The position numbers and the translations under genes are program-made. Shown in pieces: positions 1 to 50,593 of a stretch of DNA of 50,593 bases. Each line of letters begins with the position of its first letter. Position 1 is the stretch's first letter. The stretch is from contig NZ_JAESIH010000072.1 of NCBI RefSeq assembly GCF_016756745.1, positions 1-50,593 of the forward strand, read 5' to 3'. The notes under the pieces were generated by a model. The model was not told the DNA's origin. It saw only the letters and a list, made by a program, of their open reading frames with translations, and made no database searches. This stretch comes from Aminivibrio sp. Its GTDB lineage: Bacteria; Synergistota; Synergistia; Synergistales; Aminobacteriaceae.

Positions 1-112
1 AAACGGGGAAAAGAGCTTCAACCGCCCGAAAAGGAGAAAAAACCGTGGGACGGGGAAACGAAAAGGGTTCACTTCCCCGTCCGGGGACCTGTCTCTTCTC
101 TTGGGGAACGAA

Positions 113-126
113 CCTGCGGATTTAGG
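113..126. repeat. Solo right terminus of the MITE-like element
   Basis: The 14 bases match exactly the right-hand inverted repeat of the full-length elements at 19140, 40270 and 49732. The bases upstream (1-112) show no clear similarity to the element body. This is either the end of a strongly diverged copy or a leftover terminus. It sits directly upstream of the promoter of the first cobalamin operon. Confidence 0.6.
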
Positions 127-140
127 TCGGACACCTTTCC

Positions 141-168
141 TTGACAAACTCCGCCGGGAGGTCATAAT
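141..168 (+). promoter_or_regulatory. Sigma70-type promoter of the first cobalamin operon
   Basis: A perfect TTGACA lies at 141-146. After a 16-base spacer comes CATAAT at 163-168, one mismatch from TATAAT. Transcription would start near 175. The transcript would then begin with an 8-bp GAAAGCCC/GGGCTTTC hairpin (178-196) and run straight into the riboswitch. Confidence 0.7.
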
Positions 169-196
169 ATCAGGAACGAAAGCCCGAAGGGCTTTC

Positions 197-350
197 GCCG
201 CATGATGCTCGGGAAGCCGGTGAAAATCCGGCGCGGACCCGCCGCTGTAAGCCTGACGAACCCATCGGTCCACTGGAGGGGAAACCTCCGGGAAGGGATG
301 GGGGAGGACGAAGGCAAGCCAGGAGACCGGTCGTGCGGAACCAGGGAAGA
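197..350 (+). ncRNA. Cobalamin riboswitch (aptamer)
   Basis: The sequence carries the hallmark class-I cobalamin aptamer segments in order: a GCCGGTGAAAATCCGGC core near 214-230, the GACCCGCCGCTGTAA segment at 236-250, and the B12 box AAGCCAGGAGACC at 315-327. The genes downstream make and import corrinoids, which is the usual target set. Binding of adenosyl- or another cobalamin would be expected to repress the operon. Exact aptamer edges are approximate. Confidence 0.93.
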
Positions 351-407
351 CTCGCGAGGAATCGAGGCCGCCTTTTCGCAGCACCACCGCCGAAACCGCA
401 TCCATTC

Positions 408-445
408 AAAGGGGCCGATCCGCACAGGACGGCCCCTTTCGTTTT
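408..445 (+). terminator. Riboswitch-linked intrinsic terminator
   Basis: AAAGGGGCCG (408-417) pairs perfectly with CGGCCCCTTT (430-439) and is followed by CGTTTT. It lies between the B12 box and the cbiK start, where the expression platform should be, so termination is the likely mode of control. The U tract is short and interrupted by one C. Confidence 0.7.
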
Positions 446-520
446 CGGAAGCGGGCGGTGGATTCCTTTCTTCCCGGAGCATTCCCCGGACATCTTTCAT
501 CATTTCGGGAGGAGAACAGG

Positions 521-1414
521 ATGAGGAAGAACATGGCAACATTACTGCTGCTGGGACTTGCGGCTGTCGGCCTGCTTGCGGGCGCGGCCGCAGCGTCGGA
601 AAAGGCCGGATCGGAAAAGAGGGGTATTCTGCTCGTGGCCTTCGGAACCTCCGAGCCCGAGGCCCGGGGAGCCGTCGACCGAATCGCGGAGACGGCCCGG
701 AAGACGTTTCCGGATGCGGAGGTGCGGCTCTCCTACACGTCGAACATCATCCGCAGGAAGATCCTCAAGGAGGAGGGGCTTGCCGTAGACTCCCCCCTCA
801 TCGCCCTGGCGAAGATGCAGGACGAGGGATTCACCTCGGTGACGGTGCAGTCCCTTCATATTATAGCCGGCGAGGAATTCCACCAGCTCGCGTCGGTGGT
901 CCGCACCCTGGGGACGGTCCGGGGCAAGTACGGCTTTTCCCGGCTCTCCCTCGGTACCCCTCTCCTCACGACCCTCGAGGACTACCGGAAGACGGCGGAG
1001 CTTCTGAAGACGAAATACGGCTCCCTTGCCGACGACGGCGAGATCGTGGTGTTCATGGGCCACGGCACCCACCACGGTGCAAATGCCGCCTATTCGCAGA
1101 TGCAGATGATCTTCGACGAGGAAAGGTTGCCGTTCGTCCTTGGCGTGGTGGAAGGTTTCCCCGATCTGGAGGGCGTGAAGCGGCGCCTGGCCGCCCTGAA
1201 GCCCGGGAAGGTGACCCTCGTCCCGTTCATGGTGGTGGCCGGCGACCATGCCCGGAACGATATGGCCGACGAGGACGACCCGGAATCGTGGATCTCCGTG
1301 CTCCGGAAGGAAGGCTACAGCGTGGAGGCTGTCATGAAAGGCCTCGGCGACGGAGAAGGCCTGGCGGAGCTGTTCGCGGACCATATCCGGAAGGCCTCCG
1401 GGAGCAGGCAGTGA
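521..1414 (+). CDS. cbiK: Exported sirohydrochlorin cobaltochelatase CbiK
   Basis: This 297-residue protein belongs to the CbiK class-II chelatases, which insert Co2+ into sirohydrochlorin in the anaerobic cobalamin route. The chelatase body starts with GILLVAFGTS. It has the metal-ligand regions VQSLHIIAGEEFHQL and VVFMGHGTHHGANAAY, and VVAGDHARNDMADEDDPESW near the C-terminus. The first 25 or so residues form a Sec signal peptide (MRKNMATLLLLGLAAV, then AGAAAA), so the enzyme is predicted to be periplasmic, as in the exported CbiK-P form of Desulfovibrio. The ATG at 521 is chosen for the upstream GGGAGGAG; an open frame continues to 458. The stop overlaps the next gene by four bases. Confidence 0.92.
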   Translation: MRKNMATLLLLGLAAVGLLAGAAAASEKAGSEKRGILLVAFGTSEPEARGAVDRIAETARKTFPDAEVRLSYTSNIIRRKILKEEGLAVDSPLIALAKMQDEGFTSVTVQSLHIIAGEEFHQLASVVRTLGTVRGKYGFSRLSLGTPLLTTLEDYRKTAELLKTKYGSLADDGEIVVFMGHGTHHGANAAYSQMQMIFDEERLPFVLGVVEGFPDLEGVKRRLAALKPGKVTLVPFMVVAGDHARNDMADEDDPESWISVLRKEGYSVEAVMKGLGDGEGLAELFADHIRKASGSRQ

Positions 1415-2406
1415 CCGGGGCGTCGGGAAGACCGGGACGAAGGCTGTTTTTCGCGGGGCTGCTCCTTCTTCTGGGTGGAGCGGTTCTGTGGCGTCTTCTC
1501 GCGGGGGACATGCCCCTTTCTCCGGCGGCGGTGGCGGAGATTCTCCTGTCGCCCTCCCCGGCGGCCTCACCCCAGGAAATCCTGGTGGTCCGCTCGGTCC
1601 GCTTACCCCGCCTGCTGGCGTCCCTGGGCGCGGGGGCGTCCCTGGCGGTGTCGGGGGCGGTCCTCCAGGGCGTGCTCGGGAATCCCCTGGCTGAGCCCTA
1701 CACCCTGGGCATCGCCGCCGGGGCCGCCTTCGGTGCGTCCCTGGCCATTTCCCTGGGGGGGATCTGGGTCTCCGGGGCCGCCTTCGCGGGGGCCCTGGCC
1801 GCTCTGGGGCTGGCCCTGCTGCTCTCCCGGCTTTCCGGGCGTGGAGAGCAGCTCTCCATGGTCCTGTCGGGCATCGTGGTGAGCTCCGTCCTCTCGGCGG
1901 GGGTGACCCTTTTCAAGGCCCTGGCGGACGAGAGGGTGTCGGCCATCGTGCTCTGGCTCATGGGGAGCTTCTCCGGGGCATCCATGAGGGAGGCCGGGGC
2001 GGTGTGCGCAGGGGCGGCCCTGCTCTTCGGCGCCGCCCTGTGGTGGGGCAGGGATCTGGACGCCATCTCCCTCGGCGAGAACCGGGCGGTGTTCCTCGGG
2101 GTGGAAGAGGGGAAGATCAAGACGGTTCTGCTGGTGCTGGCCTCCCTGACGACGGCCTTCACCGCGGCCTCCTTCGGCATCATCGGCTTCGTCGGACTGG
2201 TGGGGCCCCACCTCGTGCGGCTTGTCCTGGGACCGTCCCACCGGCCCCTGCTCGCCGCCTCCTTCCTGGGCGGGGCGGTGCTTCTCGCCGGTGCCGACGG
2301 TCTGGCGAGATCCCTGGGCGAGCTGCCCGTGGGAGTGATCACGGCCCTTGCCGGGGGACCGGTGTTCTGCTGGATTCTTGTGAGAGAAAGGGGGAAAGGT
2401 GCATGA
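1411..2406 (+). CDS. btuC: BtuC-like ABC transporter permease (FecCD family)
   Basis: This 331-residue polytopic membrane protein has the FecCD signature LGNPLAEPYTLGIAAGAAFG near residue 90 and GFVGLVGPHLVRLVLG near residue 260. The latter is the coupling region that contacts the ATPase. About nine to ten hydrophobic segments are visible. It should form the inner-membrane channel of a corrinoid importer with the next two genes. GTG at 1411 is the start because it overlaps the cbiK stop (GTGA); the same frame is open far upstream but only as a shadow of cbiK. Position under a cobalamin riboswitch favours cobalamin or cobinamide over ferric siderophore as substrate. Confidence 0.9.
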   Translation: MTGASGRPGRRLFFAGLLLLLGGAVLWRLLAGDMPLSPAAVAEILLSPSPAASPQEILVVRSVRLPRLLASLGAGASLAVSGAVLQGVLGNPLAEPYTLGIAAGAAFGASLAISLGGIWVSGAAFAGALAALGLALLLSRLSGRGEQLSMVLSGIVVSSVLSAGVTLFKALADERVSAIVLWLMGSFSGASMREAGAVCAGAALLFGAALWWGRDLDAISLGENRAVFLGVEEGKIKTVLLVLASLTTAFTAASFGIIGFVGLVGPHLVRLVLGPSHRPLLAASFLGGAVLLAGADGLARSLGELPVGVITALAGGPVFCWILVRERGKGA

Positions 2407-3176
2407 CGGGTCTTTCGGTGCGGGATCTTTCGGCAGGATACGGCGGGAGAACGGTCCTCCGGGGAATCTCCGGGGACTTTCCCCCGGGTGCCCTGACCTT
2501 CATCCTCGGCCCCAACGGCAGCGGAAAGAGCACCCTGCTCCGGGCCCTCGGGGGCGCTCTCCCCTACAGCGGAACCGTAACCTTCCGCGGACGGGACGCC
2601 GCGTCCCTCCCCTCCCGGGAGCGGGGCCGCCTGGTGGGCGTGGTGACCCAGTCTCCTTCCCTGAACTTTCCCTTCACCGTGGAGGAGGTCATCGCCATGG
2701 GGCGGCTCCCCCACAGGAAGTTCTTCGGAGGCCCCGATGTCCGGGGCAGGGAGGCGGTGCGGCGGGCCGCGGAGGCCATGGAGCTTGAGGACCTGCTGGA
2801 TCGGTCACTGACCACCCTGTCCGGGGGCGAGCGCCAGAGGACCATGATCGCCCAGGCCATCGCCCAGGAGCCCGAGGTGTTCCTCTTCGACGAGCCCTCC
2901 TCAGCCCTGGACCCGAGGCACACCCTGGCCCTCTTCCGGTATCTCCGGCAGGCCGCCCGGGAGGGGAAGATCGTGGTGGCGGCGGTTCACGACATCAACC
3001 TCGCGGCGGAGTTCGGCGACTGTGTCTGGATATTGGGCCGGGACGGCCTCGCCGCGTCAGGGAAGGTGAAGGACGTCCTCACCGGGGACGTTCTTTCCTC
3101 GGTGTACGGCGTCTCCTTCGCACCCCTCGGGCGGGGGGGCGGGGAAGGGGAACGGGTGCTGTGGCGGGCCGTCTGA
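2403..3176 (+). CDS. btuD: BtuD-like ABC transporter ATP-binding protein
   Basis: The 257-residue ATPase has Walker A GPNGSGKST near residue 40, Q-loop VVTQSPSLNFPFTVEEVIAMG, signature LSGGERQR, Walker B VFLFDEPSSALD and the switch histidine in AAVHDINLA. These are typical of FecE/BtuD ATPases that drive FecCD permeases. Its ATG overlaps the permease stop (ATGA) and its own 3' end overlaps the binding-protein gene by 16 bases, so the three are translationally coupled. It powers corrinoid uptake from the cytoplasmic side. Confidence 0.92.
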   Translation: MTGLSVRDLSAGYGGRTVLRGISGDFPPGALTFILGPNGSGKSTLLRALGGALPYSGTVTFRGRDAASLPSRERGRLVGVVTQSPSLNFPFTVEEVIAMGRLPHRKFFGGPDVRGREAVRRAAEAMELEDLLDRSLTTLSGGERQRTMIAQAIAQEPEVFLFDEPSSALDPRHTLALFRYLRQAAREGKIVVAAVHDINLAAEFGDCVWILGRDGLAASGKVKDVLTGDVLSSVYGVSFAPLGRGGGEGERVLWRAV

Positions 3177-4057
3177 CCCTTCCGGCCGTTCTGATTCTGC
3201 TGCTTGCGGCCTGTCTTCCCGCATCAGGGGAGATCCGGATTTCCGACGACAGCGGCAGGACCGCGGTCCTGGAGCAAGCAGCCCGGAGGGTGGTTTCCCT
3301 CTACGCCGGGCACAGCGAGAACCTCCTGGCCCTCGGCGCGGGAGACGCCATCGCCGGAGTGTCGGCATCCGACGATCCGATCCTTTTCCCTGGAGTTCCG
3401 GTACTGCCCATGCGGGCTGACGGGGAGCGCATCCTCGCCCTTCGCCCGGACCTGGTGCTGCTGCGGCCCCAGGGAGAGGCGGCGGCGGAAGGGGTGATCC
3501 GGCTCCTGGAGAAGGCCGGCGTGCCGGTGGTCTCCCTGTCGCCGCCAACCTGGGAGACCATGGAGGCCTACCTCGCCCGGCTGGGAGCTCTCGTCGGCGT
3601 TGCGGACCCGGCACTGCCCTGGCGGGAGACGGTGTCCGCCCTGGAGCGCACCGTCCCGGCGGGGAAGCGTCCCCGGGTCTTCCTGGAAAGCTCTTCCAGG
3701 GGGCTGATGACATGTTCCCCCTCCTCCTGGGCCGCCCGGGTGATCGCCCTGGCCGGGGGGGAGAACGCCGCGTCCGGTGCGGTCCCTCTCCGTCTCGGGA
3801 GCCCTCTGGCCCCGTGGGGGGAGGAGCGGCTGCTCGCCCTCGCCGGGGAGGGGATCGACGTCTACCTCGTGCAGGTGGGGGCCATGAATCCGGCGGCGGG
3901 CGATGTAATGGCGAGGCCGTGGATTTCCGGTCTCGGGAACGCCCGGATCGTGCCGGTGCCTGAAGAGCTTGTAAGCCGCCCGTCCCTCCTGCGGCTGGAG
4001 GACGGGGTGGAATGGCTGCGGGGCGTGCTGCACCCTGAAGGAGGAAAAAGGCCATGA
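3161..4057 (+). CDS. btuF: BtuF-like periplasmic corrinoid-binding protein
   Basis: This 298-residue class-III substrate-binding protein starts at GTG 3161 inside the end of btuD. It has a signal peptide (LPAVLILLLAACLPASGE). LLAAC could be read as a lipobox, so lipid anchoring is possible. The mature part begins with ISDDSGRTAVLEQAARRVVSL, the usual Fe3+/B12-binding fold entry, followed by ALRPDLVLL and PVVSLSPPTWETMEAYL. The fold is shared with siderophore-binding proteins. The assignment to corrinoid rests on the riboswitch and the flanking cbiK and cbiL. Confidence 0.85.
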   Translation: MAGRLTLPAVLILLLAACLPASGEIRISDDSGRTAVLEQAARRVVSLYAGHSENLLALGAGDAIAGVSASDDPILFPGVPVLPMRADGERILALRPDLVLLRPQGEAAAEGVIRLLEKAGVPVVSLSPPTWETMEAYLARLGALVGVADPALPWRETVSALERTVPAGKRPRVFLESSSRGLMTCSPSSWAARVIALAGGENAASGAVPLRLGSPLAPWGEERLLALAGEGIDVYLVQVGAMNPAAGDVMARPWISGLGNARIVPVPEELVSRPSLLRLEDGVEWLRGVLHPEGGKRP

Positions 4058-4746
4058 AATTCTGGGGAGTGGGCCTCGGCCCCGGCGATCCCGAACTTGT
4101 TACGCTGAAAGCGCTGCGCATCCTCCGGGAGGCCGGGGCGGTGTTCGTCCCCCTGTCGGGGAAAGGCCGGGAGAGCGTCGCCGGTACCATCCTTGGCGCT
4201 CACCTGGACCGGGAGACCACCCCCCTCCATTTCCCCATGGAGCGGGACGATGCCCGGAGGGACGCCCTGCTCCGGGATGAGCTGCGGAGGACCCGCCCCC
4301 TCTGGGAAGGAGTGTCCTCCCTGGCCCTGCCGGTGATCGGGGACTCCGCCCTGTACGCCACGGCGGCCTATCTTTACGATCTTTTGAAGGAAGAAATCCC
4401 GGAACTCTCCCTGGGACTTGTCCCGGGCATTTCGGCCCATTCCCTGGCCTCGTCCAGGGCGGGTCGGTTTCTCGCCCTCGGGGACGAGAGCCTGTCGGTG
4501 ATTCCCGGCACTGCGCCGGCGGAGCGGGTGCGGGCCATGCTCGCCGCGTCGGACGGGGCGGCCATCTACAAACCCTCGGCCCTCGGCGGAGAGCTCCGGT
4601 CGGTGGTGGAGTCCACGGGCCCGTGGAAGACCATCCTGCGGGTGGACCGGGCGGGCATGGAGGACGAGCGAATCGTGGAGGGGGATGGGGCTCTCGTCCC
4701 TTCGGGGGAGTACCTGAGCGTGGTGGAGCTCCTCCGCCGGAGATGA
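4054..4746 (+). CDS. cbiL: Cobalt-factor II / precorrin-2 C20-methyltransferase
   Basis: The 230-residue tetrapyrrole methylase opens with FWGVGLGPGDPELVTLKALR, the glycine-rich SAM site of the CobI/CbiL family. GLVPGISAHSLASS lies in the middle and AIYKP near residue 170. It transfers the C20 methyl group to cobalt-factor II, the step directly after CbiK. Length matches the family. The ATG overlaps the btuF stop. Regulation is by the upstream riboswitch. Confidence 0.9.
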   Translation: MKFWGVGLGPGDPELVTLKALRILREAGAVFVPLSGKGRESVAGTILGAHLDRETTPLHFPMERDDARRDALLRDELRRTRPLWEGVSSLALPVIGDSALYATAAYLYDLLKEEIPELSLGLVPGISAHSLASSRAGRFLALGDESLSVIPGTAPAERVRAMLAASDGAAIYKPSALGGELRSVVESTGPWKTILRVDRAGMEDERIVEGDGALVPSGEYLSVVELLRRR

Positions 4747-4780
4747 CCGGCGGGGGAGCGTGGAAGGAGAGGAAGGGACC

Positions 4781-5698
4781 GTGGGAAGCGTCGACTGGAG
4801 CGGACTGCTGAAGGGCATGGGGCTCCTGGCCCTGTCCGTGTCGGGCGGGCTCGCCCTGGGAAAGGCCATCATCGCCCTGTCCCTCCCCGAACGGTTTCTG
4901 GGCTCCCTGCTGCCTCGGCTGCGCCGTCTTCGGATTCCGGCCCAGGTCCTCTTCGCCCTCGGAGTGAGCCTGGGATCCTCCCGGGCGGGGGCGGCTCTCG
5001 TGGCGGAAGCCTACGGCCAGGGGATCCTCTCGGAGCGGGAAGCCCTGTTCGGCACTCTGCTCCAGTCCTTTCCCGGCTACCTGAAGCGGTGGCTCGTCTC
5101 CTTTCCCGTGGCGGCGGCTCTCGCGGGCACGGCGGGGGCTATCTACTCCTTGGCCGTGCTGGCCCGAAGCTTCTGCCGCTTCCTGTTCTTCCTGTTCCTT
5201 CTCCGGGGGAGGGGGAGCGCAGGGGACGAAATAACCGCCGGCAGCGGTGAGGAAGGACGGAAGGGAAGGGATTTCTCCTTCCTCGGGACCCTGGTGAGGA
5301 CCCTGCCGCCCGCCTGGGCCTTCTACGCCCTGGCCTACTTGGTCACCCCCGCCCTCCAGGAATGTATCGAGGCCAGGGGAGCCTCTTTCCCGCTGCTTTC
5401 GGCGGCGGGGTGGACCGTGGCGGCGGCGTCCTTCGCCCATGTCAACGCGGCCCTCGGGGTGGCGGGGGGCGCCCTGGCGTCGGGGAGCCTTACCACCGCC
5501 CAGGCGGTGCTGGCCCTGCTGACGGGGAACATGCTCGCTGTGCTCTCCCGGGTGCTGCGGCAGGACATCGCCTTCTGGATCGGCATCTTTCCGGGGCGGA
5601 TGGTCCGGTCCCTGTTCGTGTGGAACCTCGCCACACTGGTGGCGGCCATGGCGGCGACGGTCTGCCTGGCGGCAATCCCCGTACTGTGGGGATGGTAA
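4781..5698 (+). CDS. Gate-domain (nucleoside-recognition-like) membrane protein of the cobalamin operon
   Basis: The protein has 305 residues with about eight hydrophobic segments in two halves, split by a charged loop (GSAGDEITAGSGEEGRKGRD). The first half carries a Gate-like pattern: an early LPERFLGSLLPRLRRL, then GVSLGSSRAGAALVAEAYGQG and LLQSFPGYLKRWLVSFP. It resembles the MJ0871-type proteins annotated as nucleoside recognition. The role is unknown. As the last gene of a cobalamin-riboswitch operon it may move a corrinoid, precursor or cobalt. I chose GTG 4781 for its AGGAGAGGAAGG; GTG 4760 is an in-frame alternative with a poorly spaced ribosome site. Confidence 0.65.
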   Translation: MGSVDWSGLLKGMGLLALSVSGGLALGKAIIALSLPERFLGSLLPRLRRLRIPAQVLFALGVSLGSSRAGAALVAEAYGQGILSEREALFGTLLQSFPGYLKRWLVSFPVAAALAGTAGAIYSLAVLARSFCRFLFFLFLLRGRGSAGDEITAGSGEEGRKGRDFSFLGTLVRTLPPAWAFYALAYLVTPALQECIEARGASFPLLSAAGWTVAAASFAHVNAALGVAGGALASGSLTTAQAVLALLTGNMLAVLSRVLRQDIAFWIGIFPGRMVRSLFVWNLATLVAAMAATVCLAAIPVLWGW

Positions 5699-5714
5699 AA
5701 GGCGGGACTATATT

Positions 5715-5896
5715 CCTAAATCCGCACCTCAGCGGGGAGCGTCATTGGGGAACGCTTGGGCGGGGGGGTGCAGATTGTCGTTCGTGACAACTGCACCCCC
5801 GCCCCGGGGGGATTTCTCCGCAAAGCGCGCGGAGCGAGATTTCTTCGTCCCCGGCGGGGAGAATTCACCTTGTGCCCGGCGGCACTCCCCCTGCCG
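5715..5896 (+). mobile_element. Truncated MITE-like element, right end missing
   Basis: The copy begins with the family left terminus CCTAAATCCGCACC and follows the consensus through the GTGCAGATTGTCG segment. It shares the CTCCGCAAAG...GCGCGGA variant only with the copy at 47608. Similarity ends at about CTCCCCCTGCC; the GCGGATTTAGG right terminus is absent and no target duplication can be recognised. It occupies most of the gap between the Gate-domain gene and hemL, so hemL transcription may start in or just after it. Confidence 0.75.
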
Positions 5897-5939
5897 TAGA
5901 ATGCTCATGCTGTGGGCAGAGAAAGAGAGGTTGATTGTT

Positions 5940-7217
5940 ATGGCGACGAGTGCGGAGTGGTTTGCCCGGGCGAAGGAATCCCTCGCCGGGGGAGTGAACA
6001 GCCCTGTCCGCTGCTGGCGGGGCGTGGGGGGAGATCCCCTGTTCTTTTTCCGGGGGGAGGGCCCCTACCTCTACAGCGTGGAGGGGAAACGCTATACCGA
6101 CTACGTGGGGAGCTGGGGCCCCCTCATCCTCGGCCACGGCCACCCCGAAGTGGTGGAGGCCGTCTGCCGCGCGGCGTCATACTCCACGTCCTTCGGGGCG
6201 TGCTGTCCCGCCGAGGTGGAGCTTGCCGAGGAAGTGAAGGGGGTTTTCCCCTCCATGGAGCTGCTCCGGTTCGTCTCGTCGGGGACGGAGGCGGTGATGA
6301 CGGCCCTTCGGGTTGCCCGGGGGTTTACGGGGCGGGATCTTGTGGTGAAGTTCGAAGGGTGCTACCACGGCCACTCGGACAGCATGCTGGTGAACGCCGG
6401 GAGCGGCGCCCTGACTCTGGGACATCCCGACAGCGGCGGAGTGCCTGCTTCCGTGGCGTCCGCCACGGTGGTTGTGCCCTACAACGACGAGGAGAAGGTC
6501 GCCGAGGCCTTCCGTCTCTTCGGCGGCCGTATCGCCGCCGTGATCGTGGAACCCTGGGCGGGGAACATGGGCCTGGTGCCCCCTAGCGAAGGCTTTCTGC
6601 CCTTCCTGCGGGAGATCACGGAAAAGAACGGCGCCCTGCTGGTATTCGACGAGGTGATCACCGGCTTCCGGGTCCCCGAAGGGGGCGCCCAGCAGAGAGC
6701 CGGTATCGTCCCCGACCTCACCTGCCTGGGAAAGATCATCGGCGGGGGGCTTCCCGTTGGGGCCGCGGGCGGGCGCCGGGAGGTCATGGAGGTGCTTGCA
6801 CCCCTCGGGCCGGTGTACCAGGCGGGAACCCTCTCGGGGAACCCCCTGGCCATGGCGTCGGGACTGGCCACCCTCGGGGTGCTGAAGCGGGAAGGCGTCT
6901 ACGACCGTCTGGAAGAGACGGCCGTCCTGCTTGCCGACGGACTGAAGGACGCCGCCTCCCGTGCCGGGATCCCCCTGTCGGTCTCCCGGTTCGGCTCGGT
7001 GCTGGGGCTGTTCTTCGCTTCCCGGCTCCCCCGGAACCTCGGGGAGGTGAAGGGGACGGACGGGGCGAAATACCCCTCTTTCTTCCACGGCATGGAGGAA
7101 AGGGGGCAGTACTTCGCGCCGTCGCCCTTCGAGGCAGCCTTCGTCTCCCTGGCCCACGGCCGGGAGGTGGCGGAGGAGACTCTCGCCGCCGCCGGGGAGG
7201 TCTTTACCTCCCTGTGA
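5940..7217 (+). CDS. hemL: Glutamate-1-semialdehyde 2,1-aminomutase
   Basis: This 425-residue class-III PLP aminotransferase converts glutamate-1-semialdehyde to 5-aminolevulinate. ARAKESLAGGVNSPVR at the N-terminus is family-typical. GTEAVMTALRVARG, FEGCYHGHSDS and FDEVITGFR follow, and the PLP lysine sits in CLGKIIGGGLPVGA. The ATG at 5940 follows AGAGAGG by nine bases; ATG 5901 is in frame but would add a 13-residue extension. It is separate from the riboswitch operons, tail-to-tail with hemB, and overlaps hemB by 14 bases at the 3' ends. Confidence 0.95.
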   Translation: MATSAEWFARAKESLAGGVNSPVRCWRGVGGDPLFFFRGEGPYLYSVEGKRYTDYVGSWGPLILGHGHPEVVEAVCRAASYSTSFGACCPAEVELAEEVKGVFPSMELLRFVSSGTEAVMTALRVARGFTGRDLVVKFEGCYHGHSDSMLVNAGSGALTLGHPDSGGVPASVASATVVVPYNDEEKVAEAFRLFGGRIAAVIVEPWAGNMGLVPPSEGFLPFLREITEKNGALLVFDEVITGFRVPEGGAQQRAGIVPDLTCLGKIIGGGLPVGAAGGRREVMEVLAPLGPVYQAGTLSGNPLAMASGLATLGVLKREGVYDRLEETAVLLADGLKDAASRAGIPLSVSRFGSVLGLFFASRLPRNLGEVKGTDGAKYPSFFHGMEERGQYFAPSPFEAAFVSLAHGREVAEETLAAAGEVFTSL

Positions 7218-8187
7218 CCATGCGGGCCACTTCCACGGCGGCGTAGGTGATCAAAATGTCCGCTCCCGCCCTGCGGAGGGCGAGGTGGGCCTCCAGGAGA
7301 CCCCTGGGACCGTCCAGGGAACCGGCGTTGGCCGCATGGCGGAGCATCATGTACTCGCCGCTCACCAGGTAGCAGGCCAGGGGCAGCAGGGTGGACTCCC
7401 GGAGCCGGGAGAGAATGTCAAGATAGAGGAGGGAGGGTTTCACCATGAGGATGTCGGCCCCTTCCTCCTCGTCGAGAAGGGACTCCCTGAGGGCCTCTTT
7501 CCAGTTGGTGGAGGCCATCTGGTAGGACCGCCGGTCCCCGAAGGAGGGGGCGCTGCCCGCTGCGTCCCGGAAGGGACCGTAGAAGGCGGACGAGAACTTG
7601 GAGCTGTAGCTCATCACCGGCAGGGAGGAGAATCCCCCGTTGTCCAGGGCCCTCCTGATGGCGGCCACCTGACCGTCCATCATGGCGGAAGGGGCCACCA
7701 TGTCCGCCCCTGCCCGGGCGTGGCTGAGGGCGATGCGGCCGAGCTCGAGGACCGTGGGGTCGTTGTCCGCGGTGCCGTCCTCCTTCAGAAGGCCGCAGTG
7801 GCCGTGGTCGGTGTACTCGCACATGCAGACGTCGGTGACGAGAAGGATTTCCCTGCCGTAGCGCTCCTTCAGCCGTCTGAGTCCCTGCTGCACCGGCTGG
7901 TCTTCCGCCCAGGCGGACGTCCCCCGGGGGTCTTTCCGGGAGGGGAGCCCGAAGAGCAGGAAGGACCGGATTCCCGCCTCCAGGGCGGTGTCCACCGCCT
8001 CGTGCAGGCGGTCAGGGGAGATGTGGTCCGCCCCGTGCAGGGAGGGAACGGGTTTTCGCACCCCCGTGCCGGGAACCGTGAAGAGGGGAAGGATCATCTG
8101 TCTCGGCTCGAGGGAGACCTCCCGCACCAATTCCGCCAGGACGGGGTGCTCCCGCAGGCGGCGCATTCGGTTTATCATTCCGTTCAT
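7204..8187 (-). CDS. hemB: Delta-aminolevulinic acid dehydratase (porphobilinogen synthase)
   Basis: This 327-residue enzyme joins two 5-aminolevulinates into porphobilinogen. The zinc site DVCMCEYTDHGHCG has all three cysteines, so it is a zinc-type HemB. Schiff-base lysines sit in SYSSKFSSAFYGPFR and ILMVKPSLLYLDI. ATG 8187 overlaps the cobA-hemD stop (ATGA) and is preceded by CGGAGGAAA. It is the last gene of the ten-gene minus-strand operon, so porphobilinogen synthesis appears to be under cobalamin control. Confidence 0.95.
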   Translation of the reverse strand: MNGMINRMRRLREHPVLAELVREVSLEPRQMILPLFTVPGTGVRKPVPSLHGADHISPDRLHEAVDTALEAGIRSFLLFGLPSRKDPRGTSAWAEDQPVQQGLRRLKERYGREILLVTDVCMCEYTDHGHCGLLKEDGTADNDPTVLELGRIALSHARAGADMVAPSAMMDGQVAAIRRALDNGGFSSLPVMSYSSKFSSAFYGPFRDAAGSAPSFGDRRSYQMASTNWKEALRESLLDEEEGADILMVKPSLLYLDILSRLRESTLLPLACYLVSGEYMMLRHAANAGSLDGPRGLLEAHLALRRAGADILITYAAVEVARMVTGR

Positions 8188-9650
8188 TCTTTTTCCTCCG
8201 TCGATTTTCGATTTTTCAGCTCCGCCAGCAGGGCGGCGAGGGATTCCATGGTCGGCTCGGCCATCACGAGGGGCTTCCGTCCCAGGAGGAGTTCCGCAGC
8301 CGCGGCGCAGGGCCTTCCCCACCCCACCGGAACCGTACCCTCCGGCAGGGACAGGCCCGCCGTTTTCCAGGCCCGAACCAGGGCGGTGCTGCCGAAGACT
8401 GCGGCGTCCAGTCCCGTCTCCTCCCACAGGGATGGGTAGCTCTCCCATCCGGGGGGCAGGCTCGGGACCATGCGGTAGGCAGGGATGTTCACGACCTCCG
8501 CTCCCCGGGCGCGCACGGCGTCCTCCGGGAGGGAGGACCCCGCCTCGTTCCGGAAGAAGACGACGAGCTCCCCGGGCTTTACCCGTCCGGCGAGCAGGGA
8601 CGCCAGAGCCTCCGACGTGGAGGGCCCGGCCTCGCCGTCCGCCCTGAGGCCCGTGCGGGCGAGGGCGGACGTGGTACCCGGGCCGATAGAGGCGATGTTC
8701 CCCCGGAGGGTCCGCAGGTCGGTCCTCCGGGGGAGGAGGGCGGCGCCCCTGGGGCTTGTGACCACGATCCAGTTCGCCCGCGCAAGGAGGTCCTCCTCAC
8801 CGGGGAAGGGCAGTTCCTCCTCCGCGAGGAGGGGGAGGCTGAAGCCGTCGGCTCCCAGGCCCTCCAGGAATCGTGCGGTGTCCCAGCTCTCGGGGGAGGG
8901 GCGGACCACGGCGACCTTCAGACCCGCCAGGGGACCCCGGTCGGGGGAGAGGGCAAGGCCGGCCGTTCCGCCCGCCGTCACGACGGCGGGGGCGCGCAGA
9001 ACCGGGGGACTGCCGGCCAGGGGAAACCGTACCGTGGAGGCGCATCCCCACCCGCCCCTGGTGACCGCCGCACAGGGGGTGTCCGGGGCCATGCCGTTCG
9101 CTTCCAGGAACCGGGCGAGGCTGCCCCAGGACGAGGCTCCCATGTAGACCGCCAGGGTGCCTCTTCCTTCGGCGACGGCCTTCCAGAGTGCTTCCCGGGG
9201 GGCGCCGTTGTCCTCCGAATGTCCCGTGGCAAGGGTAAGGGAGTCGGCCAGGCCGCGGTGGGTGGGTGGGATGCCCGCTCTTCCGAGACCTCCGATGGCG
9301 GCGGTGATCCCCGGGGTGTAAGTCCAGGGAATGCCCTCCTTTTCCAGGGCGAGGGCCTCCTCGCCCCCCCGGCCGAAGACGAAGGGGTCTCCGCCCTTCA
9401 GGCGGACCACCGTTTCCTTCGCCTTTCCAAGTTCCGCGAGGAGGGCGTTGATCTCCGGCTGTTTCAGGCTTGTCCTCCCTTTCCGCTTGCCGGCGGCGTG
9501 GAATTCGCACGTCCGGGGGGCGAGCTGGAGCAGGTCCGGGTGGATGAGGCTGTCGTAGACTACGGCGTCAGCCCGCCGGAGGAGTTCCATTCCTTCGAGG
9601 GTGATCCACAGGGGGCCGGCGCATCCCGCCCCCACGAGGTGGACGGTCAT
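8184..9650 (-). CDS. cobA-hemD: Fused uroporphyrinogen-III C-methyltransferase / uroporphyrinogen-III synthase
   Basis: The 488-residue protein has two parts. Residues 1-240 are a SUMT methylase (VHLVGAGCAGPLWITLEG, VRLKGGDPFVFGRGGEE, YTPGITAAIGGLGRAGIP, VYMGASS), which makes precorrin-2. Residues 245-488 match HemD (LKVAVVRPSPESWDTARFL, IVVTSPRGAALL, NIASIGPGTTSALARTGL), which cyclises hydroxymethylbilane. The fusion joins consecutive steps and is common in Firmicutes and anaerobes. The start overlaps the hemC stop (ATGA). Confidence 0.94.
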   Translation of the reverse strand: MTVHLVGAGCAGPLWITLEGMELLRRADAVVYDSLIHPDLLQLAPRTCEFHAAGKRKGRTSLKQPEINALLAELGKAKETVVRLKGGDPFVFGRGGEEALALEKEGIPWTYTPGITAAIGGLGRAGIPPTHRGLADSLTLATGHSEDNGAPREALWKAVAEGRGTLAVYMGASSWGSLARFLEANGMAPDTPCAAVTRGGWGCASTVRFPLAGSPPVLRAPAVVTAGGTAGLALSPDRGPLAGLKVAVVRPSPESWDTARFLEGLGADGFSLPLLAEEELPFPGEEDLLARANWIVVTSPRGAALLPRRTDLRTLRGNIASIGPGTTSALARTGLRADGEAGPSTSEALASLLAGRVKPGELVVFFRNEAGSSLPEDAVRARGAEVVNIPAYRMVPSLPPGWESYPSLWEETGLDAAVFGSTALVRAWKTAGLSLPEGTVPVGWGRPCAAAAELLLGRKPLVMAEPTMESLAALLAELKNRKSTEEKE

Positions 9651-10570
9651 GGCCGTCCCTCCGCTCCCGCCAGGCTCTCGGCGAACAGCCGCACTGCCTC
9701 CGGCGATTCCCGGAACCGTTCGCCCAGGGCCGCCCCGGCCCTGACGGCCTCCTCATCGGAAGCGACGGGGCAGGAGCAGGAGAGGCGGACGCTCTCCCGG
9801 CCGTGGGGATCGAGAATCTCCGCCTCGAGGACGAGGATCCGGCCCTCCATGCGGGCGAGGGCGGCGAAGGGGACATGACATCCTACCCCGAGGGTCCGAA
9901 GCAAGGAGCGCTCGGCCAGGGAGCAGAGAAAAGTCTCCCGGTGGGCGACCGACCGGCCCAGGGAGAAGAGGGGCGAGTCAAGGGGCGCCTCCAGGGCGAT
10001 GATGCCCTGGCAGGGAGCGGGGAGGAAGGGAAGACTCTTCGTCCCGGGGGAGCGGATTCCCATGCGCTCCAGCCCGGCGGCGGCGAGGACGAGGGCGTCG
10101 TACAGGCCATCCTCCAGTTTTTTCAGGCGGGTGGTGAGGTTCCCCCGGATCTCCCGGACGGAGAGGCAGGGCCGGACCCGGAGGAGCTGGGCTTTCCTGC
10201 GGGGGCTCGACGTGCCCACCACGGCCCCTTCCGGCAGGGTCTCCAGGGTGTGCCCCTTGCGGGAGACAAGCACGTCCTCCGCGGAATCCCGGGGGAGGAC
10301 CGAGGCGATCTCGAGGCCGTCACGGCAGCAGGAGGGAACGTCCTTGAGGCTGTGGACGGCCCCGTCCCCATTTCCGCAGAGGAGGGCCTCCTCGATGCAG
10401 CCGGAGAAGGCGCCCATCCCGCCGAAGGAGCAGAGGGGGCTGACGGTGTCCCGGTCGCCCCGGGTGGACCAGGGAACGATCTCCACGGCCACGCCCTTCT
10501 CCCGGAGAGGAACGGCCATCCGTTCCGCCTGCAGCAATGCAAGGGTGCTGCCCCTGGTAAGCAGTTTCAT
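9647..10570 (-). CDS. hemC: Hydroxymethylbilane synthase (porphobilinogen deaminase)
   Basis: The 307-residue enzyme polymerises four porphobilinogens. It starts MKLLTRGSTLALLQAERM and contains GAVHSLKDVPS with the catalytic aspartate region, GTSSPRRKAQLL, EIRGNLTTRLKKL and the dipyrromethane-cofactor cysteine in LGVGCHVPFAALA. ATG 10570 has AGGAGA eight bases upstream. It overlaps both neighbours by four bases. A longer open frame reaching 10864 is only the shadow of the preceding gene. Confidence 0.95.
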   Translation of the reverse strand: MKLLTRGSTLALLQAERMAVPLREKGVAVEIVPWSTRGDRDTVSPLCSFGGMGAFSGCIEEALLCGNGDGAVHSLKDVPSCCRDGLEIASVLPRDSAEDVLVSRKGHTLETLPEGAVVGTSSPRRKAQLLRVRPCLSVREIRGNLTTRLKKLEDGLYDALVLAAAGLERMGIRSPGTKSLPFLPAPCQGIIALEAPLDSPLFSLGRSVAHRETFLCSLAERSLLRTLGVGCHVPFAALARMEGRILVLEAEILDPHGRESVRLSCSCPVASDEEAVRAGAALGERFRESPEAVRLFAESLAGAEGRP

Positions 10571-11061
10571 GGGCGGTTCTCCTTTTTTTCTTCTGTGTTT
10601 TCGAGGCTGTGCCGGAGCCGTTTTTTCAGGGCGGCCGACCCGGCGGGGTTTCCGCCGCCGCTTCCCGCGCCGACCACAAAGTCTTCCCACCGGAACTGGG
10701 CCGCCAGGGCCCAGGAACCGAGTTCCGGCGCGCCGCAGCAGTTGAGCAGGCACCCCGTCCCCTCCGCCAGGGGGAGGACGTCCGCCGTCTCCTTCGCGGG
10801 AAGGGCCAGCAGGGCGAGGCGGTGCACCGAAAAATCCTTTCGTTCCGCCGTTCGGCGCTCCCACCGGATGGTCCCCTTCGCGGCGAGGGATTGCAGCTCC
10901 GGCACGGCCTCCGGGGAGACGAGGTCAACGGCGGCCCCCCCGTTCAGGAGGGTGCGGATCTTCCGAAGGCCCACGGGACCTCCTCCAACCACGAGGATCG
11001 GGCCCGAGGCCGGGGAGAGGCAGATCATGAGGGAGAAGTTCCCGGGCTGCGGCTCAGTCAT
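10567..11061 (-). CDS. Precorrin-2 dehydrogenase (CysG-N/Met8-like)
   Basis: The 164-residue NAD-binding protein matches the N-terminal dehydrogenase domain of siroheme synthases. The Rossmann motif PILVVGGGPVGLRKIRTLL starts near residue 20, and LLNCCGAPELG is followed by GSGGGNPAGSAALKKRLR, the conserved NP-P/A-A-LR region. It oxidises precorrin-2 to sirohydrochlorin, the substrate for CbiK. It is short and lacks the helical C-terminal domain, so it is probably a dehydrogenase only. It overlaps hemA by eight bases and hemC by four. Confidence 0.85.
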   Translation of the reverse strand: MTEPQPGNFSLMICLSPASGPILVVGGGPVGLRKIRTLLNGGAAVDLVSPEAVPELQSLAAKGTIRWERRTAERKDFSVHRLALLALPAKETADVLPLAEGTGCLLNCCGAPELGSWALAAQFRWEDFVVGAGSGGGNPAGSAALKKRLRHSLENTEEKKENRP

Positions 11062-12202
11062 CGACCGGCTCCTCCATGTCGCCGGAGAGAATTTTCCAGA
11101 GCCTCCGGGCGTGGGGGTCCGATTCGGCGAAGGCGGGGGAGAGGAGGGCCTTCACCACGCTCCATCCCATGCGGCGGAGAGATTCCCTATCGGCGCCGGT
11201 TTTCCGGGCCGTGAGCTCGGCCCGTTCTTCCACGATGCGCTCCGCCCGGAGCAGGACGAGGCGCTTGTAGGTCTCCGCCGAAAGGGAGGCGAGCTCCGCG
11301 CAGACTGACCGGGCCGCCTCGGCCGCCTCGCTCTCGAGCCGCCTGAGTTTTGTGCGGTACTCCGCCGCTGTTTCCGCCGCCTCGCCCGCGAGATCGTCGA
11401 TAGCCAGGAGGAACGGGGAGACCCCTGCGCTCCGCTCCACCTGGGGAGGGGAGCCGAGGTCGAAAATCCTCTGTCCTTCCTTCCTCTCGGCAAAAGAAAA
11501 GAGGGGTTCCGGAGCTCCCGTGCAGAAGAAAAGAGCGTCGAAGGCCGCCGCCCGCCCCCGCCATTCCTCCCAGGGAAGAAAGGGCACCCCCAAAGTTTCC
11601 GCCAGGGACCGGCCCCGCCCCGGGGAACGGTTGGTCACCGACAGGGGAACGGCCAGCCCCGCAAGGATCCGGGCCGTTTCTTCCCCCATCTTCCCGGCCC
11701 CAACGACAAGGGACGGAACGGAAGGAAAGGAGGGGTGATCCCGGAGCTTTCCCGCCATGAGCCGGGGCACGGAGGGTTCCCGGCCAGGGTGGTAGCAGGT
11801 CCGCAGGAGCTTGGCCATCCGGAGGCAGCCCTGGAAGAGGCGGTGGAGCCAGGGGCCGCAGAGGTCGCCCGCTTCCCCGTAACTCTCCCGGACCTGACCC
11901 ACGATGGAGGACTCGCCGCAGGCCATGCTCTCCAGGCCGAGAAGCACCCGAAGGAGGTGAAGCACAGCCTCCTCCCCGGAGAGCGTCCGGGCCCGGGGGT
12001 GGAGAAGCTCCTCCGGCACGGTAGCGCCCGGAGGCAGGCGGAGATAGATTTCCGTCCGGTTACAGGTGGACACGGGGACCGCCTCGAGGATGCGCCCTTT
12101 CTCCCTGAGGGCAGGGAGGGAGACCCATGCGTTTTTCGCCCTGTCCCGCTCGGCGGTGGAGGCGGCCGTGTAGTCCAGGGAGATGCAGAAGAGGTTCTTC
12201 AT
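11054..12202 (-). CDS. hemA: Glutamyl-tRNA reductase
   Basis: The 382-residue protein reduces glutamyl-tRNA to glutamate-1-semialdehyde, the first committed step. The catalytic cysteine is C47 in VSTCNRTEIY. GESSIVGQVRESYGEAG is the family signature, and VVGAGKMGEETARIL starts the NADPH-binding domain. The C-terminal 100 residues form the helical dimerisation region. The reductase GxGE-type region is somewhat diverged, but no key motif is lost. ATG 12202 overlaps the cbiGH stop. Confidence 0.93.
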   Translation of the reverse strand: MKNLFCISLDYTAASTAERDRAKNAWVSLPALREKGRILEAVPVSTCNRTEIYLRLPPGATVPEELLHPRARTLSGEEAVLHLLRVLLGLESMACGESSIVGQVRESYGEAGDLCGPWLHRLFQGCLRMAKLLRTCYHPGREPSVPRLMAGKLRDHPSFPSVPSLVVGAGKMGEETARILAGLAVPLSVTNRSPGRGRSLAETLGVPFLPWEEWRGRAAAFDALFFCTGAPEPLFSFAERKEGQRIFDLGSPPQVERSAGVSPFLLAIDDLAGEAAETAAEYRTKLRRLESEAAEAARSVCAELASLSAETYKRLVLLRAERIVEERAELTARKTGADRESLRRMGWSVVKALLSPAFAESDPHARRLWKILSGDMEEPVDD

Positions 12203-13920
12203 GAGTTCGCCTCCCGTTCTCCGGCCCGCTCCGCCCGGTAACCCCTCCGGTCCAGCAGAAGGTCCCCCACGCGCTCCACCGACGACCCGGGAAGAAGCAG
12301 AAGGGTGCGCATGTCCACGCCGTCCGCCGACAGGGATTCCAGGGGGAGCCGCCGGACCGAGGCGCCGGGGCGTCCGGCGTCCCGGACGAGGTGGACTTCA
12401 CTGTACCCCGCTGCGCCGAAGATCTCCCGCACCGCCGCCAGCTTCTCGTCCAGTTCGCGCTTCACCGGGTTGTACAGGGCAATGGTGAGGCCCGACCGAG
12501 CGGCGCCCTCCAGGGCCTGCCGGACATTCTCCCATGGCTGGAGGTAGTCGGACAGGGAGAGGAGCGCCAGGCCGTTTACGTAGGGAGCTCCGGTCATGAG
12601 CCCCGCGGCCTGGGCCGCGGTGACCCCCGGAATCACCGATGCCGGAACCCGTCCCCGGGCCGTGCGGAGGGCAAGGGCCGCGAGGCCGAAGAGTACCGGG
12701 TCACCCCCGGAGAGAAGGACCACCCTGTTCCCCCCTTCGGCGAGAGAAACGGCCCTCTCCACCCGTTTTTCCTCCTCCCCCATGGAGTAGGTCTCCACGG
12801 TCTTCCCGCGGAGCCAGGCCGGGGGAAGGAGTTCGGCGTAGCGGCGGTATCCCACCACGGCATCGGCCTCCTCGAGAGCCCGCCGTCCCTCGAGGGTGAG
12901 GTATTTGCCGTCCCCGGGGCCCGTACCGAGGACGGTGAGCCTTCCGCCTTCCGGGTGCGAAAGCAGGGAGAAGGCAACGGTGACACCGTCGGAGGCGGTC
13001 CGCCTGCCGAGGAGAGGTCCCGCCGAAGCGGCGCAGGGTTCGGCCACGCCGGGAAGGCCGAGATGGCGGGATGCCGCCGAGGGAGTGAAGTCCCCGTCCA
13101 GTGAGAGGATCTCCTCCCGGTCCACCACCACGACCGGGACACCAAGTTCTCCGGCCAGGGCCGAGAGGCCCGGTTCGTCCCCCTTCTCCTCCACGGTGCG
13201 GATCTCCGCCAGGCTTTCCGCCGGAAGCCCTTCCGCCTCCAGGGCCAGGAAGAGTACCCTCCGCAGGGTATCCAGGTCCGTTCCCCTCCGGCAGCCCATG
13301 CCGGCGGCGATGCACCGGGGAACGAGCTGGACCTGCCGGGGGGCGAGATCCCTTCCGTAGGGGGAGATGATGACCGAGGCCTCGCCGGGAGACTGGGCGG
13401 GACGGTAGCCCTCCGGCATGGGGGGAAGGGCGGCGGGCACGTCGGTCCACCAGGAGATGACTCTCGCTTCAAGAAAGGCCCGGTTCACGGCGGGAAGGCC
13501 TGCCCTGCCCAGGAGCTTCCAGCTCCGGCGAGAGGCCAGGAGGTCCGGGGCGGTGAGACCGGCCCGGTCGCTGCTGGTGGTGAGCAGGAGAGAGGCTCCG
13601 GTCCTGCCGGCGATCCTTTCGGCGAAGTCCCTTCCTCCGCCGAGGTGGGCGCAGGTGACGGGGAGTACCGTGGAGCCGTCCTCAGTGACCACGAGAACCG
13701 CAGGGTCGGTCTCCTTGTCCCGGAGATGGGGGGCAGCAGCCCGGACCGCCACTCCGAGGGAGGAGACGAAGACCAGGGCGTCAGCGGCGGTCCACCACCG
13801 GGCGACCGTTTCGGAGAGAGCCCCGGGGGCCACCCTGACCACCGTTTCGTCTCCTCCCTCGGCGAGTCGCCCGGCCAGGGCCTCGCCGGGAGCGGAGAAG
13901 CAGAAAAAAGCGGCCCTCAT
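12199..13920 (-). CDS. cbiGH: Fused CbiG (cobalt-precorrin-5A hydrolase) / CbiH (cobalt-precorrin-3 C17-methyltransferase)
   Basis: Of 573 residues, 1-330 are CbiG: an N-terminal region with ALVFVSSLGVAVRAAAPHL and DPAVLVVTEDGSTVLPVTCAHLGGG (split here as two adjacent motifs), then the C-terminal CobE-like domain (CIAAGMGCRRGT). Residues 335-573 are CbiH/CobJ: LTVLGTGPGDGKYLTLEG, LLSGGDPVLFG, SVIPGVTAAQAAG, IALYNPVKRELDEKL. It carries out ring contraction/C17 methylation and acetaldehyde extrusion. Such fusions occur in anaerobes. The ATG at 13920 overlaps the cbiF stop. Confidence 0.92.
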   Translation of the reverse strand: MRAAFFCFSAPGEALAGRLAEGGDETVVRVAPGALSETVARWWTAADALVFVSSLGVAVRAAAPHLRDKETDPAVLVVTEDGSTVLPVTCAHLGGGRDFAERIAGRTGASLLLTTSSDRAGLTAPDLLASRRSWKLLGRAGLPAVNRAFLEARVISWWTDVPAALPPMPEGYRPAQSPGEASVIISPYGRDLAPRQVQLVPRCIAAGMGCRRGTDLDTLRRVLFLALEAEGLPAESLAEIRTVEEKGDEPGLSALAGELGVPVVVVDREEILSLDGDFTPSAASRHLGLPGVAEPCAASAGPLLGRRTASDGVTVAFSLLSHPEGGRLTVLGTGPGDGKYLTLEGRRALEEADAVVGYRRYAELLPPAWLRGKTVETYSMGEEEKRVERAVSLAEGGNRVVLLSGGDPVLFGLAALALRTARGRVPASVIPGVTAAQAAGLMTGAPYVNGLALLSLSDYLQPWENVRQALEGAARSGLTIALYNPVKRELDEKLAAVREIFGAAGYSEVHLVRDAGRPGASVRRLPLESLSADGVDMRTLLLLPGSSVERVGDLLLDRRGYRAERAGEREANS

Positions 13921-14690
13921 TCCGCTCCCTCCCGGCAGCCGTGGGAGAAGGAGGGGGAATAGAGTAGGCTGCGGGCGTCCGTTGCGGCGAGGCATTCCCC
14001 GGCGATGATAAGGGCATGGCGGACGATGCCGTGTTTCTTCATGAGAGCCGGGAGTTCGGCGAGGGGAGCGGTGAGAATCTTCTCGTCCTCCCAAGAGGCC
14101 CTGTAGACGCATGCCGCCGGGGTACCGGGGGAGAAGCCCCCCTCCACGAGGTCTTCCGCCACGGCTTCGGCTTGGTCCGCGCTCAGGAAGATCACCATGG
14201 TGGTCCCGACGGCGGCGAGGCGGCGGAGGTCTTCCTCCCGGGGCACCGGCGTGCGCCCGGCCCTGCGGGTGCAGATCACCGTCTGGTTTCCCCCGGGGAC
14301 GGTGTACTGGATGCCCAGGGCGGCCGCAGCGGCCTGGAAGCTGCTGACACCGGGGATGAACTTCACGGAAAAGCCCTGTTTCTCCAGGAGGCGCTTTTGT
14401 TCCGCCGCGGCGCCGAAGAGGCTCGGGTCCCCCGTGTGAAGGCGCACCACCGGTATCCCCCGGGCTGCAGCGTCCGCCATGAGGGCCACCTGTTCCTCCA
14501 GGGAGAGGCCGGAGGAGTCCGCCCGTTCGCACCCCGGAGAGCAAAAATCGAGGAGCTCGGCGTTCACAAGGCTGCCGGCGTAGAGCACCAGCCCGGCTTC
14601 CTCGAGGGCTTTTTTCCCTTTGAGAGTGAGGAGTTCCGGGTCTCCGGGGCCCGCCCCCACGAAGAGTATGTTTTTTTCAGTTGTGTTCAT
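13917..14690 (-). CDS. cbiF: Cobalt-precorrin-4 C11-methyltransferase
   Basis: This 257-residue tetrapyrrole methylase belongs to the CobM/CbiF family: ILFVGAGPGDPELLTLKGKK, LVLYAGSLVN, VVRLHTGDPSLFGAAAEQ, FIPGVSSFQAAAAALG and the family-specific YTVPGGNQTVICTRRAGRTP. ATG 14690 lies 14 bases inside the end of cbiET; its ribosome site is weak, which suggests translational coupling. An in-frame ATG upstream would add 12 residues. Confidence 0.94.
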   Translation of the reverse strand: MNTTEKNILFVGAGPGDPELLTLKGKKALEEAGLVLYAGSLVNAELLDFCSPGCERADSSGLSLEEQVALMADAAARGIPVVRLHTGDPSLFGAAAEQKRLLEKQGFSVKFIPGVSSFQAAAAALGIQYTVPGGNQTVICTRRAGRTPVPREEDLRRLAAVGTTMVIFLSADQAEAVAEDLVEGGFSPGTPAACVYRASWEDEKILTAPLAELPALMKKHGIVRHALIIAGECLAATDARSLLYSPSFSHGCREGAE

Positions 14691-15921
14691 GGTCCGAACC
14701 GTCCTTGTCTGCATTCCTGTCCGCATAGACGAGAAACACGGGGTTTGCCGCCGTGAGCATCCATGAGCCGCCTGCCTCCGCCGAGGAGGACGGGGCGATG
14801 TGGAGCACTTCGGGGCGGCTTCCGAGACTTTTGAGGGCTTTCCATGCCCTGTCGGCCGTGGAGGGCATGTTCGCCGTCGCCAGGAGTCTTCCGCCGGGCA
14901 GGAGCTTCTCCCATGCGGCTTCGATAACGGCCTCGACGGCACCGCCGTGGCCTCCCACCACGACCCTGGTGCACCGGGGGAGGGAAGCCAGAGCCTCCGG
15001 AGCCTGACCTCCCACGAAGCGGACCGGGAGACACCCGGCCCGTTCAGCGTTTTTCCGGGCGGCGGCGAGGGCGTCCGCCGAACGCTCCACGGCGAAGACC
15101 GTTCCGGTTCCCGTCCGTCGGCCCAGCTCCACGGTGATACCGCCGGAGCCCGCGCCGATTTCGAGGACGGCCTGTCCGTCCAGGGGATGGAGCAGCGAGG
15201 TAACCAGGGCCCGGCAGGCCGCCTTGGACAGGGGCACCCCCGGGGCCCGGACGAACCATTCGTCGGGGAGCACTCCCAAACTTCCGGGCGGAAGGGACCC
15301 CGGTCCGAGAAGGAGCAGGGCGAGCTCCCCGACCTGCCCTTCTCCGGCAAGGCCGAAGAGGGTGGTCCGGAGGATTCGCTCCTCCGGGTAGCCCAGGTTC
15401 TCCGCCAGTACCGCCGGGCGGTCGGGAAATCCACGGTCCTTCAGGAAGGCGGCCACTGCCGGGCCGGTGTTCTTCCGGTCGAGGAGGAAGAGGGTTCCCC
15501 GGTCCTCCCGGAGGTATTTCAGGGCGTCATCCAGGGGGCGGCCGTGGAGGCTCGCGGTCTCCGTGCCGTTCCACTGGATTCCGAGCCGGGCGAAGAGAAC
15601 CTGGAAGCTGCTTACCCCCGGAACGACTTCCATCTCCTCCGGGGCGAACCGGGTTCCCAGCTTTCCGAGGAGGCTGTAGAAGCAGGGGTCTCCCGAAAGC
15701 AGCAGGGCGACCTTTCCCGTGTTCCGCTTCTCTTCGAGGCGGTCCAGAAAGGCGTCGAGGCTGCCCTCGAGGGAAAGGAGTTCCTTTCCGCTTTCCCGGT
15801 AGGGTTCCAGGTGGCGTGGCCCCCCGGCGAGGATGTCAGCCCCGGCGATGGCCTCCCGGGCCGCAGGAAGAAGAAAGTTCCCCGGACCCGGGCCTACGCC
15901 GACGACGGCAATTCTGTCCAT
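14677..15921 (-). CDS. cbiET: Fused CbiE/CbiT precorrin-6Y C5,15-methyltransferase (decarboxylating), CobL-type
   Basis: The 414-residue protein has CbiE (residues 1-205; IAVVGVGPGPGNFLLPAA, LLLSGDPCFYSLLGKL, VVPGVSSFQVLFARLG, LFLLDRKNTGPAVAAFL) followed by CbiT (220-400; VLEIGAGSGGITVELGRRTG, FAVERSADALAAARKNAER, VVVGGHGGAVEAVIEAA). CbiE methylates C5 and CbiT methylates C15 with decarboxylation. The fusion is the CobL arrangement. It overlaps cbiD by 28 bases. Confidence 0.94.
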   Translation of the reverse strand: MDRIAVVGVGPGPGNFLLPAAREAIAGADILAGGPRHLEPYRESGKELLSLEGSLDAFLDRLEEKRNTGKVALLLSGDPCFYSLLGKLGTRFAPEEMEVVPGVSSFQVLFARLGIQWNGTETASLHGRPLDDALKYLREDRGTLFLLDRKNTGPAVAAFLKDRGFPDRPAVLAENLGYPEERILRTTLFGLAGEGQVGELALLLLGPGSLPPGSLGVLPDEWFVRAPGVPLSKAACRALVTSLLHPLDGQAVLEIGAGSGGITVELGRRTGTGTVFAVERSADALAAARKNAERAGCLPVRFVGGQAPEALASLPRCTRVVVGGHGGAVEAVIEAAWEKLLPGGRLLATANMPSTADRAWKALKSLGSRPEVLHIAPSSSAEAGGSWMLTAANPVFLVYADRNADKDGSDHEHN

Positions 15922-17042
15922 GGCCGGGCCTCCTTTCCGATCTCCGGGAAGCTCCCGAGAACCTCCCCGTCCAGGGAGAGCACGGCCACCCCGAGGGGAA
16001 CCGCTCCGCCCATGAGGAGGGAGCTGCGCCGATGGGCCCGCTCCGCCACCAGGGAAAAAACGGAGGAGAGCCCCCACTGCCGGAGCAGGGGTACAGCTTC
16101 CTCGGCCAGGGGGAGGGAGAGAAGCTCGCGGATCTGTTCCTTCGACGCCCCTTCGGCGCCGGCGCAGGCAGCCAGGGTCTCGAGGCGGGCGTCACCGAAA
16201 TCGCAGTGGGTGTTGAAGAGGCCGGCGGCCACCTTGGCCCACTTGCCCACGTGGCCGAAGAGATGGACCGGTCCCGCACCCCGGGACGCGCACTCCTTCA
16301 GGGCGTGGCCCACGTGGTCCCCCATGCGGACGATGAGCTCCCGGGGCGCGCTGAACCGCTCCGCCAGGCATTTCTCTCCCACGTAGCCGGGAACGAGGAA
16401 GACTGTGCCGGGACGGGGGGAGTCGAAGGCCAGGGCTGAGGAGATGTAGATGTCGATGGAGGCCAGGTAGGCGGCGGTGGACTTGGGCTCCACGATGCCC
16501 GTGGTGCCCAGGATGGAGATGCCTCCCTCGATGCCGAGACGGGGGTTCCAGGTCTTCTTCGCCCGCTCTTCCCCCTCCGGGGCGGACAGGACAATCCCGA
16601 TGCCCTGCCCTTCGGGAAGAAGGGCGCCTACCTCCGACTCGATCATGCGGCGGGGGCCGGGGTTGATGGCCCATTCGCCGGGGGGAACGGGAAGCCCGTT
16701 CCTGGTGACCCTCCCTATGCCGGGGCCGCCTGAGAGGGTCACCCCGGGTCGGGACGACGGCCGGGCCTCGGCGGCAATGAGCATGCCGGAGGTGCCGTCG
16801 GGGTCGTCGCCCGAGTCCTTCCGGACGGCGCACCGGGAGACCTTCTCCGAAAGGAAGCAGTCCTCCAGGGGAAGGGTGAGGGACTGCCCTCCGGGAAGGG
16901 TAACCGTGACGGAGGTCAGGAGGGTGCCGGAAAGGAACATCCGGGCGGCTCCCTTCGCCGCCGCCGCAGCGCATGTTCCCGTGGTGTAGCCTCTCCGCAG
17001 GCCCCCGGTGTATCCCAGTTCGTCGAAGGGCTTCCCGTCCAC
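15894..17042 (-). CDS. cbiD: Cobalt-precorrin-5B C1-methyltransferase
   Basis: The 382-residue CbiD opens with GLRRGYTTGTCAAAAAKGAA, the classic family motif. It continues with AINPGPRRMIESEV, LGIEGGISILGTTGIVEPKS and the conserved histidine region LFGHVGKWAKVAAG. CbiD is diagnostic of the anaerobic route. The start is GTG 17042, preceded by AAGGAG, four bases after the cbiC stop. Confidence 0.94.
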   Translation of the reverse strand: MDGKPFDELGYTGGLRRGYTTGTCAAAAAKGAARMFLSGTLLTSVTVTLPGGQSLTLPLEDCFLSEKVSRCAVRKDSGDDPDGTSGMLIAAEARPSSRPGVTLSGGPGIGRVTRNGLPVPPGEWAINPGPRRMIESEVGALLPEGQGIGIVLSAPEGEERAKKTWNPRLGIEGGISILGTTGIVEPKSTAAYLASIDIYISSALAFDSPRPGTVFLVPGYVGEKCLAERFSAPRELIVRMGDHVGHALKECASRGAGPVHLFGHVGKWAKVAAGLFNTHCDFGDARLETLAACAGAEGASKEQIRELLSLPLAEEAVPLLRQWGLSSVFSLVAERAHRRSSLLMGGAVPLGVAVLSLDGEVLGSFPEIGKEARPWTELPSSA

Positions 17043-17046
17043 GGTC

Positions 17047-17691
17047 CTACTCCTTTTCGGCGAGGCGGATAAGGGCGTTCACTATGGCCGCCGCCGCCGA
17101 GCTGCCTCCCTTGGGGCCGGGGGCGGTGATCCAGGGGCAGTCCAGGGCGGCCGTCTCATCGTGGGATTCCGCCGCGCCCACGAAGCCCACGGGAATACCC
17201 ACCACGAGGGCAGGCCTGCAGAGGCCCTTCCTCACCTGGTCGCACACCTCGAAGAGGGCCGTGGGCGCATTCCCTATAGCCACTATGGAGCCGTCAAGGA
17301 GGGGAAGGGCCTTCCGCATGGCTGCCCTGGCCCTGGTGGTGGCGGCCCGCTTCGCGTCCTCCGCCACGTCGGGGTCGTTGAGGAAGCAGAGCACGGGGCT
17401 TCCCGTCCGCTCCAGGGCGGAGCGGCGGATTCCCGCCCTCACCATCTCCACGTCGGTGATGACCGGGGCTCCCCGCCGCAGGGCTTCCACGCCGGATTCC
17501 ACAGCGCCGGGGGAGAACCGGAAGGTCTTCGCCCAGTCCACCTCCGTGGTGGCGTGGGCGATGCGCAGGACAACCTCCCGCTCTGCGGGGGAGCCGGCAT
17601 ACTCTCCCAGAAGCCCCTCCAGGATCCGGAAGCTCTTCTTCTCGATCTCCCCGGGGGAAAGATAACGGTCCGGCTTTTCTCTTTCGTTCAT
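17047..17691 (-). CDS. cbiC: Precorrin-8X methylmutase (cobalt-precorrin-8 methylmutase)
   Basis: The 214-residue enzyme moves a methyl group from C11 to C12 to give (cobalt-)hydrogenobyrinate. Family features are IAHATTEVDWAKTFRFSPGA, APVITDVEMVRAGI, GNAPTALFEVCDQVRKG, PALVVGIPVGFVGAAESH and a C-terminal GPKGGSSAAAAIVNAL. The catalytic histidine is in RIAHATT. It is the first gene of the operon, 12 bases after the riboswitch-linked terminator. Confidence 0.94.
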   Translation of the reverse strand: MNEREKPDRYLSPGEIEKKSFRILEGLLGEYAGSPAEREVVLRIAHATTEVDWAKTFRFSPGAVESGVEALRRGAPVITDVEMVRAGIRRSALERTGSPVLCFLNDPDVAEDAKRAATTRARAAMRKALPLLDGSIVAIGNAPTALFEVCDQVRKGLCRPALVVGIPVGFVGAAESHDETAALDCPWITAPGPKGGSSAAAAIVNALIRLAEKE

Positions 17692-17702
17692 GATGCCTCC
17701 TC

Positions 17703-17741
17703 AAAAAGGGGCGGACCCCCGCGCAGGGAGGTCCGCCCCTT
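17703..17741 (-). terminator. Riboswitch-linked intrinsic terminator before cbiC
   Basis: On the minus strand AAGGGGCGGACC pairs perfectly with GGTCCGCCCCTT across a 12-base loop and is followed by a U5 tract (A5 at 17703-17707 on the plus strand). It lies between the cobalamin aptamer and the cbiC start, so it is the expected off-switch. Confidence 0.88.
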
Positions 17742-17814
17742 GACCTTCTTTCAAACGTGAAAAGATCTCCAGGGAAGCCGACCCGAACCCTCGCAGGCGT
17801 CACACCGAAATATC

Positions 17815-17950
17815 CCCTCCAGGGTCTTCTGGCTTCCCTCATCCTCGCCCGCCCCTTCCCGGAATTCCCGGTGGTATGGCGGACTCGTCAGGTACACAGC
17901 GGCGGGACCGCGCCGGATTCGCACCGGCCTTCCCCTTGGAGAAGAATCGT
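17815..17950 (-). ncRNA. Cobalamin riboswitch controlling the cbi-hem operon
   Basis: Read on the minus strand, the aptamer shows AAGGCCGGTGCGAATCCGGC, then GGTCCCGCCGCTGTG, and a B12 box GAAGCCAGAAGACC near 17824-17838. It precedes a ten-gene operon that includes hemA, hemC, hemD and hemB. Cobalamin therefore probably throttles the whole 5-aminolevulinate-to-corrin flux. Confidence 0.93.
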
Positions 17951-17966
17951 TCTTTCATATGTGATC

Positions 17967-17995
17967 ATCGTAAACTCAGCGGCCGAAAGTGTCAA
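17967..17995 (-). promoter_or_regulatory. Sigma70-type promoter of the cbi-hem operon
   Basis: On the minus strand a perfect TTGACA (17990-17995) is followed after 17 bases by TACGAT (17967-17972). Predicted start is near 17960, just upstream of the riboswitch. Confidence 0.7.
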
Positions 17996-18018
17996 TCTTC
18001 TGTTTGTCGCCTGTTTCC

Positions 18019-18060
18019 TGTCATCCTGAGCGACGGCGATCCCGTCCGCTCGGGATGACA
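18019..18060. repeat. Short palindrome with TGTCATCC / GGATGACA ends
   Basis: The 42 bases fold almost completely back on themselves: TGTCATCC with GGATGACA, GAGCG with CGCTC, ACGG with CCGT. The ends match those of the large tandem repeats at 29031 and 50164, so this looks like a minimal member of that family. It lies between the divergent cbiC operon and gntR. Confidence 0.65.
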
Positions 18061-18121
18061 ATTCATTGGGTATAGTATAATATGCAATGTATAAGATTTC
18101 TTGATGCACGGGGAGGACATC

Positions 18122-18790
18122 ATGCTGTTGAAGGAAAAGTACAAGACGAAGTCCGGTTTCGTGTACGAGCTGATGCGGGAGAAAATCGTCTCCGGAGAGT
18201 GGCCCCAGGGGATGAACATCATCGTCGCCTCGGTGGCGAGGGATCTCGGCGTCTCGGCCATTCCCGTGCGGGAAGCCATGAAGCTCCTGGGGGCCGAGGG
18301 GCTCGTTGTGCTCGAACCTCACAAGGGCGCCAGGGTGACCGAGTTCGACCCGGAAAAAATCATGGAAGTCATGTCCGTCCGGGGCGTCCTCGAGGGGTAC
18401 GCTGCCGCTGCGGCTCTTCCGTTTCTGGATGCTGAAACTTTTGCCGACCTTCACCGCAGGGTCGAGGAGATGGACGATTTCGTCCGGGCCGGGCAGTGCG
18501 ACCGGTTCATCGCGGCGAACAAGGAATTTCACCGGGCGATCTATTCGAAGGGGCCCTTTCCTCTGCTGAACGAAATGATCTTCAAGCTCTGGGACGGCGG
18601 CGGGTTCTCCCATATCGTCTTCGCCTTCCGTCCCGAGAGGATGGAAGTGGCCGGCCGGGACCACAGGGCCATCCTCGAATCCCTGGAAAAGAACGACGGC
18701 GAAAGTGCCGAGCGGCTCATCCGGGAGCACAAGCTCGGTCTCGCGAGGGTGTTGTGCGCCATGGGGAAGAAGGGCTCCTCCGACCGCTGA
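18122..18790 (+). CDS. GntR-family transcriptional regulator (FCD/FadR-like)
   Basis: The 222-residue protein has an N-terminal winged helix (GFVYELMREKIVSGEWPQG, VARDLGVSAIPVREAMKLL, GLVVLEPHKGARV) and a C-terminal all-helical FCD ligand domain (residues 80-210; conserved ANKEFHRAIY and DHRAILESLEKND). ATG 18122 follows GGGGAGG. TTG 18101 and ATG 18104 are upstream in-frame alternatives. It stands alone, divergent from the cobalamin operon. A TATAAT at 18076-18081 is a likely -10. The effector is unknown. Confidence 0.88.
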   Translation: MLLKEKYKTKSGFVYELMREKIVSGEWPQGMNIIVASVARDLGVSAIPVREAMKLLGAEGLVVLEPHKGARVTEFDPEKIMEVMSVRGVLEGYAAAAALPFLDAETFADLHRRVEEMDDFVRAGQCDRFIAANKEFHRAIYSKGPFPLLNEMIFKLWDGGGFSHIVFAFRPERMEVAGRDHRAILESLEKNDGESAERLIREHKLGLARVLCAMGKKGSSDR

Positions 18791-19111
18791 TCAGCGGGGA
18801 AGGCCCCTTTCTTCCGTCCGGCGGTTCCTGAACTTTCCGCCCCGCCGCCTCTCCTTTTTCGTCATCTTTTCCCAGGCTTCTTCCCCCAGTCCTTCAGCGT
18901 CGACGATATTCCTCCAGGCGACCGTGTCCAGGCGGACGGCATTGTCCGTTTCTGCTCCGTGTTCCTTCAGGTACCTCCAGGCCGGCAGTCCCCGGGCAAA
19001 GGATTCTTCCCCGTCGGCGGCGTCGAGGGCCTGAGGAACAAGCGAAAGTGCCTCTGCAAGGACGAGGCGCGGACATGACTGTCCCTCCCCGGCAGTGTTC
19101 TTTCGGATCAT
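18791..19111 (-). CDS. Hypothetical protein
   Basis: This 106-residue open frame starts at ATG 19111 and ends one base after the gntR stop. The middle part (AWRYLKEHGAETDNAVRLDT, then VAWRNIVDAEGLGEEAWEKM) has a natural amino-acid mix and ends in a basic tail (TKKERRRGGKFRNRRTEERG). There is no signal peptide and no recognisable domain. No good ribosome site precedes ATG 19111, which weakens the call. The insertion target of the MITE at 19140 lies just upstream. Confidence 0.45.
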   Translation of the reverse strand: MIRKNTAGEGQSCPRLVLAEALSLVPQALDAADGEESFARGLPAWRYLKEHGAETDNAVRLDTVAWRNIVDAEGLGEEAWEKMTKKERRRGGKFRNRRTEERGLPR

Positions 19112-19139
19112 AGTGGTTTTCTGAAGGAGGAGTGTCAAG

Positions 19140-19396
19140 CCTAAATCCGCACCTCAGCGGGGAGTGTCACCGGGGAACGCTTGGGCGGGGGGTGCAGATT
19201 GTCGTCCTTGACAACTGCCCAAGCGATCAACACGGCTCCCTGCGTTCGCCGGTTGCCTGCTTGTGAAACCGACATCCGTGTCGGTTTTTCTCCCCCGGGC
19301 GCTGTCCCCCAGGGGATAATCTCTTCGCCCCTGGCGGGGCGAATTCACCTTATGCCCGGCGACACTCCCTCTGCCTGAAAAACCTGCGGATTTAGG
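19140..19396 (+). mobile_element. MITE-like element, full length, with target duplication
   Basis: The element is 257 bp, bounded by CCTAAATCCGCA and TGCGGATTTAGG and flanked on both sides by TCAAG (19135-19139 and 19397-19401). It has no coding capacity. The interior holds a hairpin AAACCGACA/TGTCGGTTT and a longer imperfect stem (CGCTTGGGC...GCCCAAGCG). Confidence 0.9.
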
Positions 19397-19403
19397 TCAA
19401 GCC

Positions 19404-19432
19404 TTCCCAGATGACGGGATGTGGTATATAGT
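19404..19432 (+). promoter_or_regulatory. Possible promoter of the SH3-domain gene
   Basis: TTCCCA (4 of 6 matches to TTGACA) is followed after 17 bases by TATAGT at 19427-19432. It lies directly beyond the MITE target duplication. Confidence 0.4.
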
Positions 19433-19478
19433 ATTTGCGATGATCTGAAAACACCGACTTTTCCAAAAGGGGCGATGG

Positions 19479-20249
19479 ATGATGTTCTCGAGGAAAATGA
19501 AAGTGTGTCTTGCGGCCCTCGGACTGCTTTTGGCGGCCTCCGCCGCTTGCCCGGGTGAGGTGGATCCGGTGCTCGTCAGGATCACGGGATCGTCAGTGAA
19601 TATTCGGTCCGAGGCTTCCAGGACGGGAAAAGTGATCGGCCGCTTCGCGGGGGGAGAGCCGGCCGTAGTGCTCCGGGAGAAGCAGGATGCCGATGTCTAT
19701 CCATGGCTCCTGGTGATCGCCAGGGTTCCATGGCCGGACGGTCCCGTGGTGGAGGGGTGGGTCTACGGCCGGTACGCGGAACCCCTGCCCCAGGGAGAGT
19801 GGCTGGGGAATCCGGCAGGGGCCCAGGGGAGAGCCTTCAACGCTTTTTTCCTTGCCACCAGGGAGCGGTTCGGCAGCACCGCCGAAGAGGCGGTGATGAA
19901 GCTGGGAAAACCGCTTTCCCGGAACGACCGGGAGGTAGCCGGTCGGCATGACCCGTCCTACATGGTGACCTTTACCGATCTGTCCTACCCGGGCCTCGAA
20001 CTCCGGTATTTCTCCACGAAGGACAGCAGGGCCCTCATAGGGGCCAGGGTGACGGACGGGGACTACGTCCTCGGCAGGTCAGTCCGTCTGGACGCGTCGC
20101 CCCGGGAGGTCTATATGGAGCTCGGTCCGCCCCTGTTCCAGGACGGGACTGTCTTCGGCTGGTCAGACGAGGCTGAGTACGCTACGCTGCAGGTGACTTT
20201 TTCCGGGGGGAAGGCACTCCTGGCGGATTTTTCCGTGGAACCTGACTGA
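19479..20249 (+). CDS. Exported SH3-domain protein of unknown function
   Basis: The 256-residue protein has a signal peptide (KMKVCLAALGLLLAASAACPG) and then a bacterial SH3 domain at about 28-100 (ITGSSVNIRSEASRTGKVIG, GWVYGRYAEPLP). Such domains usually bind peptidoglycan or peptides. The rest (105-256; FNAFFLATRERFGSTAEEAV, DLSYPGLELRYFS, VRLDASPREVYMELGPP) is a domain I do not recognise. ATG 19479 follows AAGGGG. Its position 87 bases upstream of the giant exported protein, with a terminator between, suggests a related envelope role. Confidence 0.8.
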   Translation: MMFSRKMKVCLAALGLLLAASAACPGEVDPVLVRITGSSVNIRSEASRTGKVIGRFAGGEPAVVLREKQDADVYPWLLVIARVPWPDGPVVEGWVYGRYAEPLPQGEWLGNPAGAQGRAFNAFFLATRERFGSTAEEAVMKLGKPLSRNDREVAGRHDPSYMVTFTDLSYPGLELRYFSTKDSRALIGARVTDGDYVLGRSVRLDASPREVYMELGPPLFQDGTVFGWSDEAEYATLQVTFSGGKALLADFSVEPD

Positions 20250-20255
20250 TTCGGC

Positions 20256-20290
20256 AGCGGCCCTTTCTTCGGAGGGGTCGCTTTTTTCTT
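20256..20290 (+). terminator. Likely intrinsic terminator after the SH3 gene
   Basis: AGCGGCCCTTTC pairs imperfectly with GGAGGGGTCGCT around a TTCG-type loop, followed by T6. It separates the SH3 gene from the next gene. Confidence 0.6.
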
Positions 20291-20336
20291 TTCCCGCCGG
20301 TGCTCCCGGGCCGGAACTTTTTTCGGAGGTGTTCCC

Positions 20337-23300
20337 TTGAAGCGATTCCTTTTTTCCGTCCTGGTACTTCTGGCAGTTCTTTCTCTCTGTTGTGCAGGAT
20401 ACGCCGCCCCTTCAGACCGGGAGAACAGCTACTGGCTGAAAATCAACCCTATCGGCAGGCCGCCGGCACAGCCTTCGGAGACCTACAATCTTCTCGAGTC
20501 GAGGCTCCGGAAAGTGCCGGCCGGCGACCTGGACGGCATGGATTTTTTCCGGTCTCTCGGCAGGGACGGCATGACCATGAGAGACGTGATGGCCTTCAAG
20601 GAGGAGTTCATCCGCCTTCGGGGCGAGGAGCTGCGGAAGACGGGAGCCCTCTCCCCGGTGGACGCCCTTCCCGGAGCCCTGGAGGCATGGGAGCGGGCCT
20701 TCGGGGAAGCGGAACGGTCCCTCATGGACGTGCGGCGGAAAGGGGTCGAGCGGGCCTTCGCCGAGGGGGTCCGACGGTACAGGGACGCCCATCCCGATTT
20801 TCCCTATCTCGTCCGCATGGACGCCGGGGCGTCGTCCGGAGAATCCTACCAGGAGCTCCGGTTCGAGGGGGACATCGACATCTCCACCCTGGCGGCCCAG
20901 GTGGAGAACGCCGCTGCCCTCAGGGATTTCATCGCCTCGGCCGTGCGGGACAGCTTCAACCTGGACATGACGGCTCTGGACGCCCTGGTGACCGCCCACC
21001 GGCAGGCCGCCCTCGACGTGTACATCACCCAGCCCGCCGCGGACTGGGCGGAGGCGGACTCTCTCAAAAGGGGACGGCTGCAGGAGATCGTGATTGAAAA
21101 CGGTGAGGTGGGCTACCGGGATGTCACCGACCCGGTGGAGCGGGTCTTCATCTTCGCCAACCTGAAGAACAACATCCGGATGAGGGACGGCGCCCCGGAC
21201 GAACTCGTCCGGCTCATGGACGAGCCTCCCGACAGGATGACCTCGGACATGGAGCCGGCAGTGAGCCTGGAGATGCTCCGCCATATGACCACCGACGCCC
21301 TGCAGGCACGGCTCGCCTACCACGAGAAGATCCTCAAGCTGGCGAAGTACGTGGACCGGAGCGCCGCCATCGCAAAAGGCCCCCTCGGCGATACGGCCCT
21401 GGCAGCCTGGGCCCGGCAGGTGACCCTGGTGAAGCAGAACAAGGGGCTGGACGGCGGGCAGAGGCTGAAGCGCATCCTGGAGATCAGCGAACCGCTCCTC
21501 GGGGATCCCCGGGACTTCGCCGGTCTCGACAGGGCGATCCTCTCCCTCGGGGAGCGAGCTTCCGCCCTGATCCGGGACAACGTGGCGAAGGGTATCGACG
21601 CCCGGCTGAAGCTCATCGACGATGCCCGGACCCCTGCGGAAAAGGACGGGGAACGGAGGAAGCTGCTCTCGGAGCTCGAGGAGACCTTCAGGGCCTACGT
21701 GGAGAAGGGGGTGGACTTCCCCCCGAAGGCCCACGAGACCATGATCGCCCTCGCCGACTCCCTGAAGGTGACGGTGCTCAACATCCCGGCGTCGGAGCTT
21801 GAACGGATGAAGCGCTACCTTGATCTGGCCGCCGAAAAGCCCGGCTCCCTCGACCTGGCTCTCGGTATGGCATGGAGCCTCTTCGAGGGAGCCTACTCTA
21901 CCGCCGACGGGGCGATCGACGCCTTCAACAACTGGATTGACTACCTCGACAACCACACGGTGGCCCGTCTCCGGGCCATGAACCCGGAAGTGTTTCTTCC
22001 CGGCCCCGGGGGAAAGACCAGGGCGGTAACCATACCCATCGGCAGGATCAACGACCGGCTCAACGCCTCCATCCTGGGCGCTGTGGGGAACTCTCTCCCC
22101 TTCAAGGCCGTCAACCTGGGCCAGGAACTCTACGCCTACGTGAGCGGCTTCAGGGAGGGGAAGGACATGTCCGAATCGGTGTCCAACGTGGCGACCGAGC
22201 TCTTTCGCTCCCGGGTTCCCGGAGGCGATATTGTTGAAGCCGCGGTCATGGAGAATTACACCAGGGCGGCCATCGGCGTGGTCTATCTTCTCTTCCCCAC
22301 CCTGGCCGTCCCCGAGGCCCTGTACGGCATGGGAACCGCCGCCGCCGAGTGGTATGTCGGCGCCTGGCAACAGTGGCAGTACGACGAAATGGTGGATGAA
22401 CTGTACGACGGAACGGTCTTCGAGCCGACCCGGGAGGGGACATGGAAGGTGAAGTCAATAACGTACAGCCTTCCCGGCGGAGGATCGGTCACCGTGGGGC
22501 GGGACGAGGCCTTCACCCTGCCGGAACGGGTGCCGAAGATCTCCAACATCCTGGTGCCCCAGGTGAGAACCCACCCGTCCATCGCCATGTACCACGAACT
22601 CCTGGCGAAGAAGGAGCTCTCCGACGGGCAGAGCGGCATCCCCGCCTGGCCCCGGAGATACCTGAACCTCAGCCTGTACGGGGAGCGGATGTATGAGAAG
22701 TACGTCTCGGAGGTAAAAACGGTGACCCGGCAGTACTTCGCCGAAGTCATCGCCGAACTGGAAAAACGGAAGGCCTTCGACCAGGGAACGAACGAAAAGA
22801 AACTGCGGGAGATCGGAGAGGAACTGGGCTGCGGCGACTCCCTCCTCGAAAAGGTCGGAAGCGGACGGGAAGCCCAGGAGGCGGTTATCGCCCATTGGGA
22901 GGAGTGGCTGAAGGTCCATGCCGCCCTTATGGAGTTCCGGGAGCGGTGGAGCGCCTTTTTCATCCTGACGCGGAAGCCGTCCTGCTCTCCCGAATCGATA
23001 CGGATCGTCCTCGAAGAGGACCGGAAGGATCTTGAGGAGGCGAAAAAGGCCCTCCGGGAGGCGGCCGTCGCCGTGGAGGAGATCGTCGGCCGATCCCGGG
23101 CCGATGAAAAGACCCTGCAGCCCGCCGTCCGGGCGAGGGCGGGGGCCCTGATCTATCCCTCGGGTAGCCCGGAGCGGCGCCGGATGATCGGCGAATACAG
23201 GGAGTATCTCGAATCCCTCCGCAGCAGGCAGACCCCTCCCGGGGTGCGGATTTCAGGTCCGGACACCGTGGGCGAGGGGATGGAAGAGGTTTTTACGGTT

Positions 23301-26300
23301 GTCCTCGACAGGGAGCTTCGGTCGGCCAGGTACGACTGGAAGTTCGCCTCCGGCGGCGACGGGGAGGTCCTTGAGGGGGGCACAACGTCCCGCATCCGGT
23401 GGGCTCCCTCTTCCCCGGGAAAGAAAGTCCTGGAAGTGCATGTCCTCGCCGATCTTCCCGGGGCCGACTGGGTGCGGGCCGTTCACCCGGTGACTGTCCT
23501 CTCCGCTGAGGAGACACCCCGTCCCGAAGTACGGCTGACCTGCCCCGTGAACTCCTTTTCGGCGGGGGAAGTAGTACCTCTCACGGCGGAGACGGAGGAG
23601 TTCGGCCTTGGAGGCGAGGGATTCGAATGGTACATCTGGTTCGCGGACGGGAGGCGGATCGCCTCTACGGCGGAAAGGACCATATCGTTCGACGGCGTGG
23701 GCTACGAAGGGCGGACCGTGGAAATCCGGGTGGAGGCCCGGACGAAGAGCCGTTTCGTCTCGGCGTCAGCCCTTTCCCTGGAGGTCCTGCCTCCCGGAGG
23801 AACCGGAGGAGATCTCCGGGTCCTGCTCGCGCCCGATATTACCGAGGTCGCGGCCGGAACACCCCTTCGCTTTTCGGGTACCGCCTTCCCGAGGAAGGGC
23901 GGCGGGACCCTGAAATACCAGTGGTCCGTCAACGGGGAATTTGCCGGGGACGGGGACGTCCTTCATTTCGACACGGCCCCCTGGGAGGGAAAGACAGTGG
24001 AAATCGTCTTCTACGCCGCCCAGGTCCTTGACGGGACGGTGCTCTTCGAGGGATCGGCGTCCCGGAAGATCTCGGTCGTGAAGGAGACCCCGCTGGCCGT
24101 GGCGCTGGAACCCCACCCGTCGAAGGTGGACGACACGGAAACGATCCGGCTCGCCGTGAAGGATCCCCGGGACGGCGTGGAGTACGAATGGCAGGAGTGG
24201 GACAGCGTCTCCCGAAGATGGAGTTCCGGAGCCGCCGTCGCGGGGAGACGGCTGGTGAAGTCCGCCAGGGGCCTGACTGGGCAGTCTTTCAGGTTCCGGG
24301 TGACCGCCCGGGACGGCAAGGGGCGGACCGCTTCCGCCGAGTCGGGGCTCATCGAGATCACGGAGCCTTCCTGGCCCGGTCCCGAAGAGGAGGAGCCAGT
24401 CCAGGACAAAGAGAAATCAGATCCTGACCCGGAAAAGAAGGACGATGAAAAGGCGGTCGTTCCCGGGGACGCCGGAGAAGGACCGGGAAAGGATGGAGCG
24501 GCTGAAAACGATGGAAAACTGAGGCTCGAACTTCCGGCGACGGTCATGGAGGGGGATATCGTGACGGTGAAGGCCCTGCTGCCTCCCGGCATGGCCGAAC
24601 AGGCTGCCGACTCCTTCCGGTGGAGCAGCGACCCCAGCCAGGGACGACGGTCTTTCGTCATCCTCGGCGAGACCGTTGGGGGAACCGACGGCTTCGGCGG
24701 CGGCGGGGGAGAACGGACCGCCCGTCCCGAGACGGAGATCCAGTTCACCCCCCATCAGAACACCCGTGGCGTGAGGGGAAGTGTGGGCGTCACCGTCTAC
24801 CGAAAACTGCGGGGGAACCAGAAGGGAGCCCCCATGGAATCTCTCGCCGAAGTGTACAGCCCCGTGGAGGTCATTCCCATGGGCTGTTCCGTGGCCGCCC
24901 CTGCCTCGTGGGCTGGAGGCCCCAACGAGGAGGGGGTGCTTCTCACCCTTGACGAGGACACGCCCCGGGGAAGCGTGCGGGGGGAGTTCCTCCTGCAGAT
25001 CGGCACGTGGAGGGGGAGGACCCTCGAATCGGTGGAGAAGCAGGTGGTGACCAACAATCAGTACGGAACCTTGGAGAGGGTCACCGTGGACGGCTACGAG
25101 GGATACCTCGCCGCGACAGGCCCGTCGTATAGCATCAAACGAACCCCTGACGGCCGGTTCGTGACCGGTGGCCAGGTCGTGCTGAACGGCCTGGCGATCA
25201 AGGGAGAGGCGGCCCTCGACTTTCGCTCGGAGATCAAGTTCTTCCTCGCTGAAGAGAAGATTCCCGAGAGCGACCCCGAGACGGCCCGGTTCGCCCGGGA
25301 GCTCATGTCGCAGCTCCGGTCCATTCTGGCGAGCATCCGGGTGGTCCCTGACCCGAAGCGGACCACGGGACCGGCGGACGGGGCAGGGGAAGAGAAAAAG
25401 GACGTGGCCGTGACACTCCGCAGGGTGAGTCCTCCGGCGGGTCCCGTGACCGCCGGAACGCCCGTGGAATTCCTGGCGACGGCGGAGGGAGTGAAGAAAG
25501 GAGACGTGTTCTTCCGGTTCGAGCCGTCCACGGAGGTTTCCTTCTCCCCTCCGGAATCGGAGGCGGGACGTACGAATGCCGTCTTTTCCGAGCCCGGCAC
25601 GGTGCGGATCTGGGCCGTAGCCCTGGACAGGGACGGCACCCTGGGAGAATCGGAACAGGTCGAAATAGAGGTGACGGGCCCTGACCTGACCATCACCGCC
25701 ACGCCCCCGAAACCGAAGGTGGGGCAGGAGGTGCAGGTGAAGGCCGAGGCGAAGCCCGGACTGCCGGAAGGGGCCTCCGTCGTGTGGGCCCTGGAGGGAA
25801 ACGCCTCCCGCAGCGGGGCGAGAGCCGCAGATTCTACGGAATACTCCTTCCTCCCCAGGGAGGCGGGACAATACGTCCTGAAAGCGGAGGCCAGAAGTCC
25901 GGGAGGGGAGACCCTGGCGGAGAAAACGCTGGCCGTGGAGGTGGCAGGGTACGACGTGGTCGTGACGATTCACGGTCCGGCGGGCCCTCGTCCGCAGGAA
26001 TGGGTGCAGGGGCAGGGCCTCCGGACCGTGGAAAAGGACACCTTTTTCCGGGACGAGCACGTCCGGGTGAAGGCGGAGGTGAAGGACCCCGGTGCGCCGA
26101 AGGACCTCCGGTGGAAGTGGATCCCGGGGCCGGAGACGTCTCTTGCGTCGTCGGGCATCGGGCAGGAGGCGACCCTGTACGGCACCGCCGCCGGAACGGC
26201 ATCCGCCCGGGTGGAAGTGCGGGATAAAGAAGACCTTCTTTTGGGAGCGGCTTCCGTTTCTTTCCCCGTGACGGAGCTGCCCCCCGAGTTGAAGGCTCCT

Positions 26301-28949
26301 CCCCTGAAGGGGGTTGTCAGGGCGGACCCGGAGCCCGGGACGGTGAACGGGAGGATCGCCCTCTCCGCCTCAGGGGAAGGAGGCACGCCCCCCTACACGT
26401 TCCGGTGGGGAGGCCCGGTCACGGGATCGGGGGATATCCTCACCTTCATTCCCGGCCGGCCGGGGACGTTCCGTTTTACCCTGCTGGTCCAGGATTCGGC
26501 CGGGCGGCAGGTCACGGTGAACCGGGATGTGGAGGTGAAGCCCTTCGCGGTCACCCTGTCCGGCCTTCCTCAAAGGGTGGTTCTCGGAGAGACGGTCTCC
26601 TGCCGGGTGGACTACCCCCTCTCGCCTCCGGGATCGAAGGTGAACCGGTCGCCGATGCCGCGGATCCGCCTCTCCGGCAGCCCGGAAGTGCGGTGGAACC
26701 CCGCGGAGGGAACGGGACCCGGATTCATCGGCAGGGCTGCCCGGACAGGCGTCGCGGACATCCGGGCCGAAGTGCGGGGGGCCGGAGGGGTGGTGCTCGG
26801 CGTCTCTGACCCGGTGCAGGTGACGGTGGACACGCCGGACCTTTCCCTGGTACTCCCGGAATACGTGACCCCGGGCGACAGTTTCCGGGTCTCCCTGGAA
26901 CTCCCGCCAGGAGTGAACGCAGACGAAATCTTCGATTTTGACTGGAAGGCAGCCTTCCCCGCCAGCCGGCAGTACGGCCGGAACGGAGGAAGCGCCCTCG
27001 TCGGTCCCGTGAGCGGGCTCGACCCCGTCCCGGTGTCGGTCGCCGTCAGGGACAAGGGTGGAAAAACGGTGGCGGAGCTTTCGGGGTCCGTCCCCGTACG
27101 GCCCCTGGACATTACCGTCAGGGTTCAGGCCTTCTCGGAGAGAGGGCAGATCGTGCTGCCCGACGGCCGGGTGGACTATCCTCCCCGGGAGGAATGGATC
27201 GAAGGGCAGACGGCCGCATTCAAGGCCTTTGTCTCCCCCGCGAAAGCCGTGACCTGGGAATGGTCCGTGACGGGGCCCGGAAAGATCGGCCACGCGTCAT
27301 GGGACACAGCCTCGGTGACTTTGAACGGAACGGGTTCCCTTGTCGTCACGGTCGTGGCGAAAGTGGGGGGGAAAGAAGCGGGCCGGGCGGAAGTGACCCT
27401 TCCTGTGACCGTGGCAAAGAGCAAAATCCAGGCGGCACGGGAGTACCAGGCCGGGCGGAACGAGTGGAACGCCGCCCGCCGCGACCGGGCGGTCACCCTG
27501 ATGGAGAGGGCGGCTTCCCTGGATCCGGGCAACCCCGCCATCGAGAGGGAGCTTGCGCGGATGAAGGGCGAGGCGGAAAAGTCCAGGGCCGAAGATGCCC
27601 GGAAGCGGGCCGTTGAGGTCTGGAACCAGGCCGCGGAACTCCAGAAGAAGGAGAAATATGAGGAGGCCCTTGAAAAATACCGGGAGGGCTTGAAAATCGA
27701 CGACGACAAAGCCGTCCGTGATCACGTGAAGAAGCTCGAGGGCTTCATTGCCGACCGGAAACGCAGGCAGGAGCAGGCCGCGGCCGATGCCCGGGCCAGG
27801 GCTGAGGCTGTCTGGCGGCAGGCGGCGGAGCTGCAGAAAGGGAAACAGTACGAAGAAGCCCTTGGGAAATACAGGGAAGGCCTCGCCATCTCCCCGGACC
27901 CGGTTGTGGAAGAGCACGTCCGGAAGCTGGAGGACTATATCGCCGGGATGAAGAGTGCGGCGGAAGCAAAGAAAACTGCAGCGGCACCTTCGTCCGGCGG
28001 AAGGAAGGACTCGGGGGCGGAAACGCCGGCGAAGAGTTCAGGAACCCCACCAGCCGATACGCAGCAGCATTGGGGAGGGTGGAAGAGCTTTACCCTCGCC
28101 GGAATCCGGTACGAAATCCCGGCAGGGGGCTTCCAGAGCGTGAAAAGCTCCTCGGGGAAGGAGAACGGGAAATATCCATTCTCCAATTACGATTATTACG
28201 TGAACGGCAAGCGGGTGGCCATTGTCCGCATCGGCACCCTGGCGCCGGGGCTCACCGACGGCAAAATCAAGGGGCTCTACACCGGGAAGACGGCCAACCG
28301 GATCTTCGATTCCCTCTCCGGCGAGGGAACTCTGACGCTCGGCGGCAGAAAGGCCTACTACCTTTTGGGCAGCGCCCCCGGAGTGACCCGGAAGTTCTAC
28401 TTTGTCGCCGACGGTGCGGAGGGCGGGATGGGGGCCTACCTTCACGTGGTGGCCGGCAGTGGGAGCGGCTGGAAAAAGTACGCCCCCATGTTCGAGGAGA
28501 TTGCCGGGAAGATGTCCTTTACGGCGGGAAAAACTCCTCCGTCGCAGGGCGGGGCGGACAAGGGGGCGGGGACGCTGCCCCCGGGCTGGAAATCAGTGAC
28601 CATAGGGAACGTTACCTTCGGGATTCCGTCTTCATGGAACGGGAAGACAATGAAGGAACATGACGTGGAACAGCTTCACGTCTACTGGCAGGGAAGTTTC
28701 GACAACCCGGTTCACGGCGTCTCCGGAGGGGTGACCAGGAATTACGGGGAGGCGAAGAAGGATCTCCACGGGGCCCGGACGGTTTCCCTCGGAGGGACGA
28801 AGGTGCTCCGGGCGGACGAGGACGGAGCGGTGAACCTCCTCTTCCCGCCCATGGGCAGCAACAGGGGCGTGGCCCTCGTCCTCTTCCGCGGAAAGGGCGG
28901 AAAACAGGAAACCCTGGAGGCCATACTGAAGACGGTCACGGTGAAGTAG
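20337..28949 (+). CDS. Giant exported multidomain protein (helical N-terminus, Ig/PKD-like array, TPR-like repeats, paired C-terminal domains)
   Basis: The gene encodes 2870 residues. TTG 20337 is the start: CGGAGGT lies six bases upstream and a signal peptide follows (FLFSVLVLLAVLSLCCAGYA). Residues about 40-960 are helical and charged, with a hydrophobic stretch near 642-675 (GVVYLLFPTLAVPEALYG). From about 968 to 2360 come beta-rich Ig/PKD-like segments, e.g. starts at 1062, 1160, 1252, 1690, 1782, 1992, 2069, 2168; the 1992 one has GGTPPYTFRWGGPV. An acidic linker (1343-1393) interrupts. Residues 2361-2541 hold two near-identical repeats (AAELQKKEKYEEALEKYREG and AAELQKGKQYEEALGKYREG). 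Two PsbP/DcrB-like domains end it (from 2580 and 2747; WKSFTLAGIRYEIP, WKSVTIGNVTFGIP). A related segment occurs near 1514-1680. Function unknown; likely periplasmic or surface. Confidence 0.88.
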   Translation: MKRFLFSVLVLLAVLSLCCAGYAAPSDRENSYWLKINPIGRPPAQPSETYNLLESRLRKVPAGDLDGMDFFRSLGRDGMTMRDVMAFKEEFIRLRGEELRKTGALSPVDALPGALEAWERAFGEAERSLMDVRRKGVERAFAEGVRRYRDAHPDFPYLVRMDAGASSGESYQELRFEGDIDISTLAAQVENAAALRDFIASAVRDSFNLDMTALDALVTAHRQAALDVYITQPAADWAEADSLKRGRLQEIVIENGEVGYRDVTDPVERVFIFANLKNNIRMRDGAPDELVRLMDEPPDRMTSDMEPAVSLEMLRHMTTDALQARLAYHEKILKLAKYVDRSAAIAKGPLGDTALAAWARQVTLVKQNKGLDGGQRLKRILEISEPLLGDPRDFAGLDRAILSLGERASALIRDNVAKGIDARLKLIDDARTPAEKDGERRKLLSELEETFRAYVEKGVDFPPKAHETMIALADSLKVTVLNIPASELERMKRYLDLAAEKPGSLDLALGMAWSLFEGAYSTADGAIDAFNNWIDYLDNHTVARLRAMNPEVFLPGPGGKTRAVTIPIGRINDRLNASILGAVGNSLPFKAVNLGQELYAYVSGFREGKDMSESVSNVATELFRSRVPGGDIVEAAVMENYTRAAIGVVYLLFPTLAVPEALYGMGTAAAEWYVGAWQQWQYDEMVDELYDGTVFEPTREGTWKVKSITYSLPGGGSVTVGRDEAFTLPERVPKISNILVPQVRTHPSIAMYHELLAKKELSDGQSGIPAWPRRYLNLSLYGERMYEKYVSEVKTVTRQYFAEVIAELEKRKAFDQGTNEKKLREIGEELGCGDSLLEKVGSGREAQEAVIAHWEEWLKVHAALMEFRERWSAFFILTRKPSCSPESIRIVLEEDRKDLEEAKKALREAAVAVEEIVGRSRADEKTLQPAVRARAGALIYPSGSPERRRMIGEYREYLESLRSRQTPPGVRISGPDTVGEGMEEVFTVVLDRELRSARYDWKFASGGDGEVLEGGTTSRIRWAPSSPGKKVLEVHVLADLPGADWVRAVHPVTVLSAEETPRPEVRLTCPVNSFSAGEVVPLTAETEEFGLGGEGFEWYIWFADGRRIASTAERTISFDGVGYEGRTVEIRVEARTKSRFVSASALSLEVLPPGGTGGDLRVLLAPDITEVAAGTPLRFSGTAFPRKGGGTLKYQWSVNGEFAGDGDVLHFDTAPWEGKTVEIVFYAAQVLDGTVLFEGSASRKISVVKETPLAVALEPHPSKVDDTETIRLAVKDPRDGVEYEWQEWDSVSRRWSSGAAVAGRRLVKSARGLTGQSFRFRVTARDGKGRTASAESGLIEITEPSWPGPEEEEPVQDKEKSDPDPEKKDDEKAVVPGDAGEGPGKDGAAENDGKLRLELPATVMEGDIVTVKALLPPGMAEQAADSFRWSSDPSQGRRSFVILGETVGGTDGFGGGGGERTARPETEIQFTPHQNTRGVRGSVGVTVYRKLRGNQKGAPMESLAEVYSPVEVIPMGCSVAAPASWAGGPNEEGVLLTLDEDTPRGSVRGEFLLQIGTWRGRTLESVEKQVVTNNQYGTLERVTVDGYEGYLAATGPSYSIKRTPDGRFVTGGQVVLNGLAIKGEAALDFRSEIKFFLAEEKIPESDPETARFARELMSQLRSILASIRVVPDPKRTTGPADGAGEEKKDVAVTLRRVSPPAGPVTAGTPVEFLATAEGVKKGDVFFRFEPSTEVSFSPPESEAGRTNAVFSEPGTVRIWAVALDRDGTLGESEQVEIEVTGPDLTITATPPKPKVGQEVQVKAEAKPGLPEGASVVWALEGNASRSGARAADSTEYSFLPREAGQYVLKAEARSPGGETLAEKTLAVEVAGYDVVVTIHGPAGPRPQEWVQGQGLRTVEKDTFFRDEHVRVKAEVKDPGAPKDLRWKWIPGPETSLASSGIGQEATLYGTAAGTASARVEVRDKEDLLLGAASVSFPVTELPPELKAPPLKGVVRADPEPGTVNGRIALSASGEGGTPPYTFRWGGPVTGSGDILTFIPGRPGTFRFTLLVQDSAGRQVTVNRDVEVKPFAVTLSGLPQRVVLGETVSCRVDYPLSPPGSKVNRSPMPRIRLSGSPEVRWNPAEGTGPGFIGRAARTGVADIRAEVRGAGGVVLGVSDPVQVTVDTPDLSLVLPEYVTPGDSFRVSLELPPGVNADEIFDFDWKAAFPASRQYGRNGGSALVGPVSGLDPVPVSVAVRDKGGKTVAELSGSVPVRPLDITVRVQAFSERGQIVLPDGRVDYPPREEWIEGQTAAFKAFVSPAKAVTWEWSVTGPGKIGHASWDTASVTLNGTGSLVVTVVAKVGGKEAGRAEVTLPVTVAKSKIQAAREYQAGRNEWNAARRDRAVTLMERAASLDPGNPAIERELARMKGEAEKSRAEDARKRAVEVWNQAAELQKKEKYEEALEKYREGLKIDDDKAVRDHVKKLEGFIADRKRRQEQAAADARARAEAVWRQAAELQKGKQYEEALGKYREGLAISPDPVVEEHVRKLEDYIAGMKSAAEAKKTAAAPSSGGRKDSGAETPAKSSGTPPADTQQHWGGWKSFTLAGIRYEIPAGGFQSVKSSSGKENGKYPFSNYDYYVNGKRVAIVRIGTLAPGLTDGKIKGLYTGKTANRIFDSLSGEGTLTLGGRKAYYLLGSAPGVTRKFYFVADGAEGGMGAYLHVVAGSGSGWKKYAPMFEEIAGKMSFTAGKTPPSQGGADKGAGTLPPGWKSVTIGNVTFGIPSSWNGKTMKEHDVEQLHVYWQGSFDNPVHGVSGGVTRNYGEAKKDLHGARTVSLGGTKVLRADEDGAVNLLFPPMGSNRGVALVLFRGKGGKQETLEAILKTVTVK

Positions 28950-28969
28950 TCAGTCCGAAAAAAGACGAG

Positions 28970-28993
28970 GCAGGGCCCCCTGCGGGGCCCTGC
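28970..28993. terminator. Strong GC hairpin, terminator best placed for the minus strand
   Basis: GCAGGGCCCC and GGGGCCCTGC pair perfectly around four bases. On the plus strand, after the giant gene, no T run follows. On the minus strand TTTTTT follows five bases later. It may end transcripts from both sides. Confidence 0.6.
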
Positions 28994-29030
28994 TGGTTGA
29001 GGTAAGTATGGGAAACGGAATTTTCCCCTG

Positions 29031-29495
29031 TGTCGTCCTGATGAGCGGAGCGAAGAAGGATCTCGGGGTTGGTTCTGAGAGTCCATAAAGGCGAGATCCT
29101 TCCCTCGCCATGCCCGGGATGCTCCGCGATCGCTCCGCTTAATCTGTCGTCCTGATGAGCGGAGCGAAGAAGGACCTCGGGGTTGGTTCTGAGAGTCCAT
29201 AAAGGCGAGATTCCTTCCCCTCGCCATGCCCGGGATGCTCCGCGATCGCTCCGCTTAATCTGTCGTCCTGATGAGCGGAGCGAAGAAGGATCTCGGGGTT
29301 GGTTCTGAGAGTCCATAAAGGCGAGATTCCTTCCCCTCGCCATGCCCGGGATGCTCCGCGATCACTCCGCTTAATCTGTCGTCCTGATGAGCGGAGCGAA
29401 GAAGGACCTCGGGGTTGGTTCTGAGAGTCCATGAAGGCGAGATCCTTCCCTCGCTATGCCCGGGATGCTCCGCGATCACTCCGCTCAGGATGACA
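29031..29495. repeat. Four tandem copies of a ~116-bp palindromic repeat
   Basis: Units start at 29031, 29145, 29261 and 29377 (114, 116, 116 and 119 bp) and are nearly identical. Each begins TGTCGTCCTGATGAGCGGAG and the last ends CTCAGGATGACA, so the array has inverted ends. Each unit also contains complementary GGATCTCGGGG and GCGAGATCCTT-type parts. Short open frames across it are repeat artefacts. It fills the gap between the giant gene and the Sel1 gene. Confidence 0.93.
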
Positions 29496-29510
29496 GCAAA
29501 GGCAGCGGCG

Positions 29511-30530
29511 TTATTTCACGTTCCGGTACTTCATGTACTTCAGCGGGTTTATTTTATAGAGCTCCCTCTGGGCGTAGGCGAGGTTCTTCGCCGCCGCCTG
29601 CTCCAGGAGACTGATTCCCTTCCGCTCATCCTTCGGTATACCCCTGCCCTGGTAGTAGACCATGCCAAGATAGGCCATGCCGAGGGGAGATCCCTTGTCG
29701 GCGGCCTGCTTGTACCAGTAGAAGGCCTTCTCGCGGCTGAAGACCGCACCCTCGCCCCTTTCGTAAAGGACTCCCAGGTTCACCATGGCATCGATGAACC
29801 CGTTCTTTGCCGCCTCGTCGAACCAGTAGAAGGCTTTCATGGCGTCTTTGGGGCGCCCGAGCCCCTTGTAGTGGATGAGACCAAGGCGGAACTGGGAAAA
29901 AGCCCTGTTTTTCTGGGCGGCCTGTTCATACCACCGTGCGGCCTCCCCATAGTCAGGTTTTCCGAGGAAGTCTCCATAGTAGAGATGCCCGAGCTGCTCC
30001 GCGGCGGGGGCATACTTTTCCCGGGCCGCCTGGAGGAAGAAATCCCGGGCTTTTTTGAAGTCCTTCGGCGTTCCTTCGCCTTTTTTGTACATGATCCCCA
30101 TGTTGTACTGGGCCACGACGTGGCCTTTCGCCGCCGCCCGGCCCCACCATTTGAGCGCTTCGGGGAAGCTCTGGGCCGCCCCGTTCTCTCCCTTGTACGC
30201 GTTCAGCCCCATGCGGTAGAGCTGATCCACGGTATAAGACGGTTCCTTGGGCTCCGCCTTTGGTTTCGGTTTTGGCTTGGGCTTCTGGGCCGGTTTGGGC
30301 GCCGGTTTCGGCTCAGGCTTTGGTTGAGGCGCCGGTTTTAACTCCTCCTCCGGTTTTTTTGGTTCCGGGGGCTCCTCTCCGAAGACGGGGGGCGGGGGCG
30401 GGGCGATCTCCTCTTCGTCTCCGGGAAGAGGAGGCGGGGTGAAGGCTGATGAGGGAAGGGCCGTGAAGAGCGCGACCCCGAGAAACAAAAGGAAGAGAAT
30501 AAGCGCTCCGGTTCTACTGCGTTCGGTCAT
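29511..30530 (-). CDS. Exported Sel1-repeat protein with proline/lysine-rich linker
   Basis: The 339-residue protein has a signal peptide or anchor (GALILFLLFLGVALFTALPS) and then a proline/lysine/glutamate stretch (30-100) of the kind that spans periplasm or wall. About six Sel1-like repeats follow, e.g. AAAKGHVVAQYNMGIMYKKG, GLIHYKGLGRPKDAMKAFYW and YLGMVYYQGRGIPKDERKGI. Sel1 repeats are helical scaffolds for protein contacts. ATG 30530 is preceded by CGGAGG. It faces the giant gene tail-to-tail across the repeat array. Partner unknown. Confidence 0.88.
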   Translation of the reverse strand: MTERSRTGALILFLLFLGVALFTALPSSAFTPPPLPGDEEEIAPPPPPVFGEEPPEPKKPEEELKPAPQPKPEPKPAPKPAQKPKPKPKPKAEPKEPSYTVDQLYRMGLNAYKGENGAAQSFPEALKWWGRAAAKGHVVAQYNMGIMYKKGEGTPKDFKKARDFFLQAAREKYAPAAEQLGHLYYGDFLGKPDYGEAARWYEQAAQKNRAFSQFRLGLIHYKGLGRPKDAMKAFYWFDEAAKNGFIDAMVNLGVLYERGEGAVFSREKAFYWYKQAADKGSPLGMAYLGMVYYQGRGIPKDERKGISLLEQAAAKNLAYAQRELYKINPLKYMKYRNVK

Positions 30531-31075
30531 GGCGGAACCTCCGTTTTTATGCCCTCGGGCAGTCTTTGAAATAATGAAACGACAAAGAGCCCGTGAAGTC
30601 AACTGAAAAAAGGCGGAAAAAAGGCGGGCACGGCAACCCCGTAATTTTTTCCGTTGGATCTCAGGGAAAGTTTTTTTTACCTGAACGCCCGGAGGGAGGG
30701 AAAAATCCCGTATCCCGGAGATCAGGGGACACCTGGGATTGTTCCCCGTGCACCGGTCGTCGAAGGGCGGTTCGCTCAGCTCCGTCACTTCCTTTATCGA
30801 CTTTGTACCGGCGTAGCTCAACTAGACGGCATTCTTCTTGAATTCTTCATCATATTTTCTACGAATGACGAACCTTTCCAAGGTCTTCCTTCCTGGCTGG
30901 AGCAAGACTTCCTCGGCTCTCTGTCCGATATTTTAACGTATCCCGGCGGGAGGCGGAGAAAAAGAAAAGATGACGGTCATTTTCCTTCCTTTCCCTTTCC
31001 ACCGTGCCCTGAAGGCGGTTATAATGAGGCGGAACGACCGGTCCGTCCGGAATTTTTATAGAAGGCTGTGATTGA
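30531..31075. other. 545-base intergenic region, no supported gene
   Basis: Open frames here are overlapping shadows without credible starts. A weak minus-strand promoter for the Sel1 gene may lie at 30574-30602 (TTGACT, 17 bases, TTTCAT). A tRNA-like string GGCGTAGCTCAACTAGA near 30814 does not extend into a tRNA fold. I see nothing else assignable. Confidence 0.5.
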
Positions 31076-32182
31076 ATGAAGGTGCGGGATTTTCTTCTGG
31101 AGCGCTACTTCGCCAGATACGAGTTTACGGTTCGCCATCTGCTGAGCCCCTCGGATTGCGAATCCCTCCGGGTGGAAGAGCTGCTTGAGGGAAGCGGCCC
31201 CGAAATTGCCTCGCTGTGGAAGGAGCTCCGCCTCACTTATACAGAATCGAGGGGACATCCCCTGCTCAGGGAGGAGATTGCCGCCGCCGCAGGCGTGACC
31301 GCCGGGGATACCCTGGTGCTTAACCCGGAGGAAGGTATCTTCCTCACCATGAACGCGCTGCTGGACGAGAACGACCATGTCATCGTCCTCAGCCCCGGGT
31401 ACCAGTCGCTCTACGAAATTCCCAAGTCTCTCGGGTGCGAGGTCACCAGGTGGTATCTCAAGAAGGAGAACGGGGCGTGGACGCTCGATCTCCCCTTCCT
31501 GGAGGGGGCCGCGAAGGAGAATACACGGCTGATCGTCATCAATTTCCCCCACAACCCCACCGGCTTCCTCCCGACGAAGGACGAGCTGTCCGCAGTGGTG
31601 GATTTTGCCTCGAAAAAAGGCATCTTCCTTTTCTCCGACGAGATGTACCGCGGCCTGGAGCATGACCCGGAAAAGCGGCTGCCTTCCGTTCCTTCTCTGT
31701 ACAGGAAAAGCGCGGCTCTCGGCGGCCTTTCCAAGACCTACGGCCTGCCGGGCCTGCGGATCGGGTGGATCACATCGAAGGACGGCTGGCTTCTCGACAG
31801 GGTGGCTTCACTGAAGGACTACACCACCATCTGCTCCTCCGCTCCCTCCGAAATACTGGCCATCGCGGCCCTTCGGAGACGGGAGGAGCTTGCGGCACGA
31901 TGCAGGGCCATCGTGCAGAAAAATCTGCCCCTGGCAAGGGATTTTTTCACCGGCCGGAAGGACCGTTTTGAATGGTTCGAGCCCCAGGGTGGTTCCACGG
32001 CCTTCCCCAAGCTTCTCGGCACACAGTCCGTCCGGGATTTCAGCGAGCGCGTCGCGGAGGAGAAAAGCCTTATGGTGCTTCCCGATTTTGTCTTCGACGT
32101 GGACTGGAACCATTTCCGCATCGGCCTCGGAAGGGAGAGCTTTCCGGAAGCCCTGGAAGTTTTCCGGGAATGGATCGGCTGA
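31076..32182 (+). CDS. PLP-dependent aminotransferase, class I/II
   Basis: The 368-residue fold-type I enzyme has the substrate loop YTESRGHPLLREEIA, cofactor stacking region LSPGYQSLYEIPKSLG, NFPHNPTG, SDEMYRGLEHDPE and the PLP lysine in GLSKTYGLPGLRIGW. The C-terminal arginine region is FRIGLGRESFPEAL. It is related to aspartate/capreomycidine-synthase-like aminotransferases. The amino-acid substrate cannot be read from sequence. It appears monocistronic and converges on the oxidoreductase operon. Confidence 0.88.
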   Translation: MKVRDFLLERYFARYEFTVRHLLSPSDCESLRVEELLEGSGPEIASLWKELRLTYTESRGHPLLREEIAAAAGVTAGDTLVLNPEEGIFLTMNALLDENDHVIVLSPGYQSLYEIPKSLGCEVTRWYLKKENGAWTLDLPFLEGAAKENTRLIVINFPHNPTGFLPTKDELSAVVDFASKKGIFLFSDEMYRGLEHDPEKRLPSVPSLYRKSAALGGLSKTYGLPGLRIGWITSKDGWLLDRVASLKDYTTICSSAPSEILAIAALRRREELAARCRAIVQKNLPLARDFFTGRKDRFEWFEPQGGSTAFPKLLGTQSVRDFSERVAEEKSLMVLPDFVFDVDWNHFRIGLGRESFPEALEVFREWIG

Positions 32183-32218
32183 AAAGTATGACCGCACCCC
32201 CCTTCAGATTAATCGAAA

Positions 32219-32252
32219 TGCACCCCCAACGATGGTAAAAAACGGGGGTGCA
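32219..32252. terminator. Hairpin between convergent genes
   Basis: TGCACCCCC pairs with GGGGGTGCA across a loop containing A6. It sits between the aminotransferase stop and the oxidoreductase stop. No proper T tract follows on either strand, so it may act as a weak shared terminator. Confidence 0.4.
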
Positions 32253-32256
32253 TCGA

Positions 32257-34125
32257 TCATGAATCGGAATGATCTCTTTTTATCCCCAGCCTCTCCAGCG
32301 TTTCCGAAGTAGGCAGGCCTGTTTCCCTGTCCCATCCCCGGGCGTCGTAATATTCGTCCAGCATGGTGTCAAGCTCGACCACCGACCCGGAGGTGGGGTT
32401 GTTCCCCGGCATCGGCTCTTTGCGGAAGCGCTCCGGCAGGGTATCGTCGGCCCGGGATATTCCAAGCTCCTGGAGGTAGACCCGTTCCATGTTCACGATC
32501 CTTTCGGCGGCTGTCCTCAGGCCTTGGCTGTCGAAGTCAAGGCCCGACGCATCCCGCAGAAGGTCCGCGGATGATTCGAAATCGAGGATCTCCATGTTGA
32601 CGATGGTGTTTTTGCAGGCGTTGAGGCAATCTGTGAGTGCGCACCGCTCTTCGAAATCCTTCACTACGCGGCCTTTCCCCCCGGTTTTCAGCCTGAACGC
32701 GGAGTCGGGATTTCCGTACCTTCGGAGGCCTTCCCCGGCATTCCCCGAGAACTCGAACCAAGGCTCGGACCTCAGGTGGTCTCCGCCGCGGCTTGCCACT
32801 GCGAGCCCCAGGGCGTAGGCTTTTATGCCCCTGGGGTCTGCCTGGAATATCTCGAGCCCCTTGACGTGCATGGCAAGCTCCTGCCCCCGCCCGAGCTTTT
32901 CGGCCGCACTGCGGACGCCGTCTGCGAGGAGATCGCCGAAGCCTTCCCTCCTGGAAATTTTGCCGATGAGTTCCATTGTGCTTTTCTCATTGCCCCAGGA
33001 GAGGTCGAGCCCGTCGGCTTCCGATGAGGTGAGCATCCCTCTCTGGAAGAGTTCCTGGGAGAAGGAGATGACCTCGGAAGTGGAGATGACGTCGAGCCCG
33101 AGCCTGTTGCACAGGTCACAGCAGCGGAGGGAAAAGGAGAGGCTTCCGCCCCCTATGCGGGAGGAGAACCCCGCAAGGCCTTCAAATTCAGGGCCTTCCC
33201 CCGATACGGTTCCGAAATCCCCGCTGATTCTGTAGACGCGGCTGCAGGGGATGGTGCAGGAAAAGCACCCTCGTGATTTTATCTTTGCCTGTGCCTCAAG
33301 GGCCTCACCGCTGACTGAATCGACATGTTCGAAGGTTCCCCGCTGGAAATGCCTGGTGGAGAGGCATCCCAGACCGTTGAGGGCCGATACCAGCTTGGTG
33401 GTGCCCAGGCGGCGCCGCACGGTGAATTCGTCATGGTCTTTTATGGCCTGTATGAAGCGCTCGATCTTCGCCTCGAAGGCCTCCGGCCGGGCGACTTTCA
33501 CCCCGCCCCGTCCCCGGACGGCTATGGCCTTCAGGTTTTTGGAGGCCAGGACGCGCCCCATTCCCGTTCGTGCCGCCGCCCGCACTCCCGTGCAGAATAT
33601 GCCCGAAAAAAGGACGCCGTTTTCCGATGCCGGGCCGATGGCCGCAACCTGGACCCTGCTGTCTCCCAGTTCTTTTTTTATGGCCGCCTGGGTCTGGATG
33701 GTATCCAGGCCCCTAAAGTGGGCCGCGTCCCGAAGTTCACCCCCGTCATCGGTGATGAGGAGATATGAGAGGGTCTCCGAGCGGCCGGTGAGGATGACCT
33801 GGTCGTACCCGGCAAACTTCAGTTCCGGCCCGAAATCTCCGCCGGTGTTCGAATCGCCGAGGATCCCGGTCTGAGGCGACCGTGCCGTAAAATTTACCCG
33901 TGCGGCTCCCGGAAAGGATGTGCCGTTGAGGGGGCCCACCCCGATGTAGAACCTGCTTTCCGGTGAGAGTGGATCGATATGCCTCCGGTCATCGGCGAAG
34001 AGACGGGCAACGTTCATCCCCCTTCCGCCGATGAACCGGAGAGCCGTGTCCTCTTCGAGGGGCTCTGTATGGAATGCCTTTTTTTGAAGATCCGCCACAA
34101 GTATTTTTCCGCAGTAGGCGTACAT
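32257..34125 (-). CDS. Aldehyde:ferredoxin oxidoreductase family (tungsten-pterin) enzyme
   Basis: The 622-residue protein opens with YCGKILVADLQKK and FIGGRGMNVARLF, the AOR N-terminal pterin-binding domain, with FPGAARVNFTARSPQTG after it. The [4Fe-4S] cysteines are C287, C290 and C294 (CFSCTIPCSRVY) plus the later one in LTDCLNACKN. These enzymes oxidise aldehydes or carboxylates at a tungsto-bispterin, passing electrons to ferredoxin. ATG 34125 follows AGGAGG. The ferredoxin gene is 13 bases upstream and is the probable electron partner. The physiological substrate is unknown. Confidence 0.92.
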   Translation of the reverse strand: MYAYCGKILVADLQKKAFHTEPLEEDTALRFIGGRGMNVARLFADDRRHIDPLSPESRFYIGVGPLNGTSFPGAARVNFTARSPQTGILGDSNTGGDFGPELKFAGYDQVILTGRSETLSYLLITDDGGELRDAAHFRGLDTIQTQAAIKKELGDSRVQVAAIGPASENGVLFSGIFCTGVRAAARTGMGRVLASKNLKAIAVRGRGGVKVARPEAFEAKIERFIQAIKDHDEFTVRRRLGTTKLVSALNGLGCLSTRHFQRGTFEHVDSVSGEALEAQAKIKSRGCFSCTIPCSRVYRISGDFGTVSGEGPEFEGLAGFSSRIGGGSLSFSLRCCDLCNRLGLDVISTSEVISFSQELFQRGMLTSSEADGLDLSWGNEKSTMELIGKISRREGFGDLLADGVRSAAEKLGRGQELAMHVKGLEIFQADPRGIKAYALGLAVASRGGDHLRSEPWFEFSGNAGEGLRRYGNPDSAFRLKTGGKGRVVKDFEERCALTDCLNACKNTIVNMEILDFESSADLLRDASGLDFDSQGLRTAAERIVNMERVYLQELGISRADDTLPERFRKEPMPGNNPTSGSVVELDTMLDEYYDARGWDRETGLPTSETLERLGIKRDHSDS

Positions 34126-34138
34126 AGGGCTTCGCCTC

Positions 34139-34870
34139 CTAAAGATTTTCCAGGGGTACGGCCATAACCGCCCCCGTGGGGCATCGTTTTGCGCATGCCG
34201 GGGAGCCGCCGCACAAATCGCATACAAGGGGTTTGCCTTGAGGCTTCATCCGTATGGCACCGAAGGGGCATGCCTTTGCGCAGGCTCCGCAGGACACGCA
34301 CTTTTCGCGGTCGAGTATCAGGTTCCCGGTTTCCCGGCCGCGGGAGAGCGCCCCGGCCGGACATGCCCGGACGCAGGGTGCTGTGCCGCACTGGTGGCAG
34401 ACAATTGGTGTGTCGGAGCATGTTTCTTCGTCGGAGTGGATCCGTATCCTGGACAATTCAGGCGAATAGGTCCCTCCGTGGGCGGCGCTGCATGCCAGTT
34501 CGCATGCTCTGCACTTGGCGCATTTCGAAGGGTCCGTCACAAGGCGGACCTTTGGCCGGGCTTCTTCGGCAACTCCATGGGACTTGCAGTTATCAGCCTT
34601 TTCGCCGATGCGTTCCACCCTGTAGACGACCCCGCCGTTGGGGTCAGGGCAGACCAGCCGTGTCGTGCTCGGAATCCAGTCGTTGGGGTCATTTGTGGCG
34701 CGCTGTTTTGCCGGGAGGAAAGGCATGAGGCTCTGCAGCGCCCATATACAGATATGTCCTCCCTCGGGGAGTACCAGGGCGCTTCCCCGAAGCTCGAAAT
34801 AATCACCCGGCTTCATGGGGAGATCACAAAACCCCGCAACCCTTTCCACCGTCACCCGCAGATCATACAT
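34139..34870 (-). CDS. TIGR04076-like domain fused to a polyferredoxin
   Basis: The 243-residue protein has an N-terminal domain (1-95) resembling the TIGR04076 family: an early cysteine (VAGFCDLPMKPGDYFELRG), then GGHICIWALQSLMPFLPAK and LVCPDPNGGVVYRVERIG. The second part (110-243) is a HycB/DmsB-type ferredoxin with four cysteine groups (CAKCRACELAC, CHQCGTAPCVRAC, CVSCGACAKACP, CDLCGGSPACAKRCP), enough for four [4Fe-4S] clusters. It probably carries electrons from the adjacent oxidoreductase. ATG 34870 follows GGAGGA. No signal peptide, so cytoplasmic. Confidence 0.88.
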   Translation of the reverse strand: MYDLRVTVERVAGFCDLPMKPGDYFELRGSALVLPEGGHICIWALQSLMPFLPAKQRATNDPNDWIPSTTRLVCPDPNGGVVYRVERIGEKADNCKSHGVAEEARPKVRLVTDPSKCAKCRACELACSAAHGGTYSPELSRIRIHSDEETCSDTPIVCHQCGTAPCVRACPAGALSRGRETGNLILDREKCVSCGACAKACPFGAIRMKPQGKPLVCDLCGGSPACAKRCPTGAVMAVPLENL

Positions 34871-34906
34871 GGCCGACTGTCCTCCTTTCTCCAAAAATCC
34901 GGCGGC

Positions 34907-36331
34907 TCATGCCGATTTTCCCGAGGGGGCCAGGTCGGCGCTGACTGCGGCAAATTCGCTGCGGTCCCTGCCCCAGCCCGTCAGGATGGAGAAGAGCATG
35001 ACGGCAAGAAGGGCCCACCCGTGAAACATGTACGGGATGGTGGAAATGAGGCTGAAATTGACCGCCGCTCCAGAGCTCCCGGCGAACATGTATGCGAGCA
35101 GGGGGCCGAATCCGTAGGGGATGAGGCACATGGCGCCGGCCGAGACTGCGTCAAGAATATTGGCGCTTCTTTCAGGCGAGATGGAATTTTTCTGCACAAG
35201 CACCTTTTTGGCCAGGGGACCTGCCATGATGATGACGATGGTACTTGCGACGGTGAGAAGGTTCATGATTATGAGAAGAGCTGTTATCATCAATTCGGCG
35301 CTCCTGGGCGTCTTTGTGAAGCGCTCGGTTCTCTCCGTGACCATTTCGAGGAAACCGCCCCGCTCGAGCAGTCCGACAAGGCCCATGAGCAGGAACGCGA
35401 ATACGGCGATATCCATCAGGCTGTTGATGCCGTCCGGAATAATACCGCCCACGGTGAACTGGTCCATGTTGATGACGAGAAGGGAAGCGGGAGAGAGAAG
35501 GCCTGAGACGATCCCCAGGAGGATGCCGAAGGCTCCGCTGAAGATAAGGGCGACGATCAGGTGCACCTCCCTGAACATGAGCGTTATGAGAAGCGCGGGA
35601 ACGAGAAGCATGATCAGGCCGTCAGGGGACAGTTCCCCGGCGAAGGGGGTGTTGCCCTGGGCAGCTTCTCCGCCTCCGCCGAAGACCACGAACAGGACGC
35701 AGGATACTGCAGCGGCGATGAAGGCGTATTTCAGGCGTGTCTTGACGACCCTGGGCACATCGGCTCCCTGGGTATAGGCCGAAGCAATGGTCGTATCCGA
35801 AACGGGCGCGATATTGTCGCCGAAATAGGCGGCGCACACGATAGCGGCCACCATGACCGGAGGGTTGGCTCCGAGAGTCACGCCCACGGGGTAGAGAATG
35901 GGGCCGAGAGCAATAACCGTGCCGATGGCGGTTCCCGTAGCCGTTGAGAGAAGGCATCCGATCACAAACGTCACGAGGGGGAAATAAGCCCCTTTCAGCC
36001 CTACGGACAGGCTCAGCCAGATCAGGCCCTGGATCAGGCCGGTGGCTTTCAGGAGCTGTGCCGTAATGCCGGCAAGAAACCATGCCATGAGCATTATTGC
36101 CACCATTTCAGATGACATTCCGCTGATGATCGCCCTGGCACAGTCCGCCGGTTTTTTTGCCAGCAGGAGTGCTGTCAGGATCGAAAACAGCGTGGGCACC
36201 CAGAACGCCATGGGCAGGGCTTTGCCGCTCAGGGCAAGCCACATTATGCCGATAAAGAGTACCGCGAACGGCAGCGTCAATCCCAACAACCCACCCCGAA
36301 ATTCGACTCTCTCATTGTTTTCACTTATCAT
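34907..36331 (-). CDS. NhaC-type Na+/H+ antiporter family transporter
   Basis: The 474-residue membrane protein has about eleven to twelve hydrophobic helices. The first half has GCLLSTATGTAIGTVIALGP and AAYFGDNIAPVSDTTIASA, the NhaC/YqkI-type signature with the conserved GDN and DT pair. It may exchange cations or amino-acid-like anions; family members include Na+/H+ and malate/lactate antiporters. ATG 36331 lies 11 bases after AGGAGG; GTG 36340 is in frame but only two bases from it. It is the first gene of the ferredoxin/oxidoreductase operon. Confidence 0.85.
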   Translation of the reverse strand: MISENNERVEFRGGLLGLTLPFAVLFIGIMWLALSGKALPMAFWVPTLFSILTALLLAKKPADCARAIISGMSSEMVAIMLMAWFLAGITAQLLKATGLIQGLIWLSLSVGLKGAYFPLVTFVIGCLLSTATGTAIGTVIALGPILYPVGVTLGANPPVMVAAIVCAAYFGDNIAPVSDTTIASAYTQGADVPRVVKTRLKYAFIAAAVSCVLFVVFGGGGEAAQGNTPFAGELSPDGLIMLLVPALLITLMFREVHLIVALIFSGAFGILLGIVSGLLSPASLLVINMDQFTVGGIIPDGINSLMDIAVFAFLLMGLVGLLERGGFLEMVTERTERFTKTPRSAELMITALLIIMNLLTVASTIVIIMAGPLAKKVLVQKNSISPERSANILDAVSAGAMCLIPYGFGPLLAYMFAGSSGAAVNFSLISTIPYMFHGWALLAVMLFSILTGWGRDRSEFAAVSADLAPSGKSA

Positions 36332-36557
36332 GGCGAACACTTCCTCCTCGTATGATTAACTTGCGGTAGCAAAAAGTGAAGGAAAGCAGGTCACCGCATA
36401 CACCTGTGTCCTGAGAACATGGGGCAATGGTTCCGTACAGGCAGGGGGCGCAGTCTTCCTCATGGAGGTATAGCCTCCTGAAAAAGAATTGCGTCTATGC
36501 TTTTCCCTCTCCTTACCTGCGCCTCCTCTCTGCTTAGAAAACATCCTGAAACCAATA

Positions 36558-36590
36558 CAAAAAGGGGAGAGGCCTTTTTGGCCCCTCCCC
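36558..36590 (-). terminator. Intrinsic terminator of the leader RNA upstream of the nhaC-like gene
   Basis: On the minus strand GGGGAGGGGCC and GGCCTCTCCCC pair at ten of eleven positions around an A5 loop and are followed by U5. It lies about 200 bases after the predicted start from the promoter at 36791-36819 and about 230 bases before the nhaC-like start. Confidence 0.8.
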
Positions 36591-36599
36591 GTTCGCTTA

Positions 36600-36784
36600 C
36601 AATTTACCGGGCAGTTTCAAAAAATAAAGGGGCACTGAAGAGAATCCCTATTGGATTCGCCTCCAAGGCCCCTGCGGATTTATTTCGCTGGTTCAGGCTC
36701 TTGGCGGCAGACAGTGAAAGCCTGCCACCACCAGTTGCGTTGAGTTGTGTTTTGGTTCACCAGACGTGCCTCCATAAAAAAGTT
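36600..36784 (-). ncRNA. Predicted structured leader or small RNA
   Basis: Between a consensus minus-strand promoter and a terminator lies about 190 bases without an open frame. It folds well: GGTGGCAG/CTGCCGCC (36703-36731) inside CTGGT/ACCAG, and GGGGC/GCCCC (36629-36673) enclosing GAATCC/GGATTC. It could be a riboswitch-type attenuator for the nhaC-ferredoxin-AOR operon or a free small RNA. I do not recognise the class; it is not 4.5S RNA or tmRNA by motif. Exact ends are inferred. Confidence 0.5.
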
Positions 36785-36790
36785 ACGGGG

Positions 36791-36819
36791 ATTTTACCAG
36801 CCGGTTAACGATGTGTCAA
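36791..36819 (-). promoter_or_regulatory. Consensus sigma70-type promoter
   Basis: On the minus strand TTGACA (36814-36819), exactly 17 bases, TAAAAT (36791-36796). The start would be near 36784, feeding the structured RNA and possibly the nhaC operon. Confidence 0.72.
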
Positions 36820-36835
36820 ATTTTTTCTTTCCACC

Positions 36836-36877
36836 TGTTACGAGACAGTGATAATGTCATACCTGAAACGGGACAGG
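36836..36877 (+). repeat. IS-like terminal sequence (TGTTACGAGACAGTGATAAT)
   Basis: This end closely matches those at 47810 and 50000 (TGTTnCGAGACAGnGATAATGT). It directly borders the transposase remnant and truncates its reading frame, so it marks an insertion or deletion junction. Confidence 0.6.
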
Positions 36878-37080
36878 GGAAGCAGCCCAACTTGCTTGTA
36901 GAGGTCGTTTATCGTAGAATCCTTCTCAAGATCTTCCGCGCTCTTCTTGCGGGGATCGGCGAACAGGTCCGACAATCCTTCGGTGACGGTCCTGTTCACC
37001 TTATGCGGAACGGTGTGGTGGATTTTATGCTTGGCTGCGATCCGACCGGGCGTTTCCTCTTCTCTGTGCATCTCAAGCAC
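36838..37080 (-). pseudogene. Remnant of an IS3-type transposase OrfA
   Basis: The 80-residue frame reads HKIHHTVPHKVNRTVTEGLS, then DLFADPRKKSAEDLEKDSTI and NDLYKQVG. This is the pattern of OrfA proteins of the IS3 family (helix-turn-helix, then EGLxELFxD and IxxLYKQIGQLxVE). The N-terminus is degenerate and the frame runs off into an unrelated IS end after KQVG, with no OrfB. It is decayed and not functional. Confidence 0.7.
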
Positions 37081-37189
37081 GACTTTTGCCTAGAATTCCG
37101 CTGAAAGGTTCCGACGCGCTCCCATGGTGTAGAGCGTAACCCTCTCGTTTTTTTGTTTTAATTTCGGGGTCCGCATTATATACATGCGC

Positions 37190-37345
37190 GGAGACAGGCC
37201 GGTGAAGGCATTTCGGTGAAGAATGCCGGACAGCCGTACGCGGGAAAACAGCACGTACGGTCGGACGCGGGGGAAAAGGCGGGCAGGGGCATGTCGGAAG
37301 AGCTTGACCCAAACGATGTGCGTCTTTTCTGTACTCTACATAATC
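37190..37345 (+). mobile_element. 3' remnant of a bacterial group II intron (domain V and beyond)
   Basis: At 37229-37263 AGCCGTACG, then CGGGAAAACAG, then CACGTACGGTC reproduces the layout of group II intron domain V, including the AGC triad, a GAAA-like loop and the CACGTACGGT return strand. The stretch after it (GGCGGGCAGGGGC to GTACTCTAC at 37331-37339) fits domain VI and a 3' splice end. No reverse transcriptase gene is left. Limits are approximate. Confidence 0.55.
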
Positions 37346-37397
37346 ACAATACTATTCCAGAATGCCTGGAATACAGGCGTGAAGGCTAGGTGGAGTC

Positions 37398-38027
37398 ATG
37401 GAAGCGGTTCTTCGCACGTCATCCCTCGTCTTTCTGGACAGGATCGCCTATCCTGACGTGGAAGTGCGCACAGGGGAAATCATTTTTCTCCGGGGGCCCA
37501 GCGGGAGCGGGAAAAGCTCCTTTCTGCGGCTTCTGAACGGTACCGTTTCCCCTTCGAGCGGCACGGTGTTGTACCGGGGCAGGAATATCCTGGAGATCGA
37601 TCCTCTCCTTCTCCGGAGGGAGGTCATCCTCGCCGGGCAGTCGGCGTATCTTTTTCCCGGCACGGTGAGGGAAAACTTTCTTCAGTACCACCAGTACAGG
37701 GATTCCGTTCCTCCTTACACCGAGTCCATGCAGGCGTGCCTTGATGCCTGCCGGGTTCCCTTTCCCCTTGACTCACCCTGCGACACTCTCTCCGGCGGCG
37801 AGAAGCAGCGGGTGTTTCTGGCCATAGCGCTGAGCTTCCGTCCGGCGGTGTTTTTGCTCGACGAACCCACCTCGGCCCTCGACGGGGCCACAGCGGAGGC
37901 GTTGATGGCCAACTTGACGGAGTACTGCAGGAACCACGGTGTCGCCGCCCTGGTCGTGAGCCACGACAGGCACCTGACGGAGAAATTTGCCGAACGGACC
38001 GTCGACCTGGGGGGTGCGGCATCATGA
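37398..38027 (+). CDS. fetA: FetA-like ABC transporter ATP-binding protein
   Basis: The 209-residue ATPase has Walker A GPSGSGKSSF, Q-loop LAGQSAYLFPGTVRENFLQY, signature LSGGEKQR, Walker B AVFLLDEPTSALD and switch histidine VVSHDRHL. Small size and pairing with the next gene identify the YbbL/FetA group, reported to export iron and to help in peroxide stress. ATG 37398 follows AGGTGGAG; its 3' end overlaps fetB by four bases. Confidence 0.85.
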   Translation: MEAVLRTSSLVFLDRIAYPDVEVRTGEIIFLRGPSGSGKSSFLRLLNGTVSPSSGTVLYRGRNILEIDPLLLRREVILAGQSAYLFPGTVRENFLQYHQYRDSVPPYTESMQACLDACRVPFPLDSPCDTLSGGEKQRVFLAIALSFRPAVFLLDEPTSALDGATAEALMANLTEYCRNHGVAALVVSHDRHLTEKFAERTVDLGGAAS

Positions 38028-38869
38028 ACGGCGCCGCAGCCATCGGCATCCGGCGGTTCCTCGTTATCTACCTCCTGTTGCTGGTGGTGCTGGCGATCAT
38101 GAAGCGGAGCAGGATCAGCCAGACAAGGCTCCTGCTGATCGCAAGCGTTCGGATGACGGTGCAGCTCATTCTCGCCGGGTTCGTACTGACCTACATTTTC
38201 GAGAATCCCCACCCCCTGTTCACGACGGGGTACCTGGCCGCCATGATGGCCTTCGCCATCCACAGGGTGCTGTCAAAGAACCGGGACCTCAACCGGGGCT
38301 TCAAGCTTTCCATCGGATGTTCCCTTGCCTTTTCCGGCTTTGCGGTGCTGATGTACTTTATTCTTGCGGTGGTGAACCAGAGCCTCTTCAATCCCCAGTA
38401 CGTGATTCCCCTGAGCGGCATGATCTTCGGGAATGCCATGACCGGCGTGAGCCTGGGGGTGAAGACCTTCCGGGAGAGCATCGCCGCCGGGAGGGAGCGC
38501 ATGGAGGCCCTCCTCAACTTCGGGACCAGCCCGAAGAGCATTCTGCTGCCCTTCGTGAACCAGGCCCTGGAGACGGCAATTCTTCCCACGCTGAACTCCA
38601 TGGTGGGCATGGGCATCGTCTCCCTCCCCGGGATGATGACGGGCCAGATCCTCTCTGGAACTCTTCCGACCACGGCCATTCTCTACCAGATCTCCATCAT
38701 GGTGGCCATCTGCACCGTGGTCTGCCTGTCCGTCTTCGGTTCCCTTCATTTCGGGTACCGTACCCTCTACAACAGGCGGAGCCAGTTCTGCCTGAGGGGC
38801 GGCATCCTCACCGGGGCAGGGTGCGATGATGAAAAACCTGAATCCGGAACTGGGGAGGGAAAGAAATGA
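38024..38869 (+). CDS. fetB: FetB-like iron-export ABC transporter permease
   Basis: The 281-residue membrane protein matches the YbbM/FetB (UPF0014) family. It has about seven hydrophobic helices, SRISQTRLLLIASVRMTVQL early, YVIPLSGMIFGNAMTGVSLG in the middle, and SMVGMGIVSLPGMMTGQILS late. The C-terminal 20 residues are a polar tail longer than usual. It forms an exporter with FetA. ATGA overlaps occur at both ends of the gene. Confidence 0.9.
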   Translation: MNGAAAIGIRRFLVIYLLLLVVLAIMKRSRISQTRLLLIASVRMTVQLILAGFVLTYIFENPHPLFTTGYLAAMMAFAIHRVLSKNRDLNRGFKLSIGCSLAFSGFAVLMYFILAVVNQSLFNPQYVIPLSGMIFGNAMTGVSLGVKTFRESIAAGRERMEALLNFGTSPKSILLPFVNQALETAILPTLNSMVGMGIVSLPGMMTGQILSGTLPTTAILYQISIMVAICTVVCLSVFGSLHFGYRTLYNRRSQFCLRGGILTGAGCDDEKPESGTGEGKK

Positions 38870-39345
38870 CTCCGGGAATACTGGCGGCGAAAAAGGCCGG
38901 GGTGCCGTTCACGGTGCATGAATACGACCACGACCCTTCGGCGCCGTCCTTCGGCATGGAGGCGGCGGAGAAGCTCGGCGTGCCGCCCGAAAGGGTCTTC
39001 AAGACGCTGGTGGTGCGTCTTGACGGCAGGGAGCCGGCGGTGGCGGTGGTCCCGGTGAACTCCATGCTCAGCATGAAGGCCGTGGCCAAGGCAGCCGGGG
39101 CGAAGAAGGCCGAAATGGCCCCCCAGGCCGTCGTGGAGCGTTCCACCGGCTACGTTCTCGGCGGAGTGAGCCCTCTCGGCCAGAAAAAACGCCTCCGGAC
39201 GTTCATCGACGTTTCGGCGCAAGGGTTTGAGACGATCTTCGTCAGTGCGGGAAAACGGGGACTGGATATGGAAATCGCCCCCGGCGACCTGCGGGCTGTG
39301 TGCGGAGCAACTTTTGCTCCCCTGCAGGACCGGAGCGGCGGATAA
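38866..39345 (+). CDS. ybaK: YbaK/EbsC-type aminoacyl-tRNA deacylase
   Basis: The 159-residue protein belongs to the Cys-tRNA(Pro)/Cys-tRNA(Cys) deacylase group that clears mischarged tRNA. Family signatures are VFKTLVVRLDG, AVVPVNSMLSMKAVAKAAGA with the conserved lysine, TGYVLGGVSPLGQKKRL and SAGKRGLDMEIAPGDL. Its start overlaps the fetB stop, so it is co-translated with the iron exporter. Confidence 0.93.
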   Translation: MTPGILAAKKAGVPFTVHEYDHDPSAPSFGMEAAEKLGVPPERVFKTLVVRLDGREPAVAVVPVNSMLSMKAVAKAAGAKKAEMAPQAVVERSTGYVLGGVSPLGQKKRLRTFIDVSAQGFETIFVSAGKRGLDMEIAPGDLRAVCGATFAPLQDRSGG

Positions 39346-39400
39346 GGAAAACGAACGCAGCGTCCGGGAAGAGAAAGTCGTAATTTCCTCTTGTAAAGAT

Positions 39401-39435
39401 GAAAGCCTCCTTGGATCAAGGCCGGGGAGGCTTTC
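39401..39435. terminator. Hairpin between convergent ybaK and gntR
   Basis: GAAAGCCTCC pairs perfectly with GGAGGCTTTC around a 15-base loop. T runs are poor on both strands. Position between two convergent stops suggests a shared terminator. Confidence 0.5.
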
Positions 39436-39441
39436 GTGCTT

Positions 39442-40152
39442 TCAGATCTTGAACCCCGAGCTCACAATGCTTTCCGAAGCCCGCTCCACCGAGGCCTGAA
39501 TGTGGTGGAGCACATGCTCGGCAGCCCTGTCGCCGTCCTGCTCCCTTATGGCGTCCAGGATACGCCGGTGTTCGCTGAATATCTCGTCGAAGCGGAGTTC
39601 CTCCCGCCTGAAGATGAGGGATGTGCTCGCCTTCTCGTATGCCTGGGAGACCGTTTCGTAGATGCGGCAGAGAAACTGGTTCCCGGTCGCCGCCATGATC
39701 TGGGCATGGAAGATCCTGTTCCACTTTGAGAGAAGCGATTCCATGTCGTTTCTGCCGGACTCGATGATGGCATCCATCTGGGCGACGGACTCCCCGATCT
39801 TCCGCAGATCCTCCGGAGTGCGTTTTTCCGCCACGATTCTCGCGGCTTCCGGTTCGATCATCATGCGGACCTGAAAGATTTCCAGCATCATCGAAGGCGG
39901 CCAGTGACCCGAAAAAATGAGCTCCGGCAGATCGTGCCGGGGCATGAAGATTCCCTGCCTGTCCCGTATTTCAAGCAACCCGAAGGCTTCAAGCACGGCG
40001 ATGGCCTGCCGCAGCAGGGGCCGCGTGACGCCAAGGGCAGCGGCCATGTCCCGCTCGGAAGGAAGTTTTTCCTCCGCGTTCACTTGTATCTTCCCCGAAT
40101 TCAGATGGTCGACGAGTTCCTTTGCCAGCGCTCGTCTTCTGTCAGTCATCAT
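39442..40152 (-). CDS. GntR-family regulator (FCD/FadR-like), probable regulator of the TRAP cluster
   Basis: The 236-residue protein has a winged helix (KELVDHLNSGKIQVNAEEKL, PSERDMAAALGVTRPLLRQA, GLLEIRDRQGIFM) and an FCD domain (90-225; IFQVRMMIEPEAARI, WNRIFHAQIMAATGN, EHRRILDAIREQDGDRA). It is downstream of, and in the same direction as, the catabolic cluster. FadR-like palindromes sit over that cluster's predicted transcription start. ATG 40152 follows GGGGCAGGG. A TATAAT (40232-40237) near the MITE end may be its own -10. Confidence 0.88.
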   Translation of the reverse strand: MMTDRRRALAKELVDHLNSGKIQVNAEEKLPSERDMAAALGVTRPLLRQAIAVLEAFGLLEIRDRQGIFMPRHDLPELIFSGHWPPSMMLEIFQVRMMIEPEAARIVAEKRTPEDLRKIGESVAQMDAIIESGRNDMESLLSKWNRIFHAQIMAATGNQFLCRIYETVSQAYEKASTSLIFRREELRFDEIFSEHRRILDAIREQDGDRAAEHVLHHIQASVERASESIVSSGFKI

Positions 40153-40269
40153 GATCCCTGCCCCGTTCTGCAATTTCCTTCGTGATGTTTTTCCGGCGAC
40201 CTCTTTTTATGATGCCATAACCCCGCGAAAAATTATAGGCCCGGCTTCCTGGATTCCAGATGGCGGATC

Positions 40270-40527
40270 CCTAAATCCGCACCCCAGCGGTGAGCTTCAC
40301 CGGGGAACTCTTGGGCGGGGGGTGCAGATTGTCGTCCTTGACAACTGCCCATGCGAGTCCCGCGGCTCCCTGCGTTCGCCGGTTGCCTGCCTGTGAAACC
40401 GACATCCGTGTCGGTTTCTCTCACCTCAGGCGCCCTTCCCCAGGGGATAATCTCTTCGCCCCTGGGGAGGGCGAATTCACCTTATGCCCGGCGACATTCC
40501 CTCTGCCTGAAAAACTGCGGATTTAGG
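40270..40527 (+). mobile_element. MITE-like element, full length, with target duplication
   Basis: This 258-bp copy has both terminal inverted repeats and a GGATC duplication at 40265-40269 and 40528-40532. It is about 90% similar by eye to the 19140 and 49732 copies. It separates the flavoprotein gene from gntR. Confidence 0.9.
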
Positions 40528-40544
40528 GGATCCACCTCTTCAGT

Positions 40545-42113
40545 CTATCTCCGGATATGTTCTAAGAGGACTTCTCCGCCCGCGTTCTTCAGACGGATGG
40601 AGCAGGTGAACTCCTCCCTTTGTTCCGGAAAATCCGTTCTGTTGTGAGTGCCGCGGGTCTCTTCCCTGGCCAGGGCGGCCTTTGCGAGCAGCAGGCCCGA
40701 AAGGGCGCACTGCTCAGTGAAGGTGTCCTGCTTCGCCTGAGCCATGAGGTCCATGAGGGCCCCCAGAGCCGTTTGAAGGCCTATGGCATCCCGCTCCCGC
40801 TCCACGTATTTCGACACAGTTCCCCTGACCCTGGGAAGGAGAGCCGCCCGAACGGCCCTGTTTTCGGAGAACCGGGGGATTTCCGGTAGTCCGGGAAGGT
40901 CCTCCGCGGGAAACTCCGACATGGAGGCTGCCGCCATCAGCCCGGAGACCGCTGCCTGGGTGGCGGCGTTGCCCGCCATGCGGCAGGCGCCGTGTATGCC
41001 TCCGGCCGCTTCCCCTGCGGCGAAGAGGCCGGGGATGTTCGTTCTACACCGGGAGTCGATTTCCAGCCCTCCCGAATGGCTGTGGGCCATGGGACCCACC
41101 TCCAGGAGATGGTGTTTCACGTCGAGTCCGGCGTTTTTCAGCCGTTCGTAGAACCACGGATAGGCCTCGAGCACCTTCTGGTCGAGGTGGCGCAGGTCCG
41201 CGTAGACACCGCCGAGGGGGCTGCCGTTTCCGGCCTTCAGCTCTTCCCGTATGGCGTTGTTGATGAGGCTTTTCGGCGCCCCCGCCTCGCCCTGGGGGCG
41301 GACTTTCAGCAGGAATCGCTCACCCCTGCTGTTGAGAAGGTATGCTCCTTCGCCGAGCATGGCGGTGGGGCAAGGTTCGCCTACGGCATCGGGAGGGCCG
41401 TAGCAGACCATGGGTTCGAATTCGACGAATTCCAGGTCGATGAGAGACGCCCCGGCCTCGAAGCCCATGGCGAGGGTTCGCCCATCGATATCGGCGGGAT
41501 AGGTGGATTTGCAGTATAGGTTGCCCACACCGCCCCAAGCCGCTAGGACGACAGGAGCCCGAAGCGCTTTCAGAGGCTCTCCGGGTGTCAGGCAGGCCGT
41601 TCCGGTGATGCGGCCGCCGCTGACCAGCAGGTGAACGCATGATGTGTTGTCGAAAAACAGGACGCCTTTCTTTCCCAGTCCACTGCGCAGCACGTTCACG
41701 ATGTGGCTGCCGATGAGCGTATCGGTACGGCAGAGAGACCTGGGGCAGCTTGATCCAGAAGCCCTGCGCAGCAGGTATCGGCCGTCCTCCAGCCTGGCGA
41801 AGGATACCCCCCAGCGCTCCAGGAGAGTCACGCATTCTCCCGTCAGAGCTCCCAGAGCCTCCACGAGTTCCCTGTTGCCAATGCCGTAGCCTGCCGCCAG
41901 CATGTCCGAACAGTACATCTCAGGGCTGTCTCCGGAAGGGTTGTCCGGCAGGACGGCGTTGAAGGCGGCGATATAGGGGGCGCCCCCGTAGCCCGGGGAA
42001 AGAACGGCGATTCTGCCCGCGCCCCGCTCTGTGAGAGAGCAGGCGGCGATCAGGCCGGCGATGCCGGAGCCTGCGATGATTGCGTCGAATGTACCGTTGT
42101 CCCTTGTATTCAC
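40545..42113 (-). CDS. FAD-dependent oxidoreductase (fumarate reductase/L-aspartate oxidase-like flavoprotein)
   Basis: The 522-residue protein starts with a dinucleotide fold (DAIIAGSGIAGLIAACSLTE). A capping region carries PMAHSHSGGLEID, and a C-terminal FAD site reads IPGLFAAGEAAGGIHGACRM and AGNAATQAAVSG, close to the usual GGxHGANRLGGNS. The C-terminal helical domain keeps REETRGTHNRTDFP, as in SdhA/FrdA-type subunits. No partner iron-sulfur subunit is adjacent. The substrate, probably a carboxylic acid from the cluster, is unknown. GTG 42113 follows GGAGGAGA and overlaps the TRAP permease stop. Confidence 0.87.
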   Translation of the reverse strand: MNTRDNGTFDAIIAGSGIAGLIAACSLTERGAGRIAVLSPGYGGAPYIAAFNAVLPDNPSGDSPEMYCSDMLAAGYGIGNRELVEALGALTGECVTLLERWGVSFARLEDGRYLLRRASGSSCPRSLCRTDTLIGSHIVNVLRSGLGKKGVLFFDNTSCVHLLVSGGRITGTACLTPGEPLKALRAPVVLAAWGGVGNLYCKSTYPADIDGRTLAMGFEAGASLIDLEFVEFEPMVCYGPPDAVGEPCPTAMLGEGAYLLNSRGERFLLKVRPQGEAGAPKSLINNAIREELKAGNGSPLGGVYADLRHLDQKVLEAYPWFYERLKNAGLDVKHHLLEVGPMAHSHSGGLEIDSRCRTNIPGLFAAGEAAGGIHGACRMAGNAATQAAVSGLMAAASMSEFPAEDLPGLPEIPRFSENRAVRAALLPRVRGTVSKYVERERDAIGLQTALGALMDLMAQAKQDTFTEQCALSGLLLAKAALAREETRGTHNRTDFPEQREEFTCSIRLKNAGGEVLLEHIRR

Positions 42114-44005
42114 AGTTTCTCCTCCGTGAGCGTTTTCCGGCTTCTGAGGGTGCACAGGAGAATCACGGCGGCGCCCATGGACATGCCGATTATGTCGGTC
42201 ATTCTCTCCGGCAGGATCATCAGAATGGCGGCGGAGATAAGAACGGCCCGCTCAATGGTTCTCAGTGGCGCGAAAATGTATCCTGCCATGCCGGCGGCGA
42301 GAAGCAGGGTTCCCGCGAAGAGCACCGCCGTCGACTTCACGATCTCCAGGCCGGATCCCATGAGCAGGATCGCCGGCTCGTAGACAAAGATGAAGGGGAT
42401 CAGGAACGCCACGAGGGCGTACCGGGCCCCGAGCCACCCTGTCTTCCATGCGTTGCCCCCGGCGATTCCCGCCGCGGTGAAGGAGGCGAGGCAGACCGGC
42501 GGTGTGATCTGAGCCATGATCCCGAAGTAGAAGACGAACATGTTCGCCGGGAGGGCAGGCACCTTGAGAGCGGCGAGGGTTGGGACGAAGAGGATGTTCG
42601 CCACCAGATAGGCCGCAACCGTGGGCAGGGCCATGCCGAGAAGCATGCACCCACCCATGGTGATCAGGAGGGCGATGACCAGATTACTTACTCCCACTCC
42701 GGCGATGATGGTGGACAGTTTCGTTGCAAGACCCGACTGGATGACGATGCCGATGATGATGCCGCAGGCGGCCGTTGGGATGGCGATGTCGGCGGCCTGG
42801 CGGGCTCCCTGGAGGGCCGCCTCGAAGAGGCGTTTCATGCTGACATAGTATTTGCCTCCCAGGACGAATCGGTTGACGAAATTGACCCCGATGGCGGCGT
42901 AGATGCCCATCATGCCGCTGCGCATCAGCGATGCCCCGGACACCATGTAATAGACGAGGATGACGGCCGGGAGAAGCATGTACAGCCGGGGAACTATGAC
43001 GTCCACCTCGATGGTGATCTCGGCGGAGGCTTTGGCAACCCGCTGTTTCTGGGCTATGAAGGTGACGAACAGGAAGATGGACAGGTAGTAGGCGACGGCC
43101 GGGATGATGGCCGAAAAGGCGACCGTCTTGTAGGGGACGCCCAGCATTTCGGCCATGATGAAGGCCCCGATGCCCATGATGGGCGGCATGATCTGTCCGC
43201 CCGTGGATGCCACAGCCTCGATGGCCCCGGCCTGCTCCGGGGTGTAGCCGACCTTCTTCATCATCGGTATGGTCATGACGCCGGTGGTAGAGACGTTGGC
43301 CACGGCGCTGCCGCTTATCATCCCCATGAGGCTCGAGGAAATGATGGCCGCCTTGGCGGGACCGCCCGAACTCTTGTTGGAGAACTTCAGCCCGATATCG
43401 ATGAGAAGCTGGCCGCCGCCGCAGGCGGAGAAGAAGACTCCGAAGACAATGAAGTAGAACAGGCTGTTGGCGGAAGTGTATAGAGGCGTTCCGAGAATCC
43501 CGTCAGGCCCCATGGTCATGAGTTCAGTAAAGGTCTCGAGGTTCGTTCCCCGGTATCGGAGGATGGACGGGAAGTGGTGGCCGAACCATGCGTAAAAAAT
43601 AAAGAAAAGGATGAAGAAGAAGAGAATCTTTCCCATGGTCCGCCGGACAGCCTCCATGAGGACGACAACGCAGACGGCCATGGCGACGACATCGATGGGC
43701 AGTACGTCCGAGATGAAGGCAACCCTAGTCGTCAGCCGGGGAGATTCCCAAATGAAGTAGTAGAAGAGGAAGGCGATTCCGGCAAAAAAGGCCAGATCCC
43801 CTATCTTTCCGAGGCGGTCTCCCTGTTCCGCTTCCCTGTAAAGGAAGACCACGAGAAGGGCAAGGAGCAGGTGTACCGGGCTTTGAAGCATGGGGTGAAG
43901 AGGGGTGAAGATGGCAAGATAGAACTGGAATGCTATCCAGATGAAGCTGACCGCTATGATGATCATCTGTCTCGCCGTCATTTTTGCCGGAGTGTACTCT
44001 GACAT
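42110..44005 (-). CDS. TRAP transporter fused permease (4TM/12TM)
   Basis: The 631-residue membrane protein fuses the small (DctQ-like, residues 1-125) and large (DctM-like) subunits, as is usual in TAXI-type TRAP systems. Key segments are SSLMGMISGSAVANVSTTGV, EAVASTGGQIMPPIMGIGAF and GCMLLGMALPTVAAYLVANI. With the binding protein encoded upstream it should import an organic acid using a sodium gradient. ATG 44005 follows AGGAGG. Confidence 0.94.
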   Translation of the reverse strand: MSEYTPAKMTARQMIIIAVSFIWIAFQFYLAIFTPLHPMLQSPVHLLLALLVVFLYREAEQGDRLGKIGDLAFFAGIAFLFYYFIWESPRLTTRVAFISDVLPIDVVAMAVCVVVLMEAVRRTMGKILFFFILFFIFYAWFGHHFPSILRYRGTNLETFTELMTMGPDGILGTPLYTSANSLFYFIVFGVFFSACGGGQLLIDIGLKFSNKSSGGPAKAAIISSSLMGMISGSAVANVSTTGVMTIPMMKKVGYTPEQAGAIEAVASTGGQIMPPIMGIGAFIMAEMLGVPYKTVAFSAIIPAVAYYLSIFLFVTFIAQKQRVAKASAEITIEVDVIVPRLYMLLPAVILVYYMVSGASLMRSGMMGIYAAIGVNFVNRFVLGGKYYVSMKRLFEAALQGARQAADIAIPTAACGIIIGIVIQSGLATKLSTIIAGVGVSNLVIALLITMGGCMLLGMALPTVAAYLVANILFVPTLAALKVPALPANMFVFYFGIMAQITPPVCLASFTAAGIAGGNAWKTGWLGARYALVAFLIPFIFVYEPAILLMGSGLEIVKSTAVLFAGTLLLAAGMAGYIFAPLRTIERAVLISAAILMILPERMTDIIGMSMGAAVILLCTLRSRKTLTEEKL

Positions 44006-44080
44006 TTTCTGTATCCTCCTGTCGTGCGTTCCGCTCTTTCTGTTTCTCTCTCGGGCAGGTATCGCCGCCCCGGAAAAGAA

Positions 44081-44112
44081 GGAGCCGCAGCCGGAATTCC
44101 GCTGGCGGCTCC
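44081..44112 (-). other. Intergenic hairpin between the TAXI binding protein and permease genes
   Basis: GGAGCCGCAGC pairs with GCTGGCGGCTCC with one bulged G. No T run follows. Such hairpins can protect the upstream message and let the binding protein be made in excess of the permease. Confidence 0.55.
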
Positions 44113-44131
44113 TCCGTAAAAGGGATCTATG

Positions 44132-45151
44132 TTACTTCATGTAGTTCTTTTCGCGGTAGTACTTCTCTGCGCCGGGGTGGAGCGGAGCGCCTGTTTTCAG
44201 TATGTCGTGGGCCGTGGCGGGATCAAAGGAAGCCAGTGTGGCGTTGGCCTCGACGAGCTTGTCCTTGCCTTCGCAGAGGGCCTTTGTGAGAACATAGACC
44301 ACGTCATCGGGAACGGAAGCCGAGACGAGCACGACCTGGGGGGATCCCACGGACTGGATTTCCTTCGTCTGGCCGTTCCAGGTGTTGGCTGGGATGGTGA
44401 TGTTATCGAAGCCCTGGTCGTTCATCTTCGCCCGGGTTTCGGCGGAAAGCTCGGGAAAGAACATGTCGGTGGTCAGGCAGAGTTCCGTGGTTGCGGACTG
44501 TCCGGCCCCCACGTGGTCGATGGTCATGTCCGCCTTGCCGTCCTTGAGAAGGCTGACGATGGCCGCGCTCCCCGTCTGGGTCACGCTTCCGCCCCAGGAT
44601 CTGATAGTGTCGTAATCGACGCCGAGAACCTCGAGCACCTTGTTGCACGCCAGTTCGCCGAAGGACCCGTTGGCCTTAATGGCGATGCGCACGGGATGCT
44701 TTTTGGCGACGACCTCTTCCACGGTGGAGATGCCCGTCCTGTCCACGAATTCCTTGGTGAACATGACGTTGACGAAATCCTTGCCCAGTCCGCCGGCCAT
44801 AGACCGAACGCTCTTAGTGGGTTTGCTGCCGAGAATTCCTCTCTCGTAGGCCCACTTGGCGGGAGCGGAGTTGCCGAGAACGATGTCGCAGGCACCCTTT
44901 TCAAGAATGACCGGGGCGCCCACGCCGCCGGGAGAGGTGGTGGTCACGTCGATCTGGGAACCGGCGGGAAGAGCGGGAATCCAGACGTTGACGATGGCAG
45001 AAGCGTACATGTACATGGCCGACCCCACGCTCTGGGTGGCAAAGGTCAGTTTCACCGGCTGGTCAAGCGCGGCGAGTGCGGTTCCGTCGGTGAAGGCAAG
45101 CAGAAGTGCAGGAACCATAAGAAACGCAATCACTTTTCTCGAGATTTTCAT
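44132..45151 (-). CDS. TAXI-family TRAP solute-binding protein
   Basis: The 339-residue periplasmic protein has a signal peptide (VIAFLMVPALLLAFTDGTALA). The TAXI fold opens with VKLTFATQSVGSAMYMYASA, followed by DVTTTSPGGVGAPVILEKGA. VRIAIKANGSFGELACNKVL and MTIDHVGAGQSATTELCLTT mark the binding lobe. It captures the ligand for the fused TRAP permease. ATG 45151 follows AGGAGGG. The ligand is unidentified. Confidence 0.92.
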   Translation of the reverse strand: MKISRKVIAFLMVPALLLAFTDGTALAALDQPVKLTFATQSVGSAMYMYASAIVNVWIPALPAGSQIDVTTTSPGGVGAPVILEKGACDIVLGNSAPAKWAYERGILGSKPTKSVRSMAGGLGKDFVNVMFTKEFVDRTGISTVEEVVAKKHPVRIAIKANGSFGELACNKVLEVLGVDYDTIRSWGGSVTQTGSAAIVSLLKDGKADMTIDHVGAGQSATTELCLTTDMFFPELSAETRAKMNDQGFDNITIPANTWNGQTKEIQSVGSPQVVLVSASVPDDVVYVLTKALCEGKDKLVEANATLASFDPATAHDILKTGAPLHPGAEKYYREKNYMK

Positions 45152-45375
45152 ACCTGTTTCCCTCCTGTTATGGTGTGTTTTTCCTGTTCGCAAGTTTTCA
45201 CTGCCCCGAAAGCCTGCGAACCGAAGGTGTGTCCGCCGGGCAAATCTTCGTGCGGGTCTTCCGGGAGTTTTTCTGTTTCTCTCCCGGATCCCTGTGCCCC
45301 CGTTTTCCCGGGGTACCTTCGTCCGCCGGAAAGAGCGCCTGTTTTCTGCCGTCCGGTTTTTTCACCTCCCTTATC

Positions 45376-46266
45376 TCATTCCGCGCCCGCGTAGTGCTCT
45401 TTCAGCACCCTGCCGATTTCTTCCGTCACCTTGGGATCCTCGCTCCAGAAGGGCTTCCGGCACGGCCCCACAGGATAGCCGAGGAGATTGGCCGCCATTT
45501 TGACGATGGAGTTGGGGTTGCCGAGCCGTAAACAGTTCCGTATGGCCCTGATGGAGTCCTGGGCTTTTTTGGCCCCTGCGAAGTCGCCTTTTTCCCAGAG
45601 CTCGTATACCGACACCAGTGTCCGGGGGAAGAGATTGGCGATGCCACAGACGCCACCCCTACCGCCGGCCTGGAGCGTCCAGAGGAGCAGCGAGTCGTTC
45701 CCCGAAAGAACGGCGAAATCGTTGCCCGCCGTTCTTTCGAGAAACTGGAGGATGGTGTCGAAATTACCGCTGGAATCCTTCACTCCGGCGATGCCGGGGA
45801 TCTTCGAAAGCCTTTCCACCGTGTCCGGCGTCATTGAAACGTTGGTGCGCGCAGGAATGTTATAGAGGATCACAGGGATGGAGACCGAACCGGCGATGGT
45901 CTCGTAGTGGGTAATGAGTTCCTTCTGGGAGAGGGCGGCGAAAAAGGGAGTGATGATCGAGAGGGCATCGGCGCCGATCTTTTCGCACTCCCTGGAGAGA
46001 CGTACCGTATCCGCCGTTCCCGGGCAGCCCGTTCCCGCATAGACGGGAAGGCGCCCGTTGTTCTCTTCTACGGTAATTTCAAGCACCCGGAGCTTTTCAG
46101 CCTCGCTCAAGACGTAAAACTCTCCGTTCGTCCCGAAGACGAAGAGGCCGTGTACTCCTGCGGCAATCTGGCGGCGAATCTGACTCCGGAGCTCTTTTTC
46201 ATTGACGCTTTCGTCCGGGTTCATGGGAGTTACAAGTGCCGGTATGACTCCGTGAATATCGATCAT
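45376..46266 (-). CDS. DapA/NanA-family aldolase (dihydrodipicolinate synthase-like)
   Basis: The 296-residue TIM-barrel protein has GVIPALVTPMNPDESVNEKE, GLFVFGTNGEFYVLS (a GTTGE-like phosphate loop with N in place of T), GADALSIITPFFAALSQ, YNIPARTNVSM with the catalytic tyrosine, and the Schiff-base lysine in GVKDSSGNFD. Members cleave or form 2-oxo acid aldols. Operon context with an uptake system and dehydrogenase points to catabolism rather than lysine synthesis. ATG 46266 follows GGAGAA. Confidence 0.9.
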   Translation of the reverse strand: MIDIHGVIPALVTPMNPDESVNEKELRSQIRRQIAAGVHGLFVFGTNGEFYVLSEAEKLRVLEITVEENNGRLPVYAGTGCPGTADTVRLSRECEKIGADALSIITPFFAALSQKELITHYETIAGSVSIPVILYNIPARTNVSMTPDTVERLSKIPGIAGVKDSSGNFDTILQFLERTAGNDFAVLSGNDSLLLWTLQAGGRGGVCGIANLFPRTLVSVYELWEKGDFAGAKKAQDSIRAIRNCLRLGNPNSIVKMAANLLGYPVGPCRKPFWSEDPKVTEEIGRVLKEHYAGAE

Positions 46267-46314
46267 GGACTTCTCTCCGTTCAATGTGGTCTTACGCAGG
46301 GGCCGCAAGGTCCT

Positions 46315-47466
46315 CTACGGCAGCAGTTTCAGGTAAATGTTCCGGGCGTCCTCCGGCGTGACGGACTTCGGGTTGTTGTCGAGCAGCCGGGTGACCTTCA
46401 TCGCCGCGGCGACGATCTCGTCAAGGTCTTCCTTCCGGACCCCCCATTCCCGGAGGTCGGACGGGATGCCCAGGGAACGCACTAGTGAAAAGATGCCCTC
46501 CACGGTTTTTTTCGACGTCTCCTCATCATCGGCTCCCGGAGGAATGCCCATGGCGGCGGCGACTTCGGCGAACCTGTCTGTCACGGCATGCCGGTTGAAT
46601 TCCATGACCCAGGGAAGAAGAATGGCGTTGGATATGCCGTGGGGTATGCGGTACCGCCCGCCCAAGGGATAGGAGAGGGCATGAACGGCCACGGTGCTGG
46701 AGGATGCGATGCACATGCCCCCGTAGAAGGCGGCGAGAAGCAAGTCTTCCCGTGCCTGAAGATCCAAGCCGTCTTTGTAGGCCTTCATCAGGCTGCGGCT
46801 GATCAGTCTTATGGCCTCGAGGGCGTACAGGTCCGAGAAGGGATTCCGTTTCTTCGAGATGAAGCACTCTATGGCGTGGCAGAAGGCGTCCAACCCTGTT
46901 GCAGCGGTGACGTTCGGGGGGAGGGTCAGGGTGGCGGCGGGATCGAGGAAGACGCAGTCGGGAACGAAAAAGGGATGGACAACCCCCACTTTCAGCTTCT
47001 GTTCAGGGACCATCACGATGGAGTTCGGGGTCGCCTCTGAGCCCGTTCCTGCGGAAGTGGGTATCGCGATCAGGGGAACACCCCTTTCCCTGATGAGCTG
47101 AGCGTCCAGCAGGTTGTCCTGGTAGCCGGGGTTCCGGAGGAGCACGGAGACCATTTTCGCGCTGTCGAGGACGCTTCCGCCCCCCATAGCCACTACCAGA
47201 TCCACTCCGAGACCCTTCAGTTTTCCGAAAAGCTCCTTCACCTGGCCTGTCTCCGGCTCCACGGGAATGTCGCTGACAATGTGGAGCTCGGAACCGGGAA
47301 CAGCCAGCAGCTCCAGTGTTCTGTCGGCTCCGCCGTTTTTCCGCACGTTTCCGTCCACAAGGAAGGCAACGGATGTGGGGGCGTAGGAAGAAACGATCTC
47401 CCCTATCTGCTCCAGGCTTCCATTCCCTGAAACCACATCCCGCGGCGGACGCATTCTGTAGGTCAT
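46315..47466 (-). CDS. Iron-containing alcohol dehydrogenase
   Basis: The 383-residue group-III dehydrogenase has the NAD-binding VVAMGGGSVLDSAKMVSVLL, IPTSAGTGSEATPNSIVM and the metal-binding histidines in GLDAFCHAIECFIS and AVHALSYPLGGRYRIPHG. It would oxidise an alcohol or reduce an aldehyde in the cluster's pathway. ATG 47466 is supported by AGGAGA; GTG 47475 is possible. It is the first gene after the promoter and operator. Confidence 0.92.
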   Translation of the reverse strand: MTYRMRPPRDVVSGNGSLEQIGEIVSSYAPTSVAFLVDGNVRKNGGADRTLELLAVPGSELHIVSDIPVEPETGQVKELFGKLKGLGVDLVVAMGGGSVLDSAKMVSVLLRNPGYQDNLLDAQLIRERGVPLIAIPTSAGTGSEATPNSIVMVPEQKLKVGVVHPFFVPDCVFLDPAATLTLPPNVTAATGLDAFCHAIECFISKKRNPFSDLYALEAIRLISRSLMKAYKDGLDLQAREDLLLAAFYGGMCIASSSTVAVHALSYPLGGRYRIPHGISNAILLPWVMEFNRHAVTDRFAEVAAAMGIPPGADDEETSKKTVEGIFSLVRSLGIPSDLREWGVRKEDLDEIVAAAMKVTRLLDNNPKSVTPEDARNIYLKLLP

Positions 47467-47529
47467 AATGCTCACTCTCCTGTCGTGGAAAAATCCATTC
47501 GGGAAAAGAAAATCTCCCGGGTAAGTTTC

Positions 47530-47548
47530 TGGTATACCATGGTAACCA
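47530..47548. promoter_or_regulatory. Double palindromic operator, FadR/GntR-like
   Basis: TGGTATACCA (47530-47539) and TGGTAACCA (47540-47548) are adjacent near-perfect palindromes of the TGGT-N-ACCA type bound by FCD-class GntR regulators. They lie immediately downstream of the -10, over the predicted transcription start. The GntR at 39442 is the prime candidate. Confidence 0.65.
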
Positions 47549-47563
47549 AATAGGTGCGGTCTG

Positions 47564-47593
47564 ATTATATTCATAACTCAGCAAACTTGTCAA
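47564..47593 (-). promoter_or_regulatory. Consensus promoter of the catabolic TRAP cluster
   Basis: On the minus strand a perfect TTGACA (47588-47593), an 18-base spacer and a perfect TATAAT (47564-47569). Transcription would start near 47557, next to the operator palindromes. Confidence 0.85.
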
Positions 47594-47607
47594 TGGGAAA
47601 GGCTCAA

Positions 47608-47802
47608 CCTAAATCCGCACCCCAGCGGGAGCGTCACCGGTGTTCGCTTGGGCCGCCGATGCAGATTGTCGTCCCCTCAGGCGCCCTCCCTAGGGGATAT
47701 CTCCGCAAAGATGCGCGGAACGGGATCTCTTAGCCCCTGGGGAGGGCGCCTTCACCTTATGCCCGGCGACACTCCATCTGCCTGAAAAAACTGCAGATTG
47801 AG
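47608..47802 (+). mobile_element. MITE-like element, internally deleted copy with target duplication
   Basis: This 195-bp copy lacks about 62 interior bases, including the AAACCGACA hairpin. The left end is intact; the right end has drifted to TGCAGATTGAG. CTCAA flanks both sides (47603-47607 and 47803-47807). It shares the CTCCGCAAAG...GCGCGGA variant with the 5715 copy. Confidence 0.82.
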
Positions 47803-47809
47803 CTCAATA

Positions 47810-48121
47810 TGTTGCGAGACAGTGATAATGTTACCCCTGAAACGGGACAGAACGGGAAGAGGGAAAGGAAAAAGGCTGAAAGCAAAGAGCAAAGCGAAAG
47901 GAAGACGCGGAGACCGTCGAAAGACCATCCATGGCACGGTCCTTTGAAACACAGAAACCATGAGAGACCTGTCCGGATCCGCTGGAAGTTTTCGATGAGG
48001 ATTTTACCGGAAGTATTTGCTGTGTTCGTGTTTCAATAAAGAAAGAAGGGCTGGGGGTGACATTTTCCCCTGTCCTTCTTTCGAGCCTTTGAGGGTGACA
48101 TTTTCCCTGTTTCTTGACACA
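47810..48121. mobile_element. Non-autonomous IS remnant with long inverted ends
   Basis: The left end (TGTTGCGAGACAGTGATAAT, then GTTACCCC) and the reverse complement of the right end (TGTGTCAAGAAACAGGGAAA, then ATGTCACCC) are related. They enclose about 310 bases with no transposase. A second GGGTGACATTTTCCC lies at 48055-48069. It truncates the small gene at 48125. Confidence 0.6.
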
Positions 48122-48124
48122 TTG

Positions 48125-48196
48125 TTAAGCGTTGAGGTCTCTGAGGATGGGAAGAAATTCTTCGGGAATGTATACCTCAGTTTTTATCCACTGCAT
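48125..48196 (-). pseudogene. Truncated start of a NIF3/CutA1-like small protein gene
   Basis: ATG 48196 follows GGGAGGAA and reads MQWIKTEVYIPEEFLPILRD then LNA and stop, three bases before the IS end at 48121. This matches the beginning of the NIF3-like/YqfO C-terminal-type domain proteins (xxKIEVYVPEExxxxLRDAL). It follows the radical SAM stop by 31 bases in the same direction, so it was probably the second gene of that operon before the insertion. Confidence 0.5.
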
Positions 48197-48227
48197 GAAA
48201 ATTTCCTCCCAGGGTGTAGGTGTACTT

Positions 48228-49589
48228 CTAATCCCTGTTGTTTTCCCGTTCCGCCGTCCCGTCCATGAGTTTTTGAGCTACAGGAGCCCATGCCTGCGCT
48301 GTGGAAACACATTTGGCGGTCAGATCGTCCACGTCTTCAGGAGAGACGAGTTCAGTGGAAACCACGTGCGTTTTATGGACCATTGAGGCGAGACGGTCCG
48401 GATTGTCCAAAAGGGGACAAGGTCGAAGATGGTTGGAATTAAAAGGCTGATTTCGCCTATACTCTTGGAAAATGGGGGATTTGAGAGCCTCCAGAAGGGT
48501 CGTCTCTTTTATGTTCGAGCTGGCATAATGAATAAAAGCACAAGGTTCCACATCTCCAGCGGCGTTGATATGTAGATAGCGCCGTCCGCCCGCGATGCAT
48601 CCCTCCACATATTCTCCGTCGTTCCAAAAGTCAAGCGTGAAAATGGGTTTTGTGCGTCTGTATTCCCGGATTTTCCAGTACATAAATTCCCGCTGTTCCG
48701 CCGTGACCATAAGATCGGGAATGGCATCTTTCCCCACCGGCATGTAGGTAAAGAGCCAGCCGAAAAGGCAACCCCTCTCGATCATATCGTCAAAAAAGGT
48801 TTCGCTGCCGATCACGGATGTATTCTTTCTGTGGTAACATGCCGAAAAACCGAAGGGAAGTCTTTTTTCCTTTAATATGCTCATTGCCTGAAGAACTGCT
48901 TGATATGTTCCTTCTCCCCGTCGCATGTCCGTTTCTTCTTCAAAACCCTCCACACTTATCGCCGGAACGAAGTTTTTCACCCGGAGCATATCATCCGCAA
49001 ACTTGCTGTCGATAAGCGTCCCGTTTGTGAAAGCGGAAAAAACGCAGTCATCATGACGTGCGCACAGCTCCAGAATATCCTCTTTCCTGAGAAGAGGTTC
49101 TCCACCGGAAAAGAGATACACGTAGGTTCCCAGTTCCTTTCCTTGTCTGACGATGCTGTCAAGAGTCTCAAGGTCGAGGGAGAGGCGGTCGCCGTATTGT
49201 GCGGCCCAGCATCCGAGACAGTGGAGATTGCATGCGGACGTTGGGTCCATGAGGATCGCCCAGGGAATATTGCAGTCTTCTTTTTTAGATACTTCGTTCC
49301 GTAGTCGTCTTCCAAGAATTCCTGAATTAAGGACGAAGTTCTCGAAGAGTTTTTTCAGGACATCCGTGTCGATGTTGGTATAAATGCTTTTCATTAAGGT
49401 ATTCCAATTATTGGCAGGATCTGCGAAATATTCTTCGAGCTTTTCGTACATAGGAGTATAGGGCGAGTGTGGGTCAAAACGCTTAAGCCAACGAAGAACA
49501 CGGGGAATATTTTTTTCCGGATCCGATTCGAGAAAAGCCGCGAGCTGTTTAAGGGCAAAGGCGTCGATACTCTTCCTGAGATTGTACAT
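48228..49589 (-). CDS. Radical SAM protein with C-terminal SPASM-like cysteines
   Basis: The 453-residue protein has the radical SAM cluster CNLHCLGCW (C120, C124, C127), then VYLFSGGEPLLRKEDILELC and AFTNGTLID. C-terminal cysteines (GCIAGGRRYLHINAAGDVEP, then CAF, and RPCPLLDNP) resemble a SPASM/twitch auxiliary-cluster site. The first 100 residues are a helical extension found in a subset of the family. ATG 49589 lies eight bases after AAGGAAGG. Base composition is visibly lower in GC than the rest of the window, a sign of transfer. Substrate unknown. Confidence 0.88.
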   Translation of the reverse strand: MYNLRKSIDAFALKQLAAFLESDPEKNIPRVLRWLKRFDPHSPYTPMYEKLEEYFADPANNWNTLMKSIYTNIDTDVLKKLFENFVLNSGILGRRLRNEVSKKEDCNIPWAILMDPTSACNLHCLGCWAAQYGDRLSLDLETLDSIVRQGKELGTYVYLFSGGEPLLRKEDILELCARHDDCVFSAFTNGTLIDSKFADDMLRVKNFVPAISVEGFEEETDMRRGEGTYQAVLQAMSILKEKRLPFGFSACYHRKNTSVIGSETFFDDMIERGCLFGWLFTYMPVGKDAIPDLMVTAEQREFMYWKIREYRRTKPIFTLDFWNDGEYVEGCIAGGRRYLHINAAGDVEPCAFIHYASSNIKETTLLEALKSPIFQEYRRNQPFNSNHLRPCPLLDNPDRLASMVHKTHVVSTELVSPEDVDDLTAKCVSTAQAWAPVAQKLMDGTAERENNRD

Positions 49590-49731
49590 TGTGAACACCT
49601 TCCTTTCGTTCCTTTCGATGTCGAATGCTATTTTGCATGGGATACATTGTCCGAATCCTTAATTTCGGCTGAACGCAGATTTTAATAAGTGTACCACAGA
49701 AGAAACGCGTTTTCACTCTGTACAAAGACCC

Positions 49732-49990
49732 CCTAAATCCGCACCTCAGCGGGGAGTGTCACCGGAACTCGCTTGGGCGGGGGGTGCAGATTGTCATCCT
49801 TGACAACTGCCCAAGCGAGTCCCACGGCTCCCTGCGTTCGCCGGTTGCCTGCTTGTGAAACCGACATCCGTGTCGGTTTCTCTCACCTCAGGCGCCCTCC
49901 CCCAGGGGATAATCTCTTCGCCCCTGGGGAGGGCGAATTCACCTTATGCCCGGCGACATTCCCTCTGCCTGAAAAACCTGCGGATTTAGG
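49732..49990 (+). mobile_element. MITE-like element, full length, with 6-bp target duplication
   Basis: This 259-bp copy has intact inverted ends and AGACCC on both sides (49726-49731 and 49991-49996). It is in the same orientation as all other copies. Confidence 0.9.
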
Positions 49991-49999
49991 AGACCCTCG

Positions 50000-50030
50000 T
50001 GTTACGAGACAGGGATAATGTCATTACAAA
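50000..50030 (+). repeat. Solo IS-like end
   Basis: TGTTACGAGACAGGGATAAT repeats the end sequence at 36836 and 47810. No opposite end is seen before the window closes. It lies ten bases after a MITE copy. Confidence 0.55.
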
Positions 50031-50163
50031 GGCCCTCGTTTCAGGGGTCGTTTTCGATGAAGCTCCCGCAATTGGGTTTTTCAGCCCTTTTTATCCGAAT
50101 ATTACCACCGGCTGCTGCTGTCCGACTTACCGGGGGGGGAAAAAATTTCAATCCCCTTTTGTT

Positions 50164-50593
50164 TGTCATCCTGAGGCCGGCATCTTGGCCGAAGGATCTG
50201 GTACTTCTTGTCATTCTGAGGGCGAAGCCCGAAGAATCTCGGTCTTGAGGGGCAAGACCAACCCCGAGATCCTTCCCTCGCTGTGCTCGGGGTGCTTCGC
50301 GATCGCTTCGCTCAGGACGACAGAAAGGGTGTCATCCTGAGGCCGGCATCTTGGCCGAAGGATCTGGTACTTCTTGTCATTCTGAGGGCGAAGCCCGAAG
50401 AATCTCGGTCTTGAGGGGCAAGACCAACCCCGAGATCCTTCCCTCGCTGTGCTCGGGATGCTTCGCGATCGCTTCGCTCAGGATGACAAAAAACAAGGCC
50501 TCAGGTCGACAGGCTTTTGTTTGTCATCCTGAGGCCGGCATCTTGGCCGAAGGATCTGGTACTTCTTGTCATTCTGAGGGCGAAGCCCGAAGA
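50164..50593. repeat. Tandem palindromic repeat array, running off the window
   Basis: Units of about 159 bp start at 50164 and 50330, and a third, cut by the window end, at 50522. Each begins TGTCATCCTGAGGCCGGCAT and ends CTCAGGA(T/C)GACA. The interior contains complementary pieces (GAATCTCGGTCTTGA with CAAGACCAACCCCGAGAT). The ends are shared with the arrays at 29031 and 18019. Bases 50031-50163 hold nothing I can assign. Confidence 0.92.

Follow-up and report, generated by a model that had tools for sequence, protein, structure and literature searches.

What is the role of a protein of 2870 residues, predicted to be exported, in which a long helical head is followed by Ig/PKD-like segments, TPR-like repeats and PsbP/DcrB-like C-terminal domains? 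The question is raised by a single 8.6-kb frame in a stretch of 50,593 nucleotides from Aminivibrio sp. (Synergistota), called the window here. An earlier note on this DNA, made from the sequence alone, knew of no named family with this order of domains, and Pfam and NCBIfam hold none either. The coordinates of the gene, its parts and its neighbours are collected in Table 1.

Table 1. Features of the giant gene and its surroundings; positions refer to the window, residues to the 2870-residue product.
Feature	Position	Strand	Basis
Giant gene, product of 2870 aa	20337..28949	+	uninterrupted frame, TTG start, GGAGGTG upstream
Predicted Sec signal peptide, residues 1-24	20337..20408	+	hydropathy 2.44 at 4-22, AxA-type site by eye
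N-terminal module, residues 25-960	20409..23216	+	mostly helical in weak AF model, family-specific
Hydrophobic stretch, residues 642-675	22260..22361	+	KD 1.75 at 644-662; inside residues 601-700
Span C832-C883, possible disulfide	22830..22985	+	invariant Cys pair
First Ig/PKD block, residues 961-1346	23217..24374	+	PKD fold, hhalign-related segments
Acidic E/K/D/P-rich linker, residues ~1347-1394	24375..24518	+	sequence
Ig-like segment, residues 1395-1511	24519..24869	+	hhalign to segment I11, E 5.7e-5
Segment 1512-1684	24870..25388	+	PsbP/DcrB relation not supported, hhalign E 0.12-0.61
Second Ig/PKD block, residues 1685-2360	25389..27416	+	Pfam PKD; common to Synergistota Ig+TPR proteins
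TPR/MIT-like helical hairpins (2361-2560) and low-complexity linker	27417..28058	+	model pLDDT ~88
First C-terminal Mog1p/PsbP/DcrB-like domain, core 2579-2731	28059..28568	+	Foldseek, VIA
Second C-terminal domain, residues 2745-2870	28569..28946	+	weak hhalign relation; low-confidence model
SH3b-domain protein, 256 aa, exported	19479..20249	+	upstream neighbour; SH3_3 E 2.7e-5
Intrinsic terminator in the SH3/giant gap	20256..20282	+	12-pair stem, then T run
Sel1-repeat protein, 339 aa, exported	29511..30530	-	convergent neighbour; Sel1 E 3.6e-44, six stretches
Tandem array, 4 x 116 bp	29031..29485	.	in the giant/Sel1 gap; not present in G002

A single gene under purifying selection

The frame is a real gene under purifying selection, and the claim that it is uninterrupted was borne out. 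It runs through all 2870 residues without a stop and begins with TTG behind the ribosome-binding site, where the congeners G001 and G002 have ATG. GC3 of the gene is 0.81 compared with a GC of 0.63 for the window. Against G002, dN was 0.049 and dS 0.286, corresponding to a dN/dS of 0.17; residues 300-700 of the protein yielded values of 0.07 to 0.09 in the same comparison. Furthermore, the frame is intact in homologues down to about 50% identity, with 57% in G098 of another genus and 53% in G182 of another family.

Of 188 Synergistota genomes, seven matched the N-terminal 957 positions at a level clearly above chance. These were the genome of the window, three of the four other members of the genus, G098, G182 and G180, the latter belonging to the same family as G182 and showing 48% identity over its cut-off piece. 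Six further genomes gave short matches with E-values from 0.002 to 0.9. A scan of GTDB contigs, conducted with two peptide patterns that remoter relatives could escape, returned five relatives, all of them Synergistaceae MAGs. On a second G182 contig we found several TPR hairpins together with an F5/8C-like domain, which stayed under the cut-off (E 1.6e-5), and, by eye, a PsbP-like domain. This contig probably carries the continuation of the giant protein of G182; because the two pieces overlap yet differ in sequence, their junction is one that we infer. In the literature searched there was no description of giant or PKD proteins of Synergistetes that matched this protein.

The N-terminal module

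A signal peptide had been claimed for the N-terminus and agrees with our reading by eye of a predicted Sec-type signal, in which the hydrophobic residues 4-22 are followed by the cleavage site AGYAA^PSD; a lipobox is absent. The remainder of the head, residues 25-960, was largely helical in the AF model, as anticipated by the figure of about 920 helical residues in the earlier note. Since the model had a pLDDT of 59.7 and a pTM of 0.31, we claim no fold for this module. Pfam, NCBIfam, PHROGs, PADLOC and the PDB contained no relative of it, nor did plasmids, phages and IMG/VR; the PDB search with the N-terminal profile produced a chance match only (E 0.74). In Foldseek and VIA searches with the N-terminal model the Ig part alone stood out, the head being barely tested by a model of such low confidence.

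The best conserved 100 residues, 601-700, were 74% identical to G098 and 69% to G182, with a dN/dS of 0.07. They enclose the hydrophobic stretch already noticed at about residues 642-675, which we found at 644-662. In the alignment across genera and families the invariant stretches of the module include HPDFPY, LRFEGDID, FANLKNN and EKGVDFPPKA, and Cys 832 and Cys 883 were present in all four sequences compared (G000, G002, G098 and G182).

A reading of HPDFPY...GS/GA...FEGDID...DVYI as a nucleotidyltransferase motif found no support. When the part around the DxD (NTP_transf_2) was compared with eight PF01909 proteins from the genus, hhalign returned an E of 0.32 and a P of 0.2 from a shallow alignment; the AF model was poor in this region.

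Ig/PKD blocks, TPR hairpins and C-terminal domains

The Ig/PKD-like segments proposed for the middle of the protein, roughly eleven by the earlier count, include at least one PKD fold, because residues ~965-1057 aligned with 4jrw at a VIA-align Z of 10.7 (rmsd 2.2 over 85). In addition, Pfam PKD matched residues 2290-2342 over its cut-off (E 4.7e-9), and several of the Ig segments were related to each other by hhalign. Thus the giant protein carries the tandem PKD or Ig folds that define PKD/Ig-like repeat proteins. It has the PKD fold in common with secreted proteins of this type, e.g. with the PKD domains of collagenases; unlike these it has no recognised peptidase or other catalytic domain. 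The acidic linker is present as described. A third PsbP/DcrB-like segment, suggested for residues 1514-1680, was not supported by hhalign against the two C-terminal domains (E 0.12 and 0.61).

The TPR region was modelled confidently as helical hairpins. Both TPR_2 (E 1.8e-5, 25 bits vs a cut-off of 27) and MIT (E 1e-5, 26 vs 30) remained under their cut-offs. The two 68-residue repeats located here had been called near-identical, which was an overstatement: the identity between them is 62% in an alignment of 60 residues.

The Mog1p/PsbP fold was recognised in the first C-terminal domain, the core of which was matched by Foldseek to PsbP (1v2b) with an E of 2.5e-5 and by VIA to 2xb3 with a Z of 12.6 (rmsd 3.2 over 133) and to 3hlz with a Z of 13.6. 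Neither DcrB (PF08786) nor PsbP was matched in Pfam by the whole protein or by its C-terminal stretch. The fold is that of PsbP, DcrB, LpqN and EagR/SciW; unlike in those proteins, it makes up one small part of 2870 residues. The second C-terminal domain was weakly related to the first (hhalign E 3e-4, P 39, 18 columns) and probably has the same fold. Thus, of two related PsbP/DcrB-like domains claimed earlier, one is established by its fold, while the other is linked to it by this weak relation. The number and kind of these domains differ between lineages: there are two, or one as in G001, where the first is deleted, or an F5/8C-like domain plus one as in G182. Such variation is as expected for swappable binding modules.

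Related proteins of the Synergistota

The Ig and TPR part of the giant protein was matched in 64 of the 188 genomes, in many of them via TPR alone. Exported Ig+TPR proteins that lack the head of the giant are widespread in the Synergistota. They include proteins of ~640-650 and ~1480-1500 residues, in which, like in the giant protein, Ig-like segments precede TPR hairpins. One relative of 1047 residues, from G016, was 31% identical to the giant protein over residues 1693-1979 (E 3.4e-22). Yet the Ig+TPR proteins are encoded at a different locus and lack the 930-residue N-terminal module, and those of the two size classes that we read also lack the C-terminal PsbP-like domains.

At two loci (L079, 3-7791, and L080, 2352-10378) the genes of a ParA-like ATPase and of a small protein lie between those of two exported Ig+TPR proteins, the first of ~650 and the second of ~1500 residues. 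The small protein starts with 'RPSLKDYLxTG' and occurs in 61 of 188 Synergistota genomes including that of the window. There, contig C73 (L122, 2871-6925) encodes a ParA-like ATPase and a small 'SLKNYLSTG' protein adjoining an 889-residue ORF on the opposite strand; an Ig+TPR pair beside ParA is absent from the stretch of this contig that was read. Elsewhere in the same genome (contig C45, L029, 8648-17614) five adjacent genes encode proteins of 757, 906, 304, 404 and 621 residues, several with signal-like starts. The 621-residue protein is a BNR-type propeller. The 757-residue protein, like the giant an exported one, combines a DcrB-like segment, seen by eye at its N-terminus, with NHL repeats and the TPR module of the giant protein; its DcrB-like segment showed a weak profile relation to the giant's C-terminal domains (E 0.011).

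Genomic neighbourhood

The giant gene is flanked by genes of an exported SH3 and an exported Sel1 protein, as previously described, although the SH3_3 match is slightly below the Pfam cut-off. Orthologues of the SH3 protein are 78-80% identical in three congeners and, at the same location, 48-51% in genus g8. The terminator hairpin and T run between the SH3 and the giant gene are also found in G001, G002 and G004; thus the two genes do not form a simple operon. Orthologues of the Sel1 protein are 66-69% identical in g8 and 45% in G182. In the tandem array between the giant and the Sel1 gene three of the four units are 96-100% alike. In G002 the two genes are ~42 bp apart, and this short spacer contains a perfect inverted repeat. 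The window has another tandem array at 50164-50492, where a unit of 166 bp occurs twice.

The order SH3, slot, convergent Sel1 was also found in two genomes of genus g8. The conserved order extends to a preceding GntR gene in G038 and to the MCP and aminotransferase genes next in line in G037. In g8 the slot holds an exported TPR protein of ~190 residues, whose repeats are 58% identical to the TPR of the giant protein, so the TPR part alone can fill it. In G034 the SH3 gene and the beginning of a mini TPR gene are followed by the end of the contig. In G182 the Sel1 gene is convergent with the piece that probably encodes the C-terminus of the giant. Since Sel1 and the giant are neighbours in two families, loss of the front part of the giant in g8 is favoured over its gain elsewhere. 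On the other hand, G098 carries the giant gene with neither neighbour. Conservation of the neighbourhood, which had been proposed as a check, therefore holds for part of the relatives.

Discussion

From the observed frame with its conservation and purifying selection, the one PKD and one C-terminal fold and the synteny, we favor the view, at slightly less than even odds (about 45%), that the giant protein is a periplasmic or surface scaffold of the envelope, exported by the predicted Sec signal. Such export would take it to the periplasm or the cell surface, where the family-specific helical head may supply a specific activity or contact to a partner. The two Ig/PKD blocks would act as a spacer, and the TPR hairpins and the Mog1p/PsbP-like module may dock other envelope proteins or peptides. 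An extracytoplasmic location fits the signal peptide, the Ig/PKD spacer and the conserved cysteine pair. The scaffold reading also draws on the confidently modelled TPR hairpins and the PsbP-like fold, on the TPR module found again in the 757-residue protein, on the many headless Ig+TPR proteins of the phylum and on the C-terminal domains that vary by lineage; the weak profile relation to the DcrB-like segment of the 757-residue protein counts against it. The adjacent SH3b protein, which is of the peptidoglycan type, and the Sel1 protein would be plausible partners. The earlier note had likewise proposed an envelope or surface machine with these two partners; the gene order kept in g8 and the Sel1 gene next to the giant in G182 speak for this part of the proposal, while the missing neighbours in G098 and the terminator behind the SH3 gene speak against it and are weak points of the scaffold as well. 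Further weak points are that no anchor was recognised in the protein and that the strongest constraint lies in the N-terminal module, the role of which the term scaffold does not explain.

The same constraint speaks for an enzyme. In the main rival explanation, possible but distinctly less probable to us than the scaffold, the 930-residue module is an enzyme whose substrate lies in the envelope or outside the cell, and the Ig, TPR and PsbP parts hold the module in position. No other part of the protein is as well conserved between genera and families; the module has long invariant stretches, and its dN/dS falls to 0.07. Yet searches of Pfam, NCBIfam, PHROGs and the PDB detected no enzyme family, and the nucleotidyltransferase-like DxD reading was not supported by the profile comparison. 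The many Ig/PKD segments, the F5/8C-like domain of the G182 homologue and the secretins encoded in the genus, through which a route of export past the periplasm may exist, would also suit a surface adhesin or contact protein on a long Ig stalk. We consider this unlikely, because no anchor or surface-sorting domain (SLH, lipobox, barrel or sorting signal) was recognised in the giant protein, although SLH proteins occur in the genus. Moreover, TPR and PsbP-like domains usually serve as adaptors inside the cell or in the periplasm, which argues against a stalked adhesin.

Least probable by a wide margin is a membrane-inserting, toxin-like effector, in which residues 642-675 would enter the membrane. 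The hydrophobic stretch does sit in the best conserved part of the protein, and EagR and SciW, which are chaperones of effector transmembrane segments (PMC7773334), have the same fold as the C-terminal domain. However, the uninterrupted hydrophobic run comprises ~11 residues flanked by charged and proline residues and thus falls short of the length of a normal transmembrane helix, and a shared fold shows no function. A check for polymorphic toxins gave no match to a toxin family and, for Imm45, at best a non-significant E of 0.043, with SH3 and Sel1 as the neighbours; neither a toxin domain nor an immunity gene nor a secretion tag was found. Hence the adhesin or membrane-interacting effector that had been suggested at the outset received no direct support.

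A bolder reading, which we regard as rather doubtful, would make residues 25-960 a new, large exported domain, found in few Synergistaceae, with a fold of its own and a specific envelope activity. The giant would form one envelope complex with the SH3 and Sel1 proteins, and in a related genus the core of this complex could be reduced to a small TPR protein. For the contribution of the front part of the giant protein the mini-TPR protein in the slot of g8 is the natural comparison.

In our best reading the giant protein is a lineage-restricted variant of the modular exported Ig/TPR proteins, with the N-terminal module as its unexplained part. It defines a lineage-restricted module of 930 residues, exported according to prediction and without detectable relative, that is maintained under purifying selection.
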